From: an uncultured Eubacteriales bacterium | Lineage (GTDB): Bacteria > Bacillota > Clostridia > Saccharofermentanales > UBA5734 | NCBI GenBank assembly: GCA_903835065.1 | Contig: CAILLO010000018.1 | Coordinates: 1-43,128 of the forward strand | DNA: 43,128 nucleotides | Reading direction: 5' to 3' | In this document: positions 1 through 43,128 of the stretch, piece after piece | Layout of the letters: every line of letters begins with the position of its first letter | Numbering within the stretch: the stretch's first letter is position 1 | Position numbers and translations under genes: made by a program | The notes under the pieces: generated by a model | Told to the model about the DNA's origin: nothing | Databases searched by the model: none | Seen by the model: the letters and a program-made list of their open reading frames with translations, nothing else

Positions 1-2
1 AG

Positions 3-155
3 AAGGTCGGCATCGGCGACGTCATCGAGATCCGGACGACCGACCCCGGTTCGGTCGCCGACTTCCCGGCCTGGGCGAAGACGACCGGAAACGAGGTCCT
101 GGAGATGAGCCAGGACGCGGGGCTCATCACGCTGTTTCTGAAGCGGCTGGTATAG
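3..155 (+). CDS. TusA-like sulfur carrier protein, C-terminal part (cut by window edge)
   Basis: The frame is open from the left edge to a TAG at 153-155 and gives about 50 residues. They carry the second half of a TusA/SirA fold: the GDVIEI strand, then a DPGSVADFPAWAK helix, then a TGNEVLEM...LITLFLKR ending. TusA proteins relay persulfide sulfur through an N-terminal CPxP cysteine, which lies outside the window, so catalytic competence cannot be judged. The stop is 9 bases before the next start, and the SD of that gene overlaps the stop region, so the two are almost certainly co-transcribed. The neighbour carries its own TusA domain, which supports a shared role in sulfur transfer. Confidence 0.8.
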   Translation, partial: KVGIGDVIEIRTTDPGSVADFPAWAKTTGNEVLEMSQDAGLITLFLKRLV

Positions 156-164
156 GAGGAGATC

Positions 165-2678
165 ATGAAGAGGAAGATCCTGATCGTCGGCGGAGTGGCC
201 GGCGGAGCGACTGCTGCGGCCCGCCTACGCAGGTTGGACGAAGATGCGGACATCATCCTGTTCGAGCGCGGGGAGTATATCTCCTTCGCGAACTGCGGCC
301 TGCCCTATTATATCGGAGACACGATCACGGACCGGAGCAAGCTGACGCTGCAGACGCCCGAGTCCTTCCGCGCGCGCTTCCGGGTCGACGTCCGTGCCGG
401 TCACGAAGTTGCGCAGATCAACCGGGAAGCGAAATCCGTCACCGTCCGCCGCGTGAAGGACGGGACCTTATATGAGGAGACCTATGACGCGCTGGTCCTG
501 TCTCCGGGAGCCGAGCCCGTCCTGCCGCCGATCGAAGGCGTCCGCGAGAACGGCGTCTTCGTCCTGCGAAGCATTCCCGACACCGACCGGATCCGCGCAT
601 TCGCCCACAAGCCCGGCGTCCGCCGCGCCGTGGTCGTCGGTGGCGGCTACATCGGCATCGAGATGGCCGAGAACCTCCATGCGCTCGGCATGAGCGTATC
701 GATCGTCGAGTTGATGGACCACGTCGTCCAGCCGCTGGATTCCGACATGGCGGGCGAACTCCATGCCCACCTCGTCGACAAGGGCGTCGGCCTGTTCCTG
801 AAATGTGGCGTGACCGGCATCCACCGCACCGACGAGGGCCTCGAGGTGAGCACCTCCGTCGGAGGCCCGCTGATGGCCGACCTCGTCGTCATGGCCGTCG
901 GCGTGCGCCCGGAAGGGTCGCTGGCGAAGGAAGCCGGACTGACGATGGGCGCCCGCGGCGCAATCGCGACCGACGAGCACATGCTGACTTCGGACCCCTC
1001 GATCTACGCCGTCGGCGACGCCGTTGAAGTGACCGATTCGGTGCTGGGCCGCAAGACCTTCGTGCCGCTGGCCTCGCCCGCCAACCGGCAGGGCCGCATC
1101 GCCGCGGACAACCTCTGCGGAATCCCGAGCGTCTATCGCGGCACCCAGGGCACCGCCATCCTCAAGGCGTTCGACATGACGATCGCCGTGACCGGCGCGA
1201 ACGAGCGGACCCTGAAGGAGGCCGGGATCGACTACGGCCGGTCCTACACCTTCAGTGCCAGCCACGCCACGTACTATCCGGGTGCCGCCTTCATGACCGT
1301 GAAGCTCTTGTACCGCAAGGCCGACGGTGCGCTCCTCGGCGCCCAGCTGACCGGGTTTGAAGGTGTCGACAAGCGCTGTGATGTGCTGGCCACCGCGATC
1401 CGATTCGGCGGCACGATCCAGGATCTGACCGACCTCGAGCTCTCCTATGCGCCTCCGTTCGGGTCTGCCAAGGACCCGGTCAACATGGCCGGATATGTTG
1501 CGACCAACGTCCGGAACGGCACCGACCGCCTCTTCTTCTGGGACGACGTCGCTGCGCTCGACCTCTCGAAGGTCACCCTGCTGGACGTGCGGACCCGCGA
1601 GGAGTTCCAGAACGGCTCCATCCCCGGCGCCGTGAACATCCCGCTTGACGACCTGCGCTCCCGCCTGTCGGAGATCGATGCCGGCAAGCCCGTCTACGAG
1701 TTCTGCCAGATCGGTCTGCGCGGGCACATCGCGTACCGCATCCTCGCACAGTCGGGCTTCGGCGAAGTGTACAACCTCGCCGGTGGCTACCGCTTCTATC
1801 ACGCGGCCACGCGGCCGTTCCCGCTGACCCCGCCCGTCTCCATCCATGGTAAAGAAGTGCCGGCCGCCGCCGCGATCCAGACGGAAGTGCATTCGAACGA
1901 ACTTTCCGAACGCAGCGGTGAACTGCCGCCGGCACTGCGCGTGGTGCACCGCATCGCGGTCGACGCCTGCGGCCTGCAGTGCCCGGGTCCGATCCTGAAG
2001 CTGAGCGAGGCGGTCAAGGCCGCCGGCATCGGCGACATCGTCGACCTGACCGCGAACGACCCCGCCTTCGCGGGCGACGTCGATTCCTGGGCTCGCCGCA
2101 CCGGGAACCGCCTTGTCGATAAATCCTTCGACCGCGGCATCATCCGGGTCTCCGTCCAGAAGGAGCCGCGACCCGTCGAGGACCCGTCCGCTCTGGCCGG
2201 CCCTGTGCGCAACGACAAGAACATCATCGTGTTCTCGAGCGACCTCGACAAGGCGCTGGCCGCCTTCATCATCGCAACGGGCGCCGCCTCCATGGGCCGC
2301 AAGGTGCACATGTTCTTCACGTTCTGGGGGCTCAATGTCCTCCGCCAGAATCGGCACATCAAGACGAAGAAGAATCTCGTCTCGCGCATGTTCGGCTTCA
2401 TGATGCCGCGTGGCTCGAAGCGCCTGCCCCTGTCCCAGATGGACATGCTGGGAATCGGCTCGAAGATGATCCGGGGCATCATGGCCTCGAAGAACATCGA
2501 CTCGCTGGAGACGCTGATCCAGGTCGCCCTGGACAGCGGCATCGAGTTGGTCGCCTGCACGATGACCATGGACGTCATGGGCCTGCAGCAGGCCGAACTG
2601 CTCGATGGCGTCACCATCGGCGGCGTCGCGCGCATGCTCGACGCGGCGGAGGACTCCGACGCCTCCCTGTTCATCTGA
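165..2678 (+). CDS. CoA-disulfide reductase / rhodanese / TusA / DsrE-like four-domain fusion
   Basis: This 837-residue protein has four recognisable modules. Residues 1 to about 450 are an FAD/NAD(P)H pyridine nucleotide-disulfide oxidoreductase: FAD motif GGVAGGATAAAR, the single active cysteine in SFANCGLPYY (Cys44) typical of CoA-disulfide reductase/NADH oxidase, and a second dinucleotide motif VVGGGYIGIEMAE near 155. A rhodanese domain follows (about 460-560) with Cys514 in EFCQIGLRG. A TusA domain has the CGLQCPGP motif (Cys602 and Cys606). A DsrE/DsrE2-like domain runs from about 685 to the end. The family reduces CoA persulfides or disulfides, and the added domains probably pass sulfane sulfur along the chain. 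SD AGGAGG precedes the ATG. CoADR-rhodanese fusions are known. The exact substrate here is inferred. Confidence 0.93.
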   Translation: MKRKILIVGGVAGGATAAARLRRLDEDADIILFERGEYISFANCGLPYYIGDTITDRSKLTLQTPESFRARFRVDVRAGHEVAQINREAKSVTVRRVKDGTLYEETYDALVLSPGAEPVLPPIEGVRENGVFVLRSIPDTDRIRAFAHKPGVRRAVVVGGGYIGIEMAENLHALGMSVSIVELMDHVVQPLDSDMAGELHAHLVDKGVGLFLKCGVTGIHRTDEGLEVSTSVGGPLMADLVVMAVGVRPEGSLAKEAGLTMGARGAIATDEHMLTSDPSIYAVGDAVEVTDSVLGRKTFVPLASPANRQGRIAADNLCGIPSVYRGTQGTAILKAFDMTIAVTGANERTLKEAGIDYGRSYTFSASHATYYPGAAFMTVKLLYRKADGALLGAQLTGFEGVDKRCDVLATAIRFGGTIQDLTDLELSYAPPFGSAKDPVNMAGYVATNVRNGTDRLFFWDDVAALDLSKVTLLDVRTREEFQNGSIPGAVNIPLDDLRSRLSEIDAGKPVYEFCQIGLRGHIAYRILAQSGFGEVYNLAGGYRFYHAATRPFPLTPPVSIHGKEVPAAAAIQTEVHSNELSERSGELPPALRVVHRIAVDACGLQCPGPILKLSEAVKAAGIGDIVDLTANDPAFAGDVDSWARRTGNRLVDKSFDRGIIRVSVQKEPRPVEDPSALAGPVRNDKNIIVFSSDLDKALAAFIIATGAASMGRKVHMFFTFWGLNVLRQNRHIKTKKNLVSRMFGFMMPRGSKRLPLSQMDMLGIGSKMIRGIMASKNIDSLETLIQVALDSGIELVACTMTMDVMGLQQAELLDGVTIGGVARMLDAAEDSDASLFI

Positions 2679-2715
2679 GCCGGAGCAGAGCGGAAAGACG
2701 GCGCTGGGAAGGGCG

Positions 2716-3423
2716 ATGAACGGAAGAGTGCTGCTCCTGCCGGTCGGCCTGAAAGACGGCCGCCCCGTCTTGATTTCTGAGATTCCTGAAGCGGAGAGCG
2801 GGCGGAACTGCGGTTGCGTCTGCCCGAACTGCGGAGGGCCCCTGGTCGCGATCCAAGGGCCCTTCCAGCAACCGCACTTCACGCACGAGCGGGTCGACTG
2901 CGCCTACGACGCGCGGAACGCGACGCTCGTGGGGCTGCTGGAGATGGCCCGGGAAATCCTCCTGCTTGAGAAGCGGATCATGCTGCCGGGTCTCGAGATC
3001 ACCGACGAAAACGAGGACGAACCCCCCGAAGAGCCCGGGACGATGCGCGGACCGGTACGAAGGCGCCGGGTCGCCTATCCGGGAATCGTCTCCGTCACCG
3101 ATGCGCACTTCGAACGGGAGGCCGGCGAGCCGATCCCGCGACTGGTCGTCGAGACGGGGAGAGGACCGGTCCAAGTCGAACTGCTCGTCCGCCGTCAGGC
3201 AGCGAAGTCCGCCCAGAAGGCGTCCGAATACCGCGGAGGCGGGTGTGCGGCCATCGAGATCGACCTCAGCCGGACGACGTATCCGGAGATCCTGGACCGC
3301 GGCTCCCTGCGCTCGCTGCTCGTGTTCAACACGGTGAACAAGGACTGGCTCCATGACGACCGCCGTCAAGAGGCCGAGCGCGACCTCCGCGAGGCGGAAC
3401 GTAGTCCTTCCGTAGATCGTTGA
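2716..3423 (+). CDS. CoiA-like protein with N-terminal zinc-ribbon domain
   Basis: A 235-residue protein. I chose the ATG at 2716 because GGGAAGGG lies just before it and the resulting N terminus (MNGRVLLLPVGLKDG) resembles CoiA-like proteins. Residues 30-60 contain CVCPNCGGPLV and then HFTHERVDC, the cysteine/histidine pattern of the CoiA N-terminal zinc-finger region. CoiA-family proteins are linked to competence and carry a nuclease-like fold. The core here has acidic and basic residues (VQVELLV, IEIDLS) that could be the nuclease beta strands (E...QVE...IEIDLS), but I cannot confirm a catalytic set. It lies 37 bases after the reductase fusion and may be its distal partner. After the stop the same frame stays open to 3846, see the next entry. 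Confidence 0.6.
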   Translation: MNGRVLLLPVGLKDGRPVLISEIPEAESGRNCGCVCPNCGGPLVAIQGPFQQPHFTHERVDCAYDARNATLVGLLEMAREILLLEKRIMLPGLEITDENEDEPPEEPGTMRGPVRRRRVAYPGIVSVTDAHFEREAGEPIPRLVVETGRGPVQVELLVRRQAAKSAQKASEYRGGGCAAIEIDLSRTTYPEILDRGSLRSLLVFNTVNKDWLHDDRRQEAERDLREAERSPSVDR

Positions 3424-3808
3424 ACGACGAAGAAATGGAGAACCAGCAGTGAGTCAAGTCAGCCTGAACGAACCGGAGGTCGGTTCATTTACAAAAAGCA
3501 GAGCCACATAGCCAGAGACTTCCGAATTGACATCCCGCTCCACACTCTCCACGAACTCCACGCTCATGCAGCCAGCTTTGGGGCAAGAGCGTCCTCATTG
3601 CTCTGGGAAGCTTGTGGTCGCACATCGCAGATGGCTCGGATGGCAAGGAGGCTGCGAGGATGGGAGGGCCGAGAGAGGGTGAACCCGCGGTTGCAGGTCG
3701 ACAAGTTCGGTCGATATGCGCATCTCGCTTTCGGTGTTCTTGCGGGAGAACTTCTTCCTGACAAGGAACTTCGAATTGCAGATGCAGGAAGTCGCCGCCT
3801 CGGCTTCG
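3424..3808. other. Non-coding or decayed stretch of lower GC
   Basis: No convincing gene is visible in these 385 bases, and base composition is clearly less GC-rich than in the neighbours between about 3470 and 3620. The plus frame of the preceding CoiA-like gene stays open after its stop, as far as the TGA at 3844-3846, but the translation matches nothing I recognise and its end overlaps a strong promoter. A GTG at about 3450 opens a 20-codon frame that starts like a real protein and then stops at TAG. This may be a remnant of a lost gene or a long untranslated region. Confidence 0.4.
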
Positions 3809-3837
3809 TTGACGTGCGAAAGGGCGCACCCTATAAT
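3809..3837 (+). promoter_or_regulatory. Sigma-A-type promoter of the C39-like gene
   Basis: TTGACG at 3809-3814, a spacer of exactly 17, and a perfect TATAAT at 3832-3837. The expected start point near 3844 lies past the ATG at 3843, which decides the start of the next gene in favour of the ATG at 3864. Confidence 0.8.
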
Positions 3838-3863
3838 CGTCCATGAATCGAGGTGACCCGACG

Positions 3864-4787
3864 ATGACCCCGCTGGACCCGAAGACGAGAAAAACCGCGA
3901 CCGTCGTCGTCGCCGTCGCCGTGTTGGCCATGGTCCCTTTCTTCGTGCTTTCGGCCGGCTTCCTGTTGCCCCCCGACCTCTCCGCTCCCGGGGCCGGAAT
4001 CGCGTCGCCGACGCCGACGACGGCTACCGGTACGTCTCCTGGATATTCCGGCCGCGACCTCTACCAACCCCTGACCGGCGACGGCGCACCTTCCCGGCCC
4101 TTGTCCGGTCGGGGCGCTTTGCTGCTGGCCGAACAGGAACGGGAATACGAGGCCGGCGCACCGACGCCGACATCGATCCCCTCGCCGAGTCCGAAGCCTA
4201 CGGCCACGCCGACGCCGGCTCCGACCGCGACTCTCGCGCCGAAGCCCACTACGGCCCCGGTCCGGACCGCCGTGGCGGTCCGCAAGGTCTCCTTCGCGCT
4301 GGATGTCCCATGCTACAGGCAGGCCGATCCGCTCTGGGCCTCGGTGCGGATGGGAAACGGGTCGTCGACGATCGCCGGGGACGGGTGCCTCGTGACGTCG
4401 CTGGCCATGGCGGAGTCCTTCCGGACGAAGACGTCGATCACGCCCGACCTCATGGTCCGGTCGCTGTCCTTCAGCGCGACGGGTTACCTGCTCCGCTGGC
4501 CGGCCAACTTCGCCTTCGCATCGACCAGCGGCTATCTGAGACAGCTCTACCACATCCTGAACGACCTGAAGCGGCCCGTCCTCGTCGGCGGCCGCAGCCC
4601 GAATTCCACGCACTGGGTGCTGGTCCGCGGGTTCAAGGACGTTCCGCTCGATGGGAAGGGCCAGCCCACCAGCCTCGCATCGGCCATGTTCCTGATCGAC
4701 GATCCGGCGTCTTCGGCCAGGACCACACTGCGGCAGTTCTTCTCGGCCTATCCGAAACTGGAATACCTCCGCTACGCCACGAATTGA
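3864..4787 (+). CDS. Membrane-anchored or secreted C39-like cysteine peptidase family protein
   Basis: A 307-residue protein with a membrane helix or signal anchor at about residues 10-32 (VVVAVAVLAMVPFFVLSAGF), a Pro/Thr/Ser-rich linker to about residue 140, then a papain-like C39_2 domain. The domain begins with DVPCYRQADPLWASV, a variant of the family opening VPyysQxdpxWa. The candidate triad is Cys175 in GDGCLVTS, His250 in THWVLVRGF and Asp279/280 in IDDPAS. The in-frame ATG at 3843 is too close to the -10. The ATG at 3864 has AGGTG at 3851-3855. C39_2 proteins are mostly uncharacterised peptidases or amidases of the cell surface. It is followed by a wall amidase with the same linker style but its own promoter. 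Confidence 0.82.
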   Translation: MTPLDPKTRKTATVVVAVAVLAMVPFFVLSAGFLLPPDLSAPGAGIASPTPTTATGTSPGYSGRDLYQPLTGDGAPSRPLSGRGALLLAEQEREYEAGAPTPTSIPSPSPKPTATPTPAPTATLAPKPTTAPVRTAVAVRKVSFALDVPCYRQADPLWASVRMGNGSSTIAGDGCLVTSLAMAESFRTKTSITPDLMVRSLSFSATGYLLRWPANFAFASTSGYLRQLYHILNDLKRPVLVGGRSPNSTHWVLVRGFKDVPLDGKGQPTSLASAMFLIDDPASSARTTLRQFFSAYPKLEYLRYATN

Positions 4788-4837
4788 ACCGGACGTCCGG
4801 ATTCCGACCGAGGTCCTCTGCCGAACTCGTGACGCCG

Positions 4838-4846
4838 TGGTAGACT
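4838..4846 (+). promoter_or_regulatory. Extended -10 promoter of the amidase gene
   Basis: TGGTAGACT: a TG one base before the hexamer TAGACT. The -35 region (CTGCCG at 4818-4823) is poor, as is usual for extended -10 promoters. It lies 43 bases before the ATG at 4890. Confidence 0.5.
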
Positions 4847-4889
4847 AGGACACGGAAACGAAACCCGGCAAGGAAACGAGGACGACATC

Positions 4890-6149
4890 ATGAAACGGCC
4901 GATCGACAGGATTTCCCGGGGTGGAAGCCCCGGATTCACCCGCTTGTCCTATGGACGCCAGCGGCGGCGTGGGCTGACGGCTCGCGGCGCCCTGGCGGCC
5001 CTCGTGCTGTGGCTCGGGCCGGCGACCGTCCTGTCGGCGATCACTTCGACGGCCGGGTCCGCCTGGTCCTCTATGTTCGGACCGGGTCGGCCCACCGCGA
5101 CGCCGACGGCCCTGTCGACGCCGACGCCCCCGGCCGACCCCACGCCCACGGGAGGGCCTTCGCCCACGGCATCCCCGACGATACCCGGAGGCCTTTCAAA
5201 GTGGCCCGCGGAGAATTCGGCCCCGGTGCTCTACACGACGGAGCTCTCCCAGTACCAGGGACGGGCTTTCGACGACCAGGCCCTGAAGGGGGTCGTCGTG
5301 GTCCTCGACCCGGGGCACGGCAGCACGCCCGGCGGTCTCCAGGAATCCGGAGCGGTCATCGGCGACATGCAGGAATCGACGATCAACCTGCAGGTCGCCG
5401 ACGTGCTGAAGGCCGTGCTCGAATCGCACGGCGCCACCGTCGTGATGACCCGGAATCCGCTCGCGGACGAGTTCCGGTCGCTCCACTACCGGATCGCCCT
5501 GACGGCGCAGACGGTCTTCGCCAAGCAGAAGGCCTTCTGGACGCGGACCGGGACCACCGGTGACGCGGCCCTGCTGGACGGTCTCGCGGCCCTGTTCCAG
5601 CCCAGCCTCACGAACAACACCGACGCCTACTCCACCGGTCGCAGCATCTTCAAGGGGCTCGGCGCCAGCGCCGACCTTCGGACGCTACTCGACCTCGAGC
5701 GCCAGCACGGGGACATGGTCTTCCTCTCGCTCCACTGCAACATCCTGCCGCAGTATCCGTCGGCGAACGGCGTTCAGGTGTACTACGCGTCCAACTCTTC
5801 CGTGTACAAGGACCAGAGCGCCACGGCGGCCGACCCGACCGTGAAGGACAAGGCTCCCATCGACCCTGCGTACCAGTTCTACGACGACGCCGCCCGGCTG
5901 CACTTCGCGAACGACCTGCACGACGCCCTCGTGGTCGCGACGCCGAGACTCAAGTCGACGAGCGGCCTGCAGGAAGTGCTCGAATCGGACTACGCCGTGC
6001 TCCGCGGGGAGAACCTCGTCTCCGCGCTGGTCGAGATGGGGTTTCTCAGCAACAAGAGCAACCTGGCCGACCTGCAGAACGCGGCGGTCCAGAAGCAGAT
6101 CGCCGTCGGCCTGGCGACGGGAATCTACGACTACTTCTGCAAGCCGTAG
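4890..6149 (+). CDS. N-acetylmuramoyl-L-alanine amidase (Amidase_3 family), wall-targeted
   Basis: A 419-residue protein that should cut the bond between N-acetylmuramic acid and the peptide stem of peptidoglycan. A basic N terminus and a hydrophobic segment (about residues 30-52) give a signal anchor, and a TPTP linker (about 65-105) spans the wall. The zinc-amidase motifs are all present: VVVLDPGHG (His143), the glutamate in the QESTINLQVAD region, VFLSLHCN (His282), and VEMGFLSN (Glu382). An insertion of about 80 residues lies between the second and third motifs. The SD is AAGGAAACGAGG before ATG 4890. Likely roles are cell separation, turnover or sporulation-like remodelling. The neighbouring C39-like, sortase and MreB genes make this a cell-envelope region. 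Confidence 0.93.
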   Translation: MKRPIDRISRGGSPGFTRLSYGRQRRRGLTARGALAALVLWLGPATVLSAITSTAGSAWSSMFGPGRPTATPTALSTPTPPADPTPTGGPSPTASPTIPGGLSKWPAENSAPVLYTTELSQYQGRAFDDQALKGVVVVLDPGHGSTPGGLQESGAVIGDMQESTINLQVADVLKAVLESHGATVVMTRNPLADEFRSLHYRIALTAQTVFAKQKAFWTRTGTTGDAALLDGLAALFQPSLTNNTDAYSTGRSIFKGLGASADLRTLLDLERQHGDMVFLSLHCNILPQYPSANGVQVYYASNSSVYKDQSATAADPTVKDKAPIDPAYQFYDDAARLHFANDLHDALVVATPRLKSTSGLQEVLESDYAVLRGENLVSALVEMGFLSNKSNLADLQNAAVQKQIAVGLATGIYDYFCKP

Positions 6150-6150
6150 C

Positions 6151-6405
6151 AGACCGGGCGAAGCCGGACGGGAAGCCGTGGCGCTGCTCGAGCGCTTCGG
6201 CATGGTCGAGCACGAGCACAAGCACCCCAGCCAGCCGTCCGGCGGCCAGAAACGGCGCATCGCAATCGCCCGCGACCCCGTCGCCTTCGTCCGCGAGGGG
6301 AAGGTCGAGGCGGAGGGACCGAGTTAGACAATTTACGAGTGGTCGGGGTCACCCGAGTTCGAGCGATTCGTCAGCCGGATCATCGGCTGGAAGGTGCGGG
6401 GAAGG
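6151..6405 (+). pseudogene. Remnant of an amino-acid-type ABC transporter ATPase
   Basis: One reading frame gives LLERFGMVEHEHKHPSQPSG then GQKRRIAIAR, a clear match to the LSGGQxQRvaIARAL signature of polar amino acid (GlnQ/HisP-type) ATPases, including the preceding helix. The sequence then jumps straight to VAFVREGKVEAEGPS, which is the end of the ATPase (F..xGxivExG), so the Walker B, switch and H-loop region is deleted in frame. A TAG stop follows at 6325-6327, and the same frame then reads IYEWSGSPEFERFVSRII, like the usual C-terminal tail. The N-terminal half with Walker A is missing altogether. The remnant abuts the stop of mreB on the other strand. Nothing suggests that it is expressed. 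Confidence 0.75.
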
Positions 6406-6407
6406 GC

Positions 6408-7415
6408 CTACGCCCCGGTCCGGGACATCATGTCCAGCAGATTCAACGCCTGGCCCGTGCCGATCGCGACGCAGGACTGCGCCTCGTCGGCGACGTACGC
6501 CGGGATGCCGACCCGCTCGGCGATCAGCTTGTCCAGACCGTAGAGTAGCGCGCCGCCGCCCGTGAGGACGATGCCCTGGGCGCTGATGTCGGACATCAGT
6601 TCGGGGGGCGTCTGCTCTAGCACGGCGTGCAGCGCCTCGAGGATCTGCGAGACCGGTTCCTCCAGCGCTTCCAGCAACTCGGTCGAGGAGATGCCGACGG
6701 TGATCGGCATGCCGGTGACGAGGTGCCGGCCGCGGACCTCGAGCGAGATCTCCTTTTCGCGCGGGTAGGCGCTGCCGATCTTCATCTTGAGTTCTTCCGC
6801 CGTGCGATCGCCGATCAGGACGTCGTGCTTGCGGCGGACGTAGCGGACGATCGCCTCGTCGAAGCGGTCGCCGGCCACCCGGATCGTGCGGGCCACGACG
6901 GGCTGGTAGAGGGAGATCACGGCGATGTCGGTGGTGCCGCCGCCGATGTCGACGATCAGGCTGCCGCAGGGCTTCGAGATGTCGATACCGGCCCCGATCG
7001 CCGCGGCGATGGGCTCGTGGATGATGAAGACGTCCTTGGCGCCGGCATTGCGGCAGGCGTCCTCGACGGCCTTCTGCTCGACCGGGGTGATGACGCTCGG
7101 GACGCAGACCATGATGCGCGGCTTGTAGAGGCGGTCGATGCCGCGCGTCAGGACGCGTCGGATGAAGGTGCGCAGCATGACCTCGGTCACCTTGAAGTCC
7201 GAGATGACGCCGTCGCGGAGGGGGCGGATCGCCTCGACCGAGCCGGGCGTGCGGCCGAGCATGCTGTGGGCGTCCTCGCCGACGGCCAGGACCTTGCCGT
7301 TGCGGGTGTTGACCGCGACGACGGCGGGCTCGCGGAACACGACGCCCTTGCCCTTGACGTAGATCAGAAGGGTCGAGGTTCCGAGGTCGATGCCGATATC
7401 CAATCCGAATTTCAT
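6408..7415 (-). CDS. mreB: Rod-shape determining actin homologue MreB/Mbl
   Basis: 335 residues, the usual MreB length. The start MKFGLDIGIDLGTSTLLIYV carries the actin-fold phosphate-1 loop (DLGTS). Further family marks are VGEDAHSMLGRTPGSVEAIRPLRDG, the phosphate-2 loop SLIVDIGGGTTDIAVIS, and the adenosine motif IVLTGGGALLYGLD. MreB polymerises under the membrane and guides lateral wall synthesis. The SD AAAGGACGG precedes the ATG at 7415. It lies 69 bases downstream of a small membrane protein on the same strand and is probably co-transcribed with it. There is no mreC or mreD beside it, so this may be a stand-alone mreB or mbl paralogue, a common arrangement in Gram-positive bacteria. Confidence 0.96.
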   Translation of the reverse strand: MKFGLDIGIDLGTSTLLIYVKGKGVVFREPAVVAVNTRNGKVLAVGEDAHSMLGRTPGSVEAIRPLRDGVISDFKVTEVMLRTFIRRVLTRGIDRLYKPRIMVCVPSVITPVEQKAVEDACRNAGAKDVFIIHEPIAAAIGAGIDISKPCGSLIVDIGGGTTDIAVISLYQPVVARTIRVAGDRFDEAIVRYVRRKHDVLIGDRTAEELKMKIGSAYPREKEISLEVRGRHLVTGMPITVGISSTELLEALEEPVSQILEALHAVLEQTPPELMSDISAQGIVLTGGGALLYGLDKLIAERVGIPAYVADEAQSCVAIGTGQALNLLDMMSRTGA

Positions 7416-7484
7416 GATCCGTCCTTTACCATTGCCGAAGCATTTCCCCCATCCCTCATGGAGGCGGGCCGTGCGAGGGCGCCC

Positions 7485-7790
7485 TCAGGTCAGGGCGTCG
7501 AGGACCTTCTTCTGGGCGCCGTCGATCGTCTGCTGGAGACTGCTGATCTCCTGGGCCTGGGAGGCGGCGACTTCCTGGGCGTCGATCTTCTCGATCCGAA
7601 GGCTGAGGGCCTCGTCGGTCGAGGCTGCGATTCCGTAGGATGCGGCGTGGGCCGCCAGGGCGGCGTCGGCGATCCTGGAGGCGTACTGCCGATCCGCGAT
7701 CCGGAATCCCGTGACGGCGGCCCCGGCGAGGACAGCGACCGCGAGGCAGTCGAACAGGAGGCGTTTCGGGGGGAAACGAAGTCTCTGCAT
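7485..7790 (-). CDS. Small membrane-anchored coiled-coil protein upstream of mreB
   Basis: A 101-residue protein I do not recognise. The N terminus is basic (MQRLRFPPKR), followed by one membrane helix (about residues 11-28, LLFDCLAVAVLAGAAVTGF). An Ala/Glu/Gln-rich outer part of about 65 residues looks like a helical coiled coil (LSLRIEKIDAQEVAASQAQE and onward). No enzyme motif is visible. I chose the ATG at 7790 because the in-frame ATG at 7799 lies inside the -10 element; transcription from it would start at or next to 7790, giving a leaderless message, in keeping with the absence of an SD. Its place just before mreB suggests an envelope or shape-related role, but that is only inference. 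Confidence 0.65.
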   Translation of the reverse strand: MQRLRFPPKRLLFDCLAVAVLAGAAVTGFRIADRQYASRIADAALAAHAASYGIAASTDEALSLRIEKIDAQEVAASQAQEISSLQQTIDGAQKKVLDALT

Positions 7791-7797
7791 ACGTGGC

Positions 7798-7825
7798 ATG
7801 ATACCAGATGACGCGAAGAATGCAA
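7798..7825 (-). promoter_or_regulatory. Promoter of the small membrane protein-mreB pair (minus strand)
   Basis: Read on the minus strand: TTGCAT (7825-7820), then an extended -10, TGGTATCAT, with its hexamer at 7803-7798. The spacer is 16. The predicted start point is at 7791-7790, at the ATG itself. Confidence 0.6.
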
Positions 7826-7893
7826 ACGCGGACGGCCGATCCGAGGAGTCGGACGGGGCTCCCGACGGCGTATCCTTCGACCGGCTTTCGGGC

Positions 7894-7899
7894 TATACT
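7894..7899 (+). promoter_or_regulatory. Possible -10 element of the sortase gene
   Basis: TATACT in the right position, about 45 bases before the TTG start. No -35 at 16-18 bases upstream and no TG extension, so support is limited. Confidence 0.35.
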
Positions 7900-7942
7900 T
7901 CTCTCAGGACCCCGTGCCCAAGGGTTATAGCGAGGTGACGCA

Positions 7943-9121
7943 TTGGCTTCCGACCCGTCCCGGACCGCACTTCCCCAGGCTCCCGCCCGAGCCACTCTTT
8001 CCGAACGGGCGGTTCCGCTGGCCCGGAGGATCCTGGCCCGGAGAAGCAAGATTCGTGCCTCCGCGCCGACCCGCGCGGAGATGGCCGCCGTCCTCGCGCT
8101 TTCCATGGCCGTCACCGCCGCCGGCTCCGCGGTCGAGGCGGCGCGCTCCCGCGGACCTGCGCGCACGTGGATCCGCGCCGTCGCCGCCGTCGCGGTCTGC
8201 CTCGCCCTCGGGTCGATCGCCCTGAAGGAGATCCAGTACGCCCGGGCGGGCCGCGTCTTCGACGAAATCCGGGCTTCGGTGCCGACGTCCGCCGCGGAGG
8301 ACGTGTTCCTCAGCCCGACCCCGGGTGTCCTGGCGACCCAGGATCCGCAGGCCTCTCCGGCGCCCTACGCCACCTTCCTTGCGACCGACACGAAGATCAC
8401 CTCGGACGGCGTCCTGCCCTTCTACGTGGCGCTCTACCGCAAGAACCCCGACCTCGCGGGCTGGCTCCGGTTCCCCGGCTGGACGGTCCACCCGATCGAC
8501 TACCCCGTCATGTACTCGGGTAACGACTCGACCTACCTCGAGTTGTCCTTCGCCCGAAGGAAGAGCGCGTCCGGCTGCCTCTTCTTCGACGGGCGGAACG
8601 ACCCGACGACGCTGGCGCGCAATTTCGTCGTCTACGGCCACGCCATGCGCTCGAACGCGATGTTCGGCAACCTGGAGGACTATCCGTCCAATCCCGTCGA
8701 AATCGCGGGCGACCATACGATCTACGTCGACCTCCTGTGGACGCGTCTCGAGTACGAGGTGTTCTCGACCTATACGATCGACAAGGACGGAGACTACCGG
8801 CGCACGGACTTCGCGGACGAAGCCGACTTCGGGGCATACGTCGCCCTGCTGGCCTCGCGCTCGGTGCACGACTTCGGCGTGTCGGTGGGCCCCTCCGACC
8901 GCATCCTGACGCTGTCGACCTGCGACAACGACACGAACGGGCGCGGGCGTGTCGCGATTCACGCGAAGATGGTTCGGCAGATCGTCTACGAGCGGCTGGA
9001 CGTCTCGAGCCAGGACTACGAGATCCCCGCCGACGTCTCGAGCGCCGTCGTGCCGACAGGAAACCCGCCGGCGACGAAGCCCGCCACACCGCCGACGCCG
9101 ACGTCGGCGGCCGCGCCCTGA
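7943..9121 (+). CDS. Class B-type sortase
   Basis: A 392-residue membrane-bound transpeptidase that would attach surface proteins to the wall after cutting a sorting signal. The start is a TTG with SD GAGGTG six bases upstream. A first hydrophobic segment lies at about residues 47-66 and a membrane helix at about 77-94 (VAAVAVCLALGSIALKEI). After a Pro/Ala-rich stretch comes the catalytic domain: the sortase B-like WLRFPGWTVHPIDYPVM region, the catalytic His233 in VVYGHAM, Cys327 in TLSTCDND and Arg336 in GRGRVAIHA. The tail is Pro/Thr-rich. No LPxTG-type substrate gene is visible beside it, so its targets are encoded elsewhere or it acts as a housekeeping enzyme. Confidence 0.92.
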   Translation: MASDPSRTALPQAPARATLSERAVPLARRILARRSKIRASAPTRAEMAAVLALSMAVTAAGSAVEAARSRGPARTWIRAVAAVAVCLALGSIALKEIQYARAGRVFDEIRASVPTSAAEDVFLSPTPGVLATQDPQASPAPYATFLATDTKITSDGVLPFYVALYRKNPDLAGWLRFPGWTVHPIDYPVMYSGNDSTYLELSFARRKSASGCLFFDGRNDPTTLARNFVVYGHAMRSNAMFGNLEDYPSNPVEIAGDHTIYVDLLWTRLEYEVFSTYTIDKDGDYRRTDFADEADFGAYVALLASRSVHDFGVSVGPSDRILTLSTCDNDTNGRGRVAIHAKMVRQIVYERLDVSSQDYEIPADVSSAVVPTGNPPATKPATPPTPTSAAAP

Positions 9122-9211
9122 AAGGAGCCTTGACGGGCGACCGGCCCGCCGCTCCCCGCGACTGGACCCGGAAATGCTTCCGATAGGTGTCGGGCGCCTG
9201 CGCGATCGCGG

Positions 9212-9434
9212 TCACGACTTCAGGGTCTCCGAGCACAGGACCAGCACGTCCGGCGGGTCGCCGTAGTTCGCCGGGTCGTGCGTCGACGTGTACAGGATCC
9301 GGTCGAACTTGAGCAGGCCGGTGGGCTTGTCCATCTCCAATTCTGCTTGCTGCCCCTGCTGATCTCGATCACGGCGGTGGACCGCCCGGGCGTGATGCGG
9401 CTATTGGAGATGTCGTGCCGGATGTTCGTCGGGT
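9212..9434 (-). pseudogene. ppa: Broken family I inorganic pyrophosphatase
   Basis: On the minus strand one frame reads [20 protein letters not shown] then EISRGSKQN, which matches the start of family I PPases (MNIWHDI...FVAVIEIPKGSKNKYELD). The ATG expected before NIRHDI is ACG. After SKQN a frameshift moves the similarity to another frame: [20 protein letters not shown] and then THDPANYG. The following residues, normally FIPRTxxDDG, are missing, and the frame resumes as [15 protein letters not shown] before a TGA at 9212-9214. The last 60% or so of the gene is absent. One frameshift, one deletion, loss of the start codon and truncation make it certainly dead. It sits between the sortase and the next minus-strand gene. 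Confidence 0.85.
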
Positions 9435-9439
9435 TCCAC

Positions 9440-10561
9440 CTACTCGAACGGCATGTCGAATACGTAGTACGTCCCCGCCGCATCCTTGAGATAGACCTGC
9501 CGTCCGCTCGCCGCGACGAAGACCAGCCCCGTGGGGACGTCGAGCCGGCTGGTCTTCGTGGCCAGCAGGTCGAGGACGTACCCGTCGTAGGCGGCGTAGA
9601 CCGTGGTCTTGTCGGTGAAGAGCGCCTGGTAGTCGGGCGAGGGCAGCTGGAAGGTCCGAGAGACCGCGTTGCCCTTGACGACGTAGACCGTCCTGTGGTC
9701 CGACAGCGACACCGCGTAGGCGTTGTCGACCGCGTCGATGCCGAACAGCTGGACCGGATGGCCGCCGAGCCCCGTGACCTGCGTCGAGCCCTGGTAGAGC
9801 GCGTGCGCGGGCGATTCGCTGTAGATGTGGAAGATCAGGTTGGTCGCGAGCATGCGGACCATCGCATGGTGGATCGACGTGTAGCGGACGTGGGACGAGG
9901 TATTGAGCCAGCCGAGGTCGTAGGTCGTCGACGAGCCGCCGGTCGTCGCGGTCTGGTAGACCACGAAGGACATGCCCTTGCTGTAGTCGGTGAGCTTCAG
10001 GGTCGTTCCGGCCGGGAAGGGGACGGTCTGGCGGACATAGTGCAGGGACGTGACGAAGTTGTACGTGGAGACCTTGAGCGTGTGGTCCGTCGCGTCCATG
10101 TAGAAGTAGACGAGGATGCTCTGGTCGACCATCAGGTAGCAGCTGGTGATCGGAGCGGGCTCCGTGAGCGTCTCGACGGTCTTGCCGGTCGCGGTGTCGA
10201 GGACCGTGACGACGCCGTCCTTCAAGGCCGCGGCGCGCGTGCCGTCCTCCGTGAAGACGAGGGTCTCGGGGCCTGCGGGCAGGTCGGCCAGCGTGAAGCT
10301 GCGGACCCAGGGCGGCGTGGGCGTCGGGATCGGGGACGGCGTGGGCGTGCCGGTCGGCGGGGCGGGCGTCGGGGTGCCGGTCGGCTCGGGGCCATGCGTG
10401 GCGTAGATCACGTTGAAGTAGGCTGATATGCCGACCAGGACGAGGAGCGTCGCGACGGCGCAGACCGCCGCAAGGCGGCCGATTTCGCGCCAGCGGGCGG
10501 CTGCGGGGGCGTGGAGGGGCTTCGGGTCGGAACCGGTCGCGGGCGCGTCGTTCTTCATCAT
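9440..10561 (-). CDS. Membrane-anchored protein with beta-propeller-like outer domain
   Basis: A 373-residue protein without a name I can give. The N terminus is cytoplasmic (about 25 residues), followed by a membrane helix (LAAVCAVATLLVLVGISAYF), a TPTP linker (about residues 55-85) and an outer domain of about 280 residues. The outer domain has repeated short strands ending in hydrophobic/aromatic motifs, such as LVFTEDGTRAAALKDGVVTV and IYSESPAHALYQGSTQ, which is the texture of a WD40/YVTN-like beta-propeller. Its ATG overlaps the stop of the upstream gene (ATGA), so it is translated together with the phosphodiester glycosidase protein. A structural or sensing role at the cell surface is plausible but inferred. 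Confidence 0.72.
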   Translation of the reverse strand: MMKNDAPATGSDPKPLHAPAAARWREIGRLAAVCAVATLLVLVGISAYFNVIYATHGPEPTGTPTPAPPTGTPTPSPIPTPTPPWVRSFTLADLPAGPETLVFTEDGTRAAALKDGVVTVLDTATGKTVETLTEPAPITSCYLMVDQSILVYFYMDATDHTLKVSTYNFVTSLHYVRQTVPFPAGTTLKLTDYSKGMSFVVYQTATTGGSSTTYDLGWLNTSSHVRYTSIHHAMVRMLATNLIFHIYSESPAHALYQGSTQVTGLGGHPVQLFGIDAVDNAYAVSLSDHRTVYVVKGNAVSRTFQLPSPDYQALFTDKTTVYAAYDGYVLDLLATKTSRLDVPTGLVFVAASGRQVYLKDAAGTYYVFDMPFE

Positions 10562-11565
10562 CGCACGAGCACCGCGGAGGCGAGGGTCCGCTCGCCGAGG
10601 ATGTCGCAGGGCGAATTGACCGTGCGGCCCAGGAAGTTCATCGTCGTCGAGGAGCCTCCGTCGAGGTTCGCGGCGTTGTAGGCGCCGTACTCGAGCAGCA
10701 GGTTCTGCTCGTCGAGGTAGGTCGCCCCGTTGGTGCCGGCTTGCCGGCCGTCGATCACGAGCAGCAGGATCGTGCCGTCCTTCTTCTGGGCGATCGCGGT
10801 GCGGGGCTCGAGCGCCTGTCCGCCCGACTTGACCAGCGGCTGGCCGTTGAGGACGAGGGCGGGTCCGAAGGACACGGCGCAGCGGAGCTTGGCGGCCTTG
10901 ATCTGGTCGAGGGTCATCCCGTTGCTGATGACCAGGATGTTGTCGGTGTTGAAGCCGATGACGCTGTATTTCGACAGCCCGCTCTGCGCGAAGAGGATCT
11001 TGCCGTCCTGGATCGCGATGCCGTTGGGGACGGCGCCGTTCACGTAGCCGATCCCGTCCACGAAGCCACCCGCGTTGACGCCGCCGATCGCCTTGTGGTA
11101 GACCACGAGGTCGCTGAGCGGGGCGCCGTATTCACCGATATGCGGGTCGAACTCCATGAAGACGCGCGACGGGTCGCGGATGATCATGAGCTTGGCCTTG
11201 AAGTCGGGCTTGACGATGTCGATCACCGTCGCGACGGGCTCCGGCGTCGGCGTGGGCTCGCCCTGGGCGACCGTCGGCTCGGGCGAGACCGGGGCGACCG
11301 TGATGTCGCCCACGTCCTCGTTGCCGTCGTCGACGACGGACTGCATGCGCTTCATGATCTCGTCGACCTGCGCCTGCGGGACGAACCAGGTGGCGAAGAA
11401 CTTGTTATGGGCGGTCCCCATCGACATCACGACGACCTTTTCCTTCAGGGCGACGAACGGCGAGTGATAGACCAGCAGGAAGGCGAACAGCGGCAGGAAC
11501 ACGACCTCGCAGAGGACCACGACGAGGACTCGGACGTACCAGGGATTCGCGCGCTTCTTCGGCAT
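10558..11565 (-). CDS. Phosphodiester glycosidase family (NAGPA/DUF2233) membrane protein
   Basis: 335 residues. The ATG at 11565 is preferred over the in-frame TTG at 11583 because GAAAGGAAC sits seven bases before it. The N terminus has a membrane helix (VLVVVLCEVVFLPLFAFLLV), then a linker with Pro/Thr, then the NAGPA domain from about residue 140. Family marks are GGVNAGGF, CAVSFGPALVLNG, EPRTAIAQKKDGTILLLVID followed by GRQ, and NLDGGSSTTM near the end. Relatives remove terminal GlcNAc from phosphodiester-linked sugars; bacterial members act on exopolysaccharides or wall polymers. It is coupled by a 4-base overlap to the beta-propeller-like protein downstream, so the two may form one surface complex. 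Confidence 0.88.
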   Translation of the reverse strand: MPKKRANPWYVRVLVVVLCEVVFLPLFAFLLVYHSPFVALKEKVVVMSMGTAHNKFFATWFVPQAQVDEIMKRMQSVVDDGNEDVGDITVAPVSPEPTVAQGEPTPTPEPVATVIDIVKPDFKAKLMIIRDPSRVFMEFDPHIGEYGAPLSDLVVYHKAIGGVNAGGFVDGIGYVNGAVPNGIAIQDGKILFAQSGLSKYSVIGFNTDNILVISNGMTLDQIKAAKLRCAVSFGPALVLNGQPLVKSGGQALEPRTAIAQKKDGTILLLVIDGRQAGTNGATYLDEQNLLLEYGAYNAANLDGGSSTTMNFLGRTVNSPCDILGERTLASAVLVR

Positions 11566-11633
11566 GCAGGGGGTTCCTTTCAAGCGGTACGGCGTCCGGA
11601 GGGGCGGAAGGGCTCCGGAAATCGGTCAAATCC

Positions 11634-11639
11634 ATCATA
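11634..11639 (-). promoter_or_regulatory. Possible -10 of the phosphodiester glycosidase operon (minus strand)
   Basis: TATGAT on the minus strand with a TG directly before it, about 70 bases upstream of the ATG at 11565. The -35 candidate (TTCCGG) is poor. Confidence 0.35.
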
Positions 11640-11677
11640 CAGATTTTCCGCGGGTTCCGGAAGGAGAGGCCTCCGCC

Positions 11678-11865
11678 CTACAGGTACTTGTCGTTCGTGA
11701 ACGGCAGGGCCGGCATCGGAACGAGGTCGCTGCGGACCTCGACTCGATCGCCGACGATTCCCGCGGTCGCGTCGACGAACTTGCGGTTGGCTCCGGCGAT
11801 CCGGAACCCCTGGAGCTCGCCGCCTTGCGCAACAAGACCGCTGCCGATGTGGATCGCGGATCGTT
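11678..11865 (-). pseudogene. C-terminal remnant of a sialate O-acetylesterase
   Basis: On the minus strand, ending at a TAG (11680-11678), the frame reads HIGSGLVAQGGELQGFRIAG then ANRKFVDATAGIVGDRVEV. This matches the C-terminal part of sialate 9-O-acetylesterases (GSGL..KGGELKGFxIAGxDGKFVxAxAxIxGDxVxVSS). The usual stretch that follows (VRYAWADNPxxNLxN) is missing and the sequence goes to MPALPFTNDKYL, like the family ending GLPAxPFRTD. The catalytic SGNH part is absent. The remnant begins exactly where the alpha/beta hydrolase ends, so the hydrolase may have replaced or been joined to it by a deletion. Confidence 0.65.
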
Positions 11866-12906
11866 CTATGTCCGTACGACCGGGAATCCGAGGGCCTCGA
11901 GCCAGTTCGCGACCAGGTCGGGCCAGACGGCCACGGCCGGGACGGGTTCCTGCGAGGTGGACGGGTGCTCGGCCTCCATGAGACGATACCATGTGCCGAG
12001 GAAGGCGGGGAGATCGACGCACCGGGCGGCTTCCCGCAGGGGAGCCGGCAGGGATCCCGGGTCCGAGGCGGCTCTCCCCCGGACGTATTCGTAGAAGGGC
12101 TCCAGGCAGTCCGGGCCGTCCTCGCCGATTTTTCCGTCCGCCCAGTCCCGGTCCGCGAGGCTCAGCCCGTGCCGGCCCTCGCGGAAGACGTGGAGCTCGC
12201 AGGGCACGCCGGCTCTTCGGCAGGCCGCGGCGAACAGGAGGCTGTTCTCGACGGGCACGCCGTCGTCGGTCATCGTGTGCCACAGGAAGACGGGCGGGGT
12301 GAGCGGCGAGACCCGCTTCTCGAGGCTGAAGGCGGCGAGCGCCTCCGGGTCGGGATCGGGGCCGAGCAGGGCGCGGAAGGTCCCTTCGTCGCGGAACGCC
12401 GGGTCGGTCGTGATCACGGGATAGGAGAGGACGACGGCGTCGGGGCGGTTGGACTCGTCCGGGAACGCCGCGTCGGCGGGGTCGAGGTCCTGGTGGCGCG
12501 TCGCGATCGAACCGGCGAGGTGGCCGCCGGCCGAGAATCCGCACACGACGACGCGGTCGGGGAGGATGCGCCACGCCGCGCGGTGGTGCCGGAGGGCCTG
12601 CACGGCGCGCGAGAGGTCGCGGAGCGGCTGCATGCCGAGTGGCGGCGCGTCGGCGCCCACCATCAGGGCCGGGCTCGTGGTGTAGACCAGGAAGAACGAC
12701 TGGAAGCCGGCCCGGAAGAAGCGCTCCGCGACGTTCTGCGCCTCGGCGGGGCTGGTCATGAAGTACGCGCCGCCGGGGCAGACGAGCAGGGCCGGGCGGT
12801 CTGCGCCGTCGTCGTGGAGATAGCCACGGAGGTTGGGCACGAAGGACCCGGTCTCGGGGTGCTCGTATTCGGAAGGGTTCCACAGGTCGAAGCGGACTTT
12901 CTGCAT
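11866..12906 (-). CDS. Alpha/beta-hydrolase, acetyl-esterase/lipase type
   Basis: 346 residues. The ATG at 12906 follows a strong SD (GAGGAGGT). The domain shows the oxyanion region VCPGGAYFMTSP in place of the HGGG motif, the nucleophile elbow GFSAGGHLAG (Ser125), a likely acid in the MTDDGVPVENS loop and the catalytic histidine in FREGRHGLSLA. This is the fold of BD-FAE/xylan acetylesterase-like enzymes (COG0657) that remove acetyl or acyl groups from sugars. The C-terminal 80 residues extend beyond the usual domain (ADWADGKIG..., FLGTWYRL...WLEALGFPV). The location among glycosidase genes and fragments supports a role in removing ester groups from plant or host glycans. Confidence 0.87.
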   Translation of the reverse strand: MQKVRFDLWNPSEYEHPETGSFVPNLRGYLHDDGADRPALLVCPGGAYFMTSPAEAQNVAERFFRAGFQSFFLVYTTSPALMVGADAPPLGMQPLRDLSRAVQALRHHRAAWRILPDRVVVCGFSAGGHLAGSIATRHQDLDPADAAFPDESNRPDAVVLSYPVITTDPAFRDEGTFRALLGPDPDPEALAAFSLEKRVSPLTPPVFLWHTMTDDGVPVENSLLFAAACRRAGVPCELHVFREGRHGLSLADRDWADGKIGEDGPDCLEPFYEYVRGRAASDPGSLPAPLREAARCVDLPAFLGTWYRLMEAEHPSTSQEPVPAVAVWPDLVANWLEALGFPVVRT

Positions 12907-12954
12907 GGGGGACCTCCTCGGGGGCGGGGCGTCGCGGGTTTCTTCGTCCCATCC

Positions 12955-12960
12955 AGTATA
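12955..12960 (-). promoter_or_regulatory. Possible -10 of the esterase gene (minus strand)
   Basis: TATACT on the minus strand about 50 bases before the ATG at 12906; no recognisable -35 and no TG extension. Confidence 0.35.
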
Positions 12961-13016
12961 CGGAATTCCGTCGGCCGGGGGGAGTCGGAATCGATTGGGA
13001 TAAAGAGCGGACAAAA

Positions 13017-13025
13017 TGGTAGAGT
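13017..13025 (+). promoter_or_regulatory. Extended -10 promoter of the VOC gene
   Basis: TGGTAGAGT with TTGGGA 19 bases upstream at 12995-13000. It lies 39 bases before the ATG at 13065 and has the same form as the promoter at 4838. Confidence 0.4.
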
Positions 13026-13064
13026 CGAAGGAGAAGACGCATCCGACAGAGCAGAGGAGACGGA

Positions 13065-14099
13065 ATGATCATCAATACCGCCCATGTTTCGTTCAACGCC
13101 CGGGACTTCGACGGGATGCTGCGGTTCTACTGCGGCACCCTGGGCCTGAAGCGCAAGTTCACGCTGACATACGGCGACCTGGCGGCATTTTCCCGGGCCA
13201 ACCGGGCCACCAGCTGGATCCCGCCTGCGGAGTTCGAGACGACGGTCGGCGGCTTCGAGACCCTGCGCGAGGTTCCGTGGCTCACGTACCTCGAGATCGC
13301 GGACCACCAGTTCCTCGAGATATTCAATCCGGTCGGCGGAACGGCCGATGCGCCGGTCGTCGAGGGCTGCTACGGGTACCAGAAGATCGCCCTGGAGGTC
13401 GGCGACGCGGTCGCGAAGTTCGCGGAGCTGACCGCGAAGGGCGTCGTGCCGAAGACGGAGGTCCGGGTGACGGCCGACCACGCCTTCGCGTTCAACCTGG
13501 ACGACCCGGAGGGCAACCACCTCGAGATCGTGCAATTCACGGCGCGGTCCCCGCAGGTCGCGGGCTCCGGGGTCGTGCCTGACGGCACGGCGTTCCGGCA
13601 CACGGCGCAGACGGCGTTCCAGACGAAGGACATGCCGGCGGCGCTGCGGTTCTACTGCGATGGCCTGGGGCTGGAGCACGCCTTCACCATGACGTACGGC
13701 GACCTCGCCCGGGCCATCCGGTCGTCCGTCGACCCGGCCGCCGCCCCGGACCCACGCCGCGACGCCATGCTCGCGCAGCTCGAGCCCCGGAGCGCGGACT
13801 CCTGGATCGAGTTCCTCCGGACCGGCGAGCACCAGTTCCTCGAGCTGTTCCACGTCAACGACGAGAAGCAGGTCGTCGACTCCTACCGGCAGGCCTACGG
13901 CTATCTGCATTTCTGCCTCGAGGTGGACGACATCCGGGCCACCCGCGCATTCGTCGAGCGCAACGGCATCGTGCCCGACACGGCGACGAGCCTCGGGTTG
14001 GACGGCTCCTGGCAGTTCTGGGTCCACGACCCGGATGGCAACCGGATCGAGTTCATGCAGTACACGGAGTCATCGATGCAGACGAGGAGAACGACATGA
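13065..14099 (+). CDS. Two-domain vicinal-oxygen-chelate (glyoxalase/dioxygenase-like) protein
   Basis: A 344-residue tandem of two VOC units that resemble each other. Unit 1 (about 1-165) begins NTAHVSFNARDFDGMLRFYC and ends with DDPEGNHLEIVQFT. Unit 2 (about 178-344) begins HTAQTAFQTKDMPAALRFYC and ends with HDPDGNRIEFMQYT. Each has an early histidine, a central HQFLE motif (LEIFNP or LELFHV) and a final glutamate (LEIVQF or IEFMQY), the usual metal-ligand pattern of the fold. VOC proteins include glyoxalase I, ring-cleaving dioxygenases and epimerases, and the reaction here cannot be told. Its stop overlaps an ATG that opens the decayed isomerase remnant downstream, suggesting the two were once translated together. 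Confidence 0.85.
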   Translation: MIINTAHVSFNARDFDGMLRFYCGTLGLKRKFTLTYGDLAAFSRANRATSWIPPAEFETTVGGFETLREVPWLTYLEIADHQFLEIFNPVGGTADAPVVEGCYGYQKIALEVGDAVAKFAELTAKGVVPKTEVRVTADHAFAFNLDDPEGNHLEIVQFTARSPQVAGSGVVPDGTAFRHTAQTAFQTKDMPAALRFYCDGLGLEHAFTMTYGDLARAIRSSVDPAAAPDPRRDAMLAQLEPRSADSWIEFLRTGEHQFLELFHVNDEKQVVDSYRQAYGYLHFCLEVDDIRATRAFVERNGIVPDTATSLGLDGSWQFWVHDPDGNRIEFMQYTESSMQTRRTT

Positions 14100-14303
14100 A
14101 GTAACGGGCCATCGGCACCAGATGGCGCACGATGAGAACGGCCGGTCGACCCCTCCCGCCGTATCGACCGGAAGGCCGTCAGGGACGCGACCGACGCGAA
14201 GGGCAACGACTGCATCTGGGTCGTGGAGCGCGAGAACGATTGCGCCGACGACCTGCTCCGGTGTCTCCGCGAGGACGCGGAGTGGCTGAAGAAGAACCTG
14301 TAG
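14096..14303 (+). pseudogene. Remnant of a sugar-phosphate isomerase/epimerase
   Basis: The clear part, 14166-14303, reads AVRDATDAKGNDCIWVVERE and NDCADDLLRCLREDAEWLKK before a TAG. This is the C-terminal end of the TIM-barrel sugar phosphate isomerase/epimerase family (xATDAAGNxxWIVEREYDYxGDRxxCLKxDxEWLxxNL). Before it, an ATG at 14096 that overlaps the stop of the VOC gene is followed by a stop at the third codon and by about 20 codons without similarity. Some 200 or more residues of the barrel are therefore missing. Loss of this partner leaves the VOC gene isolated. Confidence 0.7.
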
Positions 14304-14307
14304 GGGG

Positions 14308-14967
14308 TCAGCCGACCGGAATCGTCACCTTCACGGCGCCCAGCCCCTCGACCTCGAGGTCCAGCTCCGCGGAGCCCGCCTCGTACCCGGCGTGCACGAT
14401 CGCCTGCCGGCGGCCCTGGTAGGACGTGAAGCGGCCGATCGTGTAGTTCTTGGTCGTAATCGGGTTGGCCGATCCGAACGCGGCGAGCGTCGCGGCCCCG
14501 GCGTTCTTCGCGGCGTCTTCGTCGCCCATTCCGGCGAAGAGCGAGCAGATCGCGTTGGTCACGGGGCGCGTCGGGTCGAGCCCGCGAACGAAGTCCGCGA
14601 GCTTGCGGGCGAGCTCGAAGCCGTCGGACAGGCCGGCGCGCTCGGTGATCTCGTTGCCCGTGGACCAGAGGACGAGCAGCCCGAGGCGGTCGCAGGCGTC
14701 GAGCAGGTCGCGGGACGGCGGGTTGTGCGCGCTGCGGATCGCATCGTACTCGTGGTCTCTATGCAATTTCTCTTCCGGAACTCGCTGTCGCGGAAGGACG
14801 CGGCGCCGAGGATCCCGTTGTCGTGGTGGACGCAGCCGCCCTTGAGCTTGACCGCCGACCGCAGTCGCCGGGGCATCCGCGCCCGGCTCGCCCTCGGGTG
14901 CGATGCGCGCCGAAAGATGGATGTCGCGGGTCATCGGGGAATCGTTCACGACCGTGACGTCGCAGGC
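14308..14967 (-). pseudogene. Broken glycoside hydrolase family 2 enzyme
   Basis: On the minus strand, parts of a GH2 beta-galactosidase/glucuronidase-type protein appear in different frames. First come CDVTVVNDSPMTRDIHLSAR and IAPEGEPG, like a beta-sandwich domain. Then, in another frame, VKLKGGCVHHDNGILGAASF and RDSEFRK, the highly conserved GH2 motif (KLRGGCVHHDNGLLGAA). Then DAIRSAHNPPSRDLLDACDR and LGLLVLWSTGNEITERAG, which joins the NAIRSAHNPPS motif to the later W(S)xGNEI motif and so skips 60 or more residues around the acid/base region. The end, AGSAELDLEVEGLGAVKVTI, closes at a TGA at 14310-14308. At least two frame changes and two deletions are needed, so the gene is dead. Confidence 0.85.
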
Positions 14968-15361
14968 GACGCTCCTCCTGCCCGACGCCGACCGGTCGAC
15001 GGTCCGGGGACCGGGCGGGCTCGAGATGCTTCAGGTGGGGAGCCGCGTGCGGGTCGTCCTGCTGTCCGGCACCTACGTCTTCTCCTACCCGCCGACCCGA
15101 GTCCACGCGCTGCGGCATTCCATCCGCACGTCGGTCGCGGACCTGCTCGCGAATCCCGAGACGAGGGCGGTGCTGGCCGAGACCCTGCCACGCATGATCG
15201 CCTACCAGGAGGACGGCAACATCCACGAGAATTCCGAGTCGCTGTTCGAACTGTTCACCGGCTCCGAGGCGTTCTTCATCCGCATGTCCTTCGGCGACGC
15301 CGACCTCGACGTGCTGGACGCGAAGCTCGCCGACGTGCCGGCCCGCATCCGGACGGCATAG
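14954..15361 (+). pseudogene. C-terminal fragment of an alpha-L-rhamnosidase-like glycosidase
   Basis: The plus frame ending at TAG 15359-15361 reads VTSQATLLLPDADRSTVRG ... LLSGTYVFSY, similar to the closing beta-sandwich of GH78 alpha-L-rhamnosidases (vxvPxgtxAxvxLP ... vgSGxYxFxy). It continues with SVADLLANPETRAVLAETLP, a tail found after several glycosidases, and SFGDADLDVLDAKLADVPAR. No start codon, catalytic domain or N-terminal half is present. Its beginning overlaps the GH2 wreck on the other strand. The tail is free of stops, so the truncation may be fairly recent. Assignment to GH78 rests on the beta-sandwich motif alone. Confidence 0.5.
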
Positions 15362-15367
15362 GAAACC

Positions 15368-15389
15368 CGACGGCCCCGCCCCGTCGTTT
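15368..15389 (+). terminator. Short hairpin with TTT, possible terminator
   Basis: CGACGG (15368-15373) pairs with CCGTCG (15381-15386) around a 7-base loop, followed by TTT. It starts 7 bases after the stop of the rhamnosidase-like fragment, so it is probably the old terminator of that gene. Confidence 0.45.
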
Positions 15390-15391
15390 GC

Positions 15392-15400
15392 TGATATCAT
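15392..15400 (+). promoter_or_regulatory. Extended -10 promoter of the dehydrogenase-glycosidase operon
   Basis: TGATATCAT directly after the hairpin and 30 bases before the ATG at 15431. No clear -35. Confidence 0.5.
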
Positions 15401-15430
15401 CGAGGAAGAATCGAAACCCGGGAGGACGCC

Positions 15431-16384
15431 ATGCCGACGATCATGATCCAGGTCCCGCTGACCGAGTCCGAATTCGCGCAGGTCCGAAGCATTCTTCCGG
15501 ACTGGCGGGTCGCGCGTCCCGACGACCCGGAGTTCGGCCCGGCGCTGCTCGCGCAGGCGGAGGTCCTCGTCGGGTGGGATCCCGAGGCCGGGACCGCCTG
15601 TCTCGAGGACGGTTCGGTGCTGCGCTGGATCCACGAGTGGAGCGCCGGCATCGACCGGCTGCCGCTCGGGCGTCTGCGCGACCGGGGCGTCCTGCTGACG
15701 ACGTCCAGCGGCGTCCACGCCTTCCCGATTTCCGAGACGGTGTTCGCCATGGTCCTGTCCTTCACGCGCGGGCTCGACCGCTTCGAACGCCAGCAGGTGC
15801 GCGGGGAGTGGCGGCGGAACGGCGGCATCGGGGAGATCCACGGATCGACGATCGGCATCCTCGGCACCGGCGAGATCGGGGCGGAGGTCGCACGCCTCGC
15901 AAAGGGCTTCGGGATGACGACGCTGGGCTATCGTCGCAAGGCGGAGCCCGCGCCCGGGTTCGACCGGACGGTCGGCGCCGACGGACTCCTGGAGATGCTC
16001 GGCGAATGCGACGTCGTCGTCAACGCGCTGCCGCTCACAGCGCACACGCGGCACCTCGTCGGGGAGGCGGAGTTCCGCGCCATGAAGGCTTCGGCCTTCT
16101 ACGTCAACATCGGGCGCGGCGGTACGAACGACGAAGCCGCCCTCGTCCGTGCGCTGCAGGAGAAGCGGATCGCCGGCGCAGGTCTCGACGTCTTCGAGAC
16201 CGAGCCGCTGCCGGCGGACAGTCCGCTTTGGCGGTTGGACAACGCGATCCTCACGCCGCACAACGCCGGGATGAACCCGTACTACGACCGGAGGGCGGCC
16301 GGGATCCTCCTCGAGAATCTGCGCGATTACGCTGCAGGGCGGACGCCGTCCCGGAACCTCGTCGACCTGGCCGAAGGGTACTGA
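15431..16384 (+). CDS. D-isomer-specific 2-hydroxyacid dehydrogenase
   Basis: A 317-residue NAD(P)-dependent dehydrogenase. The Rossmann motif is GILGTGEIG (residues 142-150), followed by a basic residue pair at the end of the second strand (GYRRKA) that hints at NADP(H) preference. The substrate-binding and catalytic residues are in place: Arg229 in VNIGRGG, Glu258 in VFETEPLP and His277 in LTPHNAG. The SD GGGAGGACGCC precedes ATG 15431. The glycosidase gene starts 15 bases downstream and is certainly in the same operon. Its substrate is therefore probably a 2-keto acid or a sugar-derived acid, not a housekeeping metabolite; this is inferred. Confidence 0.9.
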   Translation: MPTIMIQVPLTESEFAQVRSILPDWRVARPDDPEFGPALLAQAEVLVGWDPEAGTACLEDGSVLRWIHEWSAGIDRLPLGRLRDRGVLLTTSSGVHAFPISETVFAMVLSFTRGLDRFERQQVRGEWRRNGGIGEIHGSTIGILGTGEIGAEVARLAKGFGMTTLGYRRKAEPAPGFDRTVGADGLLEMLGECDVVVNALPLTAHTRHLVGEAEFRAMKASAFYVNIGRGGTNDEAALVRALQEKRIAGAGLDVFETEPLPADSPLWRLDNAILTPHNAGMNPYYDRRAAGILLENLRDYAAGRTPSRNLVDLAEGY

Positions 16385-16399
16385 CAGAAGGAGAACGAC

Positions 16400-19117
16400 A
16401 TGAACCAGCGACTGGGCGACCTTCTCCAGGACCGCGGCGGCAACTACCTCCTGCCCTTCTTCTGGCAGCATGGCGAAGAGGAGGCTGTGCTCCGCGAGGA
16501 GATGGCCCGGATCCACGGATGCGGCATCGGCGCGGTGTGCGTGGAAGCCCGCCCCCACCCGGACTTCGCGGGCCCGCTCTGGTGGCGCGACATGGACATC
16601 GTCCTCGACGAGGCGCGGGCGCGCGGCATGAAGGTCTGGATCCTCGACGACGCGCATTTCCCGACCGGCTACGCGAACGGGCTGCTGAAGTCGAAGCCCG
16701 ACGCGCTGCGCAAGCGGTTCCTGATGCTCAAGAACGTCGACGTGTGCGGCCCGATGGCCCGCGGCTCGCTCGACGTCGGACGGCTCGCCCGGACGGTCGT
16801 GGTCCCCGGCCTCGCCCCGCAGACGATCTTCTCGCCGAAGGACCCGCAGGTCTTCTCCGACGACCGCCTGTTCGCCGTGGTCGCCGCGCGCGTCCTCGAG
16901 GACGACCGCCTGGACCCCGGCACCTTCGTCGACCTGACGGCCTCGGTCGTGGACGGGCTCCTGGCCTGGGACGTGCCCGCGGGCCTGTGGCGCGTGTTCG
17001 TGCTGTACCTGACCCGCAACGGCGGCGGCCGCACCGACTATGTCAACGTGCTCGACCGCGCCTCCTGCGCCGTCCTGATCGAGGCGGTCCACGAACCGCA
17101 CTATGCGCACTATGCGGCGGATTTCGGCACGACGATCGCCGGCTTCTTCTCGGATGAGCCCCTCGTCGGCAATACCGCGGGGTTCGACTTCGACGAATCG
17201 ATCGGCAAGAAGATGCCCCTGCCCTGGAGCGACGGGATGCCGGCGCGGCTCGAGGAGGCGATGGGTGGCGACTGGATCCTGCAGCTGCCGCTGCTGTGGA
17301 TGCGCGCGCCCGAGGGAGACCCCGCGACCGCCCGCGCCCGCTACGCTTACATGGACGTCGTCACGCGCCTGATCGAGGTGAACTTCAGCCGCCAGCTCGG
17401 CGATTGGTGCACTGCGCACGGCGTCGAGTACATCGGCCACGTGATCGAGGACAACAACCAGCACAGCCGTCTGGGCTGCAGCCTGGGGCACTTCTTCCGC
17501 TCGATGGGCGGCATGCACATGGCCGGCATCGACGACATCGGCGCGCAGGTCGTGCCCGGGTTCGAGGATTCGCTGCGGCATCGGGACATCCTGGGCGACG
17601 GCGACGGCGAATTCTTCCACTTCGCGCTCGGCAAGCTCGGCGCGTCGCTCGGCCACATCGACCCCCGGAAGCGGGGCCGGACGATGTGCGAGTGCTTTGG
17701 CGCCTACGGCTGGGGCGAGGGCGTCCGCGAGATGAAGTGGATCGTCGACCATTTCCTCGTGCGCGGTGTGAACCGCTTCGTGCCCCACGCCTTCTCGGCG
17801 AAGGAGTTTCCGGACGACGACTGCCCGCCGCACTTCTACGCGCGCGGCCAGAACCCTCAGTACCGGCACTTCGGGCAGCTGATGCGCTACGCGAACCGCA
17901 TGTGCCACCTGCTGGACGACGGCCGGGTCGTGGCGCCCGCCGCGCTGCTGTACCACGGCGAGAGCGAGTGGACGGGGAGGACCCAGTTCCTGCAGAAGCC
18001 GGCGCGCGTCCTGACCGAGCACCAGATCGACTTCGACGTCCTGCCGTCGGACGTCTTCGCCGACCGCGCCGCGTTCGGCACGCGCTTCACGGGCGGCTGC
18101 CTCGAGGTCAACGGCAACCGATACCGCTGCCTGGTCGTCCCCACCGCCGAATACATCACTTCGGCGGTCGCCGGCTTCGCCCGCGAAGCCTCCGCGGCGG
18201 GCTTCCCGGTCGTCTTCATCGACGCGCTCCCTACGGGCGTATGCGACGCGGACGTGCCGGTGCGGACGCTGGAAATATCCCTTGAGGATTGCCTCGTCAC
18301 ATCGCTGGCCGAACTCCCCGCCGTCCTCGACGCCCGTGGCGTCCGCGACTTCCGACTGTCCCGCGCCTGCCGTCCGCTGCGCGCCCTCCACTACGTGACG
18401 GACACCGACCTGTTCGTGTTCTTCAACGAATCGCTGGGCGAACGCGTCGACGTGCTCGCTGACCTGCCGGTCGTGGGCGACGCCTGCTTCTATGACGCGA
18501 CGACGAACGCCCTGTCCCGGGCCGAACTCCGACCGACCCCCTTCGGCAGCCAGGTCCGCGTCGTCCTCGAACCCTACGAGTCCTGCGTCCTGGTCTTCGG
18601 ACCGGCCGCGGACGCCGGTGCGGAGTCCGCCGGAAGCGTCGTCCCCGCCGCGCGGAAACCGCTCCACGAAATGCGGCCCGTCCCGGCCGCGACCGGCGAC
18701 TGGACCGTCACATTCGGCACCGCGGCGGAGTACCCGCATTTCCGCGACCCGCAGGTCACGGCCGACCTCCCGGACTTCGCAGGGCGGCTTCCGCTGTTCT
18801 CCGGCACGGTCGCGTACGAGACGACGCTGACCTTGTCCGGCGCGCCCGACGCGGCGGCCGAACTGGTCCTCGCCGAGGCCAACGAGGCCGTCGAGGCCTG
18901 GGTCAACGGCGAATACGCCGGCATGCGGCTGTGCCCGCCCTACCGCTTCCCGGTCGGATCGCTCCTGCAGTCCGGCGCGAACGACCTCCGCATCGAGGTC
19001 ACGAACACGCTCGCCAACCGGATGAAGCCCTTCGCGAACCCCGTGTTGGCGATGTTCACGCCGCCGGAATTCGACGCCCCGGTCGGGCTGCGCGGACCGG
19101 TCCGCCTCGTGGAATAG
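16400..19117 (+). CDS. Large glycoside hydrolase-like protein with GH2-type C-terminal sandwich
   Basis: A 905-residue protein without signal peptide. The N-terminal part looks like a TIM barrel: LPFFWQHGEEEAVLREEMAR, then IGAVCVEARPHPDFAGPLWW, then RDMDIVLDEARARGMKVWIL followed by DDAHFPTGYANG. This arrangement is common in clostridial glycosidases that are annotated only as glycosyl hydrolase and are distantly related to the GH106 rhamnosidases. The middle has the conserved AGFFSDEP and GHVIEDNNQHSRLGCSLGHF motifs with acidic residues fit for catalysis. The end (EAWVNGEYAGMRLCPPYRFP and NDLRIEVTNTLANR) is a GH2-like sugar-binding domain. SD AGAAGGAGAA. The substrate is unknown. It is the one intact glycosidase in a stretch of broken ones. 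Confidence 0.82.
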   Translation: MNQRLGDLLQDRGGNYLLPFFWQHGEEEAVLREEMARIHGCGIGAVCVEARPHPDFAGPLWWRDMDIVLDEARARGMKVWILDDAHFPTGYANGLLKSKPDALRKRFLMLKNVDVCGPMARGSLDVGRLARTVVVPGLAPQTIFSPKDPQVFSDDRLFAVVAARVLEDDRLDPGTFVDLTASVVDGLLAWDVPAGLWRVFVLYLTRNGGGRTDYVNVLDRASCAVLIEAVHEPHYAHYAADFGTTIAGFFSDEPLVGNTAGFDFDESIGKKMPLPWSDGMPARLEEAMGGDWILQLPLLWMRAPEGDPATARARYAYMDVVTRLIEVNFSRQLGDWCTAHGVEYIGHVIEDNNQHSRLGCSLGHFFRSMGGMHMAGIDDIGAQVVPGFEDSLRHRDILGDGDGEFFHFALGKLGASLGHIDPRKRGRTMCECFGAYGWGEGVREMKWIVDHFLVRGVNRFVPHAFSAKEFPDDDCPPHFYARGQNPQYRHFGQLMRYANRMCHLLDDGRVVAPAALLYHGESEWTGRTQFLQKPARVLTEHQIDFDVLPSDVFADRAAFGTRFTGGCLEVNGNRYRCLVVPTAEYITSAVAGFAREASAAGFPVVFIDALPTGVCDADVPVRTLEISLEDCLVTSLAELPAVLDARGVRDFRLSRACRPLRALHYVTDTDLFVFFNESLGERVDVLADLPVVGDACFYDATTNALSRAELRPTPFGSQVRVVLEPYESCVLVFGPAADAGAESAGSVVPAARKPLHEMRPVPAATGDWTVTFGTAAEYPHFRDPQVTADLPDFAGRLPLFSGTVAYETTLTLSGAPDAAAELVLAEANEAVEAWVNGEYAGMRLCPPYRFPVGSLLQSGANDLRIEVTNTLANRMKPFANPVLAMFTPPEFDAPVGLRGPVRLVE

Positions 19118-19120
19118 TCG

Positions 19121-19293
19121 ATGCGCGCACGCGCGGAGCCGGTGCCGGCGTTCAACCCCGACCTCCCGAGCTTCGAGTACATCCCCGACGGCGGGAATCG
19201 CGCCTGATCTTCCCCAAGGCCGGCAGGACCGCCGGTACCGGCTTCGAGGGGCACGAATTCTTCGAGGCCAGCTCGACCCGGGAGATCCTCGCC
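19121..19293 (+). pseudogene. Remnant of a glycoside hydrolase family 43 enzyme
   Basis: An ATG at 19121, three bases after the preceding stop, opens a frame with AFNPDLPSFEYIPDG, the typical N terminus of clostridial GH43 enzymes (NPxLPSxEYIPDGEPHVF). It stops at a TGA (19205-19207). In another frame there follows GFEGHEFFEASSTREI, which matches a conserved GH43 segment (GHGFFEASSIRKI) that lies some 150 residues further on in intact proteins. The catalytic blades around it are missing. From 19294 to about 19420 I see nothing recognisable. Confidence 0.65.
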
Positions 19294-19419
19294 GACCCGT
19301 CCTATCGCAAGGCGGGCGAATTCATGAAGGCCGCGACGATCCTGGCGTATTTCGAGAAGCGTCTTCGAGGAAAGGCGGCACGGATCGAGCTTCGCGACCC
19401 AGGCGACCGCCGGTTCCCG

Positions 19420-19428
19420 TGATATGAT
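19420..19428 (+). promoter_or_regulatory. Extended -10 promoter of the AEC transporter gene
   Basis: TGATATGAT, 116 bases before the ATG at 19545. The leader of about 110 bases contains a stop-bounded 35-codon frame (19424-19531) that overlaps the promoter and is probably not translated. Confidence 0.45.
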
Positions 19429-19544
19429 GGACGCGGATGCGGAACAGTGGACCGGTCTCGCGGAGCGATGGCTCCGCAAGCGCTTCGCGCCGGAGATGCC
19501 GGACCGGATGGAATGGAACCCGCAGCCTTAGAAGCGAGGCGCTC

Positions 19545-20465
19545 ATGGCGATGTTCCTCCACATCCTGACCGACATCATCCTTCCCATCCTGGTCCTCGC
19601 GCTCGTCGGCTTCGTCGCGCAGAAGCTGCTGCACTTCGATATCCGCACGCTGATCCGCCTGAACCTCTACCTGTTCGTCCCCGCCGTCCTGTTCGTCAAG
19701 GTCTACCGCGCCGAGGTCTCGCTGGCCTTCGTCGGCATCGTCTTCGGCGTCGTGACGGCGGTCGTGCTGGCCATGTGGGGGCTCGGCGAGGGCGTCTCCC
19801 GGCTGCTCGGCATCCCGCGCGGCAGGCGCAAGGCGTTCACGAACTCCCTGACGTTCTTCAACAGCGGGAATTTCGGGATTCCCCTGTCCGAACTCGTCTT
19901 CGCGGCGAACCCGCTCGCGGCGACGGTGCAGATCTTCATCATGCTCATCCAGAACGTCACCGGGAACACCTTCGGCGCCTTCCAGGCGAGTTCGGGGAAT
20001 TCCGGCGGGCGCCAGGCGATGAAGAACGTCCTGAAGCTCCCCGCCCTCTACGTGCTCGCCGTCGTCGCGGTCGTGAAGGCGGCCGGCCTGACGATGCCCC
20101 CGATCGTCCTGATGCCCCTGGACTTCCTGTCGTCCGGCTTCATCGCGATGGCCCTGGTCACCCTCGGCGCCCAGCTCGCCGAGATCCGTTTCGACTTCCA
20201 CGTCCGCGACATTCTCCTGTCCTGCCTGATCCGCCTCGCCGTCGCGCCGGCGCTGTGCTACGGGATCGTGGCGGCCCTCGGTCTCCACGGCATCCTCGCG
20301 CAGTCGCTCATCCTCGGCGTGTCCACGCCGACCGCCGTCAACACGGCCATCCTCGCGCGGGAGTACGAGAACGAACACGAATACGCCTCGCAGATCGTCC
20401 TGGTCTCGACGCTGCTCAGCGTCGTCTCGATTTCGGTCGTGATCTACCTGACGAGCGGCCTCTGA
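19545..20465 (+). CDS. AEC (auxin efflux carrier) family permease
   Basis: A 306-residue integral membrane protein with about ten hydrophobic helices in two halves of five, the AEC layout. It begins MAMFLHILTDIILPILVLAL and contains the conserved turn FFNSGNFGIPLSELVF in helix 4 and the late segment SLILGVSTPTAVNTAILA. AEC carriers move organic anions such as malate or malonate or, in plants, auxin. The ATG at 19545 is preferred because AAGCGAGG lies before it and the upstream in-frame extension is not protein-like. It stands directly before the ROK-controlled cluster on the same strand, so it could import or export an acid handled there, although a separate promoter lies between them. Confidence 0.85.
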   Translation: MAMFLHILTDIILPILVLALVGFVAQKLLHFDIRTLIRLNLYLFVPAVLFVKVYRAEVSLAFVGIVFGVVTAVVLAMWGLGEGVSRLLGIPRGRRKAFTNSLTFFNSGNFGIPLSELVFAANPLAATVQIFIMLIQNVTGNTFGAFQASSGNSGGRQAMKNVLKLPALYVLAVVAVVKAAGLTMPPIVLMPLDFLSSGFIAMALVTLGAQLAEIRFDFHVRDILLSCLIRLAVAPALCYGIVAALGLHGILAQSLILGVSTPTAVNTAILAREYENEHEYASQIVLVSTLLSVVSISVVIYLTSGL

Positions 20466-20479
20466 GGTCCCGACTCCCC

Positions 20480-20508
20480 TTGACGCGTCGGCTCGCGGAT
20501 GCTATCCT
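20480..20508 (+). promoter_or_regulatory. Sigma-A-type promoter of the ROK regulator
   Basis: TTGACG at 20480-20485, a 17-base spacer, TATCCT at 20503-20508. The start point should fall at about 20515, inside the palindrome that follows. Confidence 0.75.
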
Positions 20509-20535
20509 GAATTCATCCAATCATTGGAGTAATTC
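20509..20535 (+). promoter_or_regulatory. Palindromic operator at the ROK gene start point
   Basis: A 27-base inverted repeat. The left arm is GAATTCATCCAAT (20509-20521), the centre is C, and the right arm is ATTGGAGTAATTC (20523-20535); 11 of 13 positions are complementary. It follows the -10 without a gap and covers the start point, the classical place for autorepression. A related site lies at 21780-21799. Confidence 0.75.
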
Positions 20536-20556
20536 CCCGAAAGCGGAAGGGAACGC

Positions 20557-21744
20557 ATGAGCGACAGGTCCGTCGTCCACCTGCAGAACGTCAAGGAGAG
20601 CAACCGCAACGCGGTGTTCCACCTGATCCGCGCGCACCGGCCCGTCTCGCGGTCCGAACTCGCGAAGCGGGCGCGACTGAGTCCGACGACGGTCTCGTCG
20701 CTCGTCGCCGAGCTGATCGCGGAACGGCTGGTCCGCGAGACCGGGGTGGGCGTCACGTCGACGTCCGGCCGAAAGCCGATCCTGCTCGACCTCCAGCCGG
20801 GCGGACGCTACCTGGCGGCCTTCGACGTCGACGGACACGGCTTCGTCTCGCACCTTTACGATCCGCTGTTCGACGTCCGCTCCGAGGAGACGGTCGCCGT
20901 CGCCGACTTCTCCGCCCTCGGACGACTCCTCGCCGACACGCTGGCGCGGCAGTTCGCCGCGCTCGACGCCGCCCCGGACCGACTGCTGGGCGTCTGCATC
21001 GGCCTGCCCGCCCTGCTGGACCTCGAGCACCAGACGGTGCTCTCCTCCACGGTGCTGCCTCCGGAGGCGGGCGTCGATTTTCCCGACACGCTGCGGTCGG
21101 CCTACCCCGGCATCCCCGTCCTGATCGAGAACGAATCGACGCTCAACGCCTATGCCGAACTGGTGTTCGGAGCGGGCCGCCCGGCGCGCGACCTGGTCTT
21201 CCTCGACGTCGGCACCGGCATCGGCGCCGGCATCATCACCGGCGGTCGCCGCTTCACGGGTTCCTTCGGGAAGGCCGGCGAAGTCGGGCACATGACGGTC
21301 GACCTGCACGGACCGGAATGCGCATGCGGCAACCGCGGCTGCTTCGAGGGGATGGGCGGCGTGCCCGCGCTGCAGCGCAGGCTCGCGGAGCGAGGACGGG
21401 TTTCCGCGCGCAATGGGCTGGACGCCGTGCGGGCCGACCTCGACGCGGGCGACCCCCTCGTGCGCGAAGCCGTCGCGGAGACGGCGGAGATCCTCGCGGC
21501 CGGTATCAACAATCTGGTCAACCTCGTCGACCCGCAGGTCGTCGTGATCGGCGGGGAGATGGCCCGACTCGGCGGACCGCTGCTCGAGGGCGTCCGCGCC
21601 CGGCTCCGCCGGATCGGCCTCAAGCCCGGCATCGACCGCCTGGAAGTGCGCTTCTCGAGCGTCCCGGGAAACCTCGTGACACTCGGTGGGGCGCAGGTCG
21701 TGCTCGACCGCGCGTTCGGCGGCCCGGGCGCTCCGCTCGGATAG
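20557..21744 (+). CDS. ROK-family transcriptional repressor
   Basis: 395 residues. The N-terminal winged helix-turn-helix (about residues 12-65) reads NRNAVFHLIRAHRPVSRSEL and then ARLSPTTVSSLVAELI. The ROK sugar-kinase-like domain follows, with GTGIGAGIITGG, the EVGHMTVD histidine and the zinc motif ECACGNRGCFEGM. Such repressors (NagC/Mlc/XylR type) are released by a sugar or sugar phosphate. The SD is AAGGGAACGC before ATG 20557. It is probably autoregulated through the palindrome at its promoter. A related half-palindrome stands before the aminotransferase gene 92 bases downstream, so the gene row behind it is the likely regulon. This suggests that the inducer, and perhaps the substrate of the pathway, is sugar-like. 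Confidence 0.92.
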   Translation: MSDRSVVHLQNVKESNRNAVFHLIRAHRPVSRSELAKRARLSPTTVSSLVAELIAERLVRETGVGVTSTSGRKPILLDLQPGGRYLAAFDVDGHGFVSHLYDPLFDVRSEETVAVADFSALGRLLADTLARQFAALDAAPDRLLGVCIGLPALLDLEHQTVLSSTVLPPEAGVDFPDTLRSAYPGIPVLIENESTLNAYAELVFGAGRPARDLVFLDVGTGIGAGIITGGRRFTGSFGKAGEVGHMTVDLHGPECACGNRGCFEGMGGVPALQRRLAERGRVSARNGLDAVRADLDAGDPLVREAVAETAEILAAGINNLVNLVDPQVVVIGGEMARLGGPLLEGVRARLRRIGLKPGIDRLEVRFSSVPGNLVTLGGAQVVLDRAFGGPGAPLG

Positions 21745-21779
21745 GGACGTCACGGCGGGTGCGGGACTTCGCGTCCACC

Positions 21780-21799
21780 GGATCACTCCAATGAATGGA
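21780..21799 (+). promoter_or_regulatory. Second ROK-type operator before the aminotransferase gene
   Basis: TCCAATGAATGGA at 21787-21799 differs from the core of the first operator (TCCAATCATTGGA) at two positions. Read on the minus strand, its strong half-site ATTGGAGTGATCC agrees with the right arm of the first operator at 11 of 13 positions. No convincing -10 is visible beside it, so it may act as a roadblock or govern a weak promoter. Confidence 0.6.
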
Positions 21800-21836
21800 C
21801 CGACTGAAGACCGTGAATGCGAAGGAGGAGATCGAA

Positions 21837-23114
21837 ATGGCTGGAAACGATGAGACGAAAGTGATGAACGGGGCGGGGATCGCGGACCTCGGGTTCCCGA
21901 TGTGGCCGGCGTTCGCCCCGGAGACGCTGCTGGACATCCAGGAGCCGATCCGCAACGGCAAGGTCAACTACTGGACCGGCCCGAAGGGGATGGAGTTCGA
22001 GAAGGCCTGGAACGAGTGGATCGGCGGGACGATGTCGATCTCCTGCACGAATGGCACGGCGGCGCTGCACATCGCGATCTCGAGTCTCGGCATCGGCCCG
22101 GGCGACGAGGTGATCGTGCCGTCGTATTCCTTCATCGCGTCGTCGTTCGCGATCGTCCAGGCCGGCGCGATCCCCGTGTTCGCCGACGTGACCCTCGACC
22201 ACACGATCGACCCTGTGGACGTCGCCCGCAAGATCACGAAGCGCACCAAGGGCATCGTCGTCGTGCACCTGTACGGCGTCGTCGCCGACATGGGCCCGAT
22301 CCTGGCGCTCGCGGCCAAGCACGGCCTGAAGGTCATCGAGGACTGCGCCCAGTGCTTCGGCGGCCAGTACAACGGCGTGAAGGCCGGCCTGATCGGCGAT
22401 GCGGGCTGCTTCAGCTTCTGCCAGAGCAAGCACTTCACGACCGGCGGCGAAGGCGGCATGGTCACGGTCAAGGACGAGGCGCTCGGCTGGCTGTGCCGCA
22501 GCTTCCGCGACCACGGCTACGACGTCGAGAAGCGGATGAACATGCTCGCGCTCGAGGAGAAGCTGCCCTATATCCACAACCGCGTCGGCTTCAACTACCG
22601 GATGACCGAGATCCAGTCGATCATCGGGATCAACGAGCTGAAGCGCTTCGATTCCTGGAACCTCGCGCGCCGCTTCCGCTACGCCGCGAAGTACGAGAAG
22701 GCCTTCGCGGGGCTGGCCGGCATCGCGAAGCTGCCCGTGAATACGGCCGAGCGGAAGAACGCCTACTGGTGGTACCCGATCGTGCTCGACCTCGAGGCGC
22801 TCGACACGGACGCCGACGGCATCCTGCACGGGCTGCACGACCTGAAGATCCCCTGCTACGGCATCCAGTGGCCGGAGGCCTACGAGGAGCGCGCCTACAA
22901 GGAGCTCAACGGCTTCGGGACCGCCCATTTCCCGTTCCGCAGCGAGGAATACACCGACCCGGTTGCGGTCGACTACGCGAAGGTCGTCTGCCCCACCGCC
23001 AAGTCGCTGCGCAAGCGCACCGTCTGCCTCTTCCTGCACCCGAGTTGGGAAGAGGTCCACATCGACCGCTGCATCGCGGGCCTGGTGAAGGTTCTCGCGG
23101 CCCATCGGAAGTAG
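21837..23114 (+). CDS. DegT/DnrJ/EryC1/StrS family PLP aminotransferase
   Basis: 425 residues. The ATG at 21837 is chosen because AAGGAGGAG lies just before it; the in-frame ATG at 21795 is inside the operator. Fold type I motifs of sugar aminotransferases are present: SCTNGTAALHIAISSLGIGP, GDEVIVPSYSFIASSFAI, EDCAQCFGG (with the PLP-contacting aspartate) and the Schiff-base lysine Lys198 in FCQSKHFTTGGEGG, then FNYRMTEIQSIIGINELKR. These enzymes usually swap a keto group of a nucleotide sugar or cyclitol for an amine, using glutamate or glutamine. No nucleotide-sugar genes are nearby, so a free keto-sugar or keto-cyclitol, or the reverse reaction (deamination), is more likely. First gene of the ROK-controlled row. 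Confidence 0.93.
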   Translation: MAGNDETKVMNGAGIADLGFPMWPAFAPETLLDIQEPIRNGKVNYWTGPKGMEFEKAWNEWIGGTMSISCTNGTAALHIAISSLGIGPGDEVIVPSYSFIASSFAIVQAGAIPVFADVTLDHTIDPVDVARKITKRTKGIVVVHLYGVVADMGPILALAAKHGLKVIEDCAQCFGGQYNGVKAGLIGDAGCFSFCQSKHFTTGGEGGMVTVKDEALGWLCRSFRDHGYDVEKRMNMLALEEKLPYIHNRVGFNYRMTEIQSIIGINELKRFDSWNLARRFRYAAKYEKAFAGLAGIAKLPVNTAERKNAYWWYPIVLDLEALDTDADGILHGLHDLKIPCYGIQWPEAYEERAYKELNGFGTAHFPFRSEEYTDPVAVDYAKVVCPTAKSLRKRTVCLFLHPSWEEVHIDRCIAGLVKVLAAHRK

Positions 23115-23126
23115 GCGGGGGGCGGC

Positions 23127-24491
23127 ATGAGGTCCAGCGTCTCCCGCATCGACATCACGCCGCCGGTCGGATTCCCGATCGGCGGCAACGTCCGCGCGGA
23201 CAACCTCGCGCGCGGCACCCACGACCCGCTCTACTGCACGGTCCTGCTGCTGTCGGACGGGGTCCGGCGGGCCTGCCTGCTGGGCTTCGACCTGCTGGGG
23301 CTCCACCTCGATGCGTGCCGGCTCATCCGCCGGAAGGTGGCCGGCCGCGCCGGGCTTGACGCCTCCGAGGTCCTGGTGTCCGCGACCCACACGCATTCGG
23401 GTCCGGACGTGCTGGACTTCTTCAAGGAGGGCGTCGACCCGCGTGCGACGGCGTACCTCGAGGAGGTCGCGGGGCGGGTGGCCGAGGAGGTCGCGCGCAT
23501 GCAGGACCGCCTCGAGGAGACGGCCTTCGAGATCGCGCGGACCGAGGCGACCGACCTCTCCTTCAACCGACGCATCCCGGTGCAGGGCGGCCAGGTCCGG
23601 ATGAACTGGGAACGTCCGTCGGCGGACGAGACCGCGGGTCCCCCCGGCCCGATCGACCCGGAGCTGCTCGTCCTCGTCCTCCGGGGTGCCTCCGGGGCGC
23701 CCCGCGCCCTGCTCGTGAACTTCGCGCTGCACCCCGCGGTGCTGGTCGGCGAGCGATGGCTCTGGTCCCGCGACTACATCCACTTCCTGGAGCGCAGGCT
23801 GCGACGGGAGCCGGGACTCGACGTGCCGGTCTACTTCGCGAACGGCGCCGAAGGGAATGTCAACCACCTCGACTTCCGGAACCCCGGCCGCTCCACCGGC
23901 TTCGAGGAAGCCGAGCGCGTCGGGACGCGGCTCGCCGAGCACGTGCTCCGGGCCCTGCGGTCGCCCGAACCCCTTGCCCCGCTCCACCTCGACGTGCGGT
24001 CGGCCACGGTCCGGCTGCCGCGCCGGGCCATCTCACCGCAGGAGCTGGCGGCGGCGCGCGGACTGCTCGCGCGTTCGACCGGGGCGCCCGCCTCGCTCGT
24101 CGACGGCGTCCCCGACGAGGTCTTCGCGTCGCAGGTCGTCGCGATGGCCCGCGGATCCGAGACGGCCGTGGAGACCGACCTGCAGGCGATCTCCCTGTCG
24201 CCCGGCTTCGCGATCGCGACGTTGCCCGGCGAGGCCTTCGTGGAGTTCGGACTGGCGGTCAGGCAGCGGTCGAAGTTCGCGCGCACCATGGTCTTCGGAC
24301 TCACGGACGACTGCATCGGCTACATCCCCACGTCACGGGCCTTCCGGGAAGGCGGCTACGAGATCCGGTCGGCCTCGTCCAGCCGGCTCGCTCCCGAGGC
24401 GGGCCAGCAGCTCGTGGAGGAGGTCCTTCACTTGCTGGACCACCGTCGCGGGTCGCCCGTCGGCCGTTCCGGTTGCTTCGACCTGCCATGA
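23127..24491 (+). CDS. Neutral/alkaline ceramidase-like hydrolase
   Basis: A 454-residue protein resembling the N-terminal catalytic domain of neutral ceramidases but without a signal peptide. Features are the opening SRIDITPPVGFPIGGNVRAD, GTHDPLYCTVLLL, the zinc-binding pair in VSATHTHSGPD (His88/His90), NFALHPAVLVGE with another histidine, and FANGAEGNVNHLD. The late C-terminal immunoglobulin-like domain of true ceramidases is lacking. Members found in bacterial sugar clusters have unknown substrates; an amide or N-acyl bond is likely. It starts 12 bases after the aminotransferase. Together they could release and then process an amino-sugar or amino-cyclitol; that is inference. Confidence 0.85.
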   Translation: MRSSVSRIDITPPVGFPIGGNVRADNLARGTHDPLYCTVLLLSDGVRRACLLGFDLLGLHLDACRLIRRKVAGRAGLDASEVLVSATHTHSGPDVLDFFKEGVDPRATAYLEEVAGRVAEEVARMQDRLEETAFEIARTEATDLSFNRRIPVQGGQVRMNWERPSADETAGPPGPIDPELLVLVLRGASGAPRALLVNFALHPAVLVGERWLWSRDYIHFLERRLRREPGLDVPVYFANGAEGNVNHLDFRNPGRSTGFEEAERVGTRLAEHVLRALRSPEPLAPLHLDVRSATVRLPRRAISPQELAAARGLLARSTGAPASLVDGVPDEVFASQVVAMARGSETAVETDLQAISLSPGFAIATLPGEAFVEFGLAVRQRSKFARTMVFGLTDDCIGYIPTSRAFREGGYEIRSASSSRLAPEAGQQLVEEVLHLLDHRRGSPVGRSGCFDLP

Positions 24492-24501
24492 AGACTACAA
24501 T
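24473..24501 (+). promoter_or_regulatory. Candidate promoter of the 67-residue membrane protein
   Basis: TTGCTT at 24473-24478, 17 bases, TACAAT at 24496-24501, all within the end of the ceramidase-like gene and its stop. The predicted start point coincides with the ATG at 24508, so the message would be leaderless. Confidence 0.4.
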
Positions 24502-24507
24502 CCGGCT

Positions 24508-24711
24508 ATGGGACAAATCGCCCTGCTCCCGAGGCGCAGACCCGGCATCCTGACCTGTGTCGCCGCAGGCCTTCTCCTGCTTTCCTTCGTCCTGCCGCCG
24601 ACGATGCGGGTCGTGACGGTCGTCGCCGCGCTCGCGGTCCCCCGGGTCGCGGCGCTGGTCTCCCAGGCGGTCGCGTTCGCCTCGTACCGCGTCCCGACCC
24701 CGCCCTACTGA
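24508..24711 (+). CDS. 67-residue hydrophobic protein of unknown function
   Basis: A short frame between the ceramidase-like and flavoenzyme genes, leaving 16 and 18 bases on either side. After a basic N terminus (MGQIALLPRRRPG) come two hydrophobic stretches, LTCVAAGLLLLSFVL and VVTVVAALAVPRVAALVSQA, so one or two membrane helices are likely. Third codon positions are mostly G or C, as in the neighbouring genes. There is no SD. A -10-like TACAAT six bases before the ATG would allow a leaderless transcript. I recognise no family. It could be a small membrane subunit or chaperone for the pathway, or a chance frame. Confidence 0.45.
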   Translation: MGQIALLPRRRPGILTCVAAGLLLLSFVLPPTMRVVTVVAALAVPRVAALVSQAVAFASYRVPTPPY

Positions 24712-24729
24712 AACCCATAGGAGGTTCCC

Positions 24730-27015
24730 GTGAGTGACAAGTCGACCCGATTCAGGACCGACCCGGACGTCCAGCGGCTCGTCGACGGCTACGGCAGTTG
24801 GGTGACGGACGCACCGGAAAAGGGCGCGGCCCGCATGACCCAGGCGCTGTGGCCCTATGATTCGATGTTCTCGCCCGTCCGCATCAACCGGCTGACGCTG
24901 AAGAACCGTCTGGTGATGGCCCCGATGGGCAACATCGACATGTGCGAGGAGACCGGACGGCCGAACGACAAGATGGTCCAGTACTTCCTCGAGCGCGCCA
25001 GGGGCGGCGTCGGGCTGATCACGACGGGCCTGGTCCCGATCTGCCACGGCGTCGACCCCACGGTCACCGAAGCGGACCATCTCTCGTACTTCCCGCGCAT
25101 CGACCGCACGCGCACCGTGTTCTCGGGCTGGCGCGACCTCGCGCAGGGCGTCCACGCCTACGGCAGCCGCATCTTCGTCCAGCTCACCCCGGGTCTCGGC
25201 CGCGTGGGCAACCCCCAGTGCCTGATCAACGACCTGAAGTTCCCCGTCTCCGCCTCGTTCAACCCGAACTTCTACATCTCTGCGGTGCCCTGCGTGCGCA
25301 TCTCCGACCGCAAGCTGCGGCGCATCGTGAAGAACGCCGGCCAGGCCGCCGCCGATGCAAAGGCGGCGGGACTCGACGGCGTGTACCTGCACGGGCACGA
25401 GGGATATCTGCTCGAGCAGCTCGCGAACCCTGCCTTCAACCGCCGGGTGCTGGGGCGCTACGCCGACCCGAAGGCCTTCGGCGTCGACCTCGTGAAGAAG
25501 ATCCGCGCGCGCGCCGGCGCCGATTTCCCGATCATGTACCGCATCGACCTCTCGCTCGCCCTCAACGAGACCTACGGCGAGGAAGGCATGAAGGTCGCGG
25601 CGCTGCGGAAGTTCACGAACGGCCGCACGGTCGCGGATTCGCTCGCCTACATGGAGGAGCTCGTCAAGGCCGGCGTGGACCTGTTCGACGTCGACCTCGG
25701 CTGCTACGACGACTGGTGGCTGCCGCACCCGCCGGCCGGCATGCCCGCCGGCTGCTTCCTCGACATGGCCGCGGCCGCGCGTGCGCACTTCGCAGCGAAG
25801 GGCGTCCGCTCCAACGCCGGTCAGCCCGTGCCGGTCGTGGCGGTCGGCAAGCTGGGCTATCCGGACGTCGCCGAGCAGGCGCTGCGCGACGGAAAGTGCG
25901 ACATGGTCATGCTCGGCCGCCCGCTGCTGGCCGACCCCGAGTGGCCCGAGAAGGCCTACGCGGGCCGCGTTTCGGACATCCGTCCCTGCATCGGCTGCCA
26001 GGAGGGCTGCATCAACGAGTTCGTGAACGGCGGTCACCCGCAGTGCGCCGTCAACCCGCGCACGGCGTTCGAGCACCTGCTCCCGGCCGTCCCCCCGCCC
26101 GCCGCTTCGTCCCGCCGGATCGCCGTCGTCGGCGCCGGCCCCGCGGGCGTGGTCTTCGCCGTCACGGCCGCCCGCCGCGGCCATTCGGTCGACCTGTTCG
26201 AGAAGAGCGGCAGGATCGGCGGCCGGCTCGTGCCGGGCGGCGTTCCGAAGATCAAGTTCGACATCGAGAACTACCGCCTCTACCTCGAGCGCGAGGTCGA
26301 GAAGTCGGCGCAGTCCGGCCGCCTGCACCTGCACCTCGGGGAGGCCGTCGACGCCGAGGGGCTGAAGAAGGCCGGCTACGACATGCTCGTGCTCGCCGTC
26401 GGCACGCGCGAGACCCCGCCGCCGATCCCCGGCCTGGCCGATGCGAAGTCCGTGCAGGCGACCGCGCTGCTCTCCGACCCGACGCTGCTGGGGGGCGCGA
26501 AGAAGGTCGTGGTCGTGGGCGGCGGCGTCGTCGGCTGCGAGTGCGCCTACTGGCTCAAGTACGAGAAGGGCGTCGACGTCGACGTCGTCGAGATGCTGCC
26601 CTACCTCTGCTACGGCGCCTGCACCGCCAACCGCGGGCATCTGCTGCATTACATGGAACGGGGCGGCATCCGCGCCTTCAACCTCGCCACGGTGACCCGG
26701 GTCGAGACCGGCCGGGTCCACGTGACGCGCAACGTCTCGAAGCACGCGCCGGACCCATACAACACGTGGCAGCCGATCCTGCCCGAGAACATCGAGAATC
26801 CGCTCGCGCCCAAACTGGGCAGGGAGACGCGGCAGGAAGTCCTCGAAGCCGACCTCGTCGTGGTCGCGACCGGCGGCCGGGCGGACGACGCGGTCTTCCT
26901 CGAGGCCCAGCGCATCCACGCCGCGCCGGAGGTCCACTCCATCGGCGACGGCTTCCAGGCCGGCAAGGTCCACGAAGCCACGCGCGCCGCATATCTGCTC
27001 GCGCTCGACGCATAG
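24730..27015 (+). CDS. Fe-S flavoenzyme of the 2,4-dienoyl-CoA reductase / enoate reductase type
   Basis: 761 residues, starting at a GTG with a perfect SD (AGGAGG). Three modules: an FMN-binding old-yellow-enzyme barrel (about residues 45-400; FSPVRINRLTLKNRLVMAPM), a [4Fe-4S] site in CIGCQEGCINEF (Cys420, Cys423, Cys427) plus Cys439, and a flavin/nucleotide domain with RIAVVGAGPAGVVFA (from about 463) and a second motif KVVVVGGGVVGCECAYWL (near 595). Relatives (FadH, enoate reductase, trimethylamine dehydrogenase, BaiC/BaiH) pass electrons from NAD(P)H via FAD and Fe-S to FMN and reduce a conjugated C=C bond, or run the reverse. The AcnX dehydratase genes start 11 bases downstream and would make just such an unsaturated acid. 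Confidence 0.93.
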   Translation: MSDKSTRFRTDPDVQRLVDGYGSWVTDAPEKGAARMTQALWPYDSMFSPVRINRLTLKNRLVMAPMGNIDMCEETGRPNDKMVQYFLERARGGVGLITTGLVPICHGVDPTVTEADHLSYFPRIDRTRTVFSGWRDLAQGVHAYGSRIFVQLTPGLGRVGNPQCLINDLKFPVSASFNPNFYISAVPCVRISDRKLRRIVKNAGQAAADAKAAGLDGVYLHGHEGYLLEQLANPAFNRRVLGRYADPKAFGVDLVKKIRARAGADFPIMYRIDLSLALNETYGEEGMKVAALRKFTNGRTVADSLAYMEELVKAGVDLFDVDLGCYDDWWLPHPPAGMPAGCFLDMAAAARAHFAAKGVRSNAGQPVPVVAVGKLGYPDVAEQALRDGKCDMVMLGRPLLADPEWPEKAYAGRVSDIRPCIGCQEGCINEFVNGGHPQCAVNPRTAFEHLLPAVPPPAASSRRIAVVGAGPAGVVFAVTAARRGHSVDLFEKSGRIGGRLVPGGVPKIKFDIENYRLYLEREVEKSAQSGRLHLHLGEAVDAEGLKKAGYDMLVLAVGTRETPPPIPGLADAKSVQATALLSDPTLLGGAKKVVVVGGGVVGCECAYWLKYEKGVDVDVVEMLPYLCYGACTANRGHLLHYMERGGIRAFNLATVTRVETGRVHVTRNVSKHAPDPYNTWQPILPENIENPLAPKLGRETRQEVLEADLVVVATGGRADDAVFLEAQRIHAAPEVHSIGDGFQAGKVHEATRAAYLLALDA

Positions 27016-27026
27016 GAGGTGCCCGC

Positions 27027-28310
27027 ATGGAACCGAGGATGACGCTCACCCCAGAGCAGCGGGGGATCCTGGACGGGGAGAAGGGCGAGACGCTCGCGAA
27101 GGTCATGAAAACGCTGGTGATGTACGGCGAGACGTTCGGAGCGGAGCGGATGGTCCCGGTCACGGGCGAGCACGGGCATCTGGTCACGAGCTTCGGCCTG
27201 TCGGTCATGAAGCCGCTGTACGCCCTGATGGACCAGCTGATCGCGGCCGGCGCCGTCTCGAAGCGGACGTTCACCGTCGACCCGCGCCCCATGGACCCGA
27301 ACGTGCCGGCGAACCTCCTCCAGACCGTCTTCTTCAAGGTCATGTACAGCCAGCAGGCCGCGTACGAGGCGCAGCTCGGCAGGCTCGGCCTCCTGGGCGA
27401 CGACGCCTACACGTGCGCCTGCTACCAGGACGAGGTCGGCAACATCCCGAAGCCGGGCGACGTCCTGAGCTGGGCCGAGAGCAGCGCCGTCGTCTACGCG
27501 AACAGCGTGCTCGGTGCCCGCTGCAACCGCAATTCCGGCATCCTCGAACTGTTCGGCGGCATCCTGGGGTTCGTGCCCGAGTTCGGGCTGCTGACGGACG
27601 AGGGCCGCAGGGCGTCGTGGGTCGTCGAAGTGCGGACGTCGGAAAAGCCGGAGGCGCAACTGCTCGGCAGCGCGATCGGCATGCAGGTCCAGGAGTCCGT
27701 GCCCTATATCGAGGGGCTGTCCGCGTTCCTCGGCACGGAACTGGACGAGGCGAACCGGGCCTTCCTCAAGGACATGGGGGCGGCGACCGCCAGCAACGGC
27801 GCGGTCGGCCTCTACCACGTCGACGGCCTGACGCCGGAGGCGAAGGCGCTCGGCACGTCGCTGGTGCGCCCCGACGCGAAGGTCTACGTCGTCGACGACG
27901 CCGAGCTGCGGCGCGTGAAGGCCAGCTACCCCGACCTCTGGAAGAAGCCGGACGCCAGGCCGAAGCTGTGCTTCGTCGGCTGCCCCCACCTCTCCCGCGC
28001 GCAGCTGGACGAATGGACCGGACGCCTCGAGGCAGCGCTCTCGGCTGCCGGCCGCAGGAAGGTCGCCGTCCCCACGGTGTTCACGGCCGCGCCCGCCGTA
28101 CTCGCGCGCTTCCGGGAGACGCCGGCGGCGGCGCGCCTGGCTGCGATGGGCGTCGTCCTCTCCTCGATCTGCCCGCTGATGTACATGAACAACCCGATGT
28201 GCCACGACCTGCCCGTCCTCACCAACTCCAACAAGCTGCGCACGTACTCCACGAGCCGCTACGCCACGGACGCGGAGATCCTCGCGGCTCTTTCGAAGGG
28301 AGGGCGCTGA
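27027..28310 (+). CDS. Aconitase X catalytic (large) subunit
   Basis: A 427-residue protein of the DUF521/AcnX family. It opens with LTPEQRGILDGEKGETLAKV, shows the VPVTGEHGHLVTSFG region, the active-site and cluster motifs CACYQDEVGNIPKPGD, FVGCPHLSRAQLDEW, ICPLMYMNNPMCHDLPVL and the end TNSNKLRTYSTSRY. AcnX enzymes are Fe-S hydro-lyases. Characterised members dehydrate cis-3-hydroxy-L-proline in bacteria or phosphomevalonate in archaea. Here the small swivelling domain is a separate gene one base downstream. The SD AGGAGGTGCCC is strong. No proline-racemase or hydroxyproline genes and no mevalonate genes lie nearby, so the substrate is probably something else. Confidence 0.92.
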   Translation: MEPRMTLTPEQRGILDGEKGETLAKVMKTLVMYGETFGAERMVPVTGEHGHLVTSFGLSVMKPLYALMDQLIAAGAVSKRTFTVDPRPMDPNVPANLLQTVFFKVMYSQQAAYEAQLGRLGLLGDDAYTCACYQDEVGNIPKPGDVLSWAESSAVVYANSVLGARCNRNSGILELFGGILGFVPEFGLLTDEGRRASWVVEVRTSEKPEAQLLGSAIGMQVQESVPYIEGLSAFLGTELDEANRAFLKDMGAATASNGAVGLYHVDGLTPEAKALGTSLVRPDAKVYVVDDAELRRVKASYPDLWKKPDARPKLCFVGCPHLSRAQLDEWTGRLEAALSAAGRRKVAVPTVFTAAPAVLARFRETPAAARLAAMGVVLSSICPLMYMNNPMCHDLPVLTNSNKLRTYSTSRYATDAEILAALSKGGR

Positions 28311-28311
28311 C

Positions 28312-28758
28312 ATGAAGACGTTCCACGGACGCCCCGTCGTGCCCGGTTCCGCGCGAGCCGAGGCGCTGGTCTCGCACGGCGGCGTCAACACGCTCGCGAG
28401 CTTCCAGAAGGCGCTGCTCATGAGCGACAGGAAGGCCCCCTGCTCCGACGCGAACAACCCCGACCTCTACGGGAAGCCCATGGCCCGCAAGGCGCTGTGC
28501 CTGCCACGGACCATCGGGTCGACGACCGGCGGGCTGGTCCTCTACTGCGCGACCGCGCTGCATTCCCAGCCGGCCTGCCTGCTCTTCTCGGAGCCGATCG
28601 ACAGCCTCGCCGCCGCCGGCGCGATCCTGTCCGAGGTCTGGGTGGACGGCGAGTCGATGCCGACCGTCGATGGGCTCGGCGAGGAGTTCCTCACCTACGT
28701 GAAGTCCGGGATGACCCTCGTCGTCGCGCCCGACGGCACGGTCACGGTGGAGGATTGA
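28312..28758 (+). CDS. Aconitase X swivelling (small) subunit
   Basis: 148 residues of the DUF126 family. The start FHGRPVVPGSARAEALVSHG and the loop LPRTIGSTTGGLVLYC (around Ser70) mark the phosphohistidine-like swivel domain that closes over the active site of the large subunit. In many AcnX small subunits this loop is PSGRGSxSGS; the form here (RTIGSTTGG) is a subfamily variant and may reflect another substrate. It begins one base after the large-subunit stop, with GGGAGGGCG as SD, and is followed 4 bases later by the Nif3-like gene. Confidence 0.9.
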   Translation: MKTFHGRPVVPGSARAEALVSHGGVNTLASFQKALLMSDRKAPCSDANNPDLYGKPMARKALCLPRTIGSTTGGLVLYCATALHSQPACLLFSEPIDSLAAAGAILSEVWVDGESMPTVDGLGEEFLTYVKSGMTLVVAPDGTVTVED

Positions 28759-28762
28759 ACCC

Positions 28763-29575
28763 ATGAAGGTCTGCGACGTCGTCGACTTCCTGTCCGGCCT
28801 GTCCGGCCCCGTCCGCCCCGACACGTGCGACACGCTCAAGGCCGGGAGCCTTGACCACGAGGTGCACGGTATCGCGGTCACGTTCATGGCGACCGTCGAG
28901 GTGATCGAGAAGGCCGCCGCCCTGGGCGCGGACCTGATCGTCACGCACGAGCCGACCTTCTACGAGCACACGGACCATCCCGCGTGGCGCGACGGCTCCG
29001 AGGTGGCCCGCCGCAAGCAGGATCTGATCGACCGCCACGGAATCTCGATCTGGCGCGACCACGACCACGCCCACGCGTCGAAGCCCGACGCGCTCTACCG
29101 CGGCCTGCTGACCGAACTCGGCTGGTGGGGGAAGGTCGTGCCGGCCGGCGGAGGCCCGGATCTTGCGCCGATCGTGGTGGATCTCGGCGGCCAGCCGCTC
29201 GCCGAGGTCGTCGAGCACGTGAAACGCGTGCTGGGCATGCACGCGGTGCGGATCGTCGGCGACCCGAACGTGCGCTGCCATCGGGTCGGAATCGCCTTCG
29301 GCGGCGGGTCGATCGACTTCGGATCGCAGCTCGCGCCCTGGATCGAGGCCAACGACATCGACCTGCTGATCTGCGGCGACATCATCGAATGGACCGTCGT
29401 CCCCTATGTCCGGGACGCGGCGCGGCTGGGCTTCGGCCGGGCGCTGCTGGTCGTCGGCCACGGCCGCTCCGAGGAACCCGGCATGACCGACGTCGTCCGC
29501 GAACTCGCGTCGCACTTCGGCGATTCCGTCCCCGTGATGCTGGTCGAGGCGGGCGAGCCGTTCCTTTACTTCTAG
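28763..29575 (+). CDS. Nif3/YbgI-family metal-binding protein
   Basis: 270 residues with the features of the NIF3-like dinuclear-metal family: AALGADLIVTHEPTFYEHTD (family form ADLIITHHPxxF), the IWRDHDHAHA metal segment, and the final GHGRSEEPGMTDVVRE (family form GHxxtExxg). Function in the family is unsettled; proposals include GTP cyclohydrolase-like and metal-chaperone roles. Unlike housekeeping Nif3 genes, which sit beside trmK or dnaG, this one is tightly packed (4-base gap) behind the AcnX genes. The histidine pattern departs from the housekeeping one (THEPTFY for THHPLIF). I infer a hydrolase or lactonase-like role in the pathway, with low confidence. Confidence 0.8.
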   Translation: MKVCDVVDFLSGLSGPVRPDTCDTLKAGSLDHEVHGIAVTFMATVEVIEKAAALGADLIVTHEPTFYEHTDHPAWRDGSEVARRKQDLIDRHGISIWRDHDHAHASKPDALYRGLLTELGWWGKVVPAGGGPDLAPIVVDLGGQPLAEVVEHVKRVLGMHAVRIVGDPNVRCHRVGIAFGGGSIDFGSQLAPWIEANDIDLLICGDIIEWTVVPYVRDAARLGFGRALLVVGHGRSEEPGMTDVVRELASHFGDSVPVMLVEAGEPFLYF

Positions 29576-29664
29576 GAGTCCGTCCGGGGTCCGGCACCCG
29601 GCCTGTCGCATCCGCTCGCGTTCGCCGTCGCGCCCGCGAATCGAACGCCCTATAGGAGGTCCTC

Positions 29665-30954
29665 ATGGATCCGATCAATGTCCTCGTCGCCCTCGGCGGC
29701 GGCCCGTCCCCCGTCATCAACAGCTCGCTGCTCGGCGTCGTGCACGGCTGGCGCGGGCATCCCGACCGGTTCGGCGCGCTGTTCGCGGCGCGGCACGGCA
29801 TCGAGGGCCTCCTCCAGGAGGAGCTCGTCGATCTCGGCGGCCAGGACCCGGCGGAACTGGAACGGCTCGCGCACACGCCTGCCTCGGGCGCGGTCGGCAC
29901 GTGCCGCTACAAGCTGGGCGCCGGCCGCGAGGAGGACTTCGACCGCATCCTCGAGGTACTGCAGGCACACGGCATCGGCTTCTTCTTCTATATCGGCGGC
30001 AACGACTCCATGGATACGGCCGACAAGGTCTCCCGCCTCGCGCGGGCCCGGGGCTACCCGCTCGTCGTGGCCGGCATCCCCAAGACCATCGACAACGACC
30101 TCGGCGACGAGGCGCGCACGATCATCGACCACACGCCCGGCTACGGCAGCGCCGCGCGCTATTGGGCCAGCCTCCTCCGGGACGTCGAGGAGGAGAACCG
30201 CGGCATGTACGTGTCGGAGCGCGTCGCCGTGCTGCAGGCGATGGGCCGGAAGTCCGGCTTCCTGACCGCGGCCGCCCGCCTCTCCGACCCGCACCGCACG
30301 ACGCCCCTCCAGCTCTACTTCGCCGAGTCGCACCATACGCTCGATTCGCTTGCGGCCAACGTCGACCGCGAACTTCGGCGCAGCGGTCGCTGCATCGTCG
30401 TCGTCAACGAGGGGTTCGACGTGGGCGGCCTCGGCGAGGCCCGCGACGGCTTCGGACACGTCGAGTACGGAGCCAGCCGGACGACGGCGGCCCAGGTCGT
30501 GGTCAACCACCTGAACTCCCTGAAGTTCCCGGTGCGCGGCGTCACGTCGGGGCAGGTACCCGGCGTCCTGCAGCGCTCGACGTCCCTGTGCCGATCGACG
30601 GTCGACGCCCGGGAGGCGCACGACGTCGCGGTTTTCGCCGTGGAGACGGCCCTCGAGGAGGGCACGGGCTACATGGCGACGATCCTGCGCGAGCCCGGCG
30701 AACGCTACCGTCCGATCTACCGGAAGGTCGCGCTGGACGTCGTCGCGAATTCCGAGCGGCACCTGCCGGAGGAATGGATCGCGCCGGACGGCATCGACGT
30801 CACGGACGAATTCGTGCGGTACGCGACGCCGCTCCTCGGAGACGGCTTCGCGGAGATCCCCGTCGAGGACGGTCTCCAGCGGTTCGCGCGGCTCGACGTG
30901 ACGTGCGTGCCGAAGCGGACGGGGACGTATGTGCCCGTCGGCATGAGGGACTAG
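29665..30954 (+). CDS. Pyrophosphate-dependent 6-phosphofructokinase
   Basis: 429 residues. The P-loop-like start GGGPSPVINSSLLGVVHGW, YIGGNDSMDTADKVSR (residues 109-124) and GIPKTIDNDLGD (137-148) define the family. Asn-Asp in GGNDS, where ATP enzymes have GGDGS, and the lysine in PKTIDND are hallmarks of PPi use. MGRKSGFL binds the sugar phosphate. It catalyses reversible phosphorylation of fructose 6-phosphate (or sedoheptulose 7-phosphate) with PPi. SD AGGAGGTCC precedes ATG 29665 after an 89-base gap, so it may belong to the row in front or have its own promoter, though I see none. The gene ends 4 bases before the stop of the opposing gene. See also the dead pyrophosphatase at 9212-9434. 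Confidence 0.93.
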   Translation: MDPINVLVALGGGPSPVINSSLLGVVHGWRGHPDRFGALFAARHGIEGLLQEELVDLGGQDPAELERLAHTPASGAVGTCRYKLGAGREEDFDRILEVLQAHGIGFFFYIGGNDSMDTADKVSRLARARGYPLVVAGIPKTIDNDLGDEARTIIDHTPGYGSAARYWASLLRDVEEENRGMYVSERVAVLQAMGRKSGFLTAAARLSDPHRTTPLQLYFAESHHTLDSLAANVDRELRRSGRCIVVVNEGFDVGGLGEARDGFGHVEYGASRTTAAQVVVNHLNSLKFPVRGVTSGQVPGVLQRSTSLCRSTVDAREAHDVAVFAVETALEEGTGYMATILREPGERYRPIYRKVALDVVANSERHLPEEWIAPDGIDVTDEFVRYATPLLGDGFAEIPVEDGLQRFARLDVTCVPKRTGTYVPVGMRD

Positions 30955-30958
30955 GGAC

Positions 30959-32269
30959 CTAGGGATTCGCGGGAGCGCCCGGGCCGCCCGAAGCGCCCTT
31001 CACGAGATTCCTGCGCGAAAGACCTCTCGCCAGCCGCTGGCAGCGGTCGGCCTCCGTCCCCGAGCAGGGGACGGCGCCGTACCGCGCCTTCTCGTAGAGT
31101 TCCAGGACTTCGTCCAGCTCGGGGTGCGAGGCGGTGTCGAGCGCGCCGACGATCTCCCGCGCCGTCAGGCTGGGGAGGACCACCAGGCCATGCCGCCCCT
31201 GCGATTCGACCAACCGGAAGAAGGCATGCCGGATGCGCTGCTCCGGCGTCCGGCCGAACGGCCGCCGGAAGGCCCGCCCCGTGCGGCGCAGGCGGTCCGA
31301 GACGAGGTCGGCGAAGGCCGGCATCAGGGACTCGCGCCTGTCGGAATCCGGCAGCTTCGCCTCGTAGAAACGCCGGTACAGGCGATACAGGCCGTAGGCC
31401 GCGCCCGCGGCGATCAGCAGCACGACGGCCGCCAGCAGGGCGTACACGAGCGCCTCCTGCAGGATGCGCAGCCATTCCGGCGGGACGGTCGTGCCGCCGG
31501 GGAAAGGCTCGGAGGTCGGCGTCGGCGGGGAGGTCGGTTCCGGGACGGGCGTGGGCGTGGGGCCCGAATCCACGTGGAGGAGGGAGAAGAGCCAGCGGAC
31601 GAGGTCGAGCAGGCGCTGGCCGACCCAGACGAGCCCGTCGTACGCGTGGAGCAGGGGGGACAGGAGCAGCAGGGCGGCGGTCCCGACCAGCGCGCCGACG
31701 AGCAGGAGGCGGTTGAAGCGGAAGACGCGGGCGGTCGGCTGGGTCGGCGTGGCGGCGAAGCGGTCCATCTGGTCCCGCAGGCTGCTGCGGTGCCACCGGA
31801 ACACCGCGAGCAGGAGGTACGCGACGCCGACCGCGAAGTAGACGGACGGGAGACCCGGGAGCCCGGCCCGTCGCGCGCCGGCGTCCAGCGCGAGGAGGAG
31901 CAGCAGCGCGAACGCCTGCGCGGAGAGGGAGGCGAGGGCCGGCGCGTCCTTCCGGGACTGCCAGCGCTGCCAGACCGCGCGGACGACCAGGACCGCCAGG
32001 CCGGCGAAGAGCAGGAGGCGCGGCGCAAGGTCGACGGAGCCGGCGGGTAGGAACGGCAGGACGAAGGGGAGGGTCAGGAGGACGGCCGACGGGACCGCGA
32101 GCTGCCACACGCGGCGGCTGGCGTAGCGGAGGTAGCCGAGGAGGACGAAGGCGGCGAGGAGGAGGCCGAGGAGGGGCCAGCGCCAGGCCGGGGCGAACGT
32201 CTCGACGGGCAGCGTGAAGACGGAGAAGAGGAGCAGGCCCTGGAGGACCTCGTCCAGCAGGATCGTCAC
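30959..32269 (-). CDS. Multi-spanning membrane protein with C-terminal DUF4129 (TgpA-like without transglutaminase core)
   Basis: 436 residues. The start is a GTG at 32269 that overlaps the stop of the DUF58 gene (GTGA). Residues 1 to about 200 contain five or six membrane helices as in the N terminus of TgpA-type transglutaminases. After a Pro/Thr linker (about 240-265) and another helix (LVYALLAAVVLLIAAGAAYG) comes a DUF4129 domain (RIRHAFFRLVESQGRHGLVV ... ELDEVLELYEKARYGAVPCS). The transglutaminase core (Cys-His-Asp) that normally sits between these parts is absent. It is the third gene of the MoxR-DUF58 operon, a set tied to folding or insertion of surface proteins. It may be a non-enzymatic scaffold. 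Confidence 0.8.
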   Translation of the reverse strand: MTILLDEVLQGLLLFSVFTLPVETFAPAWRWPLLGLLLAAFVLLGYLRYASRRVWQLAVPSAVLLTLPFVLPFLPAGSVDLAPRLLLFAGLAVLVVRAVWQRWQSRKDAPALASLSAQAFALLLLLALDAGARRAGLPGLPSVYFAVGVAYLLLAVFRWHRSSLRDQMDRFAATPTQPTARVFRFNRLLLVGALVGTAALLLLSPLLHAYDGLVWVGQRLLDLVRWLFSLLHVDSGPTPTPVPEPTSPPTPTSEPFPGGTTVPPEWLRILQEALVYALLAAVVLLIAAGAAYGLYRLYRRFYEAKLPDSDRRESLMPAFADLVSDRLRRTGRAFRRPFGRTPEQRIRHAFFRLVESQGRHGLVVLPSLTAREIVGALDTASHPELDEVLELYEKARYGAVPCSGTEADRCQRLARGLSRRNLVKGASGGPGAPANP

Positions 32270-33387
32270 GTCGTCACCTCCCAGCGGAGGAAGGCGTCGG
32301 GGATGGCGGGCGTGCGGTCGTCGGGGCGCCAGGCGTAGCGCGGCAGGATCCAGAGCCCCTGGTGGCCGCGGGACAGGGCGTCGGCCCAGGCGTCGGACAG
32401 GCGGCGCGTGCAGCTGAACGAGACGAGCAGGAGCATGGGGCCGCGCTCGAGGTCGAGGTCGCGCGTCTCGAGGATTTCGGCGAAGTCGTTCGCCCGGCGC
32501 GACAGGTCCAGGCGGCCGAGCTGCTCCTGGATGGCCCGCACGTGCGCGAGAGACTGCCCCGGCTCGATCTCGGCCGTTTCGCCCGTCACGATGTCCCGGC
32601 CGTTGCTCACCAGGCCGACGGAGATCCCGTCCTCCACCAGCGCCTCGCACAGGGTCGAGGCGATGCGCAGGCAGTCCTCGACGGGGCGGTCGTCGTCGTA
32701 CTCGCGGTCGCCGCGGACGTTGAGCAGGATCAGGACGTCGCGGGCGGCGGTGCATTCGTGCACGTTGACCTTGAGGTCACCGGTGCGTGCGGTGGCGAGC
32801 CAGTTGACCGACTTCAGCGTATCGGTGGGCAGGTATTCGCGGATGGTCCGGAACTCGAAGGGGTCCGGAAGCGGCGCCGTGCGGACAAGCAGCGAGCCGA
32901 CGAGGCGGTCGTACCGGATGCCGAAGGCCTCGCGCGGGATCGGGCGTGGCACGACGGTCAGGGCGGAGTCGCTCGCGGCGCGGACGACGAGGTTCTGCAC
33001 GAGGAGCAGGTCGCAGCTGAGGAGGTCGAGGCTGCGGATCGTGTAGTAGCCGCGCTTCTTCAGGTCGACGCGCAGGGTGCGCGTGACGCGCTGGTACATC
33101 CCGAGCGAGAAGAGGTCCTGCCGGTAGTAGTCGTCGGTCACGATCGCGTGCGGGCTGTCCTCGAACCCGAGGTTGCGCGAGACCTGGAACTTGACGGTCA
33201 GCCATGGGAGCGGCAGCAGCTTGCGGCTGGCGACGGTCTCGACCAACTGCAGGGAGGAGCCCTCGACGCCGGTCTTCTGGGAGAACCGCATCTCGACCGT
33301 GAGGCCGCGGCTCCAATGGCGGCGGTAGACCGCGCCCTGCACGGCGAGCAGGAGGAGGAAGACGGCGAGGACGCCGATCAGCGGCAT
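32266..33387 (-). CDS. DUF58-family membrane protein
   Basis: A 373-residue protein, with one membrane helix at the N terminus (PLIGVLAVFLLLLAVQGAVY), a beta-rich middle and the DUF58 motif FEFRTIREYLPTDTLKSVNW followed by LATARTGDLKVNVHE, which matches the family signature (R-Y-x-P-G-D-x-x-R-x-I-N-W-x-A-x-A-R). The last 150 residues have a von Willebrand A-like fold (DVLILLNVRGDREYDDDRP). DUF58 proteins work with the MoxR ATPase, here encoded 10 bases upstream, probably as its membrane-bound client or adaptor. GTGA overlap couples it with the DUF4129 gene. Confidence 0.88.
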   Translation of the reverse strand: MPLIGVLAVFLLLLAVQGAVYRRHWSRGLTVEMRFSQKTGVEGSSLQLVETVASRKLLPLPWLTVKFQVSRNLGFEDSPHAIVTDDYYRQDLFSLGMYQRVTRTLRVDLKKRGYYTIRSLDLLSCDLLLVQNLVVRAASDSALTVVPRPIPREAFGIRYDRLVGSLLVRTAPLPDPFEFRTIREYLPTDTLKSVNWLATARTGDLKVNVHECTAARDVLILLNVRGDREYDDDRPVEDCLRIASTLCEALVEDGISVGLVSNGRDIVTGETAEIEPGQSLAHVRAIQEQLGRLDLSRRANDFAEILETRDLDLERGPMLLLVSFSCTRRLSDAWADALSRGHQGLWILPRYAWRPDDRTPAIPDAFLRWEVTT

Positions 33388-33397
33388 GGGGGCGCCC

Positions 33398-34366
33398 CTA
33401 CCGCGCCGGCTTCCAGTCTTCGGCCGGCACGGGCACGGCGGCGGCGAGCTCGGCGACCAGCGTTTCCGCCGCGTGCGTGCGGCTGCGGACGCTGCCGCGG
33501 AGGATCAGGCGGTGGGCGAAGACGGGGACGAGCAGGTCCTGCACGTCGTCCGGGAGGACGTAGGCACGCCCGCGGAGGGCGGCGAGCGTGCGGGCGCCGC
33601 GCGCGAGGGCGATGCTGCCGCGCGGGCTGACGCCGAGCGCGACGGACTCGTGCGCGCGGGTCGCTTCGGTGAGGTGCAGGACGTAGTCGAGCAGCGCCGG
33701 GTGGAGGTGGACGTCCTGGACGAGGCGGGCGGCGGCGAGGACGTCCGCCTTGCGGCAGACGGGCTCGAGCGTCAGGATCGGATCGTCCCCGAGGTGGCGG
33801 CGGAGGATCTCGAGGCCCTCGGCCGCGTCGGGATAGCCCAGGGGGAGCTGCAGGAAGAAGCGGTCGAGCTGCGCCTCGGGGAGGGGATAGGTGCCCTGCG
33901 TCTCGACCGGGTTCTGTGTCGCGATGACGAAGAAGGGGTCGTCGAGGCGGCGCGTCTGGCCGTCGAGGGAGACCTGCTTCTCCTCCATGCACTCGAGGAG
34001 GCTGGACTGGGTGCGCGGCGTCGCGCGGTTGATCTCGTCGGCCAGGAGGATGTTCGTGAACACCGGACCCGCGCGGAACATGAATTCGCCGGACTTCTGG
34101 TGGAAGTAGTGGATGCCGGTCAGGTCGGACGGCAGCAGGTCGGGCGTGAACTGCACGCGCTTGAAGTCGGCGTCGATCGAGCGGGCGAGGGCGCGCGCGA
34201 GCATCGTCTTGCCGGTCCCCGGGACGTCCTCGAGGAGGACGTGGCCGCCGGTGAACAGGGCCGTCAGGATCAGCTCGACCTGGCGGCGCTTGCCGACGAT
34301 GACCTTCGCGATGTTCTGCTGGAGGGACTCCACGAGGGGCTGGATTCCTGCGGACGGTTCCGGCAT
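33398..34366 (-). CDS. MoxR-family AAA+ ATPase
   Basis: 322 residues. The ATG at 34366 has a strong SD (AAGGAGACC). Motifs are Walker A VPGTGKTMLARALA (residues 48-61), Walker B ILLADEINRATPRTQSSLLE, sensor 1 VIATQNPVETQGTYPLPEAQ then LDRF, and a C-terminal lid with VSPRGSIALARGARTLAALR. MoxR ATPases act as chaperones for assembly of metalloproteins or surface proteins together with VWA/DUF58 proteins. First gene of a three-gene operon. A weak -10 (TAAGAT at about 34435-34440 on the minus strand) is the only promoter candidate. Confidence 0.93.
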   Translation of the reverse strand: MPEPSAGIQPLVESLQQNIAKVIVGKRRQVELILTALFTGGHVLLEDVPGTGKTMLARALARSIDADFKRVQFTPDLLPSDLTGIHYFHQKSGEFMFRAGPVFTNILLADEINRATPRTQSSLLECMEEKQVSLDGQTRRLDDPFFVIATQNPVETQGTYPLPEAQLDRFFLQLPLGYPDAAEGLEILRRHLGDDPILTLEPVCRKADVLAAARLVQDVHLHPALLDYVLHLTEATRAHESVALGVSPRGSIALARGARTLAALRGRAYVLPDDVQDLLVPVFAHRLILRGSVRSRTHAAETLVAELAAAVPVPAEDWKPAR

Positions 34367-34476
34367 GGGGGTCTCCTTCTCCGGGCCATCGCCTCCGGGC
34401 GCTCCGGGCCGGCGTGGCGGACGGGTCAACCCACATCTTACACCCGTCGTCCCTCGAAGGGAGGGAGGGATTCGTG

Positions 34477-34482
34477 TATCAT
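34477..34482 (+). promoter_or_regulatory. Possible -10 of the DUF5808 gene
   Basis: TATCAT with a TG directly before it, 32 bases upstream of the ATG at 34515; no good -35. Confidence 0.3.
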
Positions 34483-34514
34483 GCAACCAGCACACCCCGA
34501 AGGAAGGAACCGAC

Positions 34515-34721
34515 ATGGAAAAGCACAAGTGGACCCGGGCCGAAATCGACGCCTACCGCAAGGAGCGCGGCAGTGGATTCTACTTCAACCGCGAGGACCG
34601 CAACCTGTTCGTGCCGAAGGCATACAGTTTCGGTCGGACGCTCAACTGGGCGAACCCGATCTCGTGGGTCTTCCTCGCCGCGCTGGCGGCCTTCCTCGTC
34701 TGGCGCCTCGCGTTCCACTAG
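34515..34721 (+). CDS. DUF5808-like 68-residue membrane protein
   Basis: The protein has an acidic/basic helix (MEKHKWTRAEIDAYRKERGS), then GFYFNREDRNLFVPKAYSFG and RTLNWANPISW, then a membrane helix (VFLAALAAFLVWRLAF). The middle matches the short DUF5808 pattern (FYFNPEDPRxFVPKRxGxGWTLNFAxP), seen in small or C-terminal membrane modules of unknown function in Gram-positive bacteria. The SD GAAGGAAC precedes the ATG. Its stop TAG overlaps the stop of the PIG-L gene on the opposite strand; the two share CTAG at 34718-34721. It is divergent from the MoxR operon. Confidence 0.7.
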   Translation: MEKHKWTRAEIDAYRKERGSGFYFNREDRNLFVPKAYSFGRTLNWANPISWVFLAALAAFLVWRLAFH

Positions 34722-36052
34722 GGCGAAGGCGTCGCGGCCTCCGTCGGGATGTTCTCGAAGAAGTCTCCGCCCACGACGTCGTCTCCGACGCTCGAGTAGA
34801 CGAGCCCGAACTTCGCGCAGTTGTAAGGGCCGCTGTCCAGGACCTGATAGCTGTACTGGTGCTGGGAGACGTGGAACGCATAGCCGAGCTTCGCCATGTC
34901 GAGCGCCGTGCGGCCGCTGAAAACGGAAAGCGGGACGTTCCAGTCCATCACGATCGGCCGCGTGGTCGCGAGGTGCAGGTAGCATTTCCTGACGCTCCAC
35001 GTGCCGTATTTCGCGGCGGAGTCGGGGAACTGCGCGGGGTCGGCGGCGAGCGGGATGGCCCGCAGCAGGTCGGTCGCCGTCAGCCTGTGCGCGCCGTGCC
35101 CGTATTCGCCGTTCAGGTCGTGGGAGACGACGACTTCGGGCTTGAAGCGGCGGAGCTGCTCGACGAGGAACGCGAGCACCTGCTCGTCGCCCCAGACCGT
35201 CCGGGCCGCGGCGAGGCTCATCACCAGCTTGTCCTTGAAGGGGCCGAAGACCGGGTAGACCGTGTCGCCGACGGACCAGAGCCCGTCGATCGCCTCCCGG
35301 CGGCGCAGCTGCTGGCCGAAGGTCATGTACACGACGACGATGCGCTTGCCCTCCTGGCCGGCGTAGGTCGGGATCGTGCCGCCCATGTAGAGCAGCTCGT
35401 CGTCCGGGTGAGCCGCCACGACGAGCAGGTCCGCCTTTCCGTCCGGGAGCTGCCAGTTGCGCACGGTGGAGGGCAGGACGCCGGCCGTGAAGACGCCGAT
35501 CTCGGAAATCTGGAAGCGGCCGTCGAGGTCGTCGGCCTCGATGCGCAGCGCGGTGCAGCCGCCGGGGATGTCGTAGCGGGCGTCGAGCAGGTCCTGCCCG
35601 GTGCCGGTCGCGAGCGTCGTCCAATCGGAAGCGCCGGTCTTCCATAGGATCCGGAAGGCGGCGGGAATCGTGCGCCACTGGAGGGACAGGACCTTCGCGC
35701 CGGCGCCGGCCGGCAGTGCCAGGTCGAAGGTCTGCGCCGCGAGGGCGGACGCCTTCCACCAGGTCGCGAGGTCGCCGTCGTGGGCGAGCGCCAGGAGGTT
35801 CGCACCCGAGGACGCCGTCAGGACCGTGCGCGGGGTCAGGTCGGTCGCGGGAGACGGGGTCGGCGACGGGCTGGGCGACGGCGAGGGAGTGGCGGTCGAA
35901 GGGGGTGAGGGAGACGGCGAGGGCGTCGGCATGGGCGCGGCGCAGGCGACCGACCCGAGGGCGAGCCCGGCCGCGAGGGCGAACGACAGGACGGCGACGA
36001 AGGCGCGCCGGCGGGGGAAGGGAAGGAGCAGGGACGTCCTGGAGTGCGTCAT
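34718..36052 (-). CDS. Secreted PIG-L/LmbE-family deacetylase with Pro/Ser/Thr linker
   Basis: 444 residues. Signal peptide with a cysteine at its end (FVAVLSFALAAGLALGSVAC), a possible but non-canonical lipobox. Then a linker of PSPSPTP repeats to about residue 70, and an Ig/F5-8C-like sandwich (about 75-195; TVLTASSGANLLALAHDGDL). The PIG-L domain follows, with zinc motif VVAAHPDDELLYMGG and GEYGHGAHRLTATDLL. These enzymes remove acetyl groups from GlcNAc-type sugars. The combination fits a surface enzyme acting on glycans, in line with the other enzymes with the same linkers in this window. It is divergent from the first Rrf2 gene and has its own promoter. Confidence 0.9.
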   Translation of the reverse strand: MTHSRTSLLLPFPRRRAFVAVLSFALAAGLALGSVACAAPMPTPSPSPSPPSTATPSPSPSPSPTPSPATDLTPRTVLTASSGANLLALAHDGDLATWWKASALAAQTFDLALPAGAGAKVLSLQWRTIPAAFRILWKTGASDWTTLATGTGQDLLDARYDIPGGCTALRIEADDLDGRFQISEIGVFTAGVLPSTVRNWQLPDGKADLLVVAAHPDDELLYMGGTIPTYAGQEGKRIVVVYMTFGQQLRRREAIDGLWSVGDTVYPVFGPFKDKLVMSLAAARTVWGDEQVLAFLVEQLRRFKPEVVVSHDLNGEYGHGAHRLTATDLLRAIPLAADPAQFPDSAAKYGTWSVRKCYLHLATTRPIVMDWNVPLSVFSGRTALDMAKLGYAFHVSQHQYSYQVLDSGPYNCAKFGLVYSSVGDDVVGGDFFENIPTEAATPSP

Positions 36053-36077
36053 CGCCGTTTCGAACCTCGCTGCTCGG

Positions 36078-36106
36078 ATTATAGCCGAGCGGGAGGACCG
36101 CGTAAA
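36078..36106 (-). promoter_or_regulatory. Sigma-A-type promoter of the PIG-L gene inside an inverted repeat
   Basis: Minus strand: TTTACG (36106-36101), 17 bases, TATAAT (36083-36078). The -10 lies between perfect inverted repeats GCTCGG (36072-36077) and CCGAGC (36085-36090). The -35 boxes of this and the rrf2 promoter stand back to back, 10 bases apart. Confidence 0.65.
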
Positions 36107-36116
36107 CGGAAGTCCG

Positions 36117-36145
36117 TTGACATCCGGGGAAATCCGATGTACATA
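36117..36145 (+). promoter_or_regulatory. Promoter of the first Rrf2 regulator
   Basis: Perfect TTGACA at 36117-36122 and, after 17 bases, TACATA as a weak -10. The half-site TACTATG at 36144-36150 is also found in the cysK operator, so autoregulation is likely. Confidence 0.5.
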
Positions 36146-36178
36146 CTATGCAATGGATTCCAGAAGGAGGTCCGCGGC

Positions 36179-36661
36179 ATGAAGATCTCGACCAAGGGAC
36201 GCTATGCGCTCGAGGCGCTGCTCGACCTCGCGCTGCAGGATTCGGGCGGGTTCGTCGCTCTGCACGGCGTCGGCACGCGCCGCGGGCTCTCCGAGAACTA
36301 TCTCGAGCAGATCTTCTCCGACCTGCGCCGCGGCAACCTCGTCACGAGCCTGCGCGGACAGCAGGGCGGCTACCGGCTCGCCCGCGACCCCGCCCGGATC
36401 ACGGCCGGGGAGGTGCTGCGCACCGTCGAGGGGCCGCTCGTCCCCGTCGCCTGCGTTTCGGACGCACCTGATCCGGACGGGTCCGGAGAAGCCGGCGACA
36501 CGCGCTGCCCGCGGCAGGAAAGATGCGTCACGCGCCTCGTGTGGTTGCGGATGACCGAGGCCATGGACCGCGCCGCCGACGGCGTGACGCTGGCCGACCT
36601 GATGGCCGCGACCCGAGCCGACGAGGCGCAGGACGCCACCGAGCCCGAATACGCGATCTGA
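36179..36661 (+). CDS. Rrf2-family regulator with three cysteines (IscR-like)
   Basis: 160 residues. The family start MKISTKGRYALEALLDLAL, then the winged helix with LSENYLEQIFSDLRRGNLVT and the wing RGQQGGYRLARDP. The C-terminal part has Cys92, Cys110 and Cys116, close in layout to the three cluster ligands of IscR (C-x5-C-x5-C), except that the first spacing is 17 residues. An Fe-S cluster or thiol sensor is therefore likely. The ATG at 36179 has a strong SD (AGAAGGAGG). A second Rrf2 gene without the cysteines follows 180 bases later. I infer regulation of Fe-S or cysteine metabolism. Confidence 0.88.
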   Translation: MKISTKGRYALEALLDLALQDSGGFVALHGVGTRRGLSENYLEQIFSDLRRGNLVTSLRGQQGGYRLARDPARITAGEVLRTVEGPLVPVACVSDAPDPDGSGEAGDTRCPRQERCVTRLVWLRMTEAMDRAADGVTLADLMAATRADEAQDATEPEYAI

Positions 36662-36733
36662 ACGCCGACGACCCTCGCGGACCGCAGGACCCCTCGTTTC
36701 CAGAATCTTCACGCGATTTCCGCGATCCTCCTG

Positions 36734-36762
36734 TTGACAGACGTCGGGGGTCGCGCTATTAT
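36734..36762 (+). promoter_or_regulatory. Strong sigma-A-type promoter of the CymR-like gene
   Basis: TTGACA at 36734-36739, 17 bases, TATTAT at 36757-36762. Downstream, CAATAC (36768-36773) and GTATTG (36790-36795) form an inverted repeat, a possible operator in the leader. Confidence 0.8.
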
Positions 36763-36841
36763 TCCGACAATACATATCGAACTACTACGGTATTGACCGG
36801 AACGCCGCAGAGGCGTCGGGCCAAGAAGGGGGGCTGAGCAT

Positions 36842-38660
<1,819 letters not shown>

Positions 38661-38695
38661 CGATTCCGGTCCATCTTCGTAACATCCGCCCGCCG

Positions 38696-38742
38696 ATGTC
38701 CCCTCTCCGACGGTCCTTCGGGTGCCGACGGAGGGGGGACAT
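38696..38742 (+). terminator. Long hairpin with cUUCGg tetraloop between metY and larE
   Basis: ATGTCCCCTCTCCG (38696-38709) pairs with CGGAGGGGGGACAT (38729-38742) over 14 bases with one G-T wobble. Inside, a second short stem closes with C-TTCG-G, a very stable tetraloop. No T run follows on either strand, so it is an atypical terminator or a processing/stability element. Its right arm touches the extended -10 of larE. Confidence 0.6.
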
Positions 38743-38750
38743 GCTATAGT
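38742..38750 (+). promoter_or_regulatory. Extended -10 promoter of larE-mnmA
   Basis: TGCTATAGT with TG in register. It begins in the last base of the hairpin arm and lies 48 bases before the ATG at 38799. SD AGGAAAGG-like sequence (AGGAAAGGAAACC) precedes the start. Confidence 0.55.
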
Positions 38751-38798
38751 AGGCAGGAGGGAGGCGGACGGCCTCCCCGTCAGGAAAGGAAACCACAG

Positions 38799-39614
38799 AT
38801 GGACCGTTTCGAAAAGCAGGAACAGCTCAAGCGCGACCTGGCCGCCACCGGCGGCCTCGTGGTCGCATTCTCCGGCGGGGTGGATTCGTCGTATCTCCTC
38901 AGGGTCGCGCACGACGTGCTCGGCGACCGCGTGCTCGCCGTGACCGCCCGCTCCTCGACGTACCCGGAGCGGGAGTACCGCGAGGCCGTGGCGTTCTGCG
39001 AACGCTACGGGATTCCGCACCGCACCGTCGTCTCCGAAGAGCTCGAAGTCGAGGGGTTCGCCGACAACCCGCCCGACCGGTGCTACCTCTGCAAGCGAGA
39101 GCTCTTCACCAAGCTCGCCGCCGTGGCGAAGGAGGCCGGCGCGACGAAGGTCGCCGAGGGATCGAACGCCGACGACGTCTCCGACTACCGGCCCGGCCTG
39201 CGCGCCGTCGCCGAGCAGGGCGTGCTCAGTCCGCTGCGCTCCGCCGGGCTGACGAAGGCCGAGATCCGCTCGCTGTCCCAGGACCTGGGGCTGCCGACCT
39301 GGGACAAGCCCGCCTATGCCTGCCTCTCCTCCCGCTTCCCCTACGGGGAGCGCATCACGCCCGAGAAGCTCCGCCAGGTCGACGGCGCCGAGCAGTACCT
39401 GCTCGACCGCGGCTTCCGGCAGGTCCGCGTGCGGCACCACGGCGACGTGGCGCGCATCGAGCTGGAGCCCGACGAGATCGTCCGCTTCGTGACCGAGGGC
39501 CACGGGGCGCCCGTCCTCGCGCGGTTCCGCGAGCTCGGCTTCCGCTATGCGGCGCTGGACGTGGCGGGATACCGCACCGGCAGCATGAACGACACGCTGC
39601 CCGGCCGCGCATGA
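38799..39614 (+). CDS. larE: ATP-dependent sacrificial sulfur transferase LarE
   Basis: 271 residues. PP-loop VVAFSGGVDSSYLL (residues 21-34), the CxxC-like pair in NPPDRCYLCKRELF, VAEGSNADDVSDYRPGLRA, and Cys175 in PAYACLSSRFPYG, at the place of the sacrificial cysteine (Cys176) of Lactobacillus LarE. LarE donates its own cysteine sulfur to make the nickel-pincer nucleotide cofactor; other homologues use an Fe-S cluster. larB, larC and larA are not in the window, so they are elsewhere or this protein serves another sulfur transfer. Its TGA overlaps the ATG of mnmA, so the two sulfur-inserting PP-loop enzymes are translated as a pair. Confidence 0.9.
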   Translation: MDRFEKQEQLKRDLAATGGLVVAFSGGVDSSYLLRVAHDVLGDRVLAVTARSSTYPEREYREAVAFCERYGIPHRTVVSEELEVEGFADNPPDRCYLCKRELFTKLAAVAKEAGATKVAEGSNADDVSDYRPGLRAVAEQGVLSPLRSAGLTKAEIRSLSQDLGLPTWDKPAYACLSSRFPYGERITPEKLRQVDGAEQYLLDRGFRQVRVRHHGDVARIELEPDEIVRFVTEGHGAPVLARFRELGFRYAALDVAGYRTGSMNDTLPGRA

Positions 39615-40771
39615 CCTCCGCCGGTCCGGCGGACGGCCCTGCGGCTCTGCGGGCGGGTGCGCCGCGTCGCGTCCTCGTCGCCATGAGCGGCGGTGTGGAC
39701 AGTTCGGTCGCGGCCGCGCTGCTGGCGCAGGCCGGATACGATGTCGCCGGGGCGACGATGCGCCTCGGGGACGAGGAGATGGACCGCGCCGCCGAGGGCG
39801 GCTGCTGCTCGCTCGAGGCCGTCGAGGACGCGCGCCGCGTCTGCTACCGGATCGGCGTCCCTTTCCACGTGCTCGATTTCCGCGCCTCGTTCCGGGAGCA
39901 CGTCGTCGAGCCCTTCCTCGACGCCTATCTGCGTGGCGAGACGCCGAATCCCTGCATCGCCTGCAACCGGTTCGTGAAGTTCGAGGCGTTCCTCGCGAAG
40001 GCGCGCCTGCTGAGCTACGACGCGGTCGCGACGGGCCACTACGCCCGCGTGGAGGAGGATCCCGCGGCGGCGGGACGGTTCCGCCTGCTGCGCGGCCTCG
40101 ATCCGCGCAAGGACCAGAGCTACGCGCTCTACATGCTCGGGCAGGACGTGCTCGCCCACCTGGTGCTGCCCGTCGGCGGTCTCGAGAAGGCGGAGACGCG
40201 GCGGATCGCCGCCGGGCTCGGACTCGCCGTCTCCGACAAGCCCGACAGCCAGGAGATCTGCTTCGTCCCGGACGGAGACCACGCCGGCTTCATCGCCGCG
40301 CGCCGACCCGGTGCCGGAAGGCCGGGCCGGTTCGTCGACCGGTCGGGCCGCTCGCTCGGCACGCACGACGGCGTGCACCGCTTCACCGTGGGCCAGCGCA
40401 AGGGGCTCGGCCGCGCATTCGGCCAGCGCACCTACGTGGTACGTCTCGACGCCGCGACCGGCGACGTCGTGCTGGGGACGGACGAAGACCTGTGGAGCTC
40501 CGTCGCGACCGTGCGCGACGTGCGGTTCACGCGGGAGGAGTACCGTCGGGAGGCGGTCGAGGCAGTGGAGTCGGGACTGCCCGTCGATGTGCAGGTGCGG
40601 TACGGCGCGAAGCCGACGTCGGCGCGGCTGCGGCTTTCCGCCGACGGCACGGCCCGATTCGCGTCCGACCGCCCGGTCCGCGCCGTGACGCCGGGCCAGG
40701 CCGCCGTCTTCTACCGCGGCGAGGAAGTGCTGGGCGGCGGGACGATTGCTCCCGAATCCCGACCGGAATGA
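39611..40771 (+). CDS. mnmA: tRNA-specific 2-thiouridylase MnmA
   Basis: 386 residues. The PP-loop VLVAMSGGVDSSVAAALL (residues 21-38), then TPNPCIACNRFVKFEAFL with Cys115 as the persulfide-accepting/nucleophilic cysteine, DPRKDQSYALYMLGQ, and Cys217 in SDKPDSQEICFVPDGD. The C-terminal barrel has FTVGQRKGLGRAFGQRTYVV. It puts the 2-thio group on U34 of tRNA-Glu, -Gln and -Lys. The start is the ATG of ATGA overlapping the larE stop, with no real SD, so translation depends on larE. The first 18 residues (Ala/Gly/Pro-rich) are longer than in most MnmA proteins. Confidence 0.95.
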   Translation: MTSAGPADGPAALRAGAPRRVLVAMSGGVDSSVAAALLAQAGYDVAGATMRLGDEEMDRAAEGGCCSLEAVEDARRVCYRIGVPFHVLDFRASFREHVVEPFLDAYLRGETPNPCIACNRFVKFEAFLAKARLLSYDAVATGHYARVEEDPAAAGRFRLLRGLDPRKDQSYALYMLGQDVLAHLVLPVGGLEKAETRRIAAGLGLAVSDKPDSQEICFVPDGDHAGFIAARRPGAGRPGRFVDRSGRSLGTHDGVHRFTVGQRKGLGRAFGQRTYVVRLDAATGDVVLGTDEDLWSSVATVRDVRFTREEYRREAVEAVESGLPVDVQVRYGAKPTSARLRLSADGTARFASDRPVRAVTPGQAAVFYRGEEVLGGGTIAPESRPE

Positions 40772-40774
40772 GGG

Positions 40775-40803
40775 TTGACGTGCACACTTCGATTTGTTAC
40801 TAT
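40775..40803 (+). promoter_or_regulatory. Sigma-A-type promoter of cysK
   Basis: TTGACG at 40775-40780, 17 bases, TACTAT at 40798-40803. It starts 4 bases after the mnmA stop. Confidence 0.75.
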
Positions 40804-40816
40804 AAATACATAGTAA
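40797..40816 (+). promoter_or_regulatory. Palindromic operator over the cysK -10 (Rrf2/CymR-type candidate)
   Basis: TTACTAT (40797-40803) and ATAGTAA (40810-40816) are perfect inverted repeats with a 6-base spacer. The site covers the -10 and the start point, so a bound protein would repress. The heptamer CATAGTA/TACTATG recurs at the first Rrf2 promoter. The region is strikingly AT-rich for this genome. Confidence 0.7.
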
Positions 40817-40852
40817 TCCTATTAGACATGTAGGAGATAAGAGGTGGACCCC

Positions 40853-41794
<942 letters not shown>

Positions 41795-41833
41795 CTCGGA
41801 CCCCATCGCGGACGGATCCGGAAACACGGGGCG

Positions 41834-41869
41834 GACCGTCCGGCGGAAGCCGGACGGTCAGCTTCTTTT
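41834..41869 (+). terminator. Rho-independent terminator of cysK
   Basis: GACCGTCCGGC (41834-41844) and GCCGGACGGTC (41849-41859) form a perfect 11-base stem with a GGAA loop, followed by AGCTTCTTTT. Confidence 0.92.
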
Positions 41870-41881
41870 GATGTTGATTTC

Positions 41882-41909
41882 ATGATTCTCGAATCATTTG
41901 AATATCAAA
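41882..41909 (+). promoter_or_regulatory. Two joined palindromes, one FabT-like, before the flavin oxidoreductase gene
   Basis: First, ATGATTC (41882-41888) and GAATCAT (41891-41897) around TC. Second, TTTGAATATCAAA (41897-41909), which differs at one position from the streptococcal FabT (MarR-family fatty-acid repressor) core TTTGATTATCAAA. They share the T at 41897. The second overlaps the -35 area of the promoter below, so repression is likely. Confidence 0.65.
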
Positions 41910-41922
41910 AGAGTCGCATTCG

Positions 41923-41931
41923 TGGTATGGT
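41923..41931 (+). promoter_or_regulatory. Extended -10 promoter of the flavin oxidoreductase gene
   Basis: TGGTATGGT, 33 bases before the ATG at 41965; the -35 region falls in the FabT-like palindrome. Confidence 0.5.
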
Positions 41932-41964
41932 GAATTATCGCATGGCCCGATAAAAGGAGACCTC

Positions 41965-42912
41965 ATGAAGCTTCCCACCCTGCGCATCGCCGATCTCGCC
42001 GCCCGCCTCCCGGTCCTGCAGGGCGGGATGGCCGTCCGCATCTCCACGGCGCCGCTCGCCGCCGCCGTCGCCAACGAGGGCGGCATCGGCATCATCGCGG
42101 GCACCGGCATGGAGCCGGAGGAGCTTCGCGACGAGATCCGCAAGGCGCGCGGCCTGTCGGACGGCATCCTCGGGGTCAACGTCCTTTTCGCCGTCAACAG
42201 GTTCGCCGACCTCGTGAAGACGGCGATATCGGAGAAGATCGACCTGGTCGTCTCGGGCGCCGGGTTCTCGCGCGACATGTTCGGCTGGGGCAAGGACAGC
42301 GGCACCCCGATCGTGCCGGTCGTCTCGTCCGCGAAGCTGGCGGTGCTGGCCGAAAAGCTCGGCGCGGCGGCCGTCGTCGTCGAAGGCAAGGAAGCGGGGG
42401 GCCACCTCGGCACCGACCGCCCCATGCGGGCCATCCTGCCGGAAGTCCGCGCCGCGGTCCAGATCCCCGTCATCGGCGCCGGCGGCGTCATCGACGGCTA
42501 CGACATCGCGGAGACACTGCGGCTCGGCGCGGATGGCGTGCAGATGGGGACTCGGTTCGCCGCGAGCCTCGAATCGAACGCCTCGGAGGAATTCAAGCGC
42601 ATGTACGTGGCCGCGCGTCCGGAGGACGTGGTGCACGTGCACAGCCCCGTCGGATTGCCCGGACAGGGCCTGCGCAACGCATTCTTCGAGAGCGTCGAGA
42701 GCGGGAGCCACGTCGACGGCGAACCCTGCCAGGCGTGCCTCAAGCGCTGCAGCCACAGCTTCTGCATCATGGACGCGCTCGTGAACGCGAACCGCAACGG
42801 CGACCCGTCGAAGGCGCTGGTCTTCTGCGGCGAGTGCGTGGACCGCATCCACGACATCCTCTCGGTGCCCGACATCATCCGCAACCTGCGCCGCGAATTC
42901 GCTCTGGCGTAG
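41965..42912 (+). CDS. Nitronate monooxygenase/FabK-like NAD(P)H-flavin oxidoreductase with cysteine-rich tail
   Basis: 315 residues. The FMN barrel has PVLQGGMAVRISTAPLAAAV, NEGGIGIIAGTGM, LGVNVLFAV, VVSGAGFSRDM, VVVEGKEAGGHLG and VIGAGGVIDGYDIAETLRLG with ADGVQMGTRF. This is the 2-nitropropane dioxygenase/FabK superfamily. The last 70 residues carry CQACLKRCSHSFC and, further on, FCGECVD, a pattern that could hold an Fe-S cluster and is absent from standard FabK. The start has the SD AAAAGGAG. The FabT-like operator suggests a link to fatty-acid metabolism, perhaps as an enoyl-ACP reductase or an unsaturated-acid isomerase. It could instead be a nitronate-detoxifying enzyme. Confidence 0.88.
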   Translation: MKLPTLRIADLAARLPVLQGGMAVRISTAPLAAAVANEGGIGIIAGTGMEPEELRDEIRKARGLSDGILGVNVLFAVNRFADLVKTAISEKIDLVVSGAGFSRDMFGWGKDSGTPIVPVVSSAKLAVLAEKLGAAAVVVEGKEAGGHLGTDRPMRAILPEVRAAVQIPVIGAGGVIDGYDIAETLRLGADGVQMGTRFAASLESNASEEFKRMYVAARPEDVVHVHSPVGLPGQGLRNAFFESVESGSHVDGEPCQACLKRCSHSFCIMDALVNANRNGDPSKALVFCGECVDRIHDILSVPDIIRNLRREFALA

Positions 42913-43083
42913 GGCACGACTCCGGCTCACGAGACCGCCGCGCGCCATGCCACGAGCCATCGAGGCGTCCATCGACCCCCTCGACGCGCGGGTCGACTGC
43001 AATCCTTGACTCCTGAGTGAAGAAGTAACCTCCCGAATCGGACGGAACAGGGGTTTCAGGGCCAAGCGATCTGCTTAGCAACG

Positions 43084-43128
43084 TGCTATTCTAGGGGTGC
43101 ATGAAGGGGAAAAGGGCGACTTGAACAC
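43084..43128 (+). promoter_or_regulatory. Extended -10 promoter and start region of a gene beyond the right edge
   Basis: TGCTATTCT at 43084-43092. An ATG at 43101 opens a frame of only seven codons (TGA at 43122-43124). A TTG at 43121 with GGGGAAAAGGG before it could be the start of the next gene. The 170 bases before this hold nothing else I can name. Confidence 0.45.

Follow-up and report, generated by a model that had tools for sequence, protein, structure and literature searches.

Two related sites around a ROK repressor gene as probable operators of a local ROK–DegT–ceramidase-like operon in an uncultured clostridium

The window analysed here, a stretch of 43,128 nt from the genome of an uncultured Eubacteriales bacterium, contains a row of genes that includes a ROK-family repressor, a DegT/DnrJ/EryC1/StrS-type aminotransferase (DegT) and a neutral/alkaline-ceramidase-like protein, with one palindromic site at the start of the repressor gene and a related one ahead of the aminotransferase gene (Table 1). 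The ROK domain of the first protein scores 149.5 bits with PF00480 (cut-off 22.9). Residues 6-389 match Mlc/NagC-like structures, and the full-length match to Mlc structures, which starts at residue 6, includes a helix-turn-helix ahead of the domain; residues 22-61 additionally give weak matches to MarR_2 and HTH_IclR, below threshold. Read by eye, the zinc motif C-x-C-G-x-x-G-C-x-E is present as CACGNRGCFE, and the ATP motif of the kinases is unrecognisable, the DxGGT stretch being DVDGHG in the window and GVDASG in the only other genome of the genus used for comparison (G001). With 136.8 and 150 bits against NCBIfam equivalog cut-offs of 650 and 530 for NagC and Mlc, respectively, this ROK protein would work like NagC/Mlc while belonging to neither. 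The longest open reading frame for DegT starts at 21795, inside the second site, and this start was rejected since the Shine-Dalgarno sequence at 21822-21829 and the N-termini of orthologues favour 21837. As for the ceramidase-like protein, an orthologue scores above the PF04734 cut-off and the gene neighbourhood is conserved. Further along the gene row, positions 27009-28758 encode the large subunit of aconitase X (PF04412) followed by an apparent small subunit, behind an FMN oxidoreductase fusion; no convincing ROK site accompanies these aconitase-X genes.

Table 1. Features of the ROK–DegT–ceramidase-like locus (positions in the window)
Feature	Position	Strand	Comment
Promoter-like sequence	20480-20508	+	-35 TTGACG, 17-bp spacer, TG ahead of -10, -10 TATCCT (20503-20508)
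Operator 1 (predicted), GAATTCATCCAATCATTGGAGTAATTC	20509-20535	+	Starts at first base after -10; lies across expected ROK transcription start
ROK-family repressor, 395 aa	20557-21744	+	N-terminal helix-turn-helix and ROK domain
Operator 2 (probable, weak)	21780-21806	+	Core TCCAATGAATGGA at 21787-21799; strong half-site CATTGGAGTGATCC on minus strand, 21780-21793
Shine-Dalgarno sequence of aminotransferase gene, AAGGAGGA	21822-21829	+
DegT/DnrJ/EryC1/StrS-type aminotransferase	21837-23114	+	PF01041; conserved ROK partner
Neutral/alkaline-ceramidase-like protein	23127-24491	+	PF04734, E 1.3e-4, below family cut-off; third unit member

The TTGACG-17-TATCCT sequence is the sole promoter-like match between 20400 and 21900, where 0.0 were expected, and the same arrangement of promoter and operator recurs in G001 and in homologues across the class. 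The 27-base palindrome with 11 of 13 matching arm positions (85%), which the earlier note had placed directly behind the -10 of the ROK gene, is found exactly there. It is the only 27-mer in the whole window with at least 11/13 pairs; however, a Markov copy of the window would contain about two such 27-mers, and the case for operator 1 therefore cannot rest on palindromy alone. When the short leader was shuffled, a palindrome as good as operator 1 arose at a frequency of 0.0016. Scored with a family matrix made of 17 homologue ROK-promoter sites, none of them from the window and all chosen by similarity so that its P values are optimistic, operator 1 reaches ~31-32 bits and ranks first in the window, the next unrelated place reaching 9.8. 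A weak match to this matrix at 24496, which shares bases with the beginning of a small open reading frame, was set aside.

The second site, which had been claimed to lie just before the aminotransferase start, has its core within the 92-bp gap that separates the ROK stop (21744) from the DegT ATG (21837), and the site ends 32 bp ahead of this ATG. The reported agreement of the half-sites at 11 of 13 positions holds for the two cores on the plus strand and even rises to 12/13 on the minus strand. The AT-rich outer arms of operator 2 are mostly lost, and its family-matrix score is only ~7 bits versus ~31 for operator 1, a value that four places equalled or exceeded when 400 kb of the same genome (20 stretches) served as control. 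Shuffling of the ROK–DegT gap reproduced the score of the operator 2 core in 0.02% of the copies and its matrix score in 0.17%. The promoter scan of 20400-21900 revealed no recognisable promoter belonging to operator 2. A terminator hairpin upstream of it, of the sort present in two relatives (G229 and G314), was also sought in the window; the hairpin there lacks a U run and is no stronger than those of shuffled sequences.

Both sites are rare in their own genome of 2.51 Mb. With up to one mismatch, WTCCAATNANTGGA has only two occurrences besides the pair in the window, neither of which is convincing as an operator: C59:11266 lies among TCCATT repeats and C64:17211 is solitary. The half-site CATTGGAGTRATNC has two exact matches in the genome, one per operator (on the minus strand in operator 2), and no match anywhere in the 2.51 Mb with one mismatch; this pattern was composed after both sites had been seen and hence describes rather than tests. 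In the genome-wide scans, the two window sites are the only strong relatives of each other, and the many equally good sites at random positions that would have spoken against a regulon did not appear. The assertion that the sites are hard to explain by chance is borne out by their rarity and by the gap shuffles, but not by palindromy alone. Two observations were made beside these scans. On the contig of the C59 match, several TCCATT/AATGGA repeats (L004, 1380-1540) lie between an ABC-transporter ATPase gene and a divergent gene, whose protein resembles an AbiEi-type antitoxin and whose operators these repeats perhaps are. In the window, a further AT-rich near-palindrome, TTCAAATGATTCGAGAA, lies on the minus strand at 41884-41906, between a gene ending at 41794 and one that starts at 41965 and looks by eye like a nitronate monooxygenase gene; this near-palindrome agrees with the ROK core at 11/13 positions and has another symmetry.

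The comparison within the genus rests on a single genome, G001 (uncultured Clostridiales bacterium LaPlata_bin-1746), the only one that the contig scan gave. There, ATTATTCCAGTCATTGGAATAAT stands directly behind the TTGACG/TATCGT promoter of a ROK gene whose product is 55% identical, and is the only good match in that genome. The G001 DegT is 87% identical and follows ROK nearly without a gap, and no second operator was found at this locus. In more distant ROK homologues (35-42% identity), which come from many families of the class, a site of this kind immediately follows the TTGACA/TATAAT of the ROK gene and scores ~12-36 bits in a leave-one-out matrix, and the class-wide operator stands at the promoter of ROK or of the first gene. 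A palindromic site at its own promoter, kept in orthologues, is therefore found for the window ROK, and the lack of conservation upstream of orthologues that would have contradicted the earlier note was looked for and not seen in G001 or in most class homologues. DegT orthologues with 69-76% identity occur in 21 of 390 other class genomes, 16 of which have a ROK gene close by on the same contig; the two genes are kept together class-wide, often with the ceramidase-like gene.

A second copy of the site upstream of DegT is also found in five of these relatives, with 33.1 (G229), 32.9 (G256), 27.0 (G520), 25.0 (G220) and 24.0 (G314) bits, 20-32 bp ahead of the ATG and hence at the position of operator 2; G400 has a site of 26 bits immediately beyond its ROK gene, at the contig end. 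Other copies precede the ceramidase-like gene (G314, G206, G235 and G198). The counterpart of operator 2 is absent in G001 and in the group of G279, G304, G445 and G370. Of the operator pair proposed at the outset, the first member thus stands as strong and kept, and the second as weak and missing in the genus relative. At two of the loci (L175 in G229 and L174 in G314), a strong hairpin that resembles a terminator and has a T run stops ~6-8 bases short of the DegT operator and leaves no obvious space for a normal DegT promoter. In G199, a 30-bit operator ahead of DegT (L236, 551) lies behind a promoter-like sequence, and the stretches near DegT in this 83% complete genome revealed no ROK of the matching helix type, which counts against an assignment to ROK. 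Elsewhere in the phylum, DegT relatives have 55-56% identity; two of them, outside the class, lie beside a ROK and a ceramidase-like gene (L240 and L241, from G593 and G634) in the order ceramidase-ROK-DegT, with a DegT identity of 55%, the helix SPTTVGNAV/GAAV and no matching operator, and may represent a sister regulon with another motif. Exact matches to the core in G004 and G019 have no ROK among the surrounding open reading frames, the former lying within a coding gene. Only one exact 20-mer match turned up in 391 class genomes (G465), and it likewise falls within a coding gene.

The best evidence here that ROK itself would read the motif comes from its recognition helix. Of 54 ROK genes, 24 encode the helix S(P/A)T(T/P)(V/I)(S/Y)xL, and 21 of these 24 carry the site at the promoter of the ROK gene itself, compared with 0 of the 30 with other helices (Fisher 4e-12, an optimistic value since the rule was framed after the table had been seen and the helix is also a clade marker). 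In the three exceptions, the site stands before DegT (G220), the ceramidase-like gene (G198) or an upstream gene (G243). Binding by the window ROK is predicted from this co-variation and from the gene association. Together with the conserved unit and positions, they support the claim that the sites tie the repressor to the gene row.

We therefore propose, with a probability of roughly 0.85, that the ROK protein uses the two palindromes on either side of its gene as operators and acts as an autoregulated local repressor of the ROK–DegT–ceramidase-like operon. The two sites, their rarity, their conserved positions, the gene unit and the co-occurrence with the helix, all read from sequence, very probably reflect a real self-controlled operon of a well-known kind; binding, the sign of the regulation and the inducer we infer. 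Without inducer, ROK, presumably as a dimer or a higher oligomer, would sit on operator 1 in the position of a steric repressor. As this site covers the DNA between the -10 and the expected transcription start and reaches beyond the latter, RNA polymerase would be blocked and transcription of ROK, DegT and the ceramidase-like gene would remain low (autorepression). Operator 2 in the DegT leader may provide a second, weaker contact that tightens the repression of the enzyme genes; having no promoter of its own, it would act by roadblock or looping, and its counterpart in relatives has full strength. ROK would be released by a sugar-type ligand inside the cell, which may be derived from an amino sugar or an aminocyclitol.

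The main rival to this model holds that operator 1 alone works, by plain autoregulation, and that operator 2 is a decayed, inert remnant of an ancestral DegT operator. We consider it unlikely, if worth keeping in mind: the loss of most of the outer AT-rich arms, the score of ~7 bits, the lack of a promoter and the missing second site in the genus relative all fit such a decay, but the left half of operator 2 keeps an exact CATTGGAGTRATNC, found elsewhere in the genome only at operator 1, and the sparing of one complete half-site is not expected under full decay. Operator 2 is probably a real, weakened second operator, and it may still be working in this genome. Far less probable is a signal in the RNA leader, i.e. 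a hairpin or binding site at the 5' end of the transcript instead of a DNA operator. Homologous elements do occur on the same strand 20-45 nt ahead of start codons, some are preceded by an intrinsic-terminator-like hairpin and a short hairpin can form from the element itself. However, the element at ROK promoters begins 0-3 nt after the -10. Most of its left arm therefore precedes the expected 5' end of the transcript and would not be part of the RNA. Moreover, the inner arms of G279, G304 and G445 no longer pair (AAAG versus TGGA) while the element is still conserved, and its presence tracks the ROK recognition helix. Least probable of all are chance or sites of another, unlinked regulator. 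A Markov copy of the window would indeed hold about two 27-mers with 11/13 pairs, but position and sequence are kept in many families and tied to one ROK type, and the sites are nearly absent elsewhere in the genome.

The proposed autoregulated operon shares several traits with known ROK systems. Similarity to Mlc/NagC-type regulators (E. coli Mlc, PDB 1z6r, 3bp8 and 9srt) extends over residues 6-389, with the helix-turn-helix followed by the ROK domain, the zinc-type cysteine motif and a palindromic operator with AT-rich arms at promoters; in contrast, the window ROK stays under the NCBIfam cut-offs for Mlc and NagC, its predicted target enzymes are different and it would control a single operon at its own locus instead of a global regulon. 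The XylR-type ROK repressors of Firmicutes are reported to recognise GTTT-N7-AAAC (PMC9104551), likewise a broken palindrome that has A/T-rich edges and lies at a sugar-operon promoter, whereas the window core is TCCA-N5-TGGA or MAGYCATTGGASAAAT and no xylose genes were seen at the window locus. ROK regulators usually have palindromic operators that overlap promoter elements and usually control their own genes (PMC9599254, PMC3750489). NagR of Bifidobacterium, whose repression is released by GlcNAc and its derivatives (PMC9599254), and the ROK regulons of Thermotoga (PMC3750489) resemble the present case in operators that overlap promoter elements and in a ROK gene inside its own regulon, and differ in gene content, with a DegT aminotransferase and a ceramidase-like gene in the window. 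RokB of Streptomyces coelicolor, with suggested targets in amino-acid metabolism (PMC4856308), is also associated with a site at its own promoter plus further sites at target genes, but its motif is centred on TVCVT and differs from that of the window. We found no literature joining at least three of the terms ROK-family, DegT, ceramidase and regulon; as the main ROK operator papers were outside the coverage of this search, the novelty of the motif is unproven.

Related loci encode PIG-L, an amidohydrolase scoring NagA-like, a weakly NagB-like protein and Gfo/Idh, which suggests an amino sugar or an aminocyclitol as substrate. These genes adjoin DegT in L171 (86-3921), L181 and L187; in the last, two small proteins without Pfam match are also encoded beside DegT (4552-5465). 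A broader proposal, to which we give about as much belief as doubt, is that of a ROK regulon which extends over many clostridial families, has its own operator (about ATTAATMMAGYCATTGGASAAAT) and controls an undescribed pathway centred on the highly conserved DegT and the hydrolase that resembles ceramidases; the further enzymes present at the locus in some lineages suggest that an unusual amino sugar or aminocyclitol is broken down.

To conclude, two palindromes noticed by eye lead to a regulon that can be tested, since its operator and protein partner are defined and its target genes form a fixed set in many uncultured clostridia. Besides, the regulator offers a way to find the substrate of enzymes that are as yet uncharacterised, as the ligand that releases it should be this substrate or an early intermediate.
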